64,000 nt of DNA from Paramacrobiotus metropolitanus. Its lineage: Eukaryota > Tardigrada > Eutardigrada > Parachela > Macrobiotidae. Location: the NCBI RefSeq assembly GCF_019649055.1, contig NW_026570289.1, positions 62,001-126,000 of the forward strand, given 5' to 3'. Shown here piece by piece: positions 1 to 64,000 of the stretch. Below the pieces are notes generated by a model. That model searched no databases, was not told the origin of the DNA, and worked only from the letters and a program-made list of their open reading frames with translations. Every line of letters starts with the position of its first letter. The stretch's first letter is position 1. The translations under genes and the position numbers were made by a program.

Positions 1-3000
1 CTCCGCTTTAACCCCAATCAATTCCGATCGCTACGAAAGAATCATTCAAATCAAAACGGTAACGGCACAGTAACATGTTGACAAAGTAGTTTTGAAAAGT
101 CGTCTACCAGTATGAAAATAGCTGCTATTTAAAGCTTGCGTAAAGCTGACTACGTGGAGCCTAATATTCAAATCAACGGATCAATAAATCTGTTACATGC
201 TGGCCCAGTAGGGATGGTGATTAATTCTCAACCACACCGGAGAAGAAATCAAACAAATTGACTAGCCAGTCTCATGTTTCAGACAAACAATTCAGTGGTG
301 ATCAGCGTCCGCTAACATGTCTCATTTGTCCATCAGCAGCCACATGCAGAAAACTCGGCTCGATTAACAGAATTTACAGAAAGGAAATATAAAAAATGTT
401 GAGTGTAGACTGACTTAATTGGCAAAAGCGTTATTTCACACGATCGCTAAACAGTATTTTAATTAATTATTTACTACCTGTTTCAGGCCAAACGATTTAT
501 TTCACATTCTGGTGCAAAACACAGAATGTGAACAAGCATTAACCATTTTAAAAAATTATTTCCCCTTTTTTTAAAGGTCAAATAGACTCAATATATCAAC
601 CTACTCCTTTTGCTAATCCATTGTACTGCAATTCTCGAGCCCATCGCATTCCCTTCTCCTCGAAAATCCGCTCATTCGATGACGGTAGCAAGCGCGCCAC
701 GGTCAATTCGTCCGGGCTTTTATCTGAGAAGTAAAACCAAACATTTTATCAGCAGCATGCATTAAACAATTCAGCTTCCAAATTTGCTCATATCAGCGAA
801 AAAAGCTCTGTTCCGACAAAATACTTCCAATAAATCGATAAATTTGCAAATCAGCGAAAATTACACGAAAGGACTATCTACAGTGCGGTAATGCACCCAG
901 AATAATATGTACCGATAAAAACCGCACACTTTCTGCTGGAAACCCTTTGTCGTGTTCGTTTACAAATATAGCGTCAACACATTAACATTTTCTTAACTTC
1001 AATATGCAGTATCCAGTACTACAACAGTTTACTCGTAAAATACTGGCCGTTTTCAGTAAGCATTAAGGTATGACACGGCATCCTGCAGAAATCTGTATGA
1101 ATGATGTGTATGAATGATGTTTTAATCGTGGTCTTGTGCCGAAGAAGAATTACTCGTATATTCCTTAGAAAAGCCTGCCTCTAAAATTAATGTTTCAGAT
1201 ATGCTCACAATTTGCTCAAATTTCCTTTCATACTAACAAATTCAATGAAAATAAGTGCGGCAAAAACGGGAATTTAAAGACAATCTAGACAAACGACCAA
1301 TCCAGCCGCTCATACCTTCTTCGATCCAGAGCACCACACATTTATATATTTGGTCTTTGTATCGTGCATTGCATAACGTTTTTTCTGAAATCCTATTTCC
1401 GGGCTCCAAGGATTCAATGTCATGAAGTGGCAAGGCTAAAAGCAAAGAAACCACGCTATAAATTCATAAAGTAATGCAAAATTAGTGAAATAATCAGATA
1501 AGAGGTGACGACTTTATATCTGAAGTCCTTCAAAAAAATGTTAAGTTAAATGCCGTTACTTAATTGTTTCCAGTTATGCAGAGCCTTCTCACATAGAAGC
1601 ATTATGGTCGAAGCTACCAAAAAAACATTTCTAATACTGTACATCGCCGAGCTACGGTAAAATTTGTTGCACAGAAAGATAATTTTTCAAAAAACTTTTA
1701 TTCATAAAAAGTACAAATTCATCAAAAATTCAGAGCCACAATTTAAAGACGTAAATCTACCATTTTATCAATGATCTGCGGTATATCACGCGATTAGAAT
1801 CTGCACAACTTTTGCATTAAAAAAATGCCCAAAGGCGATAGATTTATTTCCGTGGTCGAGAAGTGTTTTGACAGAACGCAAAGGTAATTCTGAAAAGATA
1901 CACTGTCAATTTTAGAGACTGCCCACATTTAACGATCTAACCTCTCGTACAGTCAACGGTATCTGTTCAAAACTTTGAATCCTGTTCCTAACACCAGTAT
2001 TATATCATGCATCTGCAAGCCGGGTTATCGTGACTGCTTTTCTTACAATTATACGCAACAATTCAAGAAAACAGATAATAAGTACTGTTGGCACTGAAAA
2101 CCTTTCAGGAAAATTTAGGCCACGCTTTCGGCATTTTCTGGCATCCTATTTCTAAAACTAATTCAAAACACATTGAGCAGTTGTACTACATTCATATGCA
2201 AGAGAAATGTGGCGGTGTACAGAAAAAATTATCGGAATTTTAAATGAATAATTTTGCAGTTTACAGAATAACAGAAACAACACCTTCGTAATTGGGATAT
2301 TACTAATTATAAATTTATAAGTCGTAATGCGAACACGCATCCATACCTTTAACCGATGGAGGACATCCTTGTGCTTCATGCCAGTAGATTATAGCACTTC
2401 CGGAATATCCCAAATGGTTAACTTGACGTTTCAGAAAATGCGCAGCCATATCAAGAGTCCGAACTAATCTTTTCTTTTATTCACATCGCATGCTTCAGCT
2501 GGTAACCTATATAATTTAAAATCCCACACGCACTTACAAGTTAGTTATTATTACTCGTACGAACAATATTTGCACAAACATTAACTGTGGAACAAATCTG
2601 AAGCATTTTGATTGCATCTGCTGAGCGAAGCTCGCTTTGTAAGTACTTATTGCAAATAAAGTTAAAAAACTGGAAGTTTTCAACCACGTACACAGCCCAC
2701 TAAGAATACCTTTATAATTTACTATTATTTATCTATTTCTTATGCTTAAAAGTATGAAAAGATACTCATAATAACTAATCATCAGTAATTATCACAAGCA
2801 GTAAAAATACTCTCGCTGGAAATACATGAGATTCACAATCAATGTCACCGCTTTTATTACAATAGCATAAAACCAATACAAAGAAGGTAGTATTGTTAGG
2901 ACTGCATGAGCAAGGCGTCTGAATTCATGCGTCCAAGAACAAGTATGCAATCTGTAGATGGACGACCTTGAAAATATGAAGACTTCATATTTAATGCGTT

Positions 3001-6000
3001 TAAAGTAGGCAGCGAATCTACATAAACCCAAAAAGAGTGCTGCATATTGCATAATACGATGTAGCAGCTAATTCAGCCTAATTATAAGTAGTAACAATTC
3101 TAGAACCTAAAGCTTTTGAATCTTGACGCCAATAATAACAGTAGTAACATCATTAATTTTAAGATATTTTGATCAACGTCCTCAAAACGTGCTTTATAAG
3201 TTTAATAAATATTGATAATTCCGCTTTATGAAATTTCTTCAATAATGTTTTATAAAAAATGGTAAAACAATCACGCGCGCTGAACAAGCACGCACAGTAG
3301 TAGTAGTAAATTAGTAATCCTTGAGTGACTAATAAGTTATCTGTCACATTTTAAAAATATAAATATCTGTCATATTCATGATAATATTCTAGCTTAAAAT
3401 AGAACAGCCTGAAAAAATGCCAATAACAGGAAAATGTGCCCATTGCTTTACCGTTCAATATTTACTTTAACAATGTTCCTGAACTGATCATTAACGTAAG
3501 TACGATATAGCAAATGAACTTAAGCCTTATCATTATGGCAAGTAAGTATTAGAATTTAGCACGTCCTCTTTTTATTTAATATAATTTTAGAAGCAAAATA
3601 AATCTGTATATGTCACCAACTTAGCGTAATAAGTTATAATCTCATTGCATGCTAGTTATTCATGTAAGTAAGTAATGCACGCAACGATGTACTTCATTTT
3701 AAAATGAACAACCAAGACTAACCAAATTCAAAGTAAAACAGATAAAACAAAATATTTAAATTAGTAAATACTTAAATAAATTTTGCTTGGTGTACCTTGC
3801 ATGAGCAGGAGGCAATAAATTGCTCAAAGGCTGCATAAACGCTCTGCAATATGGTTTCAAAATCTACGATAGGCTGCAGGAAAGAGAAAATGCAATCTAG
3901 CAAGGCGGAAAGAGAATCAAGAAGCTCACAGGCCAAATGTGCAATAAACCAGGATTATGGCACGATCAGAACGATGGAGGTTCGATGTGGCAAATGCTCG
4001 CTTCAGCATGAAACACTGCGCTCTCATCGTTGAGAGCGCAAGAGCCGACGTCGCAAAACAAACTTAATCGATTTCAGTAAAAACACGAACAAAGAGCAGT
4101 ACATAAGGTTTTAGGCTGAATCTCTGTAGACAAAATAACAACGTTTTCGGATTTTTCAACAGGGAAGTCCCTGAGTGACGCCGGAAAGACAACTGTCAAA
4201 CATATCGATCTAAAGTCTGGTGAGACGCTTGAAAAAGTTTGGGCGTGAACTTTTAAATGGTGTTTTAGACCTGGGCTGTCACGCACTATAGTCAGATCTC
4301 TCAGCAGCGAATCGGAGTCTGAAGTATGAAATCAACAATCGAACTGCAAAATAATCGTTAACTGTGGGACGTGCCGATAAGACCAGTGAAAAGCGCTGTA
4401 TCTACTTATTAAAAATACGTACTTACTTATATAGCTGTCGATTTTGAAGTTTTTCGGATATGCATCGGTGAATCTGCTCAATCATCAGTCGATAAATTAA
4501 AATCAGAAAGGTACATATTAAGCACTTCTCTTGCAGTCACATATAATATTTTGACAATAAAAAGACTTCCCTAGTAGTTGTAAACTGTAGCCTCTTTAGA
4601 CTTCTGTGCTATGGTAATGCACACTTGTCATTGCTGTATAATTAATAATTTTATTAAAAAATGAATACACACTGTATTATTATACGTTTATGGTTGCAGC
4701 TTGCAAGTTCAACTGCAAAAGTGATTAGTACTACAGGTAGTATAAGCGCAGCAAATTTTTGTTGCCCATACTCGTAAGTATGCAGCATCGGCTCATATCT
4801 TTCGAACAATTTGACAATTAATGCGTTAATTTTGTAAAAATGATAATATGGCTCGATAAAGTATCCATTTTTTACCAATCAACTTATTGTAACCATAAAT
4901 CTGATACTGCAAAACTTCAAATTGTTAGACAGGACCTGCGACTCATTCCAAGGAAACCCGTTCTTTCAGCATTTATATACAATAAAGTTAGCACAAAAAA
5001 TTTGCTTACTGGTACTACAATTACAGCGAAATCTTTCTTATTGTTAGCCAATAGCGTGACCTTTAAAACAACCACACATGACACAAGTGAAAACTTCGTA
5101 ATCGCAAAATGCGCTGATGATTAAAATTTAAAAGTGCCGACTTTATCGGATGGCTGAGTTACTGTTAAATTAAAAACGGAATCCCTAGCCTCATAGAGTC
5201 ATAGTTATAATAATTGTGTTATTTAGATTTTAGAGCCAGCTTTGATATTACAGATTTTAGAGCCAGCTTTGATATTACGTGCATACGTCACAAGCAGTGT
5301 CACTTACCAATACTTAATGCTTATTGCTACAAGTTTATAATTATAGGTCTTTCGTAATCATAACATTGTATAGTCTTGGCTCTTGAACATATGTACATGA
5401 CGTTGACCATGCAAAAGATGCTATTAGACAAATTACCAAAAAAGTACAAAAATAATCTACGGCAGTTTGCTCGTGTGGAATACTTTACCGTGCCAGATAA
5501 GTACGGTACTATACTGTGCAAAACTTTACTGTGTTATTGTTCAAAGACTTACAAATTACTCAACTTGAAATGTGGCTTGAATTATGATTTCACAATACAA
5601 CTGCACTAGAGTAAGTGTAACTATATTGCATGTATCTAATTATAAAACAACAAAATATAGGGCTACGTTATGCGAATGAAACATTTTTGATTGACTAATT
5701 ATGTCATATAATTATATGTATTCGATAAAAGATCTACGCCGACCACGAGGCGTGAGATATTGTATGCTGGGTGGAACACACATTAATTAAAAACATTAAT
5801 ATTTTTGAAAAATGTACATACAGTTATCCCCTATGCAATGCTCTCGTAAATGATATATTACGAAAGATGGGTCACACAGAAATATATAAGTAAGTACTGC
5901 GATCGCATTTTCTTTTATTCCGCGAAACCATGTACAGAGTATTTCTTCATTCCGCTACAGCGAAAGATACCAAAAACGGATGTCAGGCTCACAGTCATCC

Positions 6001-6210
6001 GATACATCACACAGTTGAAGCGTAGAGATAAGCCATAAGAGATGCATGGATAAAAAAATTACAGCCAAAATCCAACAACAAAATTAAAACCCGGGGTCCA
6101 GCATTTTTGCAGTGTCAATCGATGGAATCATCACCGACCGCTTTAGGTTGGAAGTTGATGATTTAATAAGTCTCACTCTTCAAATAGCAACGGTATCTAC
6201 AAATACAGTA
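1..6210. other. AT-rich intergenic stretch, no gene recognised
   Basis: All open frames here are short (under about 100 codons) and low in complexity. None shows a recognisable domain or a convincing exon series. The only clear structure is a 27-base tandem duplication at 5225-5278. Distal exons or regulatory DNA of a gene to the left cannot be excluded. Confidence 0.5.
5225..5278. repeat. Perfect 27-base tandem duplication
   Basis: Two identical head-to-tail copies (5225-5251 and 5252-5278), each beginning agattttagagccagc. There is no difference between them, so the duplication is recent or is an assembly slip. Confidence 0.9.
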
Positions 6211-8850
6211 CTATTCAAGACAACATCGCACTCCACAATGGCTGTCATTACCTTTTGCGGCATCGTTCTCCACAAACTTCATATCCTTTGCAATGCCCAG
6301 CATGGCTCGTACTGACACAATTTTCTCCCTTGGTTTCCCGCTAAGTTTACCGATTCTTTCCTCCTCTCTATCAATTTTCTCCCATTCTTCAAACGATACT
6401 GGATCACACTGCCGTGAACGAAGTAGTTCCAAAATCTGAGTGGGATCGCGGATCTTATCGCTCAAATTCAAGCGACCAGACTGTATATCCTCCATCAAGG
6501 TATCCACCGTCTCGTATGCATCGTTCATGGTCGTTAAGATAACACCAACAGGGCCACGTTTAATCCATCCACTACAGTACAGCCCCGGCATCTGATCGAC
6601 TCTGCCCATATCGTTAGGAACGATGCACTCTGCAGAGTCGAAGGGAATACTGCCACACAGCGGAACTGCTTCGTATCCAATACTCCGAATTACAAGGCCA
6701 CACTTTATGATGTCCACGTCATCTGTGGAAACCACACCGGAAGAAATATCCATGGGATCCTAATGACAAAGCAAAATAGAAAACTTAACTCGCAATTGCA
6801 ACCGGGCAGCCGACTATCAAAAACATTGAGTTACCGCCGTTCCTGGCTCTTTTGTAAAACTGACAAAAACAACTGACACTTCCAGGAACCGATCTCACAA
6901 GTCAGAAAGTTCAAAAATTACCCACCCTTAGTCGATTGACAGAAAAATTCACAGCTTCGATTCTGTCATCACTCCGAACAATCTTTCTCGGACTAGCAAG
7001 AAATTTCAGATAGCAATTTTTGCCAGTGTCTGAAGGAACATTTCCGGCACAGCTCACCATCAACTCCATTAACCTCTTCCGCTGTCTGGGAAACTCTTTT
7101 AAATGATTTCTTATCAAAGCGACGTCAACTTCATTCAGAATTATATTAACATCCGGTAGTTTAGTCAATTCACGAAATTCCTTAATCGTAAACGCAACCT
7201 GTGCTGGTCCCCTACGTCCAACCTGGAAAAAAAGGAGACAATTACTCACGTCGATAAATACCAACTCAACTCGATTTCTCCACAAGTTCTAATAGACTAC
7301 TTTATTTTAATTGTAAGACAATTTCTTATATAAAACATTAATGCATACTTCTACTGCATTTTTATTGTTTTTTCATATTAGCTTTTTCCATACTTACCGG
7401 CATGCGTGTCTCAAAATAGCGTCGATTTACCGTGCAGTGCACAGTAGCAGAGTACATTCAAACAAACCTTATATCGCGATTTTTAAAGCAAACACTCCAT
7501 CCGTAGAAGTATTCGAGGTAAAACTTTATATATTGGTGCTGTACTTCACTCGAGATTTTTAAAAACTTAGGGGCACACATCACTTGCTTCGAGCTCGCAA
7601 ATCTCGCAAAAAACGTATCTATTTCGAAAACTATTCAAATTTACCTTACCTACGTAACTATTTATTTATTACTGCTTTACCAAAAAAATATTCCGGACTC
7701 GACTTCTACGCAGCGCTTCCAATGCATACTCCGTAATATCAGTTTTGCTCAGCGCATCCGGCGATGTGAGCAATATTCTCGCAACGTCAACCGCCACATT
7801 TCCTTGACCGACGATGACCGCTGAGGAATGGGAGAAATCGGGCTGAAAAGATGCATCGTCTGGAAGCCCATTATACCAGCCAACAATATTCCGAGCCGAG
7901 TACACACCAAATCCATCCTCACCGGGAATATCCAATAAACGATCGCGGGAAGCACCACTGGCTAAAACAACAGCATGGTATTGCTGGAGGAGTTCCGCCA
8001 CCGTTAGCGTTGACCCAATGGTTACACCGCCGAAAAAACGAAATTCTGGACATTTGGCTGTCGTGGAAAACGAGTGTATTACATTCTACAAATTTCCATA
8101 ACATGAAAACAGAATTACGTGAACACGTAAACAAGGATCGGGGAAACCGTAGCATCCACTCTTGCAAAAATGCAAATAAATCAGTAAAATTAATGATTAA
8201 CTATTAATCAAACATAAAAACACTGTAAAGCCCTTGTGGGCCTTATTGTATTTTTATCAATAAAAATAAATTCCACACAAGACAAAAAACCAGCTCAGAA
8301 TTTCGCGAAGATTTTTATCTGCTCGTGCAATAACGACAATTTAAAAGGTTAGAAGAACGTTCCTGTTGAAAGGCCTGCACAACTTACTTTCACTTCCGGA
8401 TGATCAGGAGCGACACCAAAGCGTACCAGTCCAAATGGGACTGGATATTTTTCAAACATATCCACACAAGATCCATTAATGTGCTGCAAAGTACAAAAAT
8501 TTCGAATTCATCAAATTTTAAAATAAATTTACAGCTTTCAGTTGTTCGACTTTTTTCCTACTGTTATCACTTGCTAAATTTGCAAAGTCTTTATCTCCTC
8601 ATTTTTTCGGCTCTCGGGACGCTATGGCGCATACTGCATATGTAGATACTGCTGTCGCGCATTTGGTACCAACCTTTAAAACATACTGTGCGCTATAAAA
8701 TCCTGCTGGTCCGCTGCCTACCACCGCGATTCGTGGCGCCTTCGAAGGATAAATTGTCGTCGAAAAGAATCTGCTACTTCTCAGAAATGGCACTGTACGC
8801 ATTGTGGAATTTATGGCGACTCGCGGAACAGTTCGCATGATGACAAGCAA
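6211..8850 (-). CDS. FDXR: NADPH:adrenodoxin (ferredoxin) oxidoreductase, mitochondrial
   Basis: This flavoenzyme passes electrons from NADPH to mitochondrial ferredoxin for Fe-S cluster, heme and steroid-type reactions in the matrix. Five exons fit GT-AG rules with matching phases: 8850-8674, 8483-8388, 8085-7681, 7222-6926 and 6759-6211, giving 507 residues against about 490 in mammals. The N-terminus is basic and hydroxylated without acidic residues, as in a mitochondrial presequence. Next come the FAD dinucleotide motif [17 protein letters not shown], then [19 protein letters not shown], the NADPH site [29 protein letters not shown], and the C-terminal [17 protein letters not shown] and KPREK motifs. 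All are in family order. The start could also be an in-frame Met at 8835. The short extra C-terminus (about 25 residues) is lineage-specific. The gene is divergent from KTI12 across about 760 bases. Confidence 0.95.
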
Positions 8851-9612
8851 ACTCTAAAAGCAATCTGGACCGTGAATAGGTTATAAAATATTCTATATAA
8901 ACCAATGAAATCTTAATTGGAAGAAGCTCTCAAACATCAATACCGACAATACGTCCAACAAGCGGTACCTCACGTTAGAAACATTTTTATGCAGAACTAT
9001 ACATGTCGTATTATATATCTCTGTACATTATGTCGAAGTAACTGAAAGCCCACAGAACTCACAATTAAAACTGAAAACTACAGTAATAACAACTTACAAT
9101 ATAACTGATAATGATGCTGATTGAGTGAACTAATCAGAAATATTTGTTTTACTATACAGGATACATATATTGTTTATTTAAAAAAAAAGAATATAATGAT
9201 ATATTGATTTATTCTGAATATTATACATAAAGTGTGTTGTAGCGGTGACCACCGCGGGCGAGCGGTCGCTTATTATAAAGGGTACTGGATAAGCACCGGA
9301 AGTTTTCGGAGGAGAACAGAGACATTCATAAATTTCTTATGATCTTATTATACAGTAACTGGAGATACTGGTAAGTGGTACCGTTATTCTATTGATTTCT
9401 ACACCTGTCCCTCGTGCATCATTGAACCTTTCACGGTTGACGGATCTTTCGCTAGGACATCTACAGATAGCCGCTACAGCTCGGAACCCTTCATATTGCG
9501 ATCGCAGTTATCAGGTTCGCTTTCGTGCACATTGGAATCGAGAGTCCAGAGCAATCTTCGTGCGCTTTCTGAACTCTGAGTGACCGAAAGCTTCATTTGA
9601 CTGGCCCCTATA
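8851..9612. promoter_or_regulatory. Divergent intergenic region between FDXR and KTI12
   Basis: This 762-base gap separates two divergently transcribed genes and should hold both promoters and 5' UTRs. It includes a poly-A run near 9180 and a GC-richer patch near 9240-9270. I see no convincing TATA box; the assignment rests on position alone. Confidence 0.4.
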
Positions 9613-10762
9613 ATGCCTCTTGTGATTTTGTGCGGCCTTCCCGCTTCCGGAAAAAGTAGCAGGGAGAGGGAGCTACAGCGGTATTTGGAGGAGACTGCGA
9701 AAATTCCCGTAATTGTTTTATCGGATTGTGTTCATTTTGGAGGATTGTCCAAAACTGAGTTGTACAGCAGTGAGTGTTTTAGCGTGACTGAAGGCTTACT
9801 TATTTTTTATGAACTTGCAGCTATGATCATTATCCGTTTTAAACAGGTTCTGCTGCAGAAAAAAATCTTCGAGCTGCTGTAAAATCAGATATTCAGCGTT
9901 CAATTTCTAAAGAAACCGTTGTCATTGTTGATGCTCTCAACTATATTAAAGGATACCGCTACGAAATTTGGTGTATTGCCAAATCGTCCAAAACTCCTCA
10001 ATGCATGGTACAATAACTACAGTTTATGTTGGAACCTGGAATAACTTGAAGCGTCTGCGTGATCAGTATTTTATATGCAGATTTGGTGCAATACTCCCAT
10101 TGAAACAGCCAAAAGTTGGAATTCTAGTATGCCGATAGCCCAGCAGTATTCGCCCGAAGTGTAAGTTACGGGAATTTGAGAAATACAGTTCTGTGTTATC
10201 TGTGCTAAAACTTTGGCTTCCTTGAGTGTGAAGATTTTTATTACAGTATTTAATTCGCTCCGATTGTATGGCAGATAATTAGCAGTTTGCGGAGGATGTC
10301 TAATGCCGGCGAACTGTTCATTTCAGGTATGACGCACTCGTTATGCGCTTTGAACCTCCTGATAGTCAGAATCGTTGGGAAAATCCATTGTTTACCGTTC
10401 TTCCGGAGGACGTTTTGCCTTTTAATGATATCCTTGCCTCTCTTCTGAACCGGCAACCTCCCCCTCCAAACCAGTCCACGCAATCACAGCCACTCGCACC
10501 CGTTAATTACCTGCACGAACTCGACAAGGTTACGCAGAACATAACGGCTGCCATTTTATCTTCTCAGCTTAATGGACAACCGGGAGACAAAATTATTGTA
10601 CCGGGCATCGTTGAACCAATTGCATTTGGCCAAAAGATATCCGCTCCGGAGTTAAGTCGTCTGAGGAGACAGTTTATCTCGCATTCGAGAACAAGACCCG
10701 TGGAAAATTTAGATAGAATTCCGCTGGTTTTTATTGAGTACTTAAAAAATACTGTGAAATAA
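9613..10762 (+). CDS. KTI12: KTI12-like P-loop protein (Elongator-associated tRNA modification factor)
   Basis: KTI12 is a P-loop ATPase that binds tRNA and supports Elongator-dependent modification of wobble uridines. Four exons join with consistent phases: 9613-9769, 9847-10007, 10081-10160 and 10327-10762, giving 277 residues. This is somewhat shorter than yeast (313) or human (about 350) family members. The N-terminus MPLVILCGLPASGKSS carries the Walker A loop. Exon 2 has VVIVDALNYIKGYRYE, the family's conserved motif B region. Exon 3 gives the CNTPIETAKSWN block, and exon 4 opens with YDALVMRFEPPDSQNRWENP, another family signature. The C-terminal part resembles the domain shared with PSTK. 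A polyadenylation signal AATAAA lies at 10934-10939. The gene converges on PINX1, whose stop is about 300 bases downstream. Confidence 0.93.
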
Positions 10763-10933
10763 AATTAATGAGACTTTCCGCCCTAGAAATATGAAATGCC
10801 GCCGATCCGTGAATGTTGGAGCACGGTGTCTGTGATGGTATCATACTGTCGTTGAGGTTTTCGAATATCATGCTATTTGGGACCAGTGTACCAGATAGTC
10901 ATGTTCTTTTAATGACTATTTCTTTTGGTTTGA

Positions 10934-10939
10934 AATAAA
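10934..10939 (+). terminator. Candidate polyadenylation signal of KTI12
   Basis: A canonical AATAAA hexamer lies 172 bases after the KTI12 stop codon, in the gap before the convergent PINX1 gene. No experimental support is available. Confidence 0.5.
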
Positions 10940-11064
10940 ATTTACATCATATGCCGGTACAGTCTATACGCTTGTTAATTATTACTCAGCGGTTTGTCGA
11001 GATCGTTAACGACCAAGCGATTTTATTTGATCTCAAAACTATCTGCAAGTAGAAATGATAAACT

Positions 11065-13128
11065 CTAATGCAGCAATTCATCGCCATAACCCACGATTTC
11101 AAATATATTCGAGCCCGGAAAAATGTTACCCTTTTGTTCATCGGATAAACGTCGAAAATGATTGCGCACACTCTCCATCGATAAACCATAAAATGTTTTT
11201 ACAAACGATCTAGTGACTGTTGTAGTTTCTTTCTTCTCTTCATTAGTTGTTTCAACGTCACGCGAGATCTTTTCGCTTCTGATTACCGGATTTTGTTCTT
11301 TCACAGACTTGCTAAAGTGCATTTCAGGCAGTATCTTCTCCACGACTGCAAAATCAGAGCTCATCTCGGTGGCGAAAACAGAATTTTCCTCCACTCTTTT
11401 TCGTTTCTTTTTGATAACCTTCTCCGTTTGTGTAACCACTTCAGTCTCCGTAAGCTTAACTGAGCTACACTGATCGATACCGCTTTCAGCCTAAAGAGTA
11501 TCGAGAATTCAAATATTTAAAAATAAGGCCATGTTTACAAAGACATACTACCGTTGTCATTTCCGGAGAATTTTGGGATTCTTCAACAGCGTCTTCTACA
11601 TGGTAGACGTCATCCAACTCCTGGTCGTCTGCGCACACGATTTCCGGTGGGACCAATTCAACAACCGTTTCAACACGCTTCCGTTTCTTCTTCGTTCGAC
11701 AGGACTCAACGGATACTGGAGGTTCAGCAGGTATTCTTTCGATACCATTATAGTCATCTTTCTGATGATGCAAAACATCCTACCAAATAAAGGCGTTCTC
11801 AAGGGCTCATATTGCGTCCCATAGGAAATGGACACCATTTTGTAGCAAAAAATCCCACTAACTGTACTCTGTAAGCAATAAAAAATGTCGGCACTCGTTC
11901 AGAACTCACCCTAGTTGGAATATCGTTATTAAGTTCTTTTTGCTCTGGTTCAAGCGGAGATGACATCTTTTCCTTCTTTTGTTTCAATTTCTTCTGGAAA
12001 TAATCCTGAATGTTATCCGAGCTCGTTGTGGTATGCAATCCGGTAACAAATGAAACCTCCGGTGATATAACCTAAAGATGGACGATTGCCAAATACAGCA
12101 AATTATGAAATTCATATAAAACATCGCAATCAGCGAATAGTTCTAAACTAAGGATCCGTTCTTAATGACTGCGGGCGCAATTCAAAATTTAAAAAAATTG
12201 CTTTGCATATAAGGGTAAGTTAAAAGTCTTGCGTTTACTTCGATTGCGCTGATGCTTATGTCGTCGCTCTTTTGTTGCCGAGTAGGAGCAGCTGAAGGAA
12301 TTCGTCCACCGAAAATGGAAGAGATATCTTCTTTGGAACGGCAACTCAAATCCTTTCCCTTTGCAAACTTGTGATAACTGAAAAATCAAATCTTGCGGAA
12401 TGCAAATAACACGTGATTGCAAAACGCGGCATCCGTTTACTGAATGCGGCCTTTCGTCGATTTTGATTTTTCTTCTAAAGGCATTGTGGTCGGTAATTTA
12501 GCATTCCCGACTGTCATTCCTGTCGCTGAGTTTTCAGGTTTCTTGTTGAGAGTGGCCAAAATTGCATTAAAATCGTCATTGTGTGCCAGCCAGTTGTTTT
12601 CATGCTGAATGCTGCAGCCCAAACCTGTCATATTAAAATCAGGTTTTAATTTCTACATTCTACCTAGGCTATTTCATTCATGAGCAGTACTTAGTCTCAA
12701 TAATATCTGAAAAGAATAGGTAAATTAGGAAAAAGAAATAAATATCGCTCAAGTACGAATATAATTAAGAATTCCTTCGTTTAATGTGAGATGCTTCTAA
12801 TAAAACCTAAATAAAAGAAAGCGACTACCTGGGACCCCCTAAACTTGCGTACCTCTCTGATCATCTTTGAATTTGGGTTGAAGATAGTCGGTGTCGCCCT
12901 GCCGTTCGCTACCCAGTCCATCGCCAGGTTGCCAGCCATATTTCTGCATAAGTTTCGAGCCAAACTGCTGCCAGTCTGTGATAGAATATCGTCAAATCTT
13001 TCATCCACAGCCGCTGGAGAACCAAAAAAAGTGATCACAATAAAAAGGAGACATACCAGATGATAAGCTTTTTCCTGTGGGTTGAGCGATATGACTTGCT
13101 TCTTCCTTGTTCCCGCCAATAATGACAT
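11065..13128 (-). CDS. PINX1: PINX1-like G-patch protein (telomerase inhibitor / nucleolar rRNA factor)
   Basis: PINX1 family proteins bind telomerase and help ribosome biogenesis in the nucleolus. Seven exons join in phase: 13128-13057, 12964-12853, 12624-12441, 12377-12239, 12071-11910, 11779-11552 and 11490-11065, about 440 residues. The start MSLLAGTRKK mirrors the family's MSMLAERRRK, so I reject the in-frame Met at 13158. The G-patch follows (FGSKLMQKYGWQPGDGLG, then GLGCSIQHENNWLAHNDDFN), then a basic block HYHKFAKGKDLSCRSKEDIS that closely matches vertebrate PINX1, and NIQDYFQKKL. The last two exons carry KKKRKR nuclear/nucleolar signals and acidic low-complexity sequence. The exon 2 acceptor could also lie three bases upstream, adding a Gln. 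Confidence 0.93.
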
Positions 13129-13533
13129 TTCGTAAGGATGACTACTTCCGAAGCACAAACAGCAATGACTTCTGTATGCACGGACGCAGTAAAGTCTCCC
13201 TTCTGTTACCCTGTATCAACTTAAAGGCTTATATCAACACTCGTAGCTGAGTAGCTCTGTTGAGGACTTGTGGGTATTTGCAGTTTGCGGTTCAAGTTTC
13301 AAGGCAAACCGAGGCGGTCGAAGACCTAAAATTATCACTGGCACTTGTACAACCATTGACAAGGAACAGATTGCCAGACTTACCGTTAGCGACATACCTT
13401 ATATGAGATGCTGTAAATGAATACGTTTCAATTATAAACTAATTTAGTTCTTATTGCCACGCCGAGATATCATCATCTGAAATCGAAAAAGTTAGTCTCG
13501 GGTAGTCTCATCGGGTAGTCTCGGGTAGTCTCA

Positions 13534-13568
13534 TCAAATTTTTAACAGCATAGCTGTTAAAAATTTGA
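13534..13568. repeat. Perfect 16-bp-stem hairpin, first of a small cluster
   Basis: The stem tcaaatttttaacagc pairs perfectly with its complement around a 3-base loop (ata). A second, slightly altered palindrome with the same AACAGC-ATA-GCTGTT core lies at about 13600-13634. A half copy at about 13672-13694 keeps only the left stem and the core. The two full copies are joined by a repeated aatttgatttaaaaaatt spacer. Confidence 0.85.
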
Positions 13569-14067
13569 TTTAAAAAATTAAAAATTTGATTTAAAAAATT
13601 AAAAATTTTAACAGCATAGCTGTTAAAAATTTTTAACCTCAAAAGAAAATCGGGTACAGTATGAGTAGTCTCATCAAATTTTTAACAGCATAGCTGCACA
13701 CTGCACAGTATGCACAGCCACCCAACGGGTCCACCTGCCTGCCCCACGGCTCACGGGTAAGCACGTGCGATACTTGGCAGTTGGCAGGACAGCCAGGACT
13801 TCTGTTTTTTGACAATACCGCCGATGGCGCAGAATCGTCGACCGGATGTGAAGGAGTGGAATGGACTGGTGGAACTGAGTCTGGTAGAATTGATTAAATT
13901 AAAATTGTTATACTGAAATTTACCGGTGATGAGACCGCCGCATATTTACTAATCATAATCTGTAACTATAATATTTATATTTACCAGATTCTTATTAGAG
14001 GCAATCGTTTACTTATACCGTAGTGCATATGCTTATACTCGTAAAAATGAAATCATTCGAATAGACC

Positions 14068-14113
14068 GGCCACGGACCACAAGAAACGCACAGGTGAAGC
14101 CGAGGCTCTTTCT
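14068..14113. repeat. Dispersed repeat, copy 1 (core similar to 45974-46019)
   Basis: The 46-base core ggccacggaccacaagaaac... recurs at 45974-46019 with a few substitutions and no gap. Similarity trails weakly into both flanks. It may be the conserved end of a SINE or LINE, but I cannot assign a family. Confidence 0.6.
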
Positions 14114-14703
14114 AGTGAATAATTATAATTATAGCTACGTATTTTCCTAAGTGCAGCACTTTGTTAAATTTAATAAAAAAAATAACAGTTATCATCAGTT
14201 ATTTGTTATCACCAACAAGCAACGCGTACAATACAACTGTCAGATGAGTGCAATAAGATACGGCGAATGTCGACAAGCACACCTACTGTCCGATAAATTT
14301 TCTGATGATTCATTTCCTTAAAGTTTTGAGTTTTGCATTCTGTGCTTGTGTTGGCGGAAGGTACTACTGAAGCACGAATTTTCTTTTAATTTTCCCATGG
14401 TAAGTTCAGGTATACAGAAATGTAAGAATACAAATTCAACATGTAAAGTAAAAGAGCCAAGAAAAATAAAGTTTTGTAACTTAATGTAAGCAAAATGAGT
14501 CAAGAAATGGGTTTAACCGAAGTAATTCCACCATCTGTAAATATCGCGATGAGTATGAAACCTGTCAAGGCAAAATGAAACTAGCAAAAATTTACATTCT
14601 ACAGATCTGCACTTATACTCAATCCAATATTCAAATCACTTTACTTTACGCAAATTTGGCTTATCAACAGTTGAGAAATCTATTCACAGCGACATAAATC
14701 GCA

Positions 14704-16154
14704 TTAGACATACACGGCCAGCGGCTGCAGCTTCTTCGCCAGTTCCATCACCTTCATCAGCAGCGAAGAGTGGCGAGCGGGTGACTTACGAACCACAGTC
14801 TCCAGCTCCGTCATGTATTCCTCGGCATTAGTGTTGTCCATTTCCAGGCCACTGGGTAAAGCGATCCCGCTCATTCCCTCCAAAATGATCTTCAGTGCTT
14901 CTCGCTTGGCTTTCTTCGTATCGTCGACTTTCGATTTCAAAGCATTAACACTATCTGCATTACGCTGTGTCTGTTCGCTCTGTGAGATCAGCCCAGAAAT
15001 GTCAATGTCCAGTTCGTCTGCGGCTTTCTTGACATGTTTCAGTTCACGTTCGCGTTTAGTATTCCACTGCATGAACTCATCCGTCCAAACTGGAATGTGA
15101 AATTCCTGAAGAGAGCCCGCGGCAACGGAATGCACTTTAGCCGGCGGCATGCCCAACAGATCTTCCATGCCGGTGTCCACCTCTTCGGTCTTGCGCTTAC
15201 GGCTGATTACGACCGATTCGGAATCACCGCTGGCATGTTTCTTCCCTCGACGGTTGCTGGTGGAGGAATTCACAGTCGACGGAGTATCGCGATCACGCTG
15301 CACTCGGCTGCGCTTGTCCGATTTTCGTGGAGCAACATCCGTTTCAGAGTTACTGTCGGCGGCGATGGCGAGAAAATTTCGGTAATCATCCGTCTTTTTG
15401 TACTCCTCCATTTCTGCGGCATGTTGTAGCTTCGCCTTGTCAGCCTGTTCCTCGTATATCTGCAAAATTACAAACCCCGATTTGGCAGTCTATAAGCAAA
15501 AACTCAAGCGTTGAAAAATAAGCAAATATAACTTCTTACTACTTCAGCAGTACTATATTTTCTATAAATTACAAACACCGTGCACTTCCCAGCAAATCTT
15601 CGGATTTGCAAAGTTTTTCAAACTCTGTGGCCCAAGGGTGGCTTCTTTAACAAAATCTTCGCAAGAAATGTGAACGCAGAAATGAGAAAACCAACACTTT
15701 TACGCAACCTGAAACTTTACTTTCCCGAAGTACTCGTAGGTGATCTCGGAAAAATATATCCTTTCGAGGCGTACTTTTAACGCATGCTTCTAACAAGTGC
15801 ACATGTATGTACCTTCCTGTCTTCGCTCGACAATGTCCGCCACGCCTGACCAACACGTTTAGTAGTTTCCGCTACCGACAGCACATCTCTTGAATTCCGG
15901 CGTATTTCTTCTTGCTTATCCAGTAGGAACAACAAATAGGCTGAGAGAGGCTTGACTGGAGCATTAGGATCCTTCTTGGCGCGTTTACGTTGCGGATGAC
16001 CACGCGAACGATACGAAAATCCTCGAAATTCGGCAGTATTCGCTTGCTTCATAGCTCCGCCGCTCGTCAATTCTGGGCTGCGAGTCTCCGTGCCGCGACT
16101 TCCGTTTTCTTCTGATCCACTTGTATCCGCAGAAGAAGCACTTACTTTAGACAT
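14704..16154 (-). CDS. HMG20A: HMG20A/B-like HMG-box chromatin protein
   Basis: HMG20 proteins (iBRAF/BRAF35) bind DNA and act with LSD1-CoREST-type histone demethylase complexes. Two exons, 16154-15813 and 15459-14704, are joined across a 353-base intron in phase 0, giving 365 residues. A Ser/Thr-rich N-terminus leads to KRAKKDPNAPVKPLSAYLLF, the start of an HMG box (about residues 60-135). The box ends in EMEEYKKTDDYRNFL, close to the ELEQYQKTEAYKVF of vertebrate HMG20A. A basic linker with KRSR and RKRK clusters follows. The C-terminal part begins FHIPVWTDEFMQW and forms a coiled coil (about 245-310). It ends with a region containing ALPSGLEMDNTNAEEYM, matching the vertebrate C-terminus. 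I cannot tell HMG20A from HMG20B. It is in the same orientation as PINX1. Confidence 0.9.
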
Positions 16155-17434
16155 TCTGGAATTAACGCAAACATACCGTTCACACCATAATTAATATACC
16201 TATTGCACATGTCATTTCTCTATACAGCACACATATACAATCTATACACAGAATAATAATTTATACACAGAATAATAATTTATTGATAGAAACTGAAAGG
16301 ATGTACGATTACTGTCGCTGTTTAAGTTTTTATTATTATTATTTTATTAATAATAATAATTAATATTTTTATTACATGTATAATAATAGATGTATTCTTA
16401 TTATATTATTATTAACAAATTACTGTTATCCATGTGAATTACGCGTGTTTGTGTTTACAGAATCGGCTGCACTTGCATTTTGCAAGCTGCCGAATAAGCT
16501 TGAACAAACCCACAAAACTACACGAATATGTGTTCGTCGTGTTTGTACAAGATTCCCAATCTTATACTGTACTATAGAATTATTTCTAGGCTACATAGAC
16601 GATTTCTTAGATTTAGCTTTAAAGGAAAGAGCAGTTAACCGGCACGATGTAATACTGACTTAAACACCATCGGATAAGATAAATTAATAAGTGATTAAAA
16701 TCTTTACGTCCATAGTTAAAACCATACGTAAAAAAGCATACGTAAACGGCAGCACGAAGGAAGAATCATAAGACTGTGGCTTCAGCTTGTTTGGTGCTCA
16801 ATCAGCATTTACTTACTATTGTTAGAACTTAGTATGTCAGTATTACAGTTACAACTTTTTTCTTCTTGATTTAGTCACTAGTGCAGCATATGTAGTTGGT
16901 ACCCAGTACTACCAACTGAATATCTTTATACTTTTACAGTTTTACTTGAATTAAACTATTAAAGGTAGAACTTTTATTCTTTAGATAAGTACCGTACTAC
17001 ATTCTATTCCTTTCCATCAGCAGTCACTACAACAATCGCAACGCATTCGCCATTCAAACTATTTGTAGAACTAGAAGTACTGTAAGACTTACTTACTTGT
17101 AACTTGTAAGGTAATATTTAGTGATCTTGCGATTATTTGCTAAATAAGTACATTCTCTGTGATGCCCTCATACCTCATTCAATAACTTTCAATGTGCAAG
17201 GTTTGTGCGTGTCTGCGAAGTTTTCTTTAAAGAAAAGCAAAAAAAGTACAGCAAAAGTTGAATTAACCTATAGCAATAAGTACCTAAAACCGAAACGGGA
17301 GAAAGCGTAACATTACAGTAATTACTAATAGTAATTACTATCTATAGACTACTTGTATTCAAAGATCTATTACTCGCTGAACTGAAATTTTCGGTGAATA
17401 CGTGTTTCAGATACTGTACTCTAGAATACACTCC
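16155..17434. other. AT-rich intergenic region upstream of the HMG20-like gene
   Basis: This is the presumed 5' flank of the HMG20-like gene. It contains a perfect 19-base tandem duplication (16243-16261 and 16262-16280) and poly-T/AT runs near 16320-16400. No coding exon is supported. Confidence 0.5.
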
Positions 17435-18171
17435 GGGCTTTGCGTTGCTACTTGTATGCTACACAACTAAGGACCCATCAATAGAAGTTACGCCATGAAC
17501 CCACAATGCGGCGATTTTCGCTGCCGCGCAAATTAGATCTGTGCTTGGGTGAGGGCGGTGCCAAAATGCATACTCGTAAGAGCCTTACGCGTATGTATGT
17601 AACTCACCCCTAGCATGCATACATACACGAAACTGATCGAACTGCCAGTGGATCTCGAAATTTCAAACGCTCGTCTTTCGTTTATTTCTCAGCAGAACTT
17701 CCAAATCATTATATCAAAGATAGTATTAATTTTCAAACTTTTTGGTATACAGCAAGTGGAAATCTATGGCAAATGAAGAAGTTATGGCTGTTTTAGTTTC
17801 TCATAGACTTAGCATAGGATGCAAGCAACGCCTCCTCTACACGGGCCTATGCTTTGTTTACGAGCAAAACAGCCATAACTTCTTGATTTACCATAATTCA
17901 CTATATAAAAAGTTTGAAAATTAATTCTCTATCTTTGATATATCGATTGGGAAGTTCTGTTGAGACAAACGAAAAGAAGCGTGCTGCAAGTTTTGGGATT
18001 GACTGGCAGTCAGGTCATACTTATGTGTTTATGAGCGAGCTGGTCACATCTACACGCGTGCCGCACCAGCTCGTTTTAAGCCATACGCACAAACCAATTT
18101 CGACGGCCGGAAGTCTTACTTATATAGACGGGTGCTAACTTATGTGACATACAAGTTGCAACGCAAAGCCC
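17435..18171. mobile_element. Foldback (MITE-like) element with long imperfect inverted arms
   Basis: The ends are inverted copies: gggctttgcgttgc at 17435 is matched by its complement ending at 18171. Similarity continues inward on both sides with gaps. For example, caaatgaagaagttatggctgtttt at 17769 mirrors the complement of the stretch near 17868-17892, and the stretches around 17690-17745 mirror 17905-17960. Only about 65 bases separate the inner arms. There is no coding sequence and I found no clear target-site duplication. It is probably a non-autonomous DNA element. Confidence 0.7.
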
Positions 18172-18801
18172 CTACTAACCACAGCACCAATAGAAACTTA
18201 CCTTAATGTCGAAACACTGGCATAGTAGGTATTTTCAAACAAAATTTCATAAAATTTTCCACAAATTTAATCACAATCGTTCTATACCTATCATTCAATC
18301 AATTAAAAGTAATTACGGTATGCTGGAAAGTCTAATCCCGCGTTCCAAAGAATCCAAACGATCGGTGTCTTCGTATCTGTATATACGATCTTTAATATGG
18401 CATTGGAAGGCCGAGTGCGACAAAATTGGAACGTGCCTCTTTTAAAAAACGTTTACATGTGTACGCACTAACCATAAGCAGTACTTACTCTAACCATAAG
18501 CACTAACGTAATCAGTACAGACTAGTGAGACTACAGAGCAAGTTTATCTGAAAATTCTGTAATCAACAAGGAAGTACCGACACTTGCAGTTACAATTAAT
18601 TTTTAATTTTTAATTGGCATTTTATTACGTTATTGCAAGTCCGTCTTATCAATTTTATGCATATAATACGAGTCATACGACGTTATATATACGTAGCCAT
18701 TAGTCGTAATAATATTAATGGCTGCCCTCGCACTGCGCTCATTCTTACCCCAAATTCGCTTCTGCACTCTGGCCGCACTCCGCACTCTGGCCCCACTCGG
18801 C

Positions 18802-18980
18802 CAGGGTCAAAAAGAGGGAGGAATTTTGAGAGGGAGGAATTTCTGCGTGGCCAAAAAGAGGAAGGAATTTCTGAAGCGAGGGAGGGAGGAATTTTGATAT
18901 GGTCAAAAAGAGGGAGGAATTTTTTCAAAGTTCAAATAAAGTACTTAGGGACCTCGAACACAGGTCTCCGAGGACGCAAC
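18802..18980 (+). repeat. Left inverted arm of the nested structure
   Basis: It begins cagggtcaaaaagagggagg and ends near the block aggtctccgaggacgcaac. Its reverse complement is at 24532-24710. Short direct words such as gcactctg flank both outer ends. Confidence 0.85.
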
Positions 18981-19000
18981 CAAAGTCTTCTGAATATCAA

Positions 19001-19023
19001 GCAAGCGAGCGAAGCGAGCTTGC
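19001..19023. repeat. Hairpin gcaagc/gcttgc with an 11-base loop, left copy
   Basis: A six-base stem encloses gagcgaagcga. The same loop occurs at 24492-24514 with a different but still complementary stem. Confidence 0.8.
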
Positions 19024-19330
19024 ATTTTATACGTAGGATTTGAGGTTCTCTGTAACACGGAGACCTCGAACCCGGGTTCCTGGGTTCGCCACTGAGTTTT
19101 TGCTGCTAACCTACACAACTCGACACGCTGAGTCGAATCGCATCGAGGAACCCAAGAACCCGGGGTCGAGGTCGCTGGGTCCCCGAGGTCGCCACCGGGA
19201 TTTTGCACTTTTCTGGTACAGTTTAATGTGGCGAGTCTAACCGAAGTACCCGGGTTCGAGGTCTCCTGTTCCCCGAGGTCGCCACCGGGATTTTATGCTT
19301 TTCTGGTGCAGTTTAATGCGGTGAAACTTT

Positions 19331-19809
19331 TAAGTCCAACCAATATCGTAAAAAATTTAAAAACAAATAAAACATTTTTAAATCTTCCTTATTATTTGTC
19401 AATATTCCAAAATATTTTTGTAAGCATTTAAAAGTATTTCTAAGAATTTCTTTAAAATTATTTAAAAATATTATTAAAAACTAAAATTTCTGAATGTTTC
19501 CAGAAATTGCTAATTAATTATGTTAAGTATTTCAAAATGTATTGCTGAAGCTTTGCAGTACATATTTATATGTTTCTAAATATTCCTATGATTTTTCTAA
19601 ATATTAAAAAAATATTTCATAACATTTTTAAAAACATTAGATATTTAATTAAGTTAGAAAAATGTAATCAGTTATTAAATTATAAAAATAAATTGATTGT
19701 TTTAAAATCTTCTTAATACTTTGAATATTTCTGAATACATTTCTAGATATTTCTAAAAATATTTTCCGAATATTTTCGAATATATTAAATATTCAAAGGA
19801 ATAAATCAT
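19331..19809. repeat. AT-rich degenerate array, left part
   Basis: Diverged tandem words close to taaatatttct, about 11 bases long, with no open coding sequence. The same array resumes at 21639 beyond the inserted transposon. Confidence 0.7.
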
Positions 19810-19818
19810 TTAAATTAT

Positions 19819-19983
19819 GGGTACCCTTATAGGCACCCCCTAAAACCCCCGTTTATTATAGGCACCCCTTTTCACACCCCGTTTATTATAGGCACCCTTT
19901 TTGGAATTAAAAGTTATAATAGTATTATGTGAAAGGAAAATAATTCACATATTCCAAAAATTTATTCTATCATTTTATGCAGT
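19819..19983 (+). repeat. Left terminal inverted repeat of the MULE-like element
   Basis: It starts GGGTACCCTTATAGGCACCC. The other end, read as complement, starts GGAAACCGTTATAGGCACCC. Similarity continues through the gtgaaagg and cacatattccaaaaattta blocks. Confidence 0.85.
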
Positions 19984-20038
19984 TGCTATGACCGTAAAAA
20001 ACTTACTTTGAACAAAAGGTCAGTGTCACACGTCACAT

Positions 20039-21348
20039 GTGGAGCCACGTCACATGTGGAGCCTGGCATACCGGCGTGGATTTCGGCTGGTTGGAAACAA
20101 CACAAACAATTTTGCGGAAGCTTTCTTCAGAGCAGTGAAGGCAGCAATTCGAGTTACCAAGCGCACAAGACCGCATCTAGCAGAATGCATCCGGATACTC
20201 TACGAATTTTCCTGCGGATCTGTGCAATCTTCAAATTACCTTGAATACCTACACGACACAAGTTCCATAAAAGTTCATGCACCAGAACATGAAAACCTAT
20301 TCAGCAGCCTTGGAAAGTCGTTGAGTGATTTTGCCAACCGTTTGCTTTTCAAGCAATTGTCGATCATGAAGAAATCTGAATACTTAGTAGAGCGAATTAT
20401 GGGCGGATCTTTGTCGTTGTCAGTCAAGGTAGACAAAGAGAATTCGCAGTTGAAGAATTGGTTACTGATAACAGCAGAGTAATTTTGGAATACGACTGTG
20501 ATTTCTCGTGCTCATATGGACTGATCTGCCGGCACATGATGGCAGTCCACAAGCATAAAGGCGAGCCGATTGTATCCGTTGATGAATGCATAGCACGCCA
20601 TGCGCGCGAGCTAAAGTTTTCCGAACCGTTATATAAGGGAGCGCTGACAAACTCAGAGGCGTACGAAGACGACGACGTATGCGAGATTAAACCAATGAAT
20701 CCCAGACAACGGTACGATGACGCAAGAAGGGCATGCAAACCGGTGATAGCAAATCTGGCCGAACTCTCGCCAGCGCAATTTGAAACGGAAATAGTCCGTT
20801 TTCGAGAAATTCTTGATAACTTCATGGAATCGCTAGAAAATCCAGTGACAAGTACAGCGAGCGCTGATAAAGCTTCAGAAAAGGGCAATAAGGACAGAAT
20901 GGAAGACAAGGGGAAAGATGAAGCTTACCTTACAGTTCGCTTGTATAACAGTATGAATGCTCCGCTGTCGCCGCACGTTCAACTGCAGCTGTCCATGCTG
21001 TACGGGGGCGAACAGAATCCGGTCACCGCAGTGTTTCCGATTGTCCAGCTTCAGTTGCCGGGGTCCAATCAGTGCGGCCCGATGGTGTGTTCCTACATGG
21101 CTGAACTGATCTCTGGAGTATCGCCGGCGAGCACTGTATTCGCGAAAGCCTCAGCGCAAAGGAAATGGTTGGCCGAAGTGTTACAGGCTGAGAAAATCAG
21201 ACGGTGTCCTAAACGGCTTGGAAGGAAGGCAGTGAATGAGCTGATTACCGCGAAAGATGACCTTCTAGTCACAGTAGAAGACGCGATATTAATTCGTTCT
21301 AGGCTGGCTGATTTACCTAACCGTCCTATTATAGGCTGTAAAGCCTGA
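20039..21348 (+). pseudogene. Remnant of a MULE-like transposase with SWIM zinc finger and protease-like tail
   Basis: Two overlapping open frames (20039-20482 and 20458-21348) form one degraded protein. The first carries GNNTNNFAEAFFRAVK, typical of the part after a transposase catalytic core. The second has the SWIM-type finger YDCDFSCSYGLICRHMMAVH. Further on, QLPGSNQCGPMVCSYMAEL resembles the glutamine and cysteine motif of Ulp1/C48-like cysteine proteases found in some transposons. The shift between frames lies near 20460-20480, just before the finger. The DDE catalytic region and the protease histidine are not visible, so the protein is incomplete. Near 20036-20062 the short word cgtcacatgtggagc is duplicated in tandem. 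Confidence 0.75.
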
Positions 21349-21467
21349 TGTACTTGTGATTAACTCGATGCCAGAAAAATTGCTGTACTATTATCCGAAT
21401 AAAACTGCATTACTAATTAAGAATACAAATTTTGTTGTATATAGATATATATATAGTTGTATATGGT

Positions 21468-21629
21468 CTGTTAAAATGATAAAATAAATTTTTGGAATAT
21501 GTGACTTATACTCCTTTCACATAATATTATTATAACTTTTAATTCAAAAAGGGTGCCTATAATTAACAGGGTGTGAAAAGGGGTGCCTATAATAAACGGG
21601 GGTTTTAGGGGGTGCCTATAACGGTTTCC
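21468..21629 (-). repeat. Right terminal inverted repeat of the MULE-like element
   Basis: Inverted copy of 19819-19983 with a few substitutions and small gaps, ending just before the second ttaaattat. Confidence 0.85.
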
Positions 21630-21638
21630 TTAAATTAT

Positions 21639-22700
21639 TTATAAAAATACGAAATAAGTTAGCTATTTTTAAGTGCTTCTGTTATTCTGAATATTTCTTA
21701 AAATATTTCGAAATGTTATTAAATATTCAAACAAATTAGATAATTAAAATAGTTATGCAATTATAAAAATATTTAAAATTTCTAGATCTTCCTAATTATT
21801 CCCCATTCTTGCAAACTACTGCTGAAAGTATTTCTAAATATTTCAAATAGATTTATAAAAATTTTATAATTATTTCTAAATATTTTTGAATATCTCAAAA
21901 TGCTTACTAGAATTCTAAAGAAACTTGTTTAAAGTGTACGAATATTTCTAAATATTGCTGATTTCTTTTAAATGTTTTTAAATATTTCTAATATCTTTAT
22001 GTATATTTATTTTTTCCACAAAATACTATTATTAAAATATTCATTAACGTTTCTCAATATTTCTAAACATTGCTAACTTCTTTTAATGATTCTAGATATT
22101 TATACAGATTTCTTATGTTTATATATATATTTCTGAATGCTTCTTAGAAATGTTTTAAATAATATTCAAAACTCTCTGCAAATATTCTTAAATACTGCTA
22201 AATTCTTCTAAATATTTTTATTTATTTTTATAAATATTTTCAAATAAATTGTTTAATATTTCAGGTACTTATAAGTATTCATGAATTCTTTTAAATGTTC
22301 CTAAATATTTCTAAGTATATTTCTAAAGATTTCAAATACTTTTATTTATGGTTCTTGATATATTTCAAAAATATTTCTAAAAACATTGCTTAAAAAATTC
22401 TAAAAATGTTTCCAAAAATTTGTCTAAAGAAATTTCTAAAAATATTTCTGAAGATATTCCCAAAATATTTCTAAAATATTTCTAAAAATATTTCACAAAG
22501 TTTCAGATCTTGCTATATTCTTCTAAATAGTTCTGAACATTTTTAAGTATATTTCAAATATTTTTAATTATTTCAGAATATGTCTAAATTTTTTTTAATA
22601 TTTTTAACAAATTAAACATTTTTCTAAATATGTCTACATATTTTTGCAAAATTTAATACTTTGAATATTTCTTGATATTTCTAATTATTTTCAATAATTA
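21639..22700. repeat. AT-rich degenerate array, right part
   Basis: Continuation of the tttctaaatatt-type array interrupted by the MULE-like element. No coding sequence. Confidence 0.7.
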
Positions 22701-24531
22701 CGATTACCATCGGTTGATTAAATGATTATGATGATATCTGCATCATTCTACATTATCTTTAACAATTTTACAAATATTTTCCCCACCTTTAGCATTGCTC
22801 CACCACGGTAAATAAGAAATATCTCTTTTAAACCGTGCCTCCATATTGGGGTGGCATATTGATTCTAAATCACCCGTAATTTTCTACTGAATTTGTTTAA
22901 TTGAGAACAACTTAAACTAAAAACTAAGAAAAAATAGATATTCATGTTTACTGATAAAAATTAATTTTCGAATAAAACAAGGAATTTAATGCTGGCGGTA
23001 TACCTACAACATATCGATGCAATAATAGAATTTCGCACGAAGTAACAGGCTTGCACTTGTATTACAGATAAATATTGTGACAATATTATTATGTACCACG
23101 GGAAATTAATACTCTTAAAAAAAATAATTTTGAGACGAGTCATTACTTGCATCAACACCAAAACTACACTAAAATGTTGGTAGGAATAATCATACATTGT
23201 TATCGGGTTTAAAAATAATATCCTGTTATTGTTGCACGTTGCTTTGTGTGCCATTTCTATTGTTTAGATGCCGATTATATGCAAAAAATATACTAGGTGT
23301 TTGAGCTCCTACTGCCCTACACACAGCTGTAATATGGGAGCCGTCCTTGGTGCTGTCTGTGTATTAACGTCGAGAAATGTCTACATATCGCTCGCTTGCT
23401 TTCCCTTAGGGCTGCTGAGACCTATACTAGTATACACAGTTTGAAGGGCTGAGTCGAACTGAAGTACTCCGGCACCTCGAACCCGGGTCCCCAAGGTCGC
23501 CCTCACGACATGTACCTTATATGCACAATGTGATGTTCTGAGTCGAATTAAAGTACTCGGGGATTATCGAAACCGGGTCCCTGAAGTCGCCATCAGGATA
23601 TGCAACTTATATGCACTGTTTGCTTTTCCGAGTCGAACTGATGTGCTCGAGACCTCGAAACCGCGTCCCTCGAACCTACAATTATTTTTAACACATTTCT
23701 GAATATATTTTTGATTATTCTGAAATTAAGTTTTCTGATATTTCTGTAGATATCTTTTAATATTTCTAAATATTTCTAAACTTTTCACAAAAATATCAAC
23801 TTTTCGGTTACCGGATGTCCTGATTTCGGATTACAGTATGTGAACTCATCTAAAACTGAACTTCCACTCGTGAATATTTTGCATTTGATTATCTAAAAAC
23901 CTCAATTCTTAAACAATAAAATTTTACCCATAAACGCACATAAATACCTAAACATGCAAAAAATTTTATTCCCTAGAAACTTCGCTTTTTTTATTTTTTT
24001 AAAATTGTTTAAAATGTTAGGAAACCTAAACAACTAGTAACTTAACAGCTGCATAGATAACAGAATCTTCTAACACCAGAACATCAAATTCGGCCCATAT
24101 GAAACTATCAAATAGCTAAAAATGAACACATCTGAATGGTTCAATATAGATGATAAAATACCTTAGATGTGTTGAGTTACTCGTATGTACTCGTATGTCA
24201 AAAAGCCTAAGTCCGAAGCAAATAATGGGCGGTGACTTGGGGGACTCGGTTCCGAGAACCCTCAGCACTTCAGTCCGACTCAGCACAGCAAAATGCGCAT
24301 ATGTGGTACATATCGTGGTGGCGACCTTGGGGACCCATTTCGAGGACCCCTGGTACTTCAGTTCGAATCAGCCTGTCAAACTATATAGGAACCACCATGA
24401 AATTCGGTGGCGACCCAAAGGTCACGTGGCGACCTAAAGGTCACAGGTACTTCCGGTTCATCGAACCCTCAACATGTCTTGAATTATAAACGCGGGCGAG
24501 CGAAGCGAGCCCGCTTGATGAGAAAATCTCG
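22701..24531. repeat. Mixed spacer with about 70-base tandem units
   Basis: Units near 23430-23690 and 24225-24400 share the words gagtcgaact, ctcgaacccgggtcccc and gtcgcca with those on the left side (19035-19330). Between them lies unremarkable AT-rich DNA. No gene is supported. Confidence 0.5.
24492..24514. repeat. Hairpin gcgggc/gcccgc with an 11-base loop, right copy
   Basis: Same loop, gagcgaagcga, as at 19001-19023. Stem positions 3 and 4 change from A-A to G-G and the opposite strand changes to match. Confidence 0.8.
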
Positions 24532-24710
24532 GTGGCGACCTCGGAGACCTGGGTTCGAGGTCCCTAAGTACTTCATTTGAACTTTGAAAAAATTCCTCCC
24601 TCTTTTTTACCATATCAAAATTCCTCCCTCCCTCGCTTCAGAAATTCCTCCCTCTTTTTGACCACGCAGAAATTCCTCCCTCTCAAAATTCCTCCCTCTT
24701 TTTGACCCTG
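24532..24710 (-). repeat. Right inverted arm of the nested structure
   Basis: Reverse complement of 18802-18980 with only a handful of substitutions. Confidence 0.85.
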
Positions 24711-26010
24711 CACTCTGCACTCCACAAGAAAATATTTTAATTAATTTGCTCAAGTATGCGATTAATAAAGGTCACACGCTGTAATTTTTTTTAAAACTGA
24801 ATTCAATTATTCAAATGTAGGTAAATTCAGGAAGGTGTTTTACGCCCGTTATCGATGTGCTTAAAATGTGAGCCTGATTCTATCAGTACGAGTACGTACT
24901 GTACCGACTGTACTGTATTTTGTCTGATGAGTGCAGTGCTTTGGAAACTGAATTTTTCAGCCTATTTTTGTCCAGTTCTGCGTACCATTCCGGAGAACGC
25001 ACACATACGACAAAATCCGCAAATTTCCTCACCTGCCACTTCTCCGATGGGTTATCCAGGGTCCAAACTCCAAAAATAAAACGGATATCGGTACTATAGT
25101 GACAGTACAGTACAGTAAATTCTGTTATGGTTTATTTGTAAGTAATTAAGCAGTTTTAAATTTTTACCATTTTACTGTGATTGCACACACTCTACCTCCT
25201 GAACTCTGCATTGATCCATTTTTGCAATTTTTGTTGATAATACTTGTTGGGAAACACTTTTGTATGGAATTTTGAAGTGTAGAGTTGGTTTAATACCGTA
25301 TGTATACAGTATTCTTGAATAAGTTCTTGTTTTTTCAGTGTCGCTTGCAGTTGCGTTGTGTATTAAGTACTTACATTCTACTTGCGGCTGTTAGTAGCTT
25401 TGATAGGTGACACAGTGTTGCCCATTGTAACTTGTTCTTGGAAGAAGTGAGAAACTGTTTCGTCGAGATTCTCTGGCGATAATCGACATTTGGCCAAACT
25501 ACATTGCAGCCATCTTGAGCTTGTTGTGAATGTCATTATTATAAATTATTCAATGTAAAACCTGGAACAGCGCGTTGGAATGGTGGATCATGCATTTTTA
25601 AAGATTAATCAGAGGACAACAGTTATTTTTAGTTGGGGTCTTTCTAGTCGCCACTTGATACTTGTGGAATCATAGCGTCGAATTTTGAACCGCTTTGATA
25701 CAAACATACGTACCGCGTCGTACGTTCATGATAGAATTTATCAGGCTGCATTATCGGAAGTTTGATGAGATAAACACAGTGTTCTTTCTATCCGATCCGT
25801 TTAATAATATTGTGGACGTAACTGCACTTCGACTGTGTACGACAGCGTTCTTCTTGTATGAGCTCTGCAGCCTTATCTGCAACATTTGCAAATTCGTTTA
25901 GACTGTCATTGGGTTTATCGGAAATTTCGTACACTAGGCTTCTCACTCGGGCTATACGCTGCCGGAATCGGAAATTCTATATAAGTCCTGTTTGAAGGCA
26001 TTATTCTGAC
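24711..26010. other. 5' flank of the ERK-like gene
   Basis: About 1.3 kb with no supported coding exon. It presumably holds the promoter and 5' UTR of the kinase gene that starts at 26011. The short open frames do not resemble anything I know. Confidence 0.4.
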
Positions 26011-28283
26011 ATGGAGACAGAGTCGGCCCCAGTTGATAATAAGATGGATGTGGAACCCCAGCTTGTTTCCGATGCAGTAGGTGAATCTAAAGTGGAAGAA
26101 GTACGCGGACAGAAGTTCGATGTGGGTCCTCGTTATTCTAATCTGCAGTACATAGGAGAGGGGGCATATGGAATGGTAGTATCCGCGTTCGACAAGGAGA
26201 CGCATGCTAAGGTGGCCATTAAGAAGATTTCCCCCTTTGAACATCAGACGTACTGCCAACGAACGCTGCGCGAAATAAAAATTCTGAGCCGTTTTCGCCA
26301 TGAAAATATAATTGACATTCGGGATGTGCTACGAGCTAGCACCATTGAGCAGATGAAGGATGTTTACATCGTACAGTGTCTGATGGAAACCGACATGTAC
26401 AAGTTGCTGAAGACGCAGCGCCTGAGCAATGATCACATCTGCTATTTCTTGTATCAAATATTAAGAGGGTTAAAATATATCCATTCCGCTAATGTCCTTC
26501 ATCGTGATTTGAAACCGAGTAATTTGCTGCTTAACACCAATTGCGATCTCAAGGTGAGGAAATCCGTGAATATCAGAGAGACGAGTGTTGTCAGTTTCCT
26601 CAAACAAGTTGCAAATAGTATACTAGTAAATCTACCGCGTTTGCAATTTTACCATAATATTATGGGTCTTTTGCAATACGGAAATTTATTGTTTAACGGT
26701 TTCACCAATTGCAATACGCCATGGCCTTTGAAAGAACGATCATTGTACATTAAGCGCACTCCATACTTTCGGTCACTCTGTGCCCCTTTATGTTCAAGTT
26801 TAATGAATTTTTATCCTTTCAGATTTGCGATTTTGGTCTGGCGAGAGTTGCTGATCCGGATCATGATCATCGAGGATTTCTTACCGAATATGTTGCCACG
26901 CGCTGGTACAGAGCGCCGGAAATAATGTTGAATTCTCGAGGTTATACGAAGTCCATCGATGTCTGGTCTGTGGGGTGTATCTTGGCAGAGATGCTATCAA
27001 ATCGTCCAATTTTTCCTGGCAAACATTGTGAGTTGTTTGAATTATGACGAATCTTGGGTGCAACAGCTATTTACAACCGGTGTCAATGGTGTAATATCTA
27101 CCTTTAAAGATCTGCTGCATAGCCTGCAGTAAAATCACTCAAGTCAGTCAAGTGTAACTGAATTGACATTTAGATCACGATTGTTGATTTTTCTTTCGGA
27201 TACATTTAACAGAAATTCCACAAGAGTCTGTGTCAGAATGTACTAGGGTAGAGTATTGCATGTGCATACATTTTTAATAAGTAGTAGGTTATCAAATATC
27301 CATTAAATCTGCGAATGCGCATTAATTTTTATTATGTTTTCAGATCTGGATCAATTAAATCACATATTGAATATTCTTGGATCACCCTCCCAGGATGACC
27401 TGCATAGTATTTACAATGAAAAGGTATGGTTATTGAACATGAGACTAGCAAAATGGCAAGCGTCCAGTACGAAATGCTTCTTTTGGAATATTGCACGGTA
27501 TTCTACGTATTCATTTATGTTGATAATATCATATGGTAATAATAGTTTGAGTATTGTGAGCGCTGTGTTATTAGCCTGTTGTTATATTATTATACCGAAT
27601 TCTGACGCGAAGAAATTTGAATTATTTTTCGCTGTTATAACAGATCATCATATTTTTGACCGAAGCGAAGGGAAGGTACTCTACTCTGTGTTCACGACAC
27701 TTTTGTCGTTCGTGCACTCAAATGCTTAAAAATAATGAAAGTAGTTTTTAGAAATGTAAAATATATAAAAAACTAAACAGTGAAACAAAACAGAACAATA
27801 AATAAAAAGCAAACTAGTGAAAACCTTTTAACACTCGAAATTTTGGAACTTGAGTTTCCCGCTTCGGCCTTTTAGTGCTATCAGCTGCGGTGCCCTTCGC
27901 TGGTAGAAAACTTAGGTAGAAAATAGAGTCATTCCATAAAAATAATTGAGTCTATACCATTTTTTTGTGTAAAGGCTCGAGGATACCTGGAGTCTCTTCC
28001 GATTAAAACAAAGCAGGCCTGGGCGCGATTGTTTCCCGCTGCGGATGCCAAAGCATTGGATCTTTTAGAACAGATGTTGGCTTTCAATCCCAGCAAGCGT
28101 GTCACCGTGGAAGACGCACTGAAGCATCCGTACTTGGAACTGTATTACGATCCAATGGATGAACCGGTGGCGGAAGAGCCGTTTACCTTTGAAATGGAAC
28201 TGGATGACCTGCCAAAAGAACGGCTCAAGGAAATGATTTGGGATGAAACGATCACGTTGAAAAGGAGAATGGGATTGTTATAA
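26011..28283 (+). CDS. MAPK1: ERK-type mitogen-activated protein kinase
   Basis: ERK1/2 is the terminal kinase of the Ras-Raf-MEK cascade and phosphorylates Ser/Thr-Pro sites in cytoplasm and nucleus. Four exons join in phase: 26011-26553, 26823-27027, 27344-27423 and 27975-28283, giving 378 residues (usual 350-370). The glycine loop is [13 protein letters not shown] and the catalytic lysine lies in [11 protein letters not shown]. The catalytic loop is HRDLKPSN. Exon 2 opens with CDFGLARV and carries the dual-phosphorylation motif TEY, followed by [13 protein letters not shown]. The P+1 and docking regions, and the C-terminal [12 protein letters not shown] segment, are all present. The first 35 or so residues are an acidic extension not conserved in the family. 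The exon 3-4 intron is 551 bases. The sequence supports a functional ERK orthologue. Confidence 0.95.
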
Positions 28284-31081
28284 CAGATTGGAGTGTTTCG
28301 TTTTATTCAGGTTCTCATCGAAGAGTAGTGCATGGTTTTTTTAAAAAAAGTTTTTTGGTTTGATCAGTTTTGTGTAAGAGTATCGGTTACAGGGGCATAT
28401 GTTTAATTTTTTATACCGATGTTTAATCGCGGTAATTTTTTACGATCAACGTGAACGTGCTGTTGACGTTAATATATCATTATTTTATTCAACTTTTAAG
28501 CTTTTATACATTTTTGTGGTCCAAATGTTGTTTTTTGTGGATCGGCTTTTTGGTGTTGCTAAATACGTTGCTTTGCGCTGAGATCGTTGCTAACTACGGT
28601 AGCTTCAACGATTTCTAGTAAAAGTGGAAGATTCGGGTATGGTAACTTTTCTGTCGTTCTTTTGCATAGTCGAGGGGTTGCAGTTAGGAAATAACTGGTC
28701 CCCCTTTTCTGCACACCCCGTACAGCCAACCACATGCATTGCTACGGATGACAAATATATATGGTTGCGTCGATCTGCTCTCCTGGGGGCCGAATGTATG
28801 TCGCTTCTTGAATTAATGAATTACGCCCAAAATTAGAAATAGCAAAGGCAATTCCGGTTAGCGCAGCGGAGGTAGTTGAAAGGCTGGAGTCGGCTGGACG
28901 ACTTTGTTTGACCAGTGTCCAGCCGAGAAATGCCATTAGGGTGTGTCATTGGACATACTGTACATCCAGATATTGGAGAACTAAAACATCTCTGATTGAC
29001 GATGTGGCATAGGGATTGCACGTTTGTGTTTAGTACATTTCAGTTGCTGTTGTGCTGAAGTTAAGTTGATTTGGATGTAACAAGTCGCTCTTCCCTTACG
29101 CCCCCCCCCCTTCTTCTGTGAGGCGACGGGGTTGTTTTTAGCAAGGACGACGGGGCCGGTGCATAATAATAAGGCAATTTTCCAGCCGCCTTTATAAGCC
29201 TTAGGGGCGCATCCACAGAAAGTCGTCCAATTAAATCTGCTGCATATACATTTAATCTGGATGCACTCACCATCAGTACTAATGCCTTGCTAATGCTTAT
29301 CACTTTTATGATTGCGGCGAATCAAACGAAAACTAATATTAATACTGAATTTACAATTTTGAGCGGTTGCCACTTTTTATAGTTTTTATTTTTATTAACG
29401 GTTGCTCGCGCTTAGTACCTTTTGTTAGTTGATTAACTTGGGGAACAGTTGAGAAAAACTTCTCCTTAAAGCCTCTAAATTCTCTCATCTATTTAACGTC
29501 TTGTCCTCGATCGTTTCTGAAACTGCATGCAAATTCCAGGAAGTAATGTATGTGTGTGCACCTGCGGCGCAATGGACTGTAACACACAAATGACACAATC
29601 GGCTAAGAAGGCTCTGTGTGTTGGAGTAATGGATTCTGATTTCCTAGAAAAATCAAAATGAAAGAGATATTAGTAGCTTACAACTACTGGTCGTCCTCGT
29701 ACCCGACGTACTGTCAACAATGCACGGCATGTCTGAAACGGTTGTAGGCGGCAGTATAACCGTCCAGATAAAAATCCTGATTCGAGCACGGACCTCACAT
29801 TTCACAATATGAAAAATGCTGTGCGGGCAAAAAAACCAACGACGGACAGTTTTGACGATTTAACGGCAAAAGCGGCCGTCGGACAAGTTATCCGTTCGCA
29901 TAGATGACTACCTGAGCAGTCCGGCGAAAGCTGGACGTGCCGGCGACAGTTGGAAACGGGTTGTTATCTTTTCTGTACTCGTATAACAAGGGATACGTAC
30001 CGTTACAGCAGAACTGAAGCTTCATTCTGATATCTGTAAGTCTGTAAACGCTGATCACATGTTTTTTAGTGATCAACTTCCTCTATCTTTCCATTTAATA
30101 AGGAGTGTGTTCTTCCCGATAAACAAAATGTCTGGCTAATTTTTAGGTTGGTAATGCATGAAAAAAAATTCATCACTGGTGTTTTTTTGTATGCAGAGAG
30201 GTATGTTGTAAATTGAAAATTCGATCTTAATCGTCTTCGTTTTATAGTGATTGAGTTAAAACCATTGATTACAAATAAGTTCTAAATAACACATGTACAC
30301 CTCTTTACAGAAAGAACGGAGTGGTCATTGGGAGCACCGTCATGGATCCACTCGAGCCTAAAACATTTTCATATTCTAAACCTGAAAAATCTAACTACGG
30401 TGCGATGTACCTGTCAAGCCGAGGTGGACTTCCGCTTTGTGACGCGCAAATAACGGCAGGATCGTCACTACTACAGGTACAAAAAGTAATATTACAGATG
30501 GACCCGCATCAGTCAGACGCATGCTGATTATATATATACTGTACATACAAAAGATCACGTGTTATTAAACGCTTTCACATTATTTCTGAAGTTTTTTGCA
30601 TGTACATATAGTTTGATACTTCGCTTGGAAAAACCTTAAAGCTGACTCACTTTTACTTTCGATTGCGCGGTACGTGATGGCAGTTGTGCGCAATGTCCGA
30701 TTGTACATGCGCGCAATGCTTCAGCCTGGAATCGACGAGAAGTTTAATTATGAAAACACTGTGAAATGTAAACTCATGATTATCGCTGTTAATTAACGTT
30801 TTTATTATTGTATAGAGTAGGGAATAATACTTCTGTCGATATTGTACAATGTTTCTGTAGCAAACAAAAATGCTCTCTGGCCTTCCAGAGCTGGAAGTTC
30901 TAAGTTGATCAGTTGGTGGGTTACCTCATAAATGTGTGTGTTGTTGGGCAGGTTACAGCCGGACAAACCTTTAACGGTGAGACGTGATCATAAACGAAAA
31001 ATAAGCATTTATTATAACTATGATGCCCGACTTCTGCGATTGTTACATTTGTCGGTTTACTCGGTTATCGCTTTGCCGCAG
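28284..31081. other. Intergenic region between the two ERK-like loci
   Basis: No gene could be assembled. A 10-base C run sits at 29101-29110. A possible exon at 30311-30477 has acceptor- and donor-like ends (ttacag before, gtacaa after), but its translation matches nothing I recognise. It may be upstream sequence of the broken kinase copy. Confidence 0.4.
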
Positions 31082-32480
31082 TGGGACCGCGTTACACGAA
31101 TTTGCACTGCATCGGCGAAGGATCATACGGTATGGTTGTTTCCGCTGTCGACACCCTTAAGTCGTGATCGGGACAATGCCAGAGTGGCAATAAAAAAGAT
31201 TTCTACCTTGGAACACCCGATCAAGTGCCAGCGGACACTGCGGGAAATTAAAATTCTTAACCGTCTCAAACATGAGAACATCATCGACATTAAAGACATT
31301 ATACCCGGTCCCACGATGGACCAGATGCAGGAAGTGTACATTGTTCAGACACTGATGGAGACCGATCTGGAAAAATTACTGAAAACAGGCCGTCTTCGGC
31401 AGGATTACATTTCCGCTCTTTTATATCAGACCCTGCGCGGGCTGAAATATATTCATTCGGCTAATGTATTGCACCGCGATTTGAAGCCGAGCAATCTTCT
31501 GTTGAATGTGAAAGCGTGCGATCTGAAGGTAAATACTTGCGCAAAATTACTAACTATAATATATAGTAATTATCTAATTTTGGAAAGTACGAGTATATGT
31601 ATATGTATTGTGTTTGACTGGCTTCTGTGTAGCCGGAATTCGTAAATACCAAAATGTTTGCTATATTTTTCCTGCAAAACTTTACAAGCTACAACCCACA
31701 TTTGCAGGCTGCAACAAACTCGCAGCACACAACTGCAGCTACATGTGAGTGTTTTTCCCAGATTTGTGATTTTGGTTGGGCTCGGGTGGATCCCACACTC
31801 GAGCGTGGCGGCGTTTTGACAGAGTATGTTGGGGCCAGATGGTACAGAGCGCCGGAAACGATGTTGAATTCTCGAGGTTACACCAAAGCGAGTACGTAAA
31901 TTAATTAATGTGGTTGTCCCAACTTGTCGGCATCCAATTCTGTTTCCGATTCGAATGGATTATTTCGTTACATTAGTTAATGCGCCGGTCATTTTGCTTT
32001 TTAGTTGACATCTGGTCAGTGGGATGCATTTTTGCGGAAATGATATCCAGTCGCCCAATTTTTCCTGGAAAGCATTGTAAACGATATTCAGTAGAGAAAA
32101 TTCTTCAAGATTGTATCAGTAAAAATCTACAATCTGTATTTATCTCGTATTATACACATATTCATTTCACATTGGAAGCATGACTGCCTTGTACAGATCT
32201 GGACCAGCTCAACCACATACTGAACACAATCGGTACTCCTTCCGCAGAAGATCTGGACACTATCCATAACGATCGAGTTAGTGCTATCGTAATTTAAGCT
32301 TGAATCTGTTGTAATTGTTGACTACTATTAAATTTATTGTAATTTGCTACTGGGTAAGCTTGAATCTTGAACCATACCATCAGTACTTCCTGAAATTTCA
32401 GGCTCGATCGTATATCAGAAGTCTGCCACCAAGAAGGCGACAAGCGTGGACCAAGCTTTACCCTAACGCCGCCTCTACAG
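31082..32480 (+). pseudogene. Second, diverged ERK-like kinase copy, frameshifted and lacking its C-terminal exons
   Basis: Five kinase exons can be traced: 31082-31528, 31762-31891, 32005-32076, 32197-32276 and 32402-32480. The glycine loop [31 protein letters not shown] and TEY are all kept. A frameshift near 31158-31166, between the glycine loop and the catalytic lysine, brings an in-frame TGA in the N-lobe. An additional intron splits the exon that follows TEY, compared with the intact gene. The last visible exon ends ...NAASTG at a plausible donor. The remaining fold (the ALDLLEQML region to the C-terminus) is absent before the inverted arm that starts at 32598. I did not find it just beyond the far arm either. 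DFGLAR has become DFGWAR. It is probably a pseudogene; an assembly error could explain the frameshift but not the missing end. Confidence 0.8.
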
Positions 32481-32597
32481 GTATTCTGAGCTAGGCCTTT
32501 TTGGCACATCACTTGACAGCTTTCGCTGAATAAGGAAGGAATCAATTAAGGAAGTGTGATATCTTGGTGCGAAATAGATTACCTAATTACGTGTTAG

Positions 32598-35298
32598 AAG
32601 AGAAGTAGTAACAACAGCGGTTGATGGTAGTAACAATAGCGGGCTCTCCTATTGGTCGGTTTGGCCTGAGTACCGCCCCCATACACTGTAGGGTATACGA
32701 ATAGCGGATTATGGTCTGTGCACTGTACTGTATATACGTACAAATCAGTTTGGTCTGATGGTGTGTACGAATAGCGTACAGACCATCTACTGTGTACAAT
32801 AGCGTACAGACCATTTAACCTGTGCTGGATGTACTGTGTACAACAGCGTATTGGTCGGTTTGATCTGTATACCGCCTACAATCTACTGTGTACAATAGCG
32901 TACAGGCCATGTACTGTGTACAATAGCGTACAGACATACTGTACTGTAAACGAATAGCGTACAGACCATTTAACCTATTCTAGCTGTACTGTGTACAATA
33001 GCGTATTGGTCGGTTTGATCTGTATACCGCCCTTATAACGTAATCTTATTAATACACTAGTGTGATTACGGTTTGTACTGCCTGCTCTATAACCATCGGA
33101 CAAAGGGCAGTCGTGTTTTTACCACGCTCAAGTGTAATTGCTGTCTCGCTGAAATCAACTTGACTGCGGTTGTACTACATTTCCTGGACTGGCCTGTCCA
33201 TCGATGCATGATTGTTCCACCCTTTGTTAATTAGCGTATACGTTAATTAAGTGTAATTACAAAAGACCTGTCTGCCTAAAATAATTGGACTGCTGGCTGG
33301 AGTATACCGCCTATCTATATACTCGTATCATATGTGCCGTGCAGCCACAGTACAAATTTAAGAGAAAACAGAGAGACCACTTACATTTGCTCGTCATATA
33401 CGACTCAATCGTGTTTTTGGCCTGCAGTTTGAAAATATGAGCCAGTCGTCACCATTCTGAGCCGACAGTTTTGTTGGAAATTTCATTCTCGTTCGAGTGG
33501 TATAAAAAGCGGTACAATCGTACAAAGAAAAACACAACCGTGCGTAGTCTATTAAGTTGGTCTGAAGCCCATCAGCTAGGTTGGTTCACATTAGCGCTTT
33601 AGTCACTATGCGCAGCTGAAAACCACAGCAAGCTGTACAACCATTACCGCACCGTTTATACTTGTACAGTAACAAAGTTTTCGGTATCCAATTACCTTTT
33701 TGGTAGTAACGGTGAATCATATATAGAAACCATGAATATTGGGAGACGACTATGGGAAAATTAATAATCCGAAGAATGTTGTGCTGTCCGGTTGCTTATA
33801 TACTGTAATATTACTAAATGGGTACGTGTTTCTAATGCACTGTACATAATTTTATCGAAATATATAGTACGGGCTGCCTGCATACTGTACATAAATTTTC
33901 CTTTGCGTGGATGACTGACTTTGTTATATAAGGTTTTGCACAGGCCCCGCACGAATGAATATTGCCCGATGACTATTAAAATATATGCAATTTCAAGCAT
34001 GTGTTGCCCTGCGGTCGCTTACAGACTGTCATAATATTAATAAACCCGTACGTGTGTTTAGTAATATTGCGATACACTTTACCTATCGAAACACGGACTG
34101 TCTTCTTTGTTCATACAGTATATAACTTGCAATGATGACTAACGTGATGATGCCTAACGTGTAAAGTTACATGCATTTGGACTTTATATTGTACTCCTAC
34201 TTATGGGTAAATATTAGCCCAGATATTTCTACTGTTCTTGGTCAAGTTGTGTTAGAATAGTTTGCGTTTCTCACTGCGTCCATGGTGACAAGCTTTCGAT
34301 TGGTCACTGGACCTGGACAAGTAATTTCGGCAAAAAGTCAACAGTCTTGAATCCACCGCTACAGCTAGAGATTTTTGATGTACTTTAAAGTAACAAAATT
34401 GGTGAAGTAAAAGCTGAGATCCTTTGCCTCAAAAAGAGAGGGGCCGTAGTCCTTGGCATAGATACTTAGTAGTCATATAACCAAGTACGGTGCTATTACT
34501 TAATTCATGTAGAAGTACTTTAATTCGTAGCACATTCTAAAAAGTACCGATTTGGCGTGCAGGAGTTAAACTTTTACGTAGTTTTCCAAGTCGCAAACGT
34601 GTAGTTTTCCAATTTACTTTCTCCATAGACTTAACATGTATTGGTGTTCGTTTTCGTGCACTTTTCCGATTGAGTTTTTGGTAATTTTTTGAATGCATTG
34701 CTCCTCTAACGAAAACTCCCGTATTTATTTCGAAGAAAAAGCAAAAAACCAAGAGCTATTCCTGCAAAGTGTGACAATATACACTTCAACACGTACATTA
34801 CAATGGCGTGCACTTGTTCCAGTGGATCGTACTTTGAAGGAAAGATTGTAAGTAACTACAGTTGTGAATAACAAGAACCGGCAAAATGGTATTATATAGA
34901 AGCATGAATTTTAGGTCAGCACCGATTTATTAAACCGGTGCTTGTTCAGTCACACCGGAACGTCCGCTCCGCTAGCAGGTTAGAGTGGAACATCTACAAA
35001 TTTTCTACACTCTACTTTCTATGTTAATTTACACCTGCTCGCAGTAAAATTACATGTACTCGTACTGTTAATCATCGGCAACGGCAACTCCGGTAATAAC
35101 AGCATTGTCTATTTTGTTTGCATTACTCATGGAAGCGAAGTAAGTCAAAATATCGATAATTACTACACAGACGAGTACGTAATTTGAAAGCTGACTGTTA
35201 GCTGCGGTCAGGAAAACATCGTGATGCAAAAATCTAGCTCCGGTATGTATGAACAGTTTAGTGGTCAAAAGATGTCCACGTTTTCCCGCAAGGCGGCG
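32598..35298 (+). repeat. Left arm of a 2.7-kb inverted repeat
   Basis: It matches 48854-51578 in reverse complement, with sparse substitutions and small indels in every stretch I compared. The outer end is aagagaagtagtaacaacag and the inner end is cgcaaggcggcg. The outer 450 bases hold a minisatellite built from gtgtacaatagcgtacaga and ggtcggtttgatctgtatac words. A TATA-like tataaaa at 33502 is mirrored in the other arm. Short open frames (33761-34000 and 35068-35301) are conserved between arms only because the arms are near-identical; no known domain is visible. Confidence 0.95.
32640..33060. repeat. Minisatellite within the left inverted arm
   Basis: Imperfect repeats of tactgtgtacaatagcgta, alternating with gtattggtcggtttgatctg. 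The matching array in the right arm lies at about 51115-51545 and differs in unit order. Confidence 0.8.
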
Positions 35299-38200
35299 CA
35301 ATGTTACTAGTTCTCGGATTATGTAGGCTAAACTGTCACTGTTTTACTGCTGATCGTAATACTAAATTAAATCATATTTGTGCTTATAATTGAACCAAGA
35401 TGATGCATGCATGAAAAATCGTGCCTAATCGTGGTTTTGTTTCACCTTACCCTTAAGAAATTAAAGAAGCCGGCATGTACGTGCCGGATTTGAGATTGCT
35501 CTAGCGAGATCGATGCCGCTTGTTAACGTTAGTACATAAGTACGTACTTAACTGCGGCTGCGGACCATTCAGTACATGAAATCACCCTATAGTACTTGTA
35601 CATCGTGCAAGCTGCCAGCCTGCAGGCTAATATTGCCCGGATTTCCTGGATAGAATAAGTACTACTAAATGTAACACGGATACCGTATCAAATTCATTCT
35701 CCCGCCATGGCAACGACAAATTAGCCTGTTTTGTCATTAAAGTATTGACTTTTGCTTATTGCGGGAAATATTTTCTGTTTTGTGTCGGCCCACGTACTTA
35801 GAAAACCAATAACGAGTACATCAGCAAGGAGCTGGTATCGATTACCGTCGAACGTTCTGCATCTGTAAGCCGTAACAGTTAACGGAAAGGTGCAAGCAGG
35901 GCGCTAACATTAACAATAACCAGTTTGCATCTGGCTTGCTGTTTGCTACGAAATTAATAAGTATGTGCCTGAACAGTAGAAACAAACATTTTGCTAGAAT
36001 ACACACAAGCTTCCTTATTGATAACCACTAAGAAACAAATAAAATAAATCGAAGAAGCCGTTATTTCAGGATTCCGGTGCCTAATAAGTTTTAATTGGTC
36101 TTCTGAAGCATCCATACGGCGGTGAAAGTTCACACCAATACAACATACATAAGTTAGCTACGCTAACTGGCTAACTCCATGCCGCGCAGTTTCGGTATTT
36201 ACGATTTCTGACTTGATGGCGAACGTAACGTTACAAACATAGTACTGTACATCCTTGTACATCGTTATGATTAAAAAAATCAAATGAACTCGAGAAATGC
36301 GTACGTGCGAATAAATCGGCGCATTACAACGCCAGAGAAAGGTGTGTACCTTAGTGTCGAAAGAATTTTGATGTGAAAGTGGTGCTTTGATTGTGATTAA
36401 CGCGAAGTGGCTAGCGAATTTTCAAAATAATTCCCAAAAATTACCTTAGCTCATCTTACAGAGCTTTTTTTATACTACATAACGCAATAATTGTAATGAG
36501 TATATCTTTTTTCGTTAACACGCAAAAAAATTAAGGCGGTACTAGTGGAAGAGGGGGGCGCGTAAGGTGAACCGCAAAATAATGGCTTGCACCGCACATA
36601 TTGTGAGAGATGTCATATTCCTTCAATCGCCGCCGACATCAGTGGTTGGCATTGAAGTAATCGCAATCAGATGCGCTCAAAATCTTCAACTACCCCATCC
36701 AACTTTGTTGATCTTGTTGACAAGAAAGAGGTACAAAAGGCGCCATGAACGCAAATCTGCCGTCTGACTGCAGTCTTTTGTTTTAGTGACTATGACTGCA
36801 ACAGTCTGCATGAATGTTATATGGCTGCCTGCCTGTTCTGCGTTGCTCAACATGTGCATGTGCTTTTGTGCGCGGCAGCCAGCACCTCTTGGTACCGGCA
36901 CCAAAGCCGTGAAAGAGACGTACTTTTTGCCAGCTAACATTGAACAAAACGTAAAAAAAAACTTTGAAAATCAGCTGTAAATACATTTGTCTGTCAAAAA
37001 TTACGGATAAAATCGCATTAAATAAAGCACCGCAGCCTGAGCTTATTATAGGGATAAAATCTCTGTTTAGGGTTTTGTTCGGCAGATATAGTCAGAACTA
37101 TCCAGGGGTAGACTGCCCCAAGCACCTCTATAGCACCCCCGATTTTTTTTTCTTTTTCTGTTTTTATCAATCAAAATTCTGTCCGTATAATAAGTTTTTT
37201 AATACTTTACTCTATAAAAAAGCCGTTTCAGAATATTTTTTTCACGTCTGTACTCTGTAAAAATCGACTTCAAATTTTTCACTTTAAAAGCTAATTTCTC
37301 AGCAACAACAAATGCGTTACCATTATTCAACCACTTTTAAAGTATAAAAACCATTTCTTTATGTGTTATAGGCTACGGTTTTGTCTAAAAGTGTAGCGCG
37401 TCAACGGTATGCCCGTTTTCGCAGAAGGACCGAGTTGCTAGCCACTTCGCGTTAAAGGATTATGATTATTTGCTTTCATGACCTATTTGTCAACATGACC
37501 GCTGCTGACGGTTTGTCTAGCGTGATATCCATGTTGACCGAGATATCCGTGTGATGCGGCTGTTTTCCAGTGCATCCAGCGTCAGTTCCTGTTATCGTTC
37601 CAGTTTTTTCTTAGCGAATTTGGTTTCCAGTTCCAGTTCTTCTTTTTGCCTGCGAAAAGATCACATATTAGATAAATCATATTAGATAATCATCATAATC
37701 CAGACCCTAATAGCCATTCAGTATGCGAACGCTTAACGCCAGCGCATTAAGAGTGTCACTGCTTAATCATTGCTATTTTATTTTTTGTGGATACGCCATT
37801 TTGTGAATCGCATCGATTTACCTTACAGATCAATTATTTTCAAAATGTTGAGCCAGTTAATTAAAATATTCATATTAAGTAATTCCTTATTACATGCGCA
37901 ACGCTGAACTTTATAGCCCCAAATTTTATTGATTCAGAATTGATTGTTTTCTGTGCAGGCTCGCCACGAAGACGTAAAAGATGTATAAACGGCATTACAG
38001 GTCCTTTTTCTTCATCAGTTACGGTAAATCATGAGCTGGTAAAAAGAGCAATTATTCCAGTATTCGGCTAGCTTTTTGCAAAAGTTTCAAGTAGGATAAC
38101 CAGAATGCGCTTTTGCGTGGCCGATCCAATTATTGATTTAAGGTCATAGCGAAAAGAATATGCGTAACGCACACTCAGCAAACTAATAAATCCAATAAAA

Positions 38201-40961
38201 CAATCGACGAAAGGGGTAGACCGACTAGTACATTTTACTGGCCATTAGCATTTTAATTTTCCAGTGGCGCATCTAGAACTTTTTTCACGGGTGGGCTAGC
38301 GAACCCTTTGTGAAATATTTTTATAGCGGTAAGAGATTTGTATCTGTTTTTGCCTTATTCCCGTTAATAAATGTAGTTCAAGTTCTGCATTCATCTCATT
38401 GCAAGCCTTTCGCGAACTTATCTCGTTTTAAGCGGGCGGGGTTACCGCTTCAAATTCACATTAGCTGACATTTTTCGCGCAAAGCGCGAAGTCAACAAAC
38501 GATTTCGCTGAAAAAAATCGCTAGAAACTCTATTAAAAATAGTAAGTAATTTAAATTTTCTTGTAGCGAAAGCTACAGATCAGGAAAGGCTGCATCATGT
38601 ATAAGTTTATAGTAAATATAAAGTTTTGCGCGAAGCGTGAAGCTGGCGCACGTTTTTGCTGTGTGATTTACTAAAAATTTATAAAAAATAGTTAAACTAT
38701 TACAGTACGATTTTCTTGCGCGAGCACTTTTCGGAGCTTGGTTTATTTGAATAAATTAGTAAGGTGCACACATGCGTGTAATGTGGAATGTGATGTGCTA
38801 ATAGTGCTTATACAGTATTTCGAGCAGGGACTTCAAGTTCATTTGCATATTTTATTTACGGGTACAATAAAATGCCATGCACTTCCGCGCCGAGCGCGAA
38901 GCTGACAGTCGGTTTTACTGCAAGAATAGAAATTCAGCGAAAAATAGTATTTTCTGGCTTTTTTTTTGCCACTGTTTAAAACAATAAACTAAATAAGTTA
39001 CAAATTCACAAAAAGCTGCGATTATGCACGACTAAAACACAAGAGATGAAAAAGTGGGGAACGGTGTGCCTGCTATGTAACGTACTTCTCAGGTGGCTTG
39101 CTACTCACCGGCTGCTGCGGTCATCTTTCATCGGTTAAGTGTTACTGTATGCGTATGTGCCATTATGTATGCGCCATTTTACTGCCCAACAATGCGGAAT
39201 TTACGCGACATTAATTATTTAGTGCAACACACTGTGTTTTCCTTTACCCAGTTGTTTAATGGAATAAATTTACGGCGGGCCGCCGTGTGTGCGTGCAGCG
39301 TCTTTTCAGCCTGTATGGGCGGGAAGCTGATCCTAATCGTTTTATACGTTAACTGCCACGCTGATGTCAATGATCGCCAGACTATTGGGTCGGCACGCAG
39401 TGTTGTGTTGAGGATGCGGATCCCATTCGGGGCAGCGCTGAGTTGGAGGCTTGTTGTAAAATATTGTTATGTCATGGTGAAACCATTAAGTCAGCTTGCT
39501 TTTCTCATCCAATTTTCCTTCCGACCATTTAATCGGTGGTTTCCTTAATTGCATTCTAACCAGCACTTGTGTGCGAAAATCACTACAACTGTTTCACCAT
39601 GCAGTATAACTATGGGTGTTAAAACAGCGTGACCTTTGCTCGATCGATACAATAGCATAGAGTTTCATGATTCGATGGTACATCAAAATTAATTAATCTG
39701 GACTCCATGGTTTTTACACACATTCAACTACGAAATTTGCTTTATTATGTGCTCCAGCGAACTCTGTACTGCAAATTTACTAGGTTCAGTTCAATAATTT
39801 AATAAATCTAATATTCATATAGAGTACTTAAAGTTCTTTAATTGATGCAAAATTCTGTCATAATTAGAAAAAAAAACTGCAAATATCAGGGGGTCGCACT
39901 CATCGCCGCAGAATATAAAGCACGTCGCTGCGTGTTATCATACAGTACTCAAATGCAGGTTTCCTGCGTCGCAGTAATCCTACAATTCCTATCTGTGCAG
40001 CAAGCAAACTTCCCGGTGTTTTTAATATAAAGTATGCTTCTATGTATTACGCACAAATAGTTCGCATATACTTGTCAATACACAAAACTAATATAATGTA
40101 TAATCGTTTTATGGAACATCATTCCTTAAATAAGGCAGCAGTCATAGGCTGAAGGTGACAAAGCAGTTCACGTCAATATTGCACACTAATTCTTTGTACA
40201 ACAAGTTCGCATGTGATCAAAGTATTTAACGCTTTCAAAACCGCTCAAAAACGCAGTTTACCGCTATTTGTACAGTTTAACAGAAATTTTCCACATGCTA
40301 TGTATCGTGTACCGTGCATACATGAATGCTTGTATCAAACTGTGATTTTTTGTTCCTCATGTTCAGGGAATATTATTAGTACATGCAGATGCAAATCATT
40401 TCGTTGTAAACCGCACGTGGTGGATTTCTGTCAGGGTCACGAAAAGCGCACTTGCAAATAAAATAATCATCATCATGGCAACTTATAAATAATGTTCTTA
40501 AGGAAAGTAGATTCTTATAGAACATGACCCAGAAATGCAGACAAGCTGTGAACATTTTGAAACCACGTCGCTTCTTTTGAAAAATAAGACACTTTCAATA
40601 TTTATGTTGCATATTTCATGCTCTTTCTTTATTTTTGCACTTACTCCATGCTACAGTAGGCAGTTATTCATCTGGTTAGTACAGATACACACTAAGTTAT
40701 GCATTGTATTAATGATCCTATCATCGCACACTCTTTGTGAGGTTACCTGTACTGTAATTGGACGGCTTGTTCTATTCACAGTCTTATAGTTAGCGTTTAC
40801 TGGTCAGCTCCGCCTGTCGACAAACGAGAACAACTTTTCTGTATGGTGCATGTGCTGACATCGAGACCATCATTTTTGTGGCAACGCACACGTTGTTTTT
40901 GTTTAACTATCATCATTGTCAATTTAGTTTGCAGCCAGCATTTTATACGATTTGAGTAAAA
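35299..40961. other. Left part of the inverted-repeat spacer, no gene recognised
   Basis: AT-rich DNA with scattered short open frames. The longest (39093-39548) is cysteine-rich and hydrophobic but has no recognisable domain. Three diverged copies of a word like gcgcgaagcgtgaag at about 38475, 38625 and 38886 suggest an old tandem or hairpin repeat. Confidence 0.5.
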
Positions 40962-42434
40962 ATGTCTCGAACAATTCGTATGATTGTATGGCAGCTCTTT
41001 CGACTGGCTACCGTGGAACAGGGCGACAGCTACGTCTCGCGCCGGGAGGCGTTAGCCCGGGTTCGCGAGCGAGCTGGCAAGAAAATTACTCGGGAGTCTC
41101 TGTATAAAGCTCTTAAGGCGCTCTTTCCGTTGGTATTCAGGGGAGATGCTACGAAATATCTGGAAGGTGGACACCCACGTAGAATCAGACGTCTTGTTGT
41201 TCGTACGCCGCACAGATATGCACGGCCAGTTAACCCGCCAAAGGTAAGGTTCTTTTAAGACTTTAATCGCCCTTTTTGAAAGCGGAAATTCTAGGTTGTT
41301 TACTTAGCTGGTTTTTATGTTACACTATTTTTAGAATAAACATAATTTAATTATTCTTTTTGTGAGAGCAGTGTTGAGTAATATTGTTCGTAGGTGTATC
41401 AACCGCTGCCTGCCCCATCATTGCCATCGGAATATCAGCCGTTGCCTCTCGCACCATCACCGTCGCCAGATCAACCGCTGCCTCTCCCACCATCACCATT
41501 ACCTTCGGCATATGAACCGCTACCTCTTCCCCCATCACCATCGCCATCGGTGGAAGAGATCTGGTGTTCCTTTCCCCTTGTCCGCGCTCAGCCGGTGGCT
41601 GCCACGTCGGCTTCGACACCGGCAGATCACAGCCTTCACCCGGAGACCGTGGCAACCACGTCGGCTTCCACGCCGGCTGACTGCGATCCGCTCCCGGAAC
41701 CCGTGGCAACCACGTCGGCTTCCACGCCGGCTGACTGCGATCCGCTCCCGGAACCCGTGGCAACCACGTCGGCTTCCACGCCGGCTGACTGCGATCAGCT
41801 TCCGGAACCCGTGGCGTCTACGTCGCACTCCACCCCGGCTGACCACAATCTGCACCCGGAGCCCATGGAGTCACGCTCAAGCCCGACACCGTCCACTCCG
41901 AGTCGATCGCGATGGATGGACTGGGAATGGCAGCATTGGACAAGCCTTATCCGGCGATCGTTCTCCTTGTCGCCAGAGTACCAACCACAGCCCCCCGTGG
42001 TAGATTCGCCTGACCGTACAGCAAATTTGCCTGACCATCCAGCCCGCCGCATCCGTCCAGACCGCCACCGTGTCCGTGTTGAGCGCCGCCGCCCCCGTCC
42101 TGAGCGCCGCCGCCTCCGTCCAGCCCCTTCCCCCGACCGTCCGCGCGCCGAGCCGGAAGTTCGTGCTTCGCCGCCAGTGCAGCCAGTCCGTGCTTCGCCG
42201 CCAGTGCAGCAATTCCGTGGTCAAAACAACGTGGCCGCTTGCGCCGTTTACACTTGCAACCTGGGTGAGATTCTGGCAGAGAATGGTCATCTCGCCGCAC
42301 TGATTTGTGGCCATGTGTACTGCGAGAATTGCATTAGTCAAATACCTAAGAAACCGGGTAAACGTAACCCGGAATGCCCGGCTTGCAGTCGGGTGTTCCT
42401 TAAAAGATCCTGTCGACGACTGTTTATCAATTAA
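40962..42434 (+). CDS. RNF4-like RING-finger protein with a novel N-terminal domain
   Basis: Two exons, 40962-41243 and 41394-42434, join in phase 0 at gtaagg...gtag and encode 440 residues. The C-terminus (about 377-440) is a RING closest to the SUMO-targeted ubiquitin ligase RNF4: CGHVYCENC, then CPACSRVF, and a basic tail KRSCRRLFIN resembling the end of RNF4. The first cysteine pair is C-x4-C instead of C-x2-C. Residues 1-94 form a compact basic, helical region (VSRREALARVRERAGKK, ESLYKALKALFPLVFRG) that might be a winged helix; I know no match. A proline-rich part with YQPLP repeats follows. Five 18-residue repeats come next (41595-41864), then an Arg/Pro-rich linker. The gene is clearly GC-richer than its surroundings. 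Function is inferred: E3 ubiquitin ligase, probably nuclear. Confidence 0.8.
41595..41864. repeat. Five in-frame 54-base repeats in the RING gene
   Basis: The units translate as VATTSASTPADCDPLPEP with variations. The central copies are nearly identical at nucleotide level and the outer ones are diverged, as expected for a minisatellite that expands from the middle. Length variation between individuals is likely. Confidence 0.9.
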
Positions 42435-44169
42435 AATTGTTCGGTTTCAAGGTTTTCTGGTTTGCTTGTTGGTGTGTGTCTTCCTTTTTTTGTTTTAAAA
42501 TTCCTTAATAACATTTCGGTTTCAATATTCTTTTTGTTTTGTAAAAACAGCGCAGCGGAGCTGTAGAAAAATGCGCCCCCCATTTATTGTTTATGATCAC
42601 TAATAAATCATTTGCCCATCAGCCTTACGTCAGTTATGTAACTAACGACATTGAAACGATACAATATATATATAAAAGTGTAGCACAGTATCGACCATAA
42701 AAACAGTTTAACACAAAAATTACGCACTCTCCTGTGTACTACCAAAAGAAATCACCCCATCAGCGATGGACAAAAACTATTAAGAAACCGATATATTTTA
42801 CGGTATGTCATATAATTCCAAAAATACATCACTACAATGGCGCGCCGGTTAGTTTAACGCGGCCGTTATCATGCTTGTACGTAGTATCAAGAAAAAAGTC
42901 AGAAGAAATCAAAGAATCTTGTCATAGGTCGATCGGCATTCTATGACTGCCTACATTTTTTTTTACAGTTTTGAACACCCGAGAGTGTTTGTGCAGTGTA
43001 CGAGTACATGAAAATACAATAAGGTGAATATAACTGTTGATACTTATATTATCTGTATGTAATTATTATTGTGCAGATATCATACCTATTTTTCACTATG
43101 AACAAACCAGATTGCGTGTACACACTGAAGTACCTCAATAAATCCAGTAGTATATGTTTTCACATGTTTACTCAAAAATACGATACCAAATATGATTGTG
43201 ATGAAGGATAACACATCACATTATAATAGAATAACTCACTATTTGTAATGGACAATCACGCTGCGCAGCAAATGCATCACATTACAATAACTGAACTCAG
43301 CATATGTAATGGATACGTACACTGTGCAGCAGGTTTATGTTTCATAGCGGTTGCTGGTTTTGTGTCACAGCGAGTATACGTATTACGTTATCTGTGCTAA
43401 ATAAAACCTGTGCTGTAATCAGTGCATCCAACGGTTGTTAGTGCGATATGACGACTAGTTCTGAGACGCAGCGCCGATGTATACAGCAGTTGTGCGTGCG
43501 GATTCGACGCCACGGCACAGTTTGAGATTGTGTCGCGTCGCTCACAGTGGGGAAGCAGAGCATCAAGCGACCAGTTAAGGTCATTAAGTTCTCATATACG
43601 TGCGTTTATGGGACTCACACTGTCTTCCAGCCGCAGCCTGCACTAATTACGGAGCGGTAATAGGTGATCGGTTTACTTTATGTGATGCAAACTAGCTGTG
43701 ACGCTAGATAATTTCATCTGATATTTTAACATTTAGTAATGGATTACTATATCCCGGCTCTCAATCAAGGTCGGATCAGTCAAAAAATCACTGCGAGGTA
43801 TTCAATAACCGTGTTGCTACTCTCCCGCGATGCATTTACCGTGATGACTGCAGCGTGGCTGCTCAGTGCACTAACTGTCTAGTGCAGTAATAAAAGACAA
43901 ATCGAGTACATATTTTTTCCTTCAATTGTCAACAGCACACTCGCTAATGCGGTGTGATTTCGGCTCTACTGTGTCATAAACTGAACCGCGAAAGCACCGC
44001 GGTCTGTGCTCTTTCTACTTCTACAATATACGGTACACGAAACGAAAGCAAACCTCCACCGGGTGGCAAGGCGGTTGTCAAGAAGGGCACAGTCAACGGG
44101 CACTGCGTGACGGCTTCAACACTGCGTCAACATCAGCGAATGCCGAATCAACTACGGCCGCTGCGTGCC
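42435..44169. other. Spacer DNA downstream of the RING gene
   Basis: No gene is supported. A TATA-like atatatataaaag lies near 42666-42678. Short diverged repeats around 43195-43335 (cacatcacattata and gtaatgga words) are visible. Confidence 0.4.
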
Positions 44170-44345
44170 GCACTCGCGATGCCATGGTACATTCTGACCG
44201 GCTTAGGGTATCTGACACCAGTGCAGCAATTGATGCTTTTATACGGCATAATGCTGAAAGACGTAATTATTATTCCTGTGTTCGTTATTGTGTAACCTTT
44301 GTTTCGCAAAATTTGTCGGAGAGTTTTGAAAAATTTGCACAGACG
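44170..44345 (+). pseudogene. Fragment of a 7TM receptor gene (TM6-TM7)
   Basis: The translation AMPWYILTGLGYLTPVQQLML followed by YGIMLKDVIIIPVF aligns with ALWYIVTGIGYLTQEQHLIL and YCSMVKNVLIIAVLF of the receptor at 46624-47560. A stop codon stands where the intact copy has the tyrosine before PPFRK. The frame continues as PLFRKI, so only this end of the gene survives recognisably. It is a decayed paralogue about 2.4 kb upstream of its relative. Confidence 0.75.
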
Positions 44346-45029
44346 ATTGTTACAGATTGTTGTTTATCATTATTGACTGCAGTACCAGTCAATGTCGTTG
44401 AATTGGAAAACTGCTTTGTTTGCTCTGAATATAAACAAACCGTACTGCTGGCGAATATGCTGGACCACAATAACTACGTATAATGTACAGATTATTACCA
44501 CTTGAAGTATATCAAGTAGAAACTGCCATTTTTCATGTATTTACAAATACGTTACATTAGACTAAGCAAACTGACTGGCTAAAAGGTCGCCCTAGCTATC
44601 AAGATTCAGATCTATATTGCCACGAATGGGATACACCAGCGCCGGCAAACCAGAAAAGACTGACCAAAGCAATATTATATTCTGAAAGCCCGTAGTCGAA
44701 AACCCGGCCAGATAGTATTCATTTCTTTTAAAACCTCTCCCGTTTCGAGCGCCAAAGCGGAAGATCTTTGACTACCTTTACCAAATGAAACTAAATTATT
44801 ATAATAATAATTATCATCGTGATATTTTTAACCAGGCAATGTTGCCACGTAAACCAAATAAAATATAGTTAAAAAATTAAAGTATTTTCCACAAATTAAA
44901 ATATCAGAATGAATTAAATTAGCAGACCGTTATTGCGACAAGAACGACTATATATCCAACGTTGTCATCGAGGACAATTTCTAAACGAGTGCCGGCCGAG
45001 CAGCGATAGACCGAACTACCGCCACTGTT

Positions 45030-45700
45030 CAGTGTACAACCCCGTTAGTTCAGCGAGTGACCAAAATACCACTACATTCTAGTTAAAATAGCCCGATAAG
45101 CCAGTGAGTGACCGAACTCCCACTATGGATAGCTAAGTGAGCGGTTGACCGAGCTGTCATTACTGTCGATGCCGAGTGACCAAGTGAACGAGTGACCGAG
45201 TTACCACTACTTTTCCGTGCTAAAAGCCCGTTAGGGAACGAATGACCGAGTTACCACTACTGTCCGTGCACAGAGCCCGTTAGGTCAGAGGGTGACCGAG
45301 CTACCACTACTGTCCGGCGCAGAAAGCCCGTTCAGTGAACAAGTGACCGAGTTACCACTACTGTCCGGTGCACAGAGACCGGTAGGTGAGCGGGTGACCG
45401 CGCTGTCACTACTGCCAAGGGAACAAAGCCCGTTCGGTAAAGGAGTGACTGAGCTACCACTACTGTCCGTGCACAAGAGAGCCCGTTACGGAACGAGTGA
45501 CCCAGTTACCACTACGGTCCGATGCAGAGAGCCCGGTAGGTGAACGAGCGACCAAGCTGTCATTATTGTACAGTGCACATGAGAGACCGAGCTACCACTA
45601 CTGTCCGGCGAACGGAACCGGTTATATAAGCAAGTAATCGAGCTACCACTACTGACCGGACATACACCACTGGGCACACACTACTTTCCAGTGAAAAGAG
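45030..45700. repeat. Minisatellite with a unit of about 60 bases
   Basis: About ten to twelve diverged units share gagtgaccgagttaccacta, ctgtccgtgcacagag and cccgttaggt words. The repeats open short frames on both strands (for example 45285-45543), which I treat as by-products of the array. Confidence 0.9.
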
Positions 45701-45973
45701 TCAGTGAAGTGACGAGTCACCGAACTAGTGATCCAGTGAACTATCACTGTTTCGAATTTCACACCTTATAGACTGATATTTCGGCTTTCTTTTCGGGTAG
45801 GGGATATCGTAAAATTATCTGTATGTACAGCCAAAGGGAATGCTTTCAAGGTTGAGAGAATCATGAGCTAATTTTCATACAAAATTCGTGTTTGCCCTAT
45901 TGTATCTACCGATCATGTTTCGACGAAATATAGATGTTAATCTAATAAATATTCATTCAAATTCAAATAAAAT

Positions 45974-46019
45974 GGCCATGGACCACAAGAAACGCGGAGG
46001 CGAAGCCAAGGCTGTTTCT
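45974..46019. repeat. Dispersed repeat, copy 2 (core similar to 14068-14113)
   Basis: Same 46-base core as at 14068-14113 in the same orientation, preceded here by an A-rich ttcaaattcaaataaa. This suggests a tail or insertion junction. Confidence 0.6.
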
Positions 46020-46623
46020 TGTACATCTGTATAGGCCCACGTATAAATATCCTCTACAAATTGCACTATTCTGAACTCTGAAGGTTCTTGAAAACAGGAC
46101 CTTGCTTACACGTAAGTTTTTGCAGTTGGTTCAGGTTATTTGAAAAACACAAACGATCAGTTGCGTACCGAAGCTGGAATATCCATGCAAATTGCAATGT
46201 GTGTATTGCAGCTTAAAGCTTATATGCACAAATGACAAGTACAAACTGCAACACATTTCTCAGCTTTCTGTCTGACAAGATGAGTTGCATTTACGTGTTT
46301 GTACAAAGAAATAATGTCATTATCACAACCAGTGTTTAAACTGTCATGAAACTGTCCCATTTTGCGCACCTTTCTGGCTTATCAACCTAACACAACGAAC
46401 GTATGGTACATCACGGATTTCCGCCAGTTGACTTGTGATCCACTGATATCTGTCGACAAAGTCAGCGTCGACGCATAAGAGCGCATTACATTTATATGCA
46501 GACGTTTGTGACTGAATGCTTATTTCGAATTGCTCTCTTTACAGTACAAGTATCAAAAACAGGTAAAACACAAGTTTTCGAAGTTATGTCTTGTATGCTA
46601 CCGACTAATTCTTAATTATTCAG

Positions 46624-47560
46624 GCCTTCGTCGATCTCAACGGCAATATCTGTATTCGCGTCCTTTAACATTGTGTCGGATACTATATGCTTATACATTC
46701 TTTCGCAGTGGAAAAACCCTGTACCGGCTGCCGTGACCGCAAACGTCGCTACCTGCGTTTTACAGTTGATATACGGGATTACGTTACTGAGCATTAGCGC
46801 CGTTACTATCTTCTACGATAACGCTAACACGCCCACCTGGATTTCTTATGTTTTCCCCATCGCAGCAACATTTCTTCAAACTTGCTATAGTACTTCGCTG
46901 CTATGCGCCATCACCGATCGATGGATCAGCATAGAATTTCCTGTGTTTTATACCAGACATATTTCTCATCGCTTCGTAATTCTTGCTAACATAATAAACA
47001 TTGCATTTAATTTGACTGCGTGTGCGATAATGTTTTCAGCTGGTCGAAATGAATTAGATTTTTCTTCGGGAATGGGTTTAATGATTGTCTGCTTACGTGA
47101 ACCGTGGTGGATTGGCTACAACGCGGTATATTACGGTTCCAGTTCTTTTCTAACCTTGACCTTTCCGCTTCGTGTTCTCGTACTGGCGGCACAAGCGCGT
47201 CGTAAACGGAACTTCAGCGATAAAAATACTGCAGCTTCAATCCTTAAATCTACAAGTGTACGGGCAATAGTGGTGGAAGCGATTACCGCATCCATACGTT
47301 TTCTTATCATGATTGTTCTGAACATGAGTTTTCCGACAATGGTGGCATTATGGTATATTGTAACCGGCATCGGTTATTTGACTCAAGAGCAACATTTGAT
47401 TCTCATGTACTGCTCTATGGTCAAGAATGTTCTTATTATCGCGGTCTTGTTCCTCATATATCCTCCGTTTCGCAAAATATCATGGAATGTCTGCACTCGA
47501 ATTTATGGTGCCCTGGACAAACATTTGCCATTGCTCTTCCAAACCAAAAAAGGAACGTAA
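46624..47560 (+). CDS. Rhodopsin-like 7TM receptor, divergent
   Basis: One long exon starts after an acceptor at 46622-46623 (ttattcag) and encodes about 311 residues with seven hydrophobic segments. TM1 is upstream of the first in-frame GTG at 46673, so translation must begin in an earlier exon that I could not find. TM3 ends with ITDRWISIEFP, a variant of the DRY box. An extracellular cysteine before TM5 (IVCLREPWW) is present, but its usual partner at the start of TM3 is not obvious. A basic third intracellular loop (AQARRKRN) follows. TM7 reads MVKNVLIIAVLFLIYPPF, a loose NPxxY equivalent. The ligand is unknown. It resembles the receptor at 53408-54330 only in general design and the pseudogene at 44170 in detail. 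Confidence 0.75.
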
Positions 47561-48853
47561 CTCTGTTTAAACGTTTGGAGCAACGCATATAATCGACCTT
47601 TGCCGTAATTTTGTTTTGGGCTTTGATTTCCATGGATGTATTACGTAGTGCTGTCTCATGTTTTCTCATTTGTTACATGGTTTATTTGTGTGTTCTTTCG
47701 TTATAAAGTATATACTCCGTACATGCTTCCAAAGTACAACACTTACGTTAGTGCCCGTGTATTAATTTTCGGTAACATCGCTTTACTGTGCGCAGTTCGT
47801 CTGTCTTATGGTTAGTTCCTTTTCAATTATTTTATGCGTCTAATGTACGAAAGCGCTGTATGAATGTTTCTCATATAAAAAAACCCTTCCGCTTCTCGTA
47901 TGTTATGTCTAATAATATTCACCATTTCGGAGGTACGTACTGTGTATTTTAAAGACCCAGTACGAGTACCGTTTTGTGCTGCCTTGTTTACTGGCTAATA
48001 TTGGTACTTTTTGGGGCTAGTACTGACATTATGCCCGAAGCAAAAATTACCTGCAGAGCAAAACTTTAAATTATGGATTTGGTACCAGATCTCTTTGAAA
48101 ACGTTGCCGCTGTTTGTGATGAAAGGAGCTCTGAAGGCGAAAGCTATCGTAGAAATGCTCTAGCTTAACACGGCTGTGGAAGTCATTAGTCGTGTTGAAG
48201 CAAAATTGAGGAGTTTACGCTGTGTGAGGTTTAAATCAGTTTTACAAACTAACTTTACGAACGATATGCCTCGGACAGCTGGTTGTCTTCTTGTAGGAAT
48301 GCTTTGCGCAGGTAAAAATTAACCATATTGCAATAATTACTGAGAATACTTCCTTTTTTTGATACTGGCCAATACGGTTCCGCATAATATTGTATCAGTG
48401 TTCCCGTACTCTGTTGACTGTTTCCGCACAAATGCCAAAATAATTTTATACAATAACAAACCTAACTATGTGTTTGTAATACTTGTACAAGTATAATAGT
48501 TGGTATAGCGGCTAGAAACTGTATGGCCGGAAAACTGTATGCACTGGTTTATTAGTAGCACGTATCAAAATTTAATAAATTTTTTAAAACGTACAAATTT
48601 GATTTAATTACTTAAGTTTAGAGTCAAGACAACACTGTTGCAAAATTTATGCCAGGCAATAGTTACACAAATTGCGGCGGCGCTTTGCAGTTAACATATC
48701 ATTGTACACCAATTGTAATTATGATGCTTCCGAAAGAACGTTAGAGTTTACTGGCTTAGTGGCGCGTAGCTGTCGTTGATAATTACTGTTCTTGTATCCT
48801 CCTGGGAATTTGTTGACAGCGAATTGCCATGATAATTTCATGACAAAAGATAA
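47561..48853. other. Right end of the inverted-repeat spacer, no gene recognised
   Basis: AT-rich. An ATG at 48267 opens a short hydrophobic stretch ending at a possible donor near 48310. It could be a signal-peptide exon, but no following exon was found. Confidence 0.4.
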
Positions 48854-51578
48854 CGCCGCCTTGCGGGAAAACGTGGACATCTTTTTGACCACTAAACTGT
48901 TCATACATACCGGAGCTAGATTTTTGCATCACGATGTTTTCCTGACCGCAGCTAACAGTCAGCTTTCAAATTACGTACTCGTCTGTGTAGTAATTATCGA
49001 TATTTTGACTTACTTCGCTGCCATGAGTAATGCAAACAAAATAGACAATGCTGTTATTACCGGAGTTGCCGTTGCCGATGATTAACAGTACGAGTACATG
49101 TAATTTTACTGCGAGCAGGTGTAAATTAACATAGAAAGTAGAGTGTAGAAAATTTGTAGATGTTCCACTCTAACCTGCTAGCGGAGCGGACGTTCCGGTG
49201 TGACTGAACAAGCACCGGTTTAATAAATCGGTGCTGACCTAAAATTCATGCTTCTATATAATACCATTTTGCCGGTTCTTGTTATTCGCAACTGTAATTA
49301 CTTACAATCTTTCCTTCAAAGTACGATCCACTGGAACAGAGCACGCCATTGTAATGTACGTGTTGAAGTGTATTTTGTCACACTTTGCAGGAATAGCTCT
49401 TGGTTTTTTGCTTTTTCTTCGAAATAAATACGGGAGTTTTCGTTAGAGGAGCAATGCATTCAAAAAATTACCAAAAACTCAATCGGAAAAGTGCACGAAA
49501 ACGAACACCAATACATGTTAAGTCTATGGAGAAAGTAAATTGGAAAACTACGTAAAAGTTTAACTCCTGCACGCCAAATCGGTACTTTTTAGAATGTGCT
49601 ACGAATTAAAGTACTTCTACATGAATTAAGTAATAGCACCGTACTTGGTTATATGACTACTAAGTATCTTTGCCAAGGACTACGGCCCCTCTCTTTTTGA
49701 GGCAAAGGATCTCAGCTTTTACTTCACCAATTTTGTTACTTTAAAGTACATCAAAAATCTCTAGCTGTAGCGGTGGATTCAAGACTGTTGACTTTTTGCC
49801 GAAATTACTTGTCCAGGTCCAGTGACCAATCGAAAGCTTGTCACCATGGACGCAGTGAGAAACGCAAACTATTCTAACACAACTTGACCAAGAACAGTAG
49901 AAATATCTGGGCTGATATTTACCCATAAGTAGGAGTACAATATAAAGTCCAAATGCATGTAACTTTACACGTTAGGCATCATCACGTTAGTCATCATTGC
50001 AAGTTATATACTGTATGAACAAAGAAGACAGTCCGTGTTTCGATAGGTAAAGTGTATCGCAATATTACTAAACACACGTACGGGTTTATTAATATTATGA
50101 CAGTCTGTAAGCGACCGCAGGGCAACACATGCTTGAAATTGCATATATTTTAATAGTCATCGGGCAATATTCATTCGTGCGGGGCCTGTGCAAAACATTA
50201 TATAACAAAGTCAGTCATCCACGCAAAGGAAAATTTATGTACAGTATGCAGGCAGCCCGTACTATGTATTTCGATAAAATTATGTACAGTGCATTAGAAA
50301 CACGTACCCATTTAGTAATATTACAGTATATAAGCAACCGGACAGCACAACATTCTTCGGATTATTAATTTTCCCATAGTCGTCTCCCAATATTCATGGT
50401 TTCTATATATGATTCACCGTTACTACCAAAAAGGTAATTGGATACCGAAAACTTTGTTACTGTACAAGTATAAACGGTGCGGTAATGGTTGTACAGCTTG
50501 CTGTGGTTTTCAGCTGCGCACAGTGACTAAAGCGCTAATGTGAACCAACCTAGCTGATGGGCTTCAGACCAACTTAATAGACTACGCACGGTTGTGTTTT
50601 TCTTTGTACGATTGTACCGCTTTTTATACCACTCGAACGAGAATGAAATTTCCAACAAAACTGTCGGCTCAGAATGGTGACGACTGGCTCATATTTTCAA
50701 ACTGCAGGCCAAAAACACGATAGAGTCGTATATGACGCGCAAATGTAAGTGGTCTCTCTGTTTTCTCCCAAATTTGTACTGTGGCTGCACGGCACATATG
50801 ATACGAGTATATAGATAGGCGGTATACTCCAGCCAGCAGTCCAATTATTTTAGGCAGACAGGTCTTTTGTAATTACACTTAATTAACGTATACGCTAATT
50901 AACAAAGGGTGGAACATTCATGCATCGATGGACAGGCCAGTCCAGGAAATGTAATACAACCGCAGTCAAGTTGATTTCAGCGAGACAGCAATTACACTTG
51001 AGCGTGGTAAAAACATGACTGCCCTTTGTCCGATGGTTATAGAGCAGGCAGTACAAACCGTAATCACACTAGTTTATTAATAAGATAGTGTATTAATAAG
51101 ATTATGTTATAAGGTTAAATGGGCGGTATACGTTTACAGATCAAACCGACCAATACGCTAGTTGTACACAGTACACCAATACGCTGTTGTAGAATATCCA
51201 GGTTAAATGGTCTGTACGCTATTCGTTTACAGTACAGTATGTCTGTACGCTATTGTACACAGTACATGGCCTGTACGCTATTGTACACAGTAGATTGTAG
51301 GCGGTATACAGATCAAACCGACCAATACGCTGTTGTACACAGTACATCCAGCACAGGTTAAATGGTCTGTACGCTATTGTACACAGTAGATGGTCTGTAC
51401 GCTATTCGTACACACCATCAGACCAAACTGATTTGTACGTATATACAGTACAGTGCACAGACCATAATCCGCTATTCGTATACCCTACAGTTTATGGGGG
51501 CGGTACTCAGGCCAAACCGACCAATAGGAGAGCCCGCTATTGTTACTACCATCAACCGCTGTTGTTACTACTTCTCTT
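48854..51578 (-). repeat. Right arm of the 2.7-kb inverted repeat
   Basis: Reverse complement of 32598-35298. Similarity stops abruptly on both sides: inside at cgccgccttgcggg, outside at ccgctgttgttactacttct. No target-site duplication is visible next to either outer end. The open frame 48792-49085 crosses the inner boundary and gains 20 residues over its counterpart. Confidence 0.95.
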
Positions 51579-53407
51579 CTTGTCCAAATCTAATCGCTTG
51601 CATATACGCAGGCATGCAAATGGTAAGCCGGGCCGGTCATTAATTACAGTACTGGCTGCTCTGGGTCGATTACTTTAAAAATTCATATCTCGCCTCCCAG
51701 TCTGTTACTATATTTCTGTACACTTTTCCCCACCAGATAGAGCACACTTCAGTTGGTGGGATTGCAAGTTTTGAGAAACTGGCCTTTTTGAGAAAAGCCA
51801 AAGTAAACTTATTTGTTTTGGTAGTAACGTCGGCAAAGAAGCTGCTCAAACAAGTCGGAAAGAGATCTAGCTAAAAACGACGAAGAACGAGTTTTAAGGC
51901 AGAAATTTCACTAGCAACCAAAGGGTTTGGCGTCTGTTATGGGTACAGTAGAAAAGTCTCTTTAATAGAGAATTGATTTTCTTGAATATTGTGATTCACA
52001 TTTTTGGTAATATCATACAAATATCTTAAATAAATTTTCTTAAAGAGTGTATTATTAAAAATATCGGTCAACTATTTGTGTTGTAGAAACTGCGATATTA
52101 CGGGAAAAATCTTACTATCACACCAGCTAATTTTCGCATCTTCAATCACCTGACCGTCATCACTCATTACCCTCAAATGGTTTGGTTTCAGATGCTCAAT
52201 TTGCAGCACCACCAAGCTTCGCCAACCATCCGCACCATCCGCTCTAACCCCTGCACGTCTAACCCCACAATGTTTGGGGCACCTCCTCACTCGCACAGCT
52301 CTCTCGTTATGTTACGTGGCGAACCGCACCAGAAGGCAGTCTCATCCCCCTGGCCACGCATCAGGGGCAGCACCTGGCCGGGCATCGGGTGGTGGTCCCA
52401 ACTCCCAAGGTGGGAGTCACCTGGCCACCTATCAGGTGTCGCCAACCTCCCTGGCCACTGATCAGGGAGGACACCTGGCCACGCATCAGGTGTCTGCGAT
52501 GGCATAGACGCGTACGCATACGCTCCTTCCCGGTGGCCGTGCATGTTCTGACGATACCATGAGACTCCGCGGTCGAGCTGAGGCTGACCATTTGCCCGAA
52601 ACTATTTGTCGGCGTTTCTCGAACATAGGCGTTAATAGCTGTCATTAGCAACTTTACAACACTATTGCGGCAGAGCTTGAGCCTTCTTATCTGCTAATAC
52701 TGCAGAAAAAAATAGGATCAACAAAGAAAATGTAACATAAGTGCAATCAGACTTCCAGATAAAGAACGACCCGCATCATACATACGAGTATATCATAGAA
52801 AGATAAAATATGCATGCGAGAAACAGACAAACGCAAAAGATTAATGAAACTGAAGATAATTACTCGCACATAATGGAGCGCTACTGGTTTTCCGTATATT
52901 CCAAATAACGATGGAGGTGTGATAGGGACAGAGCTTCAGACAACAGGATAGAATTCCTTTGGGGCACCTTTACCTTCCAAACGCAAATATCGCACTCTGT
53001 GACTGAACGCTTTATGCAGCAGCTCTTCTTCCTTGCCAGGCTTCTGGCTTCCTGCGTAGCAAAATTTCTCTTTAATGTTAATATTTTGTAGAAAGCATTT
53101 TGAACTCCCAGATTTTCTTGTCCGGATCATTTGATTATGATGCAAGTGCAAAATACAAATCTTGCTTAACGCGAACTTTCGGTTAGAACTCGGAACCGGT
53201 TGAGATCTTTAAGATCACCGTAGTACAATTGTATAATTTTAAAACTGGCCGAACCACAACTGAACTGGTACCGAACTGTTCTGCATACTTTGAAAGTTCG
53301 AGATCCACTTTTTGACTTGCCAGATTGACTTGTTATTGCCATGCCATTGATTAATAAAAACACCGAAAAACTTGATCCGGCCCTGAATTTGTTCTAAAAC
53401 TGATTTC
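51579..53407. other. Intergenic DNA with a GC-rich minisatellite
   Basis: No gene is established. A short minus-strand frame at about 52120-52240 (LVVLQIEHLKPNHLRVMSDD) ends near a possible donor and could be a lone exon. I cannot assign it. The GC-rich repeat lies at 52340-52505. Confidence 0.4.
52340..52505. repeat. GC-rich minisatellite of palindromic units
   Basis: About six imperfect units are built around cacctggccacgcatcaggt, each able to pair with itself (CACCTG...CAGGTG). The unit length is near 26-30 bases. Confidence 0.75.
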
Positions 53408-54330
53408 TTAACAGAACGAACGCAGCCTGGCCCGCGCAGCTTCCCGAAAATTTTTGACCGCCAATATAAACAGAAATGGATCCAGAATTCTCTGTATCAA
53501 ATGAGGAAATCCCCTATCGTATGCAGCAGCGGCAGTTCCACATTTATAAACTGTAACGCTATCCAGTAGATCTTGTTAGGTGTCCAACATATGAGAATGC
53601 TCATCGTAAGCACCGACAAAATCCGAAAGCCGCGATGACCTTTTTTTAACGCAGTCCCTTCCTGTCTTCCGCTGTTGGAAGCAACACTTCTGTTGCTCGC
53701 CACTCGCCCGGAATATTTCCGTCGAAGCAGTAAGCAGGGATATGACAATAATATTATTGCCATGGGAGCCACAAAGATGCACACTTCGATGAATTGTGAA
53801 TATATCGGCTGAGCATCGACCGCCACACTGCAATCCGTGGCTACTTGCATATTTGAACGATGGTAAATCAGATCTGTCATCAGGAACGGACAAATTAACA
53901 GATGACAGTACACAACGACAATAAAACAGAGGATTACTGCGATTTTCCCGGAATGATGGCTGCGATAATTAACAGGAAACGTGGTCGCCCAGAGGCGGTT
54001 AAGGGTGATCATCAGGTGAGCGTGGTCGACAGCAGCACCGCCCAAATACAGCATGTACAGTTGTATACCGCACACGAAGGATGTGAAGTACCATCGCTGC
54101 GCAATGTACTGTAGGAGATTTATAAGGTCGGCTATCGTTTCGAAGATGTTAGCACAGAGAAGAGCGATTAAATACACACCAAAAGATGACTGCAGTGAGC
54201 GGCTGGTGGCAAAAAGATTCAGCACAAAGCCGTTAATGAGGATTGTTGTTATTATTATAAACAAGAACACTGGTAATAATGTCGTTGATCCGTTCCATTC
54301 GTGAGAAATTTCACTGGAATTGTTAGCCAA
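53408..54330 (-). CDS. Rhodopsin-like 7TM receptor with a single frameshift in TM7
   Basis: The main frame (54330-53497) starts MANNSSEISHEWNGS, with N-glycosylation motifs NSS and NGS, and continues through six clear membrane segments. TM1 carries the GFVLNLF motif. The TM3 start has a cysteine (FVCGIQLYML) that can pair with the one in ATDCSVAVD. The DRY box is replaced by LNRLWATTFP. TM6 has ICWTPNKIYW. In TM7 the frame stops after IGDFLI. The adjacent frame continues at once with QRILDPFLFILAVKNF, which contains the expected DPxxF (NPxxY-like) motif and ends at 53408. One missing or extra base explains this. It is either a recent pseudogene or a sequence error. The ligand is unknown. Confidence 0.8.
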
Positions 54331-55284
54331 AATAATTCGGAAAAAAAAGGTGAAAGGATTGCGCAGCCAGGAAGATGCTCAATTTTGCTACCGCAAATGA
54401 CTGAGGTATTTCTGTCGTCTGCAGATCAAACCTTACGGTGATGGGTACCCGATGGCAGAATGGCAGCGGATCTTTTATAATAATTGTTGCGAATTGCATA
54501 TACTAGTATACTCCACAAAAAAAGGTAGTTCTTATGGCCGACCAGATGAAATACAGTAGTCTTCCGATGATATAAGCAATATGGTGTCAATGTGTCGTTG
54601 AAATTCGATCATCCCGCCTATTTACCAAATTATGGCATTGACATCACTCCTGTCCGACTTTCTTCAGCCTGCGCGAAGTCTCTGGGCGGATATTAATCGT
54701 TTCATGTTTCCAAGTATAAGGTTTCAAAAATAATGTGGCTAATCTTTGTCCCGAATTTATCTGCAAATTAATCAAGCTGGGATACAAAGCAGCGTCTTGC
54801 TAGACCATAATTAATAGGGTTCTGTCCTGACTGAATGTGTACGGAGGGAAGCAGGACGGTCGCTGTTTCCGCTTGGACATTGTAGAGGTGTTCAGTGTAA
54901 AGGTCGTAGCGGGATGTAAAAAATGTCAAAGAACCGTTTCTCCCAGAACGTTTATTCTGCGATTTTATTTAGGGTTTTCATTGAAGTTTTTGCATCGGGA
55001 AATCGGGCGTCGTTTCTTTTTATTGAACAAGAGACAAATAATTTTTGATATTGCACTGCTAGTTTTGTTAAAACAATCTGAAGGAAAACCACACAAAAAA
55101 TTCGTTATTAGCGTGTTAATGGGGGGCATACGATCAGCTATCTGTTCGGGAATTTGACAGCAATATATTGCCTATACTAAAGTAACGTTTGTTCTTCGTT
55201 GGCGTTTATTTTAAACCGTTCGCCGGCATTCGACAAAACCGTCTGTAGGTCCAATAAAAATTTTGTCGTAAATTGTGCACGGCT
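54331..55284. other. Intergenic region, no gene recognised
   Basis: The region probably includes the promoter of the minus-strand receptor. A plus-strand frame of 106 codons at 54837-55157 has no recognisable domain. Confidence 0.4.
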
Positions 55285-55827
55285 CAGTTATTTCGATACA
55301 CTTGCCACAGACGCCGTTTTCGGAATGCTGTGCTCGCCGCACTGCACCTTGCTGACAGCCACCACAATTTAGTTGTTATAGTGTTAAACTTTCCGAGGGC
55401 TCTCATTACCGGATTGTAGAAGGCCGCTTTGCTCCCACCTCCCGGCAGCAGCGCTCGGTTGAAATTCAAAGGGGTTTTCATTTTCTTCGTCAGAAAGAAA
55501 GAAGATGGCGCAGGTGTTGCGCTTCTTTCTCGGTTGAGCGGGATCCGCTAAATAAAATTGATTGTGTATGTAATGAGTACAGTTATGAAAACATCTGATC
55601 AGCAGAAATATTTGTTTGAATTATTTAAGTGAGATCAGTTAACTGAAAGAAACGTAGAACTATGGAAAAAATTATGCAAAACGTCTAGCAGGTTTTTAGT
55701 AGAAACGATTACAAAATGAATAGCGTGCGTCTTTTTTTATGTTTTAAGACTTACGTTTTTTGTTGGCCGGATTTTGCCCCTTCACTTCCGTCGACCTAGA
55801 CGAGTTCTTTTCTACTGACTCTGCGCA
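55285..55827 (-). pseudogene. Expansin-like (double-psi beta-barrel) gene relic with propeptide exon
   Basis: Two exons are visible. The first, 55827-55755, is 73 bases, exactly the length and phase of exon 2 of the copy at 59815-60800. It reads as an open SVEKNSSRSTEVKGQ-type segment. The second, from 55547 down, begins DPAQPRKKRN like that copy, then loses frame. Later blocks SKAAFYNP, and SKVQCGEH in another frame, align with KATFYTP and SKVQYG. No signal-peptide exon and no intact barrel remain. Confidence 0.75.
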
Positions 55828-55939
55828 CTAGAAATCAAAATGTCACAATTCAAACAATTTTCCACAATTATTTCTCGTATTTGTACATGCCTGTAATAAA
55901 AATGCGACTGCCTAAAATTCCTGTAATTTGTGCTCGTAG

Positions 55940-56275
55940 GTTAGTGCAACGTTGCCCTTACGGTTAGTAGGCAAAGCCCGTTCTACTGTACATTCCGAGC
56001 ACTGGCGCCTGCGGAATTCCCAACACTGAGGAGATTTGGTGGTGGCCAAGCGCAGTATGGACAGCATAACAATCTGAAAAACGCACCTGTTCGCGAAAAG
56101 TGCGCCCTGATGAAATTTGGCCTCTATAAGCAAGTAAAGGTCATGGGGATTAATCGCCGTCTGCAATGTGCAAGCGGCGCCATCGGTCTCTCTCCAGCCG
56201 CCTTCGAATAGCTGGCTTTCAAAGACCGGGATTAGATTCGTGTCACCTGGATCAACATCAGTACTGAATCGGCTG
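55940..56275 (+). pseudogene. Expansin-like gene relic on the plus strand
   Basis: Read on the plus strand in shifting frames, it contains AQYGQHNNLKNAPVREKCAL, YKQVKV and LQCASGAIGLSPAAFE. These are close to AQYGQHGNPNNAPVCGKCAL, YKQVKV and LQCASGAIDLSPAAFE of the clean gene at 63416-63787. Frameshifts and stops (for example right after SPAAFE) rule out a product. Opposite orientation to the three-exon copies shows local inversion or inverted duplication. Confidence 0.85.
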
Positions 56276-56359
56276 TAACTGGCCAGCCACATTCTTCCGA
56301 TGGGTATTTAATCGTTATGGTTGTTCAGAAATCCGTAAGATACTATTATAATACATCAT

Positions 56360-58960
56360 CTAGAAAACCAAAAACAGTTCATCAAGGGAGCGACTATACT
56401 CAACTGTACCAAGAACACAGGCAGCATTGCCCCGCTGAATTTCTAAACTGCAACGCTGCAATAAAAACTGTTTCGCACGGATTTCTCCAGTCTGCTCCCG
56501 GATACGTTTGGCCAGGTCCGAAATAAAACCTTGAGTACTCGGGCCACAACCACCAAAAGTTTCGAAAGCCAAAGGCTGGACAATGTACCGATCTCTCAAC
56601 TTCTCATACTTTCCCAGTTTTCGAATCTCAGCGGCTTCCGCAGCTGCGCCAGGGTGATCAGAAGTTTGACCGATATAGGTTGCCGCAAGCGTGTTAGCTA
56701 CAGTGACATCCCACACTAAAGATTTTCCATATTGCCAAGGATACAAAGTCATGCCATCCGGCCGCTTTCCAGTTTCCCTATCAAAACCAGGAGGTTCCAA
56801 GATGGCGGATATTTTTGCTGATCCGAAAGCCCGCTGAATTATATTGTTAAGCGCGCTGTGGCGCCGCAGCCGTCCTGCACTTTTCTTACAGGAAAGACCA
56901 TGATGACCGTATCTATCCACCATTTCACCACAGCGGCATTTGTGCTCATTACAAATAAAAGCACCCAAACGCAAAGCCACAGCCACTCGTAAACTCATGT
57001 CATCCAGGAGACTTCCCAAGCTGGACACAGGCAGCGCCGACAACCATGCAGATGACTCTTTCGTAGACAAGGCCAACAAGCGAGCTTTAGCAATAACGTC
57101 GGCATTTTCCACTAAGAGACGGTGCATCTTGTCGTACATCAAACCGGTCTAAGCTGGCTGCAAACGACGGCTCTGCAGAGGCGGTGGGTCTTCTCCAATT
57201 TTTTCTTGATAAACCTTGACCGCATCCTCTCGAGAGTTTTGATCTGCGTCAGGTATAATCTCATTGACCAGAGAATCTTAGCGTAACACGAAGACAGATA
57301 TGCAGGCAAAGCTATATCTTCTGCCGTGCAAAGGCCGATTACCCCATAGCGATCAGGCAAAATCGTTTGCCGCCACACAGGTTCGGACATTTCCACATTT
57401 GTTATTTCTTCTGCTCTTTTTCTGACAGTATCATCGAACTGGCGTAGTTTTTCTGGACACTTCCAACACGGGGCGCACCTAAGAGTAAACAACAATCTCG
57501 TCAGCGAAAGACTGTTTTTCAAAAGGAACAATGACTGATGCGCTGGCAACACACCAAGCAGATCAGTCAGACGCCGTATCTGACCGATCTTTCCATCTAA
57601 CACTCGCCCTATTGCCAAATCCGTCAGTGGGGCACCAAGCAGGTCCAACTGCTCCGTTGAGACGAGCTGTATCTCCGGTGCAACAGAATGGAAACTCTCC
57701 ACAACATCCAAACGTTCACTTTCTGTGCCACCAAAAACGTACAGTTCACATTTGGCCAAGTTCAGCTGCAAGCCCAATGCGGATGACTTTTCTAATACAG
57801 TTACGAAATCACCCAATACGGTATCCGGATCCCCGCCGCATGTACCATCGTCCAGAAACCAGATATTCAAGGCTGCTTGTAATTCTTTGGACAAAGTATC
57901 AGAATAGCAGAGGTCCAAGGGGATCCCCTTGCTGGATACCGTGGGCAGAGGCTATGATCTGGTCTCCACAGAACAAAGATGACGGCGTGCTGTATGCCGC
58001 AGAGATAAAGGCAAAATATTCAGGAATTACTTCGGCGACTTTTTTCAGCAACACATCTCTGCGGACAGTATTAAACGCATTAGCAAAATCAGGTTTCAAC
58101 AAAACCTGAACTTTTGTGGAGTCGCTCTGAACAAATTTTCGAGCAGCATGCACGGCCGCCTCGGCTCCTCCACGTGTACCATAACCAAGCTGCACGGGGC
58201 GAGATAGTTCTCCCATTTCATCATGAACACGACGACTAATGACTTTTCCAAAAAGCCGCCGCAAGGTGCAGCCGCATGCTACTGGACGAATTCCTCCACT
58301 CTTCTTCAAAAGTGGCGTCAACATCCCACCGAAAAACACCCTTTTAGCCGCCGGAGGTATGACACCAGTCAGAGCCAGATTGGCCAACTTGGACAAGGCC
58401 GTCAGCAGAGACTCTCCGGTTTCTCCCGGGACACTAACCATCTCCTTCAAATGCTGCGGCCGAAGACCATCTGGACCAGCTGAAGAGCCTGCAGGAAAAG
58501 ATCTAACAGCGACAAAAATCTCGTTCGGAGAGACATTGTGAGTTACAGAATTGACGTCGCAGACCGTTGTATCCACATCCGCTGGTGGATCTGGATGTTT
58601 ATGACGTAGCGCTTTAATAACGTCATCCGTCAGCGAAGCAACTGATTCTTCAGACGTCATCACTTTAACCGCACCACTGATGTCGCCATCCTGCAGTTTG
58701 GCGTTGACTAATTTGCGTAACTTTTCATCAGAGGACTTCTTCTTGCTAGCCCTGATCCTAGTAGTATTGAGCGGAGGGGAGTCTGAAGGTGTGCCGCGCA
58801 AGTTTGCCTTCACAGAAGCGGCTAAGGAAGGTCCTCGCCCAGCCTTAGCAGGAGGTGCGTGCAGATTCTCGAGCGGAAACAACAACAATTTGGCCCAAGA
58901 CTCCTCGTCATTCTTGTTACACACATCATTGACTGAAGATTCTTCCTGTTTTTCTGTCAT
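56360..58960 (-). mobile_element. Degenerate non-LTR retrotransposon: reverse transcriptase plus restriction-like endonuclease
   Basis: Three consecutive frames on the minus strand (58960-57899, 57918-57139 and 57142-56360) form one protein of about 870 residues broken by two frameshifts. Frame 1 has the RT entry FPAGSSAGPDGLRPQHL, then KPDFANAFNTVRRD and HGIQQGDPLGPLLF. Frame 2 has the catalytic FLDDGTCGGD. Frame 3 carries a zinc-binding CRCGEMVDRYGHHGLSC with RRHSALNN, then RPDGMTLYPWQYGKSLVWD. That fits a PD-(x~15)-D restriction-like endonuclease as in R2-type elements. The layout matches a family of RT genes common in cnidarians and other animals. I see no LTRs, poly-A tail or target duplication. 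Both frameshifts lie at functional positions, so this copy is dead. Confidence 0.85.
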
Positions 58961-59814
58961 CGGGGTGTTTTTGTTTGTTACTGTTCCGGTGCGTAGTCTG
59001 CGCCTTTTGACCGTTTTTGTGTGAGCGTAATTTGACTGTTGAATTATGAATCATTATGATTTCATCGTGTTCTCCTAGTCTTATGTCATAACTGATTCGA
59101 GGATTGTTACAATGCATTGTAGATAATAAATTCCGCTTGAAAATCTCCGTGTTTTCCCACGGTTTTGTGAAGTACACGCAGTGGACTAAAATATCGAATC
59201 CCAAAAAAACCTAGTCCACATAAATGGTGTCAGTATGGAGACGAGTTTATATGTACCAAATCAAGTTTAAACCGCAGAACGTACTGCAGCGGCTCTAAAC
59301 CCAACGCGTTTCGGTTTATTAGCGAGAAATCAATTCAGTATTTCATCGCGCCGTTGTACGGTAAATGAGCCCGCATTCAATATTTATTTGTCTTTTAATA
59401 CTGCCAATAATGCATTCCTGGTGAATGCAGTTCGCAGGAGAACGTATAAATTCATATTAATTTAAAGGAAGCGTTCAAGATTCAAGCTATTCAAAGGAAG
59501 CGTTCAAGATTTGTTGACGAAATCCATATTAATTTAAGCTATTTCGAAGAAAGCGTTCAAGATTTGTTGACACGACATACAACTACCAGCGCCAAATTAC
59601 AGAAAGGCGATAACATTGTTATTCAAGCGGATTTCAATCGAATGCGAATTCAGCTTAACAACCAGCTGTATGACACAATAAAGCAAATAAGGTAGAAGCA
59701 GCGGATATTGCAAAATAAAAACAAGAAAAAAATTCTTTAGAACACGACTGAGTACTCATACAAATTGTAATTAGGAAGCAAGTGAAAGACAGTCTCCAGC
59801 CAAATACAACCGGT
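58961..59814. other. Intergenic DNA with a duplicated segment and short tandem repeats
   Basis: It holds copy 1 of a direct repeat (59184-59430). It also has three repeats of ggaagcgttcaagat or aagcgttcaagattt words at about 59466-59565. No gene is supported. Confidence 0.5.
59184..59430 (+). repeat. Direct repeat copy 1, beside the expansin-like genes
   Basis: About 247 bases similar to 61943-62190, with many substitutions and small gaps. Shared blocks include aatatcgaatccc, catcgcgcc and tgccaat. Each copy lies on the 3' side of a minus-strand expansin-like gene, so the block was probably duplicated with the gene. Confidence 0.75.
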
Positions 59815-60800
59815 TCAGCACTTAACGTAGTTCCAGGTGACCAGATGTGACCCAAATCCTTGGAAGCCAGTTCTTCGAAGGCGGCCGGGGAGAGATCGAT
59901 GGCGCCGCTGGCACATCCCTCGCAGCGATCGACCACCTTGACCTTGACTTGCTTTCCGGAGTCCACGTCTTTGACCAAGGCGCACTTGCCGCAGACGGGT
60001 GCCTTGTTGGGATTCTTGTGCTATCCGTACTGCACCTTGCTGACCGCCACCACCATTTCGCTCTCAGTATTGACCTTTCCGCATGCTCCCATCGCCGGAG
60101 TATAGAACGTCGCTTTGCCCTTGAAGTTCTGGGCACCAGAGCTCGGATGCAACCGAAATGGCTTCTTATCTGTGATATCAGGAATAAGAATCTGGGCGCT
60201 CATGTTGCGCTTTTTTCTCGGTTGAGCCGGATCTAAACAAAATCGGTTTGTATGTAAGGCGTACAATTAGCTTGTACCCGTCTAATCACCATAATATTCG
60301 TTCAAATTGTTTAAATTAACCTAACCAATGAAAAAATGATTGTGAAGTGTAGGAAAATAGCACAAAACATTAAGCAGATTTTTAGTGGAAGCGTCAACAA
60401 GATTCTGTAGGAAGAGTGGCGATTCTTCATTCTAATCGATTGCATTTAATAGTCCGTTCCCGTTATAACATTTTTGTGGCTAACAGACAACACAGGTGCA
60501 AAATCAGTTCTTGTTAATGCGTATTGCTATATTAGCAACAATGTCACCACGGTGACGTTTGAATATGATTTGGCTACTCTTACCGGTTTCAGGCGGAGTT
60601 TTCACGTTTTCTTCCATCAGTATAGATGATGACCCCTTCTCTACCAGCATGGCACCCTGGAAAGCAAGGCGACACAATTAAAGGAGTTTCCAAAATTAGT
60701 AAGTGTATCTTTACCGCGACTGCATTTAGAATGTGTACTTTGTACTTACGGAAAAAGCCAGAAGGGCAGCCACAAGCAGCAATAGTACGAAAACGTTCAT
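59815..60800 (-). pseudogene. Three-exon expansin-like secreted protein gene, broken by a nonsense codon and an indel
   Basis: Exon 1 (60800-60750) encodes the signal peptide MNVFVLLLLVAALLAFS. Exon 2 (60656-60584, 73 bases) encodes an acidic propeptide. Exon 3 (60232-59815) opens DPAQPRKKRN, with a furin-like RKKR site, and then the double-psi beta-barrel: KGKATFYTPAMGACGKVNT, APVCGKCALV, VVDRCEGCASGAIDLSP. Phases agree at both junctions. In exon 3 the glutamine after QYG in the clean paralogue is TAG here (60021-60023), in frame. A missing base near 59842 then shifts the last residues (VTWNYVKC). With these two lesions it is probably a recent pseudogene. The family includes expansins, RlpA and barwin-like proteins, which act on or bind polysaccharide. 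Confidence 0.85.
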
Positions 60801-61589
60801 GATGGCGGATTTGAAAAGGTCAAGAGAGAAATAAATATTTATTAAAGGGTAGTCTTAAAAATGTTGTTCATTTGAAGCATCCAAAGGCTTTTATAGGAAT
60901 TTCTGCACCGCTGCTCTTTATTTCTAAGGAAAGATGTTTAAATTGTGGGGGCTATTAGGCTTACTTTTAAAAAAATTCACAGAAATTTTTTAGTGATTTT
61001 GTGGGAATCGAAGTTTTTCCGTTGAATGGTTGAGACAACTGTAAGTGCTTCCCGGGTATCGGATGGGCCATCGCCGGCGCTTCGCGTATCCACTTAAAAA
61101 CTGCGTCGGCAGCTACAGGGAATTCAGCATTAGACACGCGCGCGCGTTTAACATAGTCGGAAAATATGCGCAGAAGTAATGTGCATGTGCCTATGCAGAC
61201 AGTGGCGACAAACTGCAACGTCAAGCACAACGGAAACCGGTGTATGCGTGAGGCAGCTAGCAACAGCAGAATCCATTCGCACTTCTGGGAAGATTGGAAT
61301 CAAGTGTTTCTACAACGTAAAATCGGCGTTGTCATGACCATTTAACACAAATTGCGAAGTCCGCTTCGCGATTGCATGGCAAAGGCGGTTTGCTGGAATT
61401 AAGTTAATTTGAATCGTTCTAGGAATTTGAATGCCGTATTTGCAACACACTGGGTTTTAAAATATACTGTTTAATTCTAGATCCTTTCGTTTGCAGAAGT
61501 AAGAAAATGTTCTGCACAAATAAAAATTGATTGTGTACTTCTTCAAACCTTTCCCGCTTTTCCGATAAAATGACCGCTCGGTCTCTTTT

Positions 61590-61700
61590 TAGAAAGTATT
61601 ACTGTGCTGATAGGTTCATGCAACGTTGTCTTCAGTATACAAAGCAAAGCAACGTTCTACATTCCGAGGATTGGCGTCCGTGCCGGAAGCTTCCTGCATG
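61590..61700 (+). pseudogene. 5' fragment of an expansin-like gene
   Basis: The plus-strand translation VLIGSCNVVFSIQSKATFYI followed by PRIGVRAGSF aligns with VLVCSCSVTFCIQGKATFYI and PSTGACG of the clean gene, so it covers the signal peptide and the first strand. Similarity ends there and the rest of the barrel is missing. Confidence 0.8.
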
Positions 61701-61942
61701 ATAGCGGAATTCTGACAGATGATATGAGAAGAAACCGGCGAAAAATGAGCCACGGAATATGTATCTTCGCCAGCGGATCAGCATTTTGAAATCCAACGAG
61801 GAAAGGCGACATCATGAGGACAGCGCCGGTGGAAGCAAATTTAGATCAAATTTTATCTGTGATTAGGCCGCCTCTGTAATAAGTGACTGTTTTGTAAGTT
61901 ATCGTAAAAGTTTTGGTGAAAGAAGTATTAAGCTTACCACCA

Positions 61943-62190
61943 GACTGAAATATCGAATCCCTACGTACAAAACCTAGTCCGTACAAATGGGTTTTCGTAA
62001 GGAGACAAGTTGATCTGTGCATCAAGTTTCAAACCACAGATATGTGCTGCATCTGCTATAAACCTAACGAATTTCGGTATATTTTCAAGAAATCAGCATT
62101 TTATCGCGCCATTTTACGGTATATGAGCCCACACTCAAAAGTTATTTGGTTATTAATATTGCCAATTAAATGCATTAATAGTGAATGCAG
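61943..62190 (+). repeat. Direct repeat copy 2, beside the expansin-like genes
   Basis: Partner of 59184-59430 at a spacing of about 2.76 kb. It ends in the same gtgaatgcag. Confidence 0.75.
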
Positions 62191-63415
62191 TATAGGTGTA
62201 GGTGTAGATAGTACAGATACAGTATTTGTTTGCAGGTGTAATAGTTTGCAGGTGTAGGTAGTACAGTATTTGTTTGCAGGTGTATTATATGGGCGCAAGC
62301 ATGCATCGCGCTGGTTATGCACAGATATGTAGTTTTGTATCGTGAGGCTCGTAATTACGCTAGTTTTCCATGTTTACATGCATCGTTTTTTAAGAGTTTT
62401 TTTTGAATGACCAACCAGAATTAACTGTTATGAACCAAAACTGTCAGTCAGGTGCATAATTATAAGAGTTTATTTCCAAAGTATTTCGTGAAACATGAAA
62501 TCAGTAGCAATGAATTAATTAAAATGATGAATGTTACTTATGCCGAGAAAATTAAAGCAGTTAAAACAACTGAAAACTTCGAGCGGTAATTCTCTTTTAC
62601 TATCCAGATTCCAGTAAAGCGTACCGTAATTACGGCACAGGTACATACTTATAAGTATATTTATGTTATACTTACAAATATTTCGCAGTTTAATCTTCTT
62701 GTCATCACTTAAACACGTGTTAAAGAAACAGTTACAAAAACAACAGCTCGTTAAACATTTCCGCTTACAAGTACTTATACTTATAAGTTACAACCACAGT
62801 CTCTCTGGGCTCCCAGGCAGTATGGCCAAACCCCCTTGTGCGCGGTTATATTTTGACTTGTGGTTTTTCAGTTTTAAGCCGTTATTCCTTGTTGAAAATT
62901 TAAGTTTTAAATTAAATATCCGCTTAAATGCGTCACAAATTCCAAGAAAAAACAGTTTGTTTTCTAGACCGTTTTAAAACTTCTGTTGCTAATATTCGTT
63001 AATTCGGTATAAGTAGAAACAAAAAATGGTTCTGCCTGAGTTCCAGTTCAACCAATTTTACGGGTGTTCAACAACTGTTTTATTTCTCGCAATAAACCGG
63101 TTGCAGATTCGAAATCACCGAATTTTTCTGATTCAGAATCCAAACCGACTGATAGCCGTATCCTAAAAGTCCCTTCTAGCCGGGAGCCCCGATGTTAAAC
63201 TGTATTGTACAGGGAGCACATAGGGCGGATTTTTCGTAGTAAGAAGCTTAAACGAAGGCAGCATAATGACATCACACTGATTCGAAACCCAACAATCAAA
63301 TCACAATCACAGTTAAGAAAAGTAAACTGACGGAGGCTGCGCACCAGAACAGTACAAACAGGGAACCTCCGACAGCCGGAAATGGGCAAGACGTGGCGGG
63401 CAGTTGGCAGCTGAA

Positions 63416-63787
63416 TCAGCACTTGACGTAGTGCCAGCTGATATGAATATAATCCAGATCCCTGGCAGCCAGCTTCTCGAAGGCGGCCGGAGACAGATCG
63501 ATGGCGCCGCTAGCACATTGCAGACAGCGATCCACCACCCTGACTTTTACTTGTTTATAGGGGCCAAATTTCACCAGGGCACACTTCCCGCAAACGGGTG
63601 CGTTGTTGGGATTGCCGTGCTGTCCATACTGCGCTGGACTGATGGCCATCACCAGTTCCTCTTCAGTGTTGACCATTCCGCAGGCGCCAGTGCTCGGAAT
63701 GTAAAACGTCGCTTTGCCCTGGATGCAAAAGGTAACGCTGCATGAACATACGAGCACAAGAATACCAAAAAGCGTTCGAGCGGACAT
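63416..63787 (-). CDS. Small secreted expansin-like / RlpA-like double-psi beta-barrel protein
   Basis: An uninterrupted frame of 123 residues. I chose the Met at 63787 because it directly begins a signal peptide (MSARTLFGILVLVCSCSVTF), while the upstream in-frame Met at 63916 adds a non-hydrophobic extension. The mature part is a single six-cysteine domain: GKATFYIPSTGACG, NAPVCGKCALV, VVDRCLQCASGAIDLSPAAF and a C-terminal ISWHYVKC. The VVDRC...DLSPAAF block with its aspartates is typical of barwin/expansin-type and fungal or bacterial small secreted barrel proteins. No second (carbohydrate-binding) expansin domain is present. Unlike the copy at 59815-60800 there is no propeptide or intron in the coding part. 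The role is unknown: polysaccharide loosening, inhibitor or binding protein are all possible. It is the only clean copy among five. Confidence 0.85.
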   Translation of the reverse strand: MSARTLFGILVLVCSCSVTFCIQGKATFYIPSTGACGMVNTEEELVMAISPAQYGQHGNPNNAPVCGKCALVKFGPYKQVKVRVVDRCLQCASGAIDLSPAAFEKLAARDLDYIHISWHYVKC

Positions 63788-64000
63788 TTCACTAAAGAAG
63801 CAGACTGAAAACTGAGAAAGCACAGTATTACTGTAATCGAACCCTTGATTTATGCGGAATATTGTATTACTTTTGTAAAAGGAAGGCTTCAGCATTAAAT
63901 AGTATTTACGACCCACTACCTTGTAGACATGGCATGGCGTTTAAATTCTTCGTACCATGATACGATCCAAACTAACTTTCCAACAAATCGCTTTAACAAG
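63788..64000. other. 5' flank of the clean expansin-like gene
   Basis: The window ends about 210 bases upstream of the start codon. No other coding exon is seen. Confidence 0.4.

Follow-up and report, generated by a model that had tools for sequence, protein, structure and literature searches.

The window, a stretch of 64,000 nucleotides of the Paramacrobiotus metropolitanus genome (C69:62001-126000), carries between 55.3 and 63.8 kb five copies of one gene family, hereafter family A, in the orientations -, +, -, +, -. One of them (copy e) is a clean gene, and the other four (copies a-d) are broken copies or fragments:

Copy a, 55299-55642, minus strand: relic of a three-exon subtype, with the end of intron 2 and exon 3.
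Copy b, 55928-56290, plus strand: relic with frame changes.
Copy c, predicted exon 3, 59815-60232, minus strand: RKKR motif and DPBB domain.
Copy c, predicted exon 2, 60584-60656, minus strand: short segment; acceptor TTTCCAG; donor GTAAGA; phase 1.
Copy c, predicted exon 1, 60750-60800, minus strand: leader; donor GTAAGT; phase 0.
Copy d, 61568-61676, plus strand: fragment limited to the 5' part, with the leader and the first strand.
Copy e, 63416-63787, minus strand: intact intronless gene of 123 aa, with a hydrophobic leader and one DPBB domain.

In searches of the window with 18 family-A protein queries, the best matches were 63787-63419 for copy e (E 8e-84), 60134-59850 for copy c (E 2e-52), 55927-56250 for copy b (E 4e-26) and 61589-61675 for copy d (E 5e-7). 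Copy a was the weakest at the protein level (55454-55380, E 4e-4), and its DNA-level match was much stronger. Twenty shuffled versions of the window (single-base shuffling) gave protein E values no lower than 0.024, against which all five copies reported in mixed orientations by the initial annotation were recovered. At the DNA level, copy e is 77% identical to copy b (374 aligned columns, E 5e-75) and 75% identical to copy d (109 bases, E 6e-17). Copy a is 71% identical to copy c over 340 bases (E 2e-38) and, over 315 bases, equally 71% identical to the copy lying downstream near C69:127 kb (E 2e-44); a weaker match (E 9e-5) carries on at about 55768-55878.

The leader of copy e lies in the same frame as its DPBB domain, and this frame is uninterrupted. 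The protein matches Pfam DPBB_1 (PF03330) at 4.1e-8, with 33.8 bits for a cut-off of 28.8, and, less strongly, Barwin, also over the cut-off (1.8e-5); its best PDB match is the papain inhibitor 5ntb (2.6e-11). The single double-psi beta-barrel domain preceded by a leader, as originally described, is thus borne out. For copy c a three-exon structure is predicted, in which the leader has an exon of its own, the splice sites are GT/AG and the phases (0 and 1) are compatible. Its second half matches DPBB_1 at 1.9e-8, and the damage in exon 3 amounts to a single in-frame stop and, towards the C-terminus, a shift of frame. The introns claimed for the cluster are therefore supported for the putative a/c subtype, whereas the clean copy e has none. 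Copy c and its neighbour C69:127109 exhibit an extra segment before the DPBB domain, ending in RKKR, which we take to resemble a furin-type site; the three-exon subtype that they represent may encode a proprotein.

Searches were extended to the whole assembly of this genome (169.8 Mb, 533 contigs), in which the copy-e protein had matches at E <= 1 in 29 places, distributed over C69, C114, C38, C74, C3, C2, C157 and C137, and the DPBB_1 profile gave 24 matches, 20 of them over the cut-off. After leaving out the weak C137 match (E 0.15) as chance, one of two overlapping rows at C38:726 kb and three rows belonging to a second family (family B, see below), and after adding copy a, family A, spread over six contigs between 442 kb and 3.85 Mb in length, comprises about 25 copies. 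By reading of the frames, 15 of these are intact, eight are broken and two are neither clearly intact nor broken:

Intact, C69: 125416 (copy e), 127109, 130268, 135814.
Intact, C114: 145162, 329176, 331155, 341192, 429073.
Intact, C38: 708798, 715150.
Intact, C74: 569330, 575997.
Intact, C3: 476896, 503765.
Broken: window copies a-d, C69:141339, C38:724963, C38:726 kb, C74:574188.
Neither: C69:148902 (without an ATG at the usual place) and C2:2511324 (without an in-frame leader).

C69:127109 was scored as intact on the basis of exon 3 and of an upstream leader exon resembling that of copy c. The family-A frames stop after the DPBB domain, with no second domain, and six conserved cysteines are found in most copies. 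The C69 cluster consists of ten copies over about 32 kb, of which the window holds the left half, and five further copies lie within about 24 kb beyond the window edge. The cluster of five copies that had been described does not, therefore, end at this edge, and its characterization as mostly decaying is a local impression from the window, given that 15 of 25 copies are intact. The proposed birth-and-death duplication, on the other hand, is supported.

Judged by sequence, the DPBB genes of this genome form not one family but two. Family B comprises three intact genes on C157 (C157_135925, C157_143007 and C157_150328) and has three broken relatives, on C157, C26 and C74, the latter contig also bearing family-A genes. 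Family-A proteins are only 30-40% identical to their best family-B counterpart. In family B a phase-0 intron is read as interrupting the leader, within the putative signal peptide, and exon 1 looks, by eye, better conserved between copies than the intron. When exon 2 only was scanned with the NCBIfam equivalog model NF041659 (cysteine/serine endopeptidase inhibitor, Papain_Inhib; cut-off 150 bits), C157_135925 (151.5 bits) and C157_143007 (152.3 bits) scored over the cut-off and C157_150328 (148.7 bits) just under it. Family B is 52-58% identical to Streptomyces SPI over the domain. Its search of plasmid records by tblastn returned three matching records, one at 61% and two at 54.5%; the best is a Streptomyces anthocyanicus gene annotated as a cysteine/serine endopeptidase inhibitor (61% over 100 aa). 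Streptomyces SPI (5ntb; NF041659) has in common with both tardigrade families a single DPBB domain in a secreted protein, secretion being predicted for the tardigrade ones. Family B nevertheless differs from SPI by its intron-split leader and by extra cysteine residues.

Selection was assessed on the 18 intact genes of families A and B, which form 108 same-family pairs, 85 of them usable (dS 0 to 2). The median dN/dS is 0.29, with 79 of the 85 pairs below 0.5 and none above 1. Copy e shows values of 0.29-0.47 with its five nearest genes by dS, and the three family-B pairs show values of 0.06, 0.14 and 0.17. The intact genes are under purifying selection: they are kept, not drifting.

Family A consists of resident animal genes, as indicated by its predicted introns, its animal neighbours and its presence on several contigs. 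A CAHS query matched 20 places in the genome, the best at 65% identity (E 3e-69), which marks the genome as that of a eutardigrade, and one CAHS gene is located on C114, the contig with five family-A genes. The window also holds GPCR, kinase and KTI12 exons. The residence in the animal genome asserted by the initial annotation is in this way corroborated. Genes of bacterial appearance are a familiar pitfall of assemblies, and none of the five open frames scanned beside the family-B genes on C157 gave a Pfam match. The strain was also reared on Chlorella and a rotifer, according to the culture description in PMC8277472. Contamination by a microbe, an alga or the food rotifer is nevertheless extremely improbable in view of the six large contigs carrying family A, one of them with a CAHS gene, of the introns and animal exons, and of the broken relatives of family B found on C26 and C74. 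With no Pfam match among the five frames scanned on C157, the residence of family B rests on its intron model and on these broken copies elsewhere.

With regard to the type of protein, family A does not reach the cut-off of either relevant NCBIfam model. In the 12 of 18 family-A rows that were scanned, scores were 50.9-86.1 bits on NF041659, with all of them far short of 150, and 51.1-74.2 bits on the expansin EXLX1 model NF041144, with none over its cut-off of 100 and with matches to the first half of the profile only. Papain_Inhib outscored EXLX1 in nine of the 12 copies, EXLX1 was higher in three, and copy e showed a near tie (69.5 bits for Papain_Inhib and 69.3 for EXLX1, 0.2 bits apart). 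A profile of 14 family members, including three B rows (profile A1), matched the papain inhibitor 5ntb best among PDB sequences (5.4e-30), and none of the 16 PDB sequences that it matched bears an animal protein name. An AlphaFold model obtained from a two-row alignment was too poor to use (pLDDT 48.9).

A feature in common with SPI is an insertion before the second conserved cysteine, which is present in 17 of 18 A rows, in all three B and all three SPI rows, and in one of 18 other rows. The exact motif NPN occurs within it in 10 of 18 A rows and in every B and SPI row (3/3 each), compared with 0/18 of the others. An acidic pair matching that of expansins is also observed: its first residue (D1) is found in 16 and its second (D2) in 12 of the 18 A rows, and copy e has both. 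The D2 aspartate, which we take to be the equivalent of the presumably essential D82 of BsEXLX1, is kept in all 24 non-A rows and lost in six of the 18 A rows, among them the C2 row and the intact C38_708798, C38_715150 and C114_331155. By plain identity, every A row is nearest to a myxobacterial expansin-type row and not to SPI (18/18, 36-48%), and 11 of the 18 are nearest to the single-domain L022; this speaks against an SPI affinity of family A. On these features, family A is a single-domain DPBB family situated between SPI-type inhibitors and the DPBB domains found in microbial expansins, and it appears to lean to SPI by two measures, namely the higher Papain_Inhib score in nine of 12 copies and the shared insertion.

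Microbial relatives were also surveyed. Matches to profile A1 at E <= 1e-10 were found in 39 of 377 Myxococcota genomes. Unlike family A, with which they have the N-terminal fold in common, 12 of the 13 distinct rows read from myxobacteria are longer by 97-100 aa, as two-domain expansins would be (judged on length only), and microbial expansins exhibit no NPN insertion. A scan of genome contigs with query A2 matched 18 stretches, among which the single-domain L022 was the only relative. A C3 family-A copy matched 18 plasmid records, all below 60% identity, and no relative turned up in either of two scans of viral contigs.

The tree, which is unrooted, comprises 42 short rows: tardigrade families A and B, bacterial sequences and PDB sequences, with hardly any fungi and no animals other than the tardigrade beyond the PDB rows; L023 was left out as a duplicate of L022. 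Family B groups with the three SPI rows (100/98), beside the S. anthocyanicus gene (97/83). That A and B go back to one common origin within tardigrades was rejected on these 42 short rows with hardly any fungi (p 0.015-0.023), the p-AU being 0.0148 for A and B as one clade and 0.0225 without the C2 copy. Within the sequences compared, this demonstrates the separate descent of A and B. A clade of the three bacterial SPI that leaves B outside was not rejected (p 0.421). A horizontal origin of family B is well supported as the probable one, and its descent from within Streptomyces is favoured, though not proved.

The position of family A is less clear. It is not a single clade in the best tree, the C2 copy standing apart, but a single clade was not rejected (p 0.105), and the branch that sets family A without C2 apart has a support of only 73/19. 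One branch (95/88) separates 17 A rows, SPI, B, 9ce9, L037 and 7wvr from the expansins and C2, whereas another (90/82) separates all A rows and the expansins from SPI, B, 9ce9, L037 and 7wvr. In this unrooted tree, family A lies between SPI and the expansins. Neither A with SPI and B (p 0.088) nor A without C2 with all expansins (p 0.102) was rejected. The grouping of A with myxobacteria was rejected (p 0.042), but this says little, since two expansins nested among the myxobacterial rows were left out of that group. The horizontal origin of family A is likely but unproven on a comparison set without fungal, other animal or other tardigrade genomes, for which reason a vertical origin is possible. 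Horizontal transfer, as proposed in the initial annotation, is the likeliest origin overall and is well supported for B; with regard to both direction and donor, we infer a microbial source, which for A may be a bacterium or a fungus.

Vertical inheritance of an ordinary animal family that most lineages have lost would be compatible with this set of genomes, which contains no other animals, and the conserved splice sites of the three-exon subtype suggest a long residence. We regard this as distinctly unlikely: family B groups with Streptomyces SPI, the PDB matches of the A1 profile have no animal name, and the portions of the literature that deal with animal DPBB proteins treat them as transfers (PMC11800479; PMC2662799). 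Expansin-like wall looseners, secreted into food such as algae, fungi or bacteria, as proposed for plant-parasitic nematodes, are somewhat less improbable, although still rather doubtful. The DPBB fold, the acidic pair kept in copy e and most copies, the three copies scoring higher on EXLX1 and the near tie of copy e would suit such a function, as would a diet of Chlorella and a rotifer, given for the cultured strain in PMC8277472. The lack of a second (CBM63-like) domain, the failure of all 12 copies to pass the EXLX1 cut-off, the insertion in common with SPI and the loss of D2 in six rows, three of them intact genes, all argue against it, and according to a statement in PMC11800479 no evidence shows DPBB proteins with a single domain to loosen walls. 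The expansin label that had been given to the cluster was accordingly set aside as the primary one and is retained as a rival on account of the nearest identities and of the 90/82 branch. Secreted antimicrobial or wall-binding proteins with an immune role, either barwin/PR-4-like or peptidoglycan-binding, are an unlikely alternative in which the fast birth-and-death and the divergence would suit immune genes. Barwin is indeed over the Pfam cut-off for copy e and for two C3 copies, but its scores are lower than those of DPBB_1 in each, and Barwin/PR-4 and kiwellin are plant proteins.

The explanation that we favour, with moderate confidence in it as a whole, is that of a resident eutardigrade family A of microbial acquisition, amplified in the genome, alongside a separate SPI-type family B, both with a protease-blocking role. 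Family A would most likely have been acquired from a microbe, either a bacterium or a fungus, and would afterwards have multiplied through tandem and dispersed duplication, new copies arising while others broke. Family B would be a separate and clearer acquisition, an SPI-type inhibitor of the actinobacterial kind. The products of both families, which are predicted to be secreted, would work extracellularly as blockers of papain-like cysteine (and perhaps serine) proteases of the food, of microbes or of the animal itself. The most likely function, a secreted cysteine/serine-protease inhibitor, is firmer for B than for A; this assignment is based on the two of three B copies that pass NF041659, on the blocking of papain by RsRlpA, a fungal single-DPBB protein, reported in a section of PMC7662947, and on the statement about wall loosening in PMC11800479. 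A more tentative extension, which is possible but which we do not hold to be probable, is that two microbial DPBB genes, one of them a Streptomyces-type papain inhibitor, were captured separately and gave rise to an arsenal of some 18 intact secreted inhibitors, including a propeptide subtype with the furin-like RKKR and members whose acidic-residue loss would reflect a changed target.

Whether microbial genes have passed into tardigrades has been disputed for years, with contamination as the main issue. The family described here clearly belongs to the animal genome, exists in many copies, is under selection and has predicted introns in part of its members, and one branch has a close bacterial relative. 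None of the literature matches listed concerned tardigrade DPBB, expansin or papain-inhibitor genes, although supplementary HGT tables may list such genes, and the word 'expansin' is absent from the main texts of PMC5531438, PMC8277472 and PMC11191345. The present genes would extend SPI-type protease inhibitors to animals, no such case being among the literature matches listed. The fungal RlpA-like/DPBB_1 proteins RsRlpA and Pst-DPBB, likened by description only, are similarly small and secreted with a single DPBB domain; unlike the tardigrade proteins, these fungal proteins act on plants. The kind of event is not new, as acquired animal DPBB proteins are otherwise known from nematodes and insects: in the parts of PMC11800479 and PMC2662799 that concern them, nematode expansins, an aphid RlpA and a Bemisia EG45-like protein are likewise microbial or plant DPBB genes settled in animals. 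Those cases are of the expansin, RlpA or plant EG45 type, whereas in the tardigrade one family is of the SPI type and the amplification is strong.

The GPCR exon in the window adjoins the cluster of genes and relics for secreted single-domain double-psi beta-barrel (DPBB) proteins, and retroelement remains lie within the cluster.

25996-28280, plus strand: protein kinase exons (Pkinase, 1.8e-31 in the first exon)
53500-54378, minus strand: rhodopsin-type GPCR exon (7tm_1, 6.9e-19)
56363-59050, minus strand: retroelement remains, separating copies b and c of the cluster

The kinase looks like a MAP kinase, a name given by eye. The retroelement remains exhibit an RVT_1 profile match (5.1e-10) at 57902-59050, downstream of which open frames are present at 57142-57951 and 56363-57148, in frames other than that of the match; by eye, our guess is an element of the non-LTR type. 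In the interval from copy d to copy e there is a short tandem repeat around 'gtaggtagtacagtatttgtttgcagg' (62180-62300). Elsewhere in the window, a low-complexity repeat at 41335-42446 shows long open frames on both strands, its plus-strand reading being proline/serine-rich.

On contig C157, the stretch adjoining the genes of the second DPBB family (126000-135000) contains three open frames with a common YGC[FI] pattern. A Pfam scan of these three frames gave no match, and they possibly represent a lineage-specific family.

With regard to bacteria, a Myxococcales MAG (JANXVA010000040.1) carries a DPBB gene that encodes just the one domain and a leader resembling that of a lipoprotein. This gene scores 111 bits on the expansin model EXLX1, above the cut-off of 100 bits, despite having no second domain.
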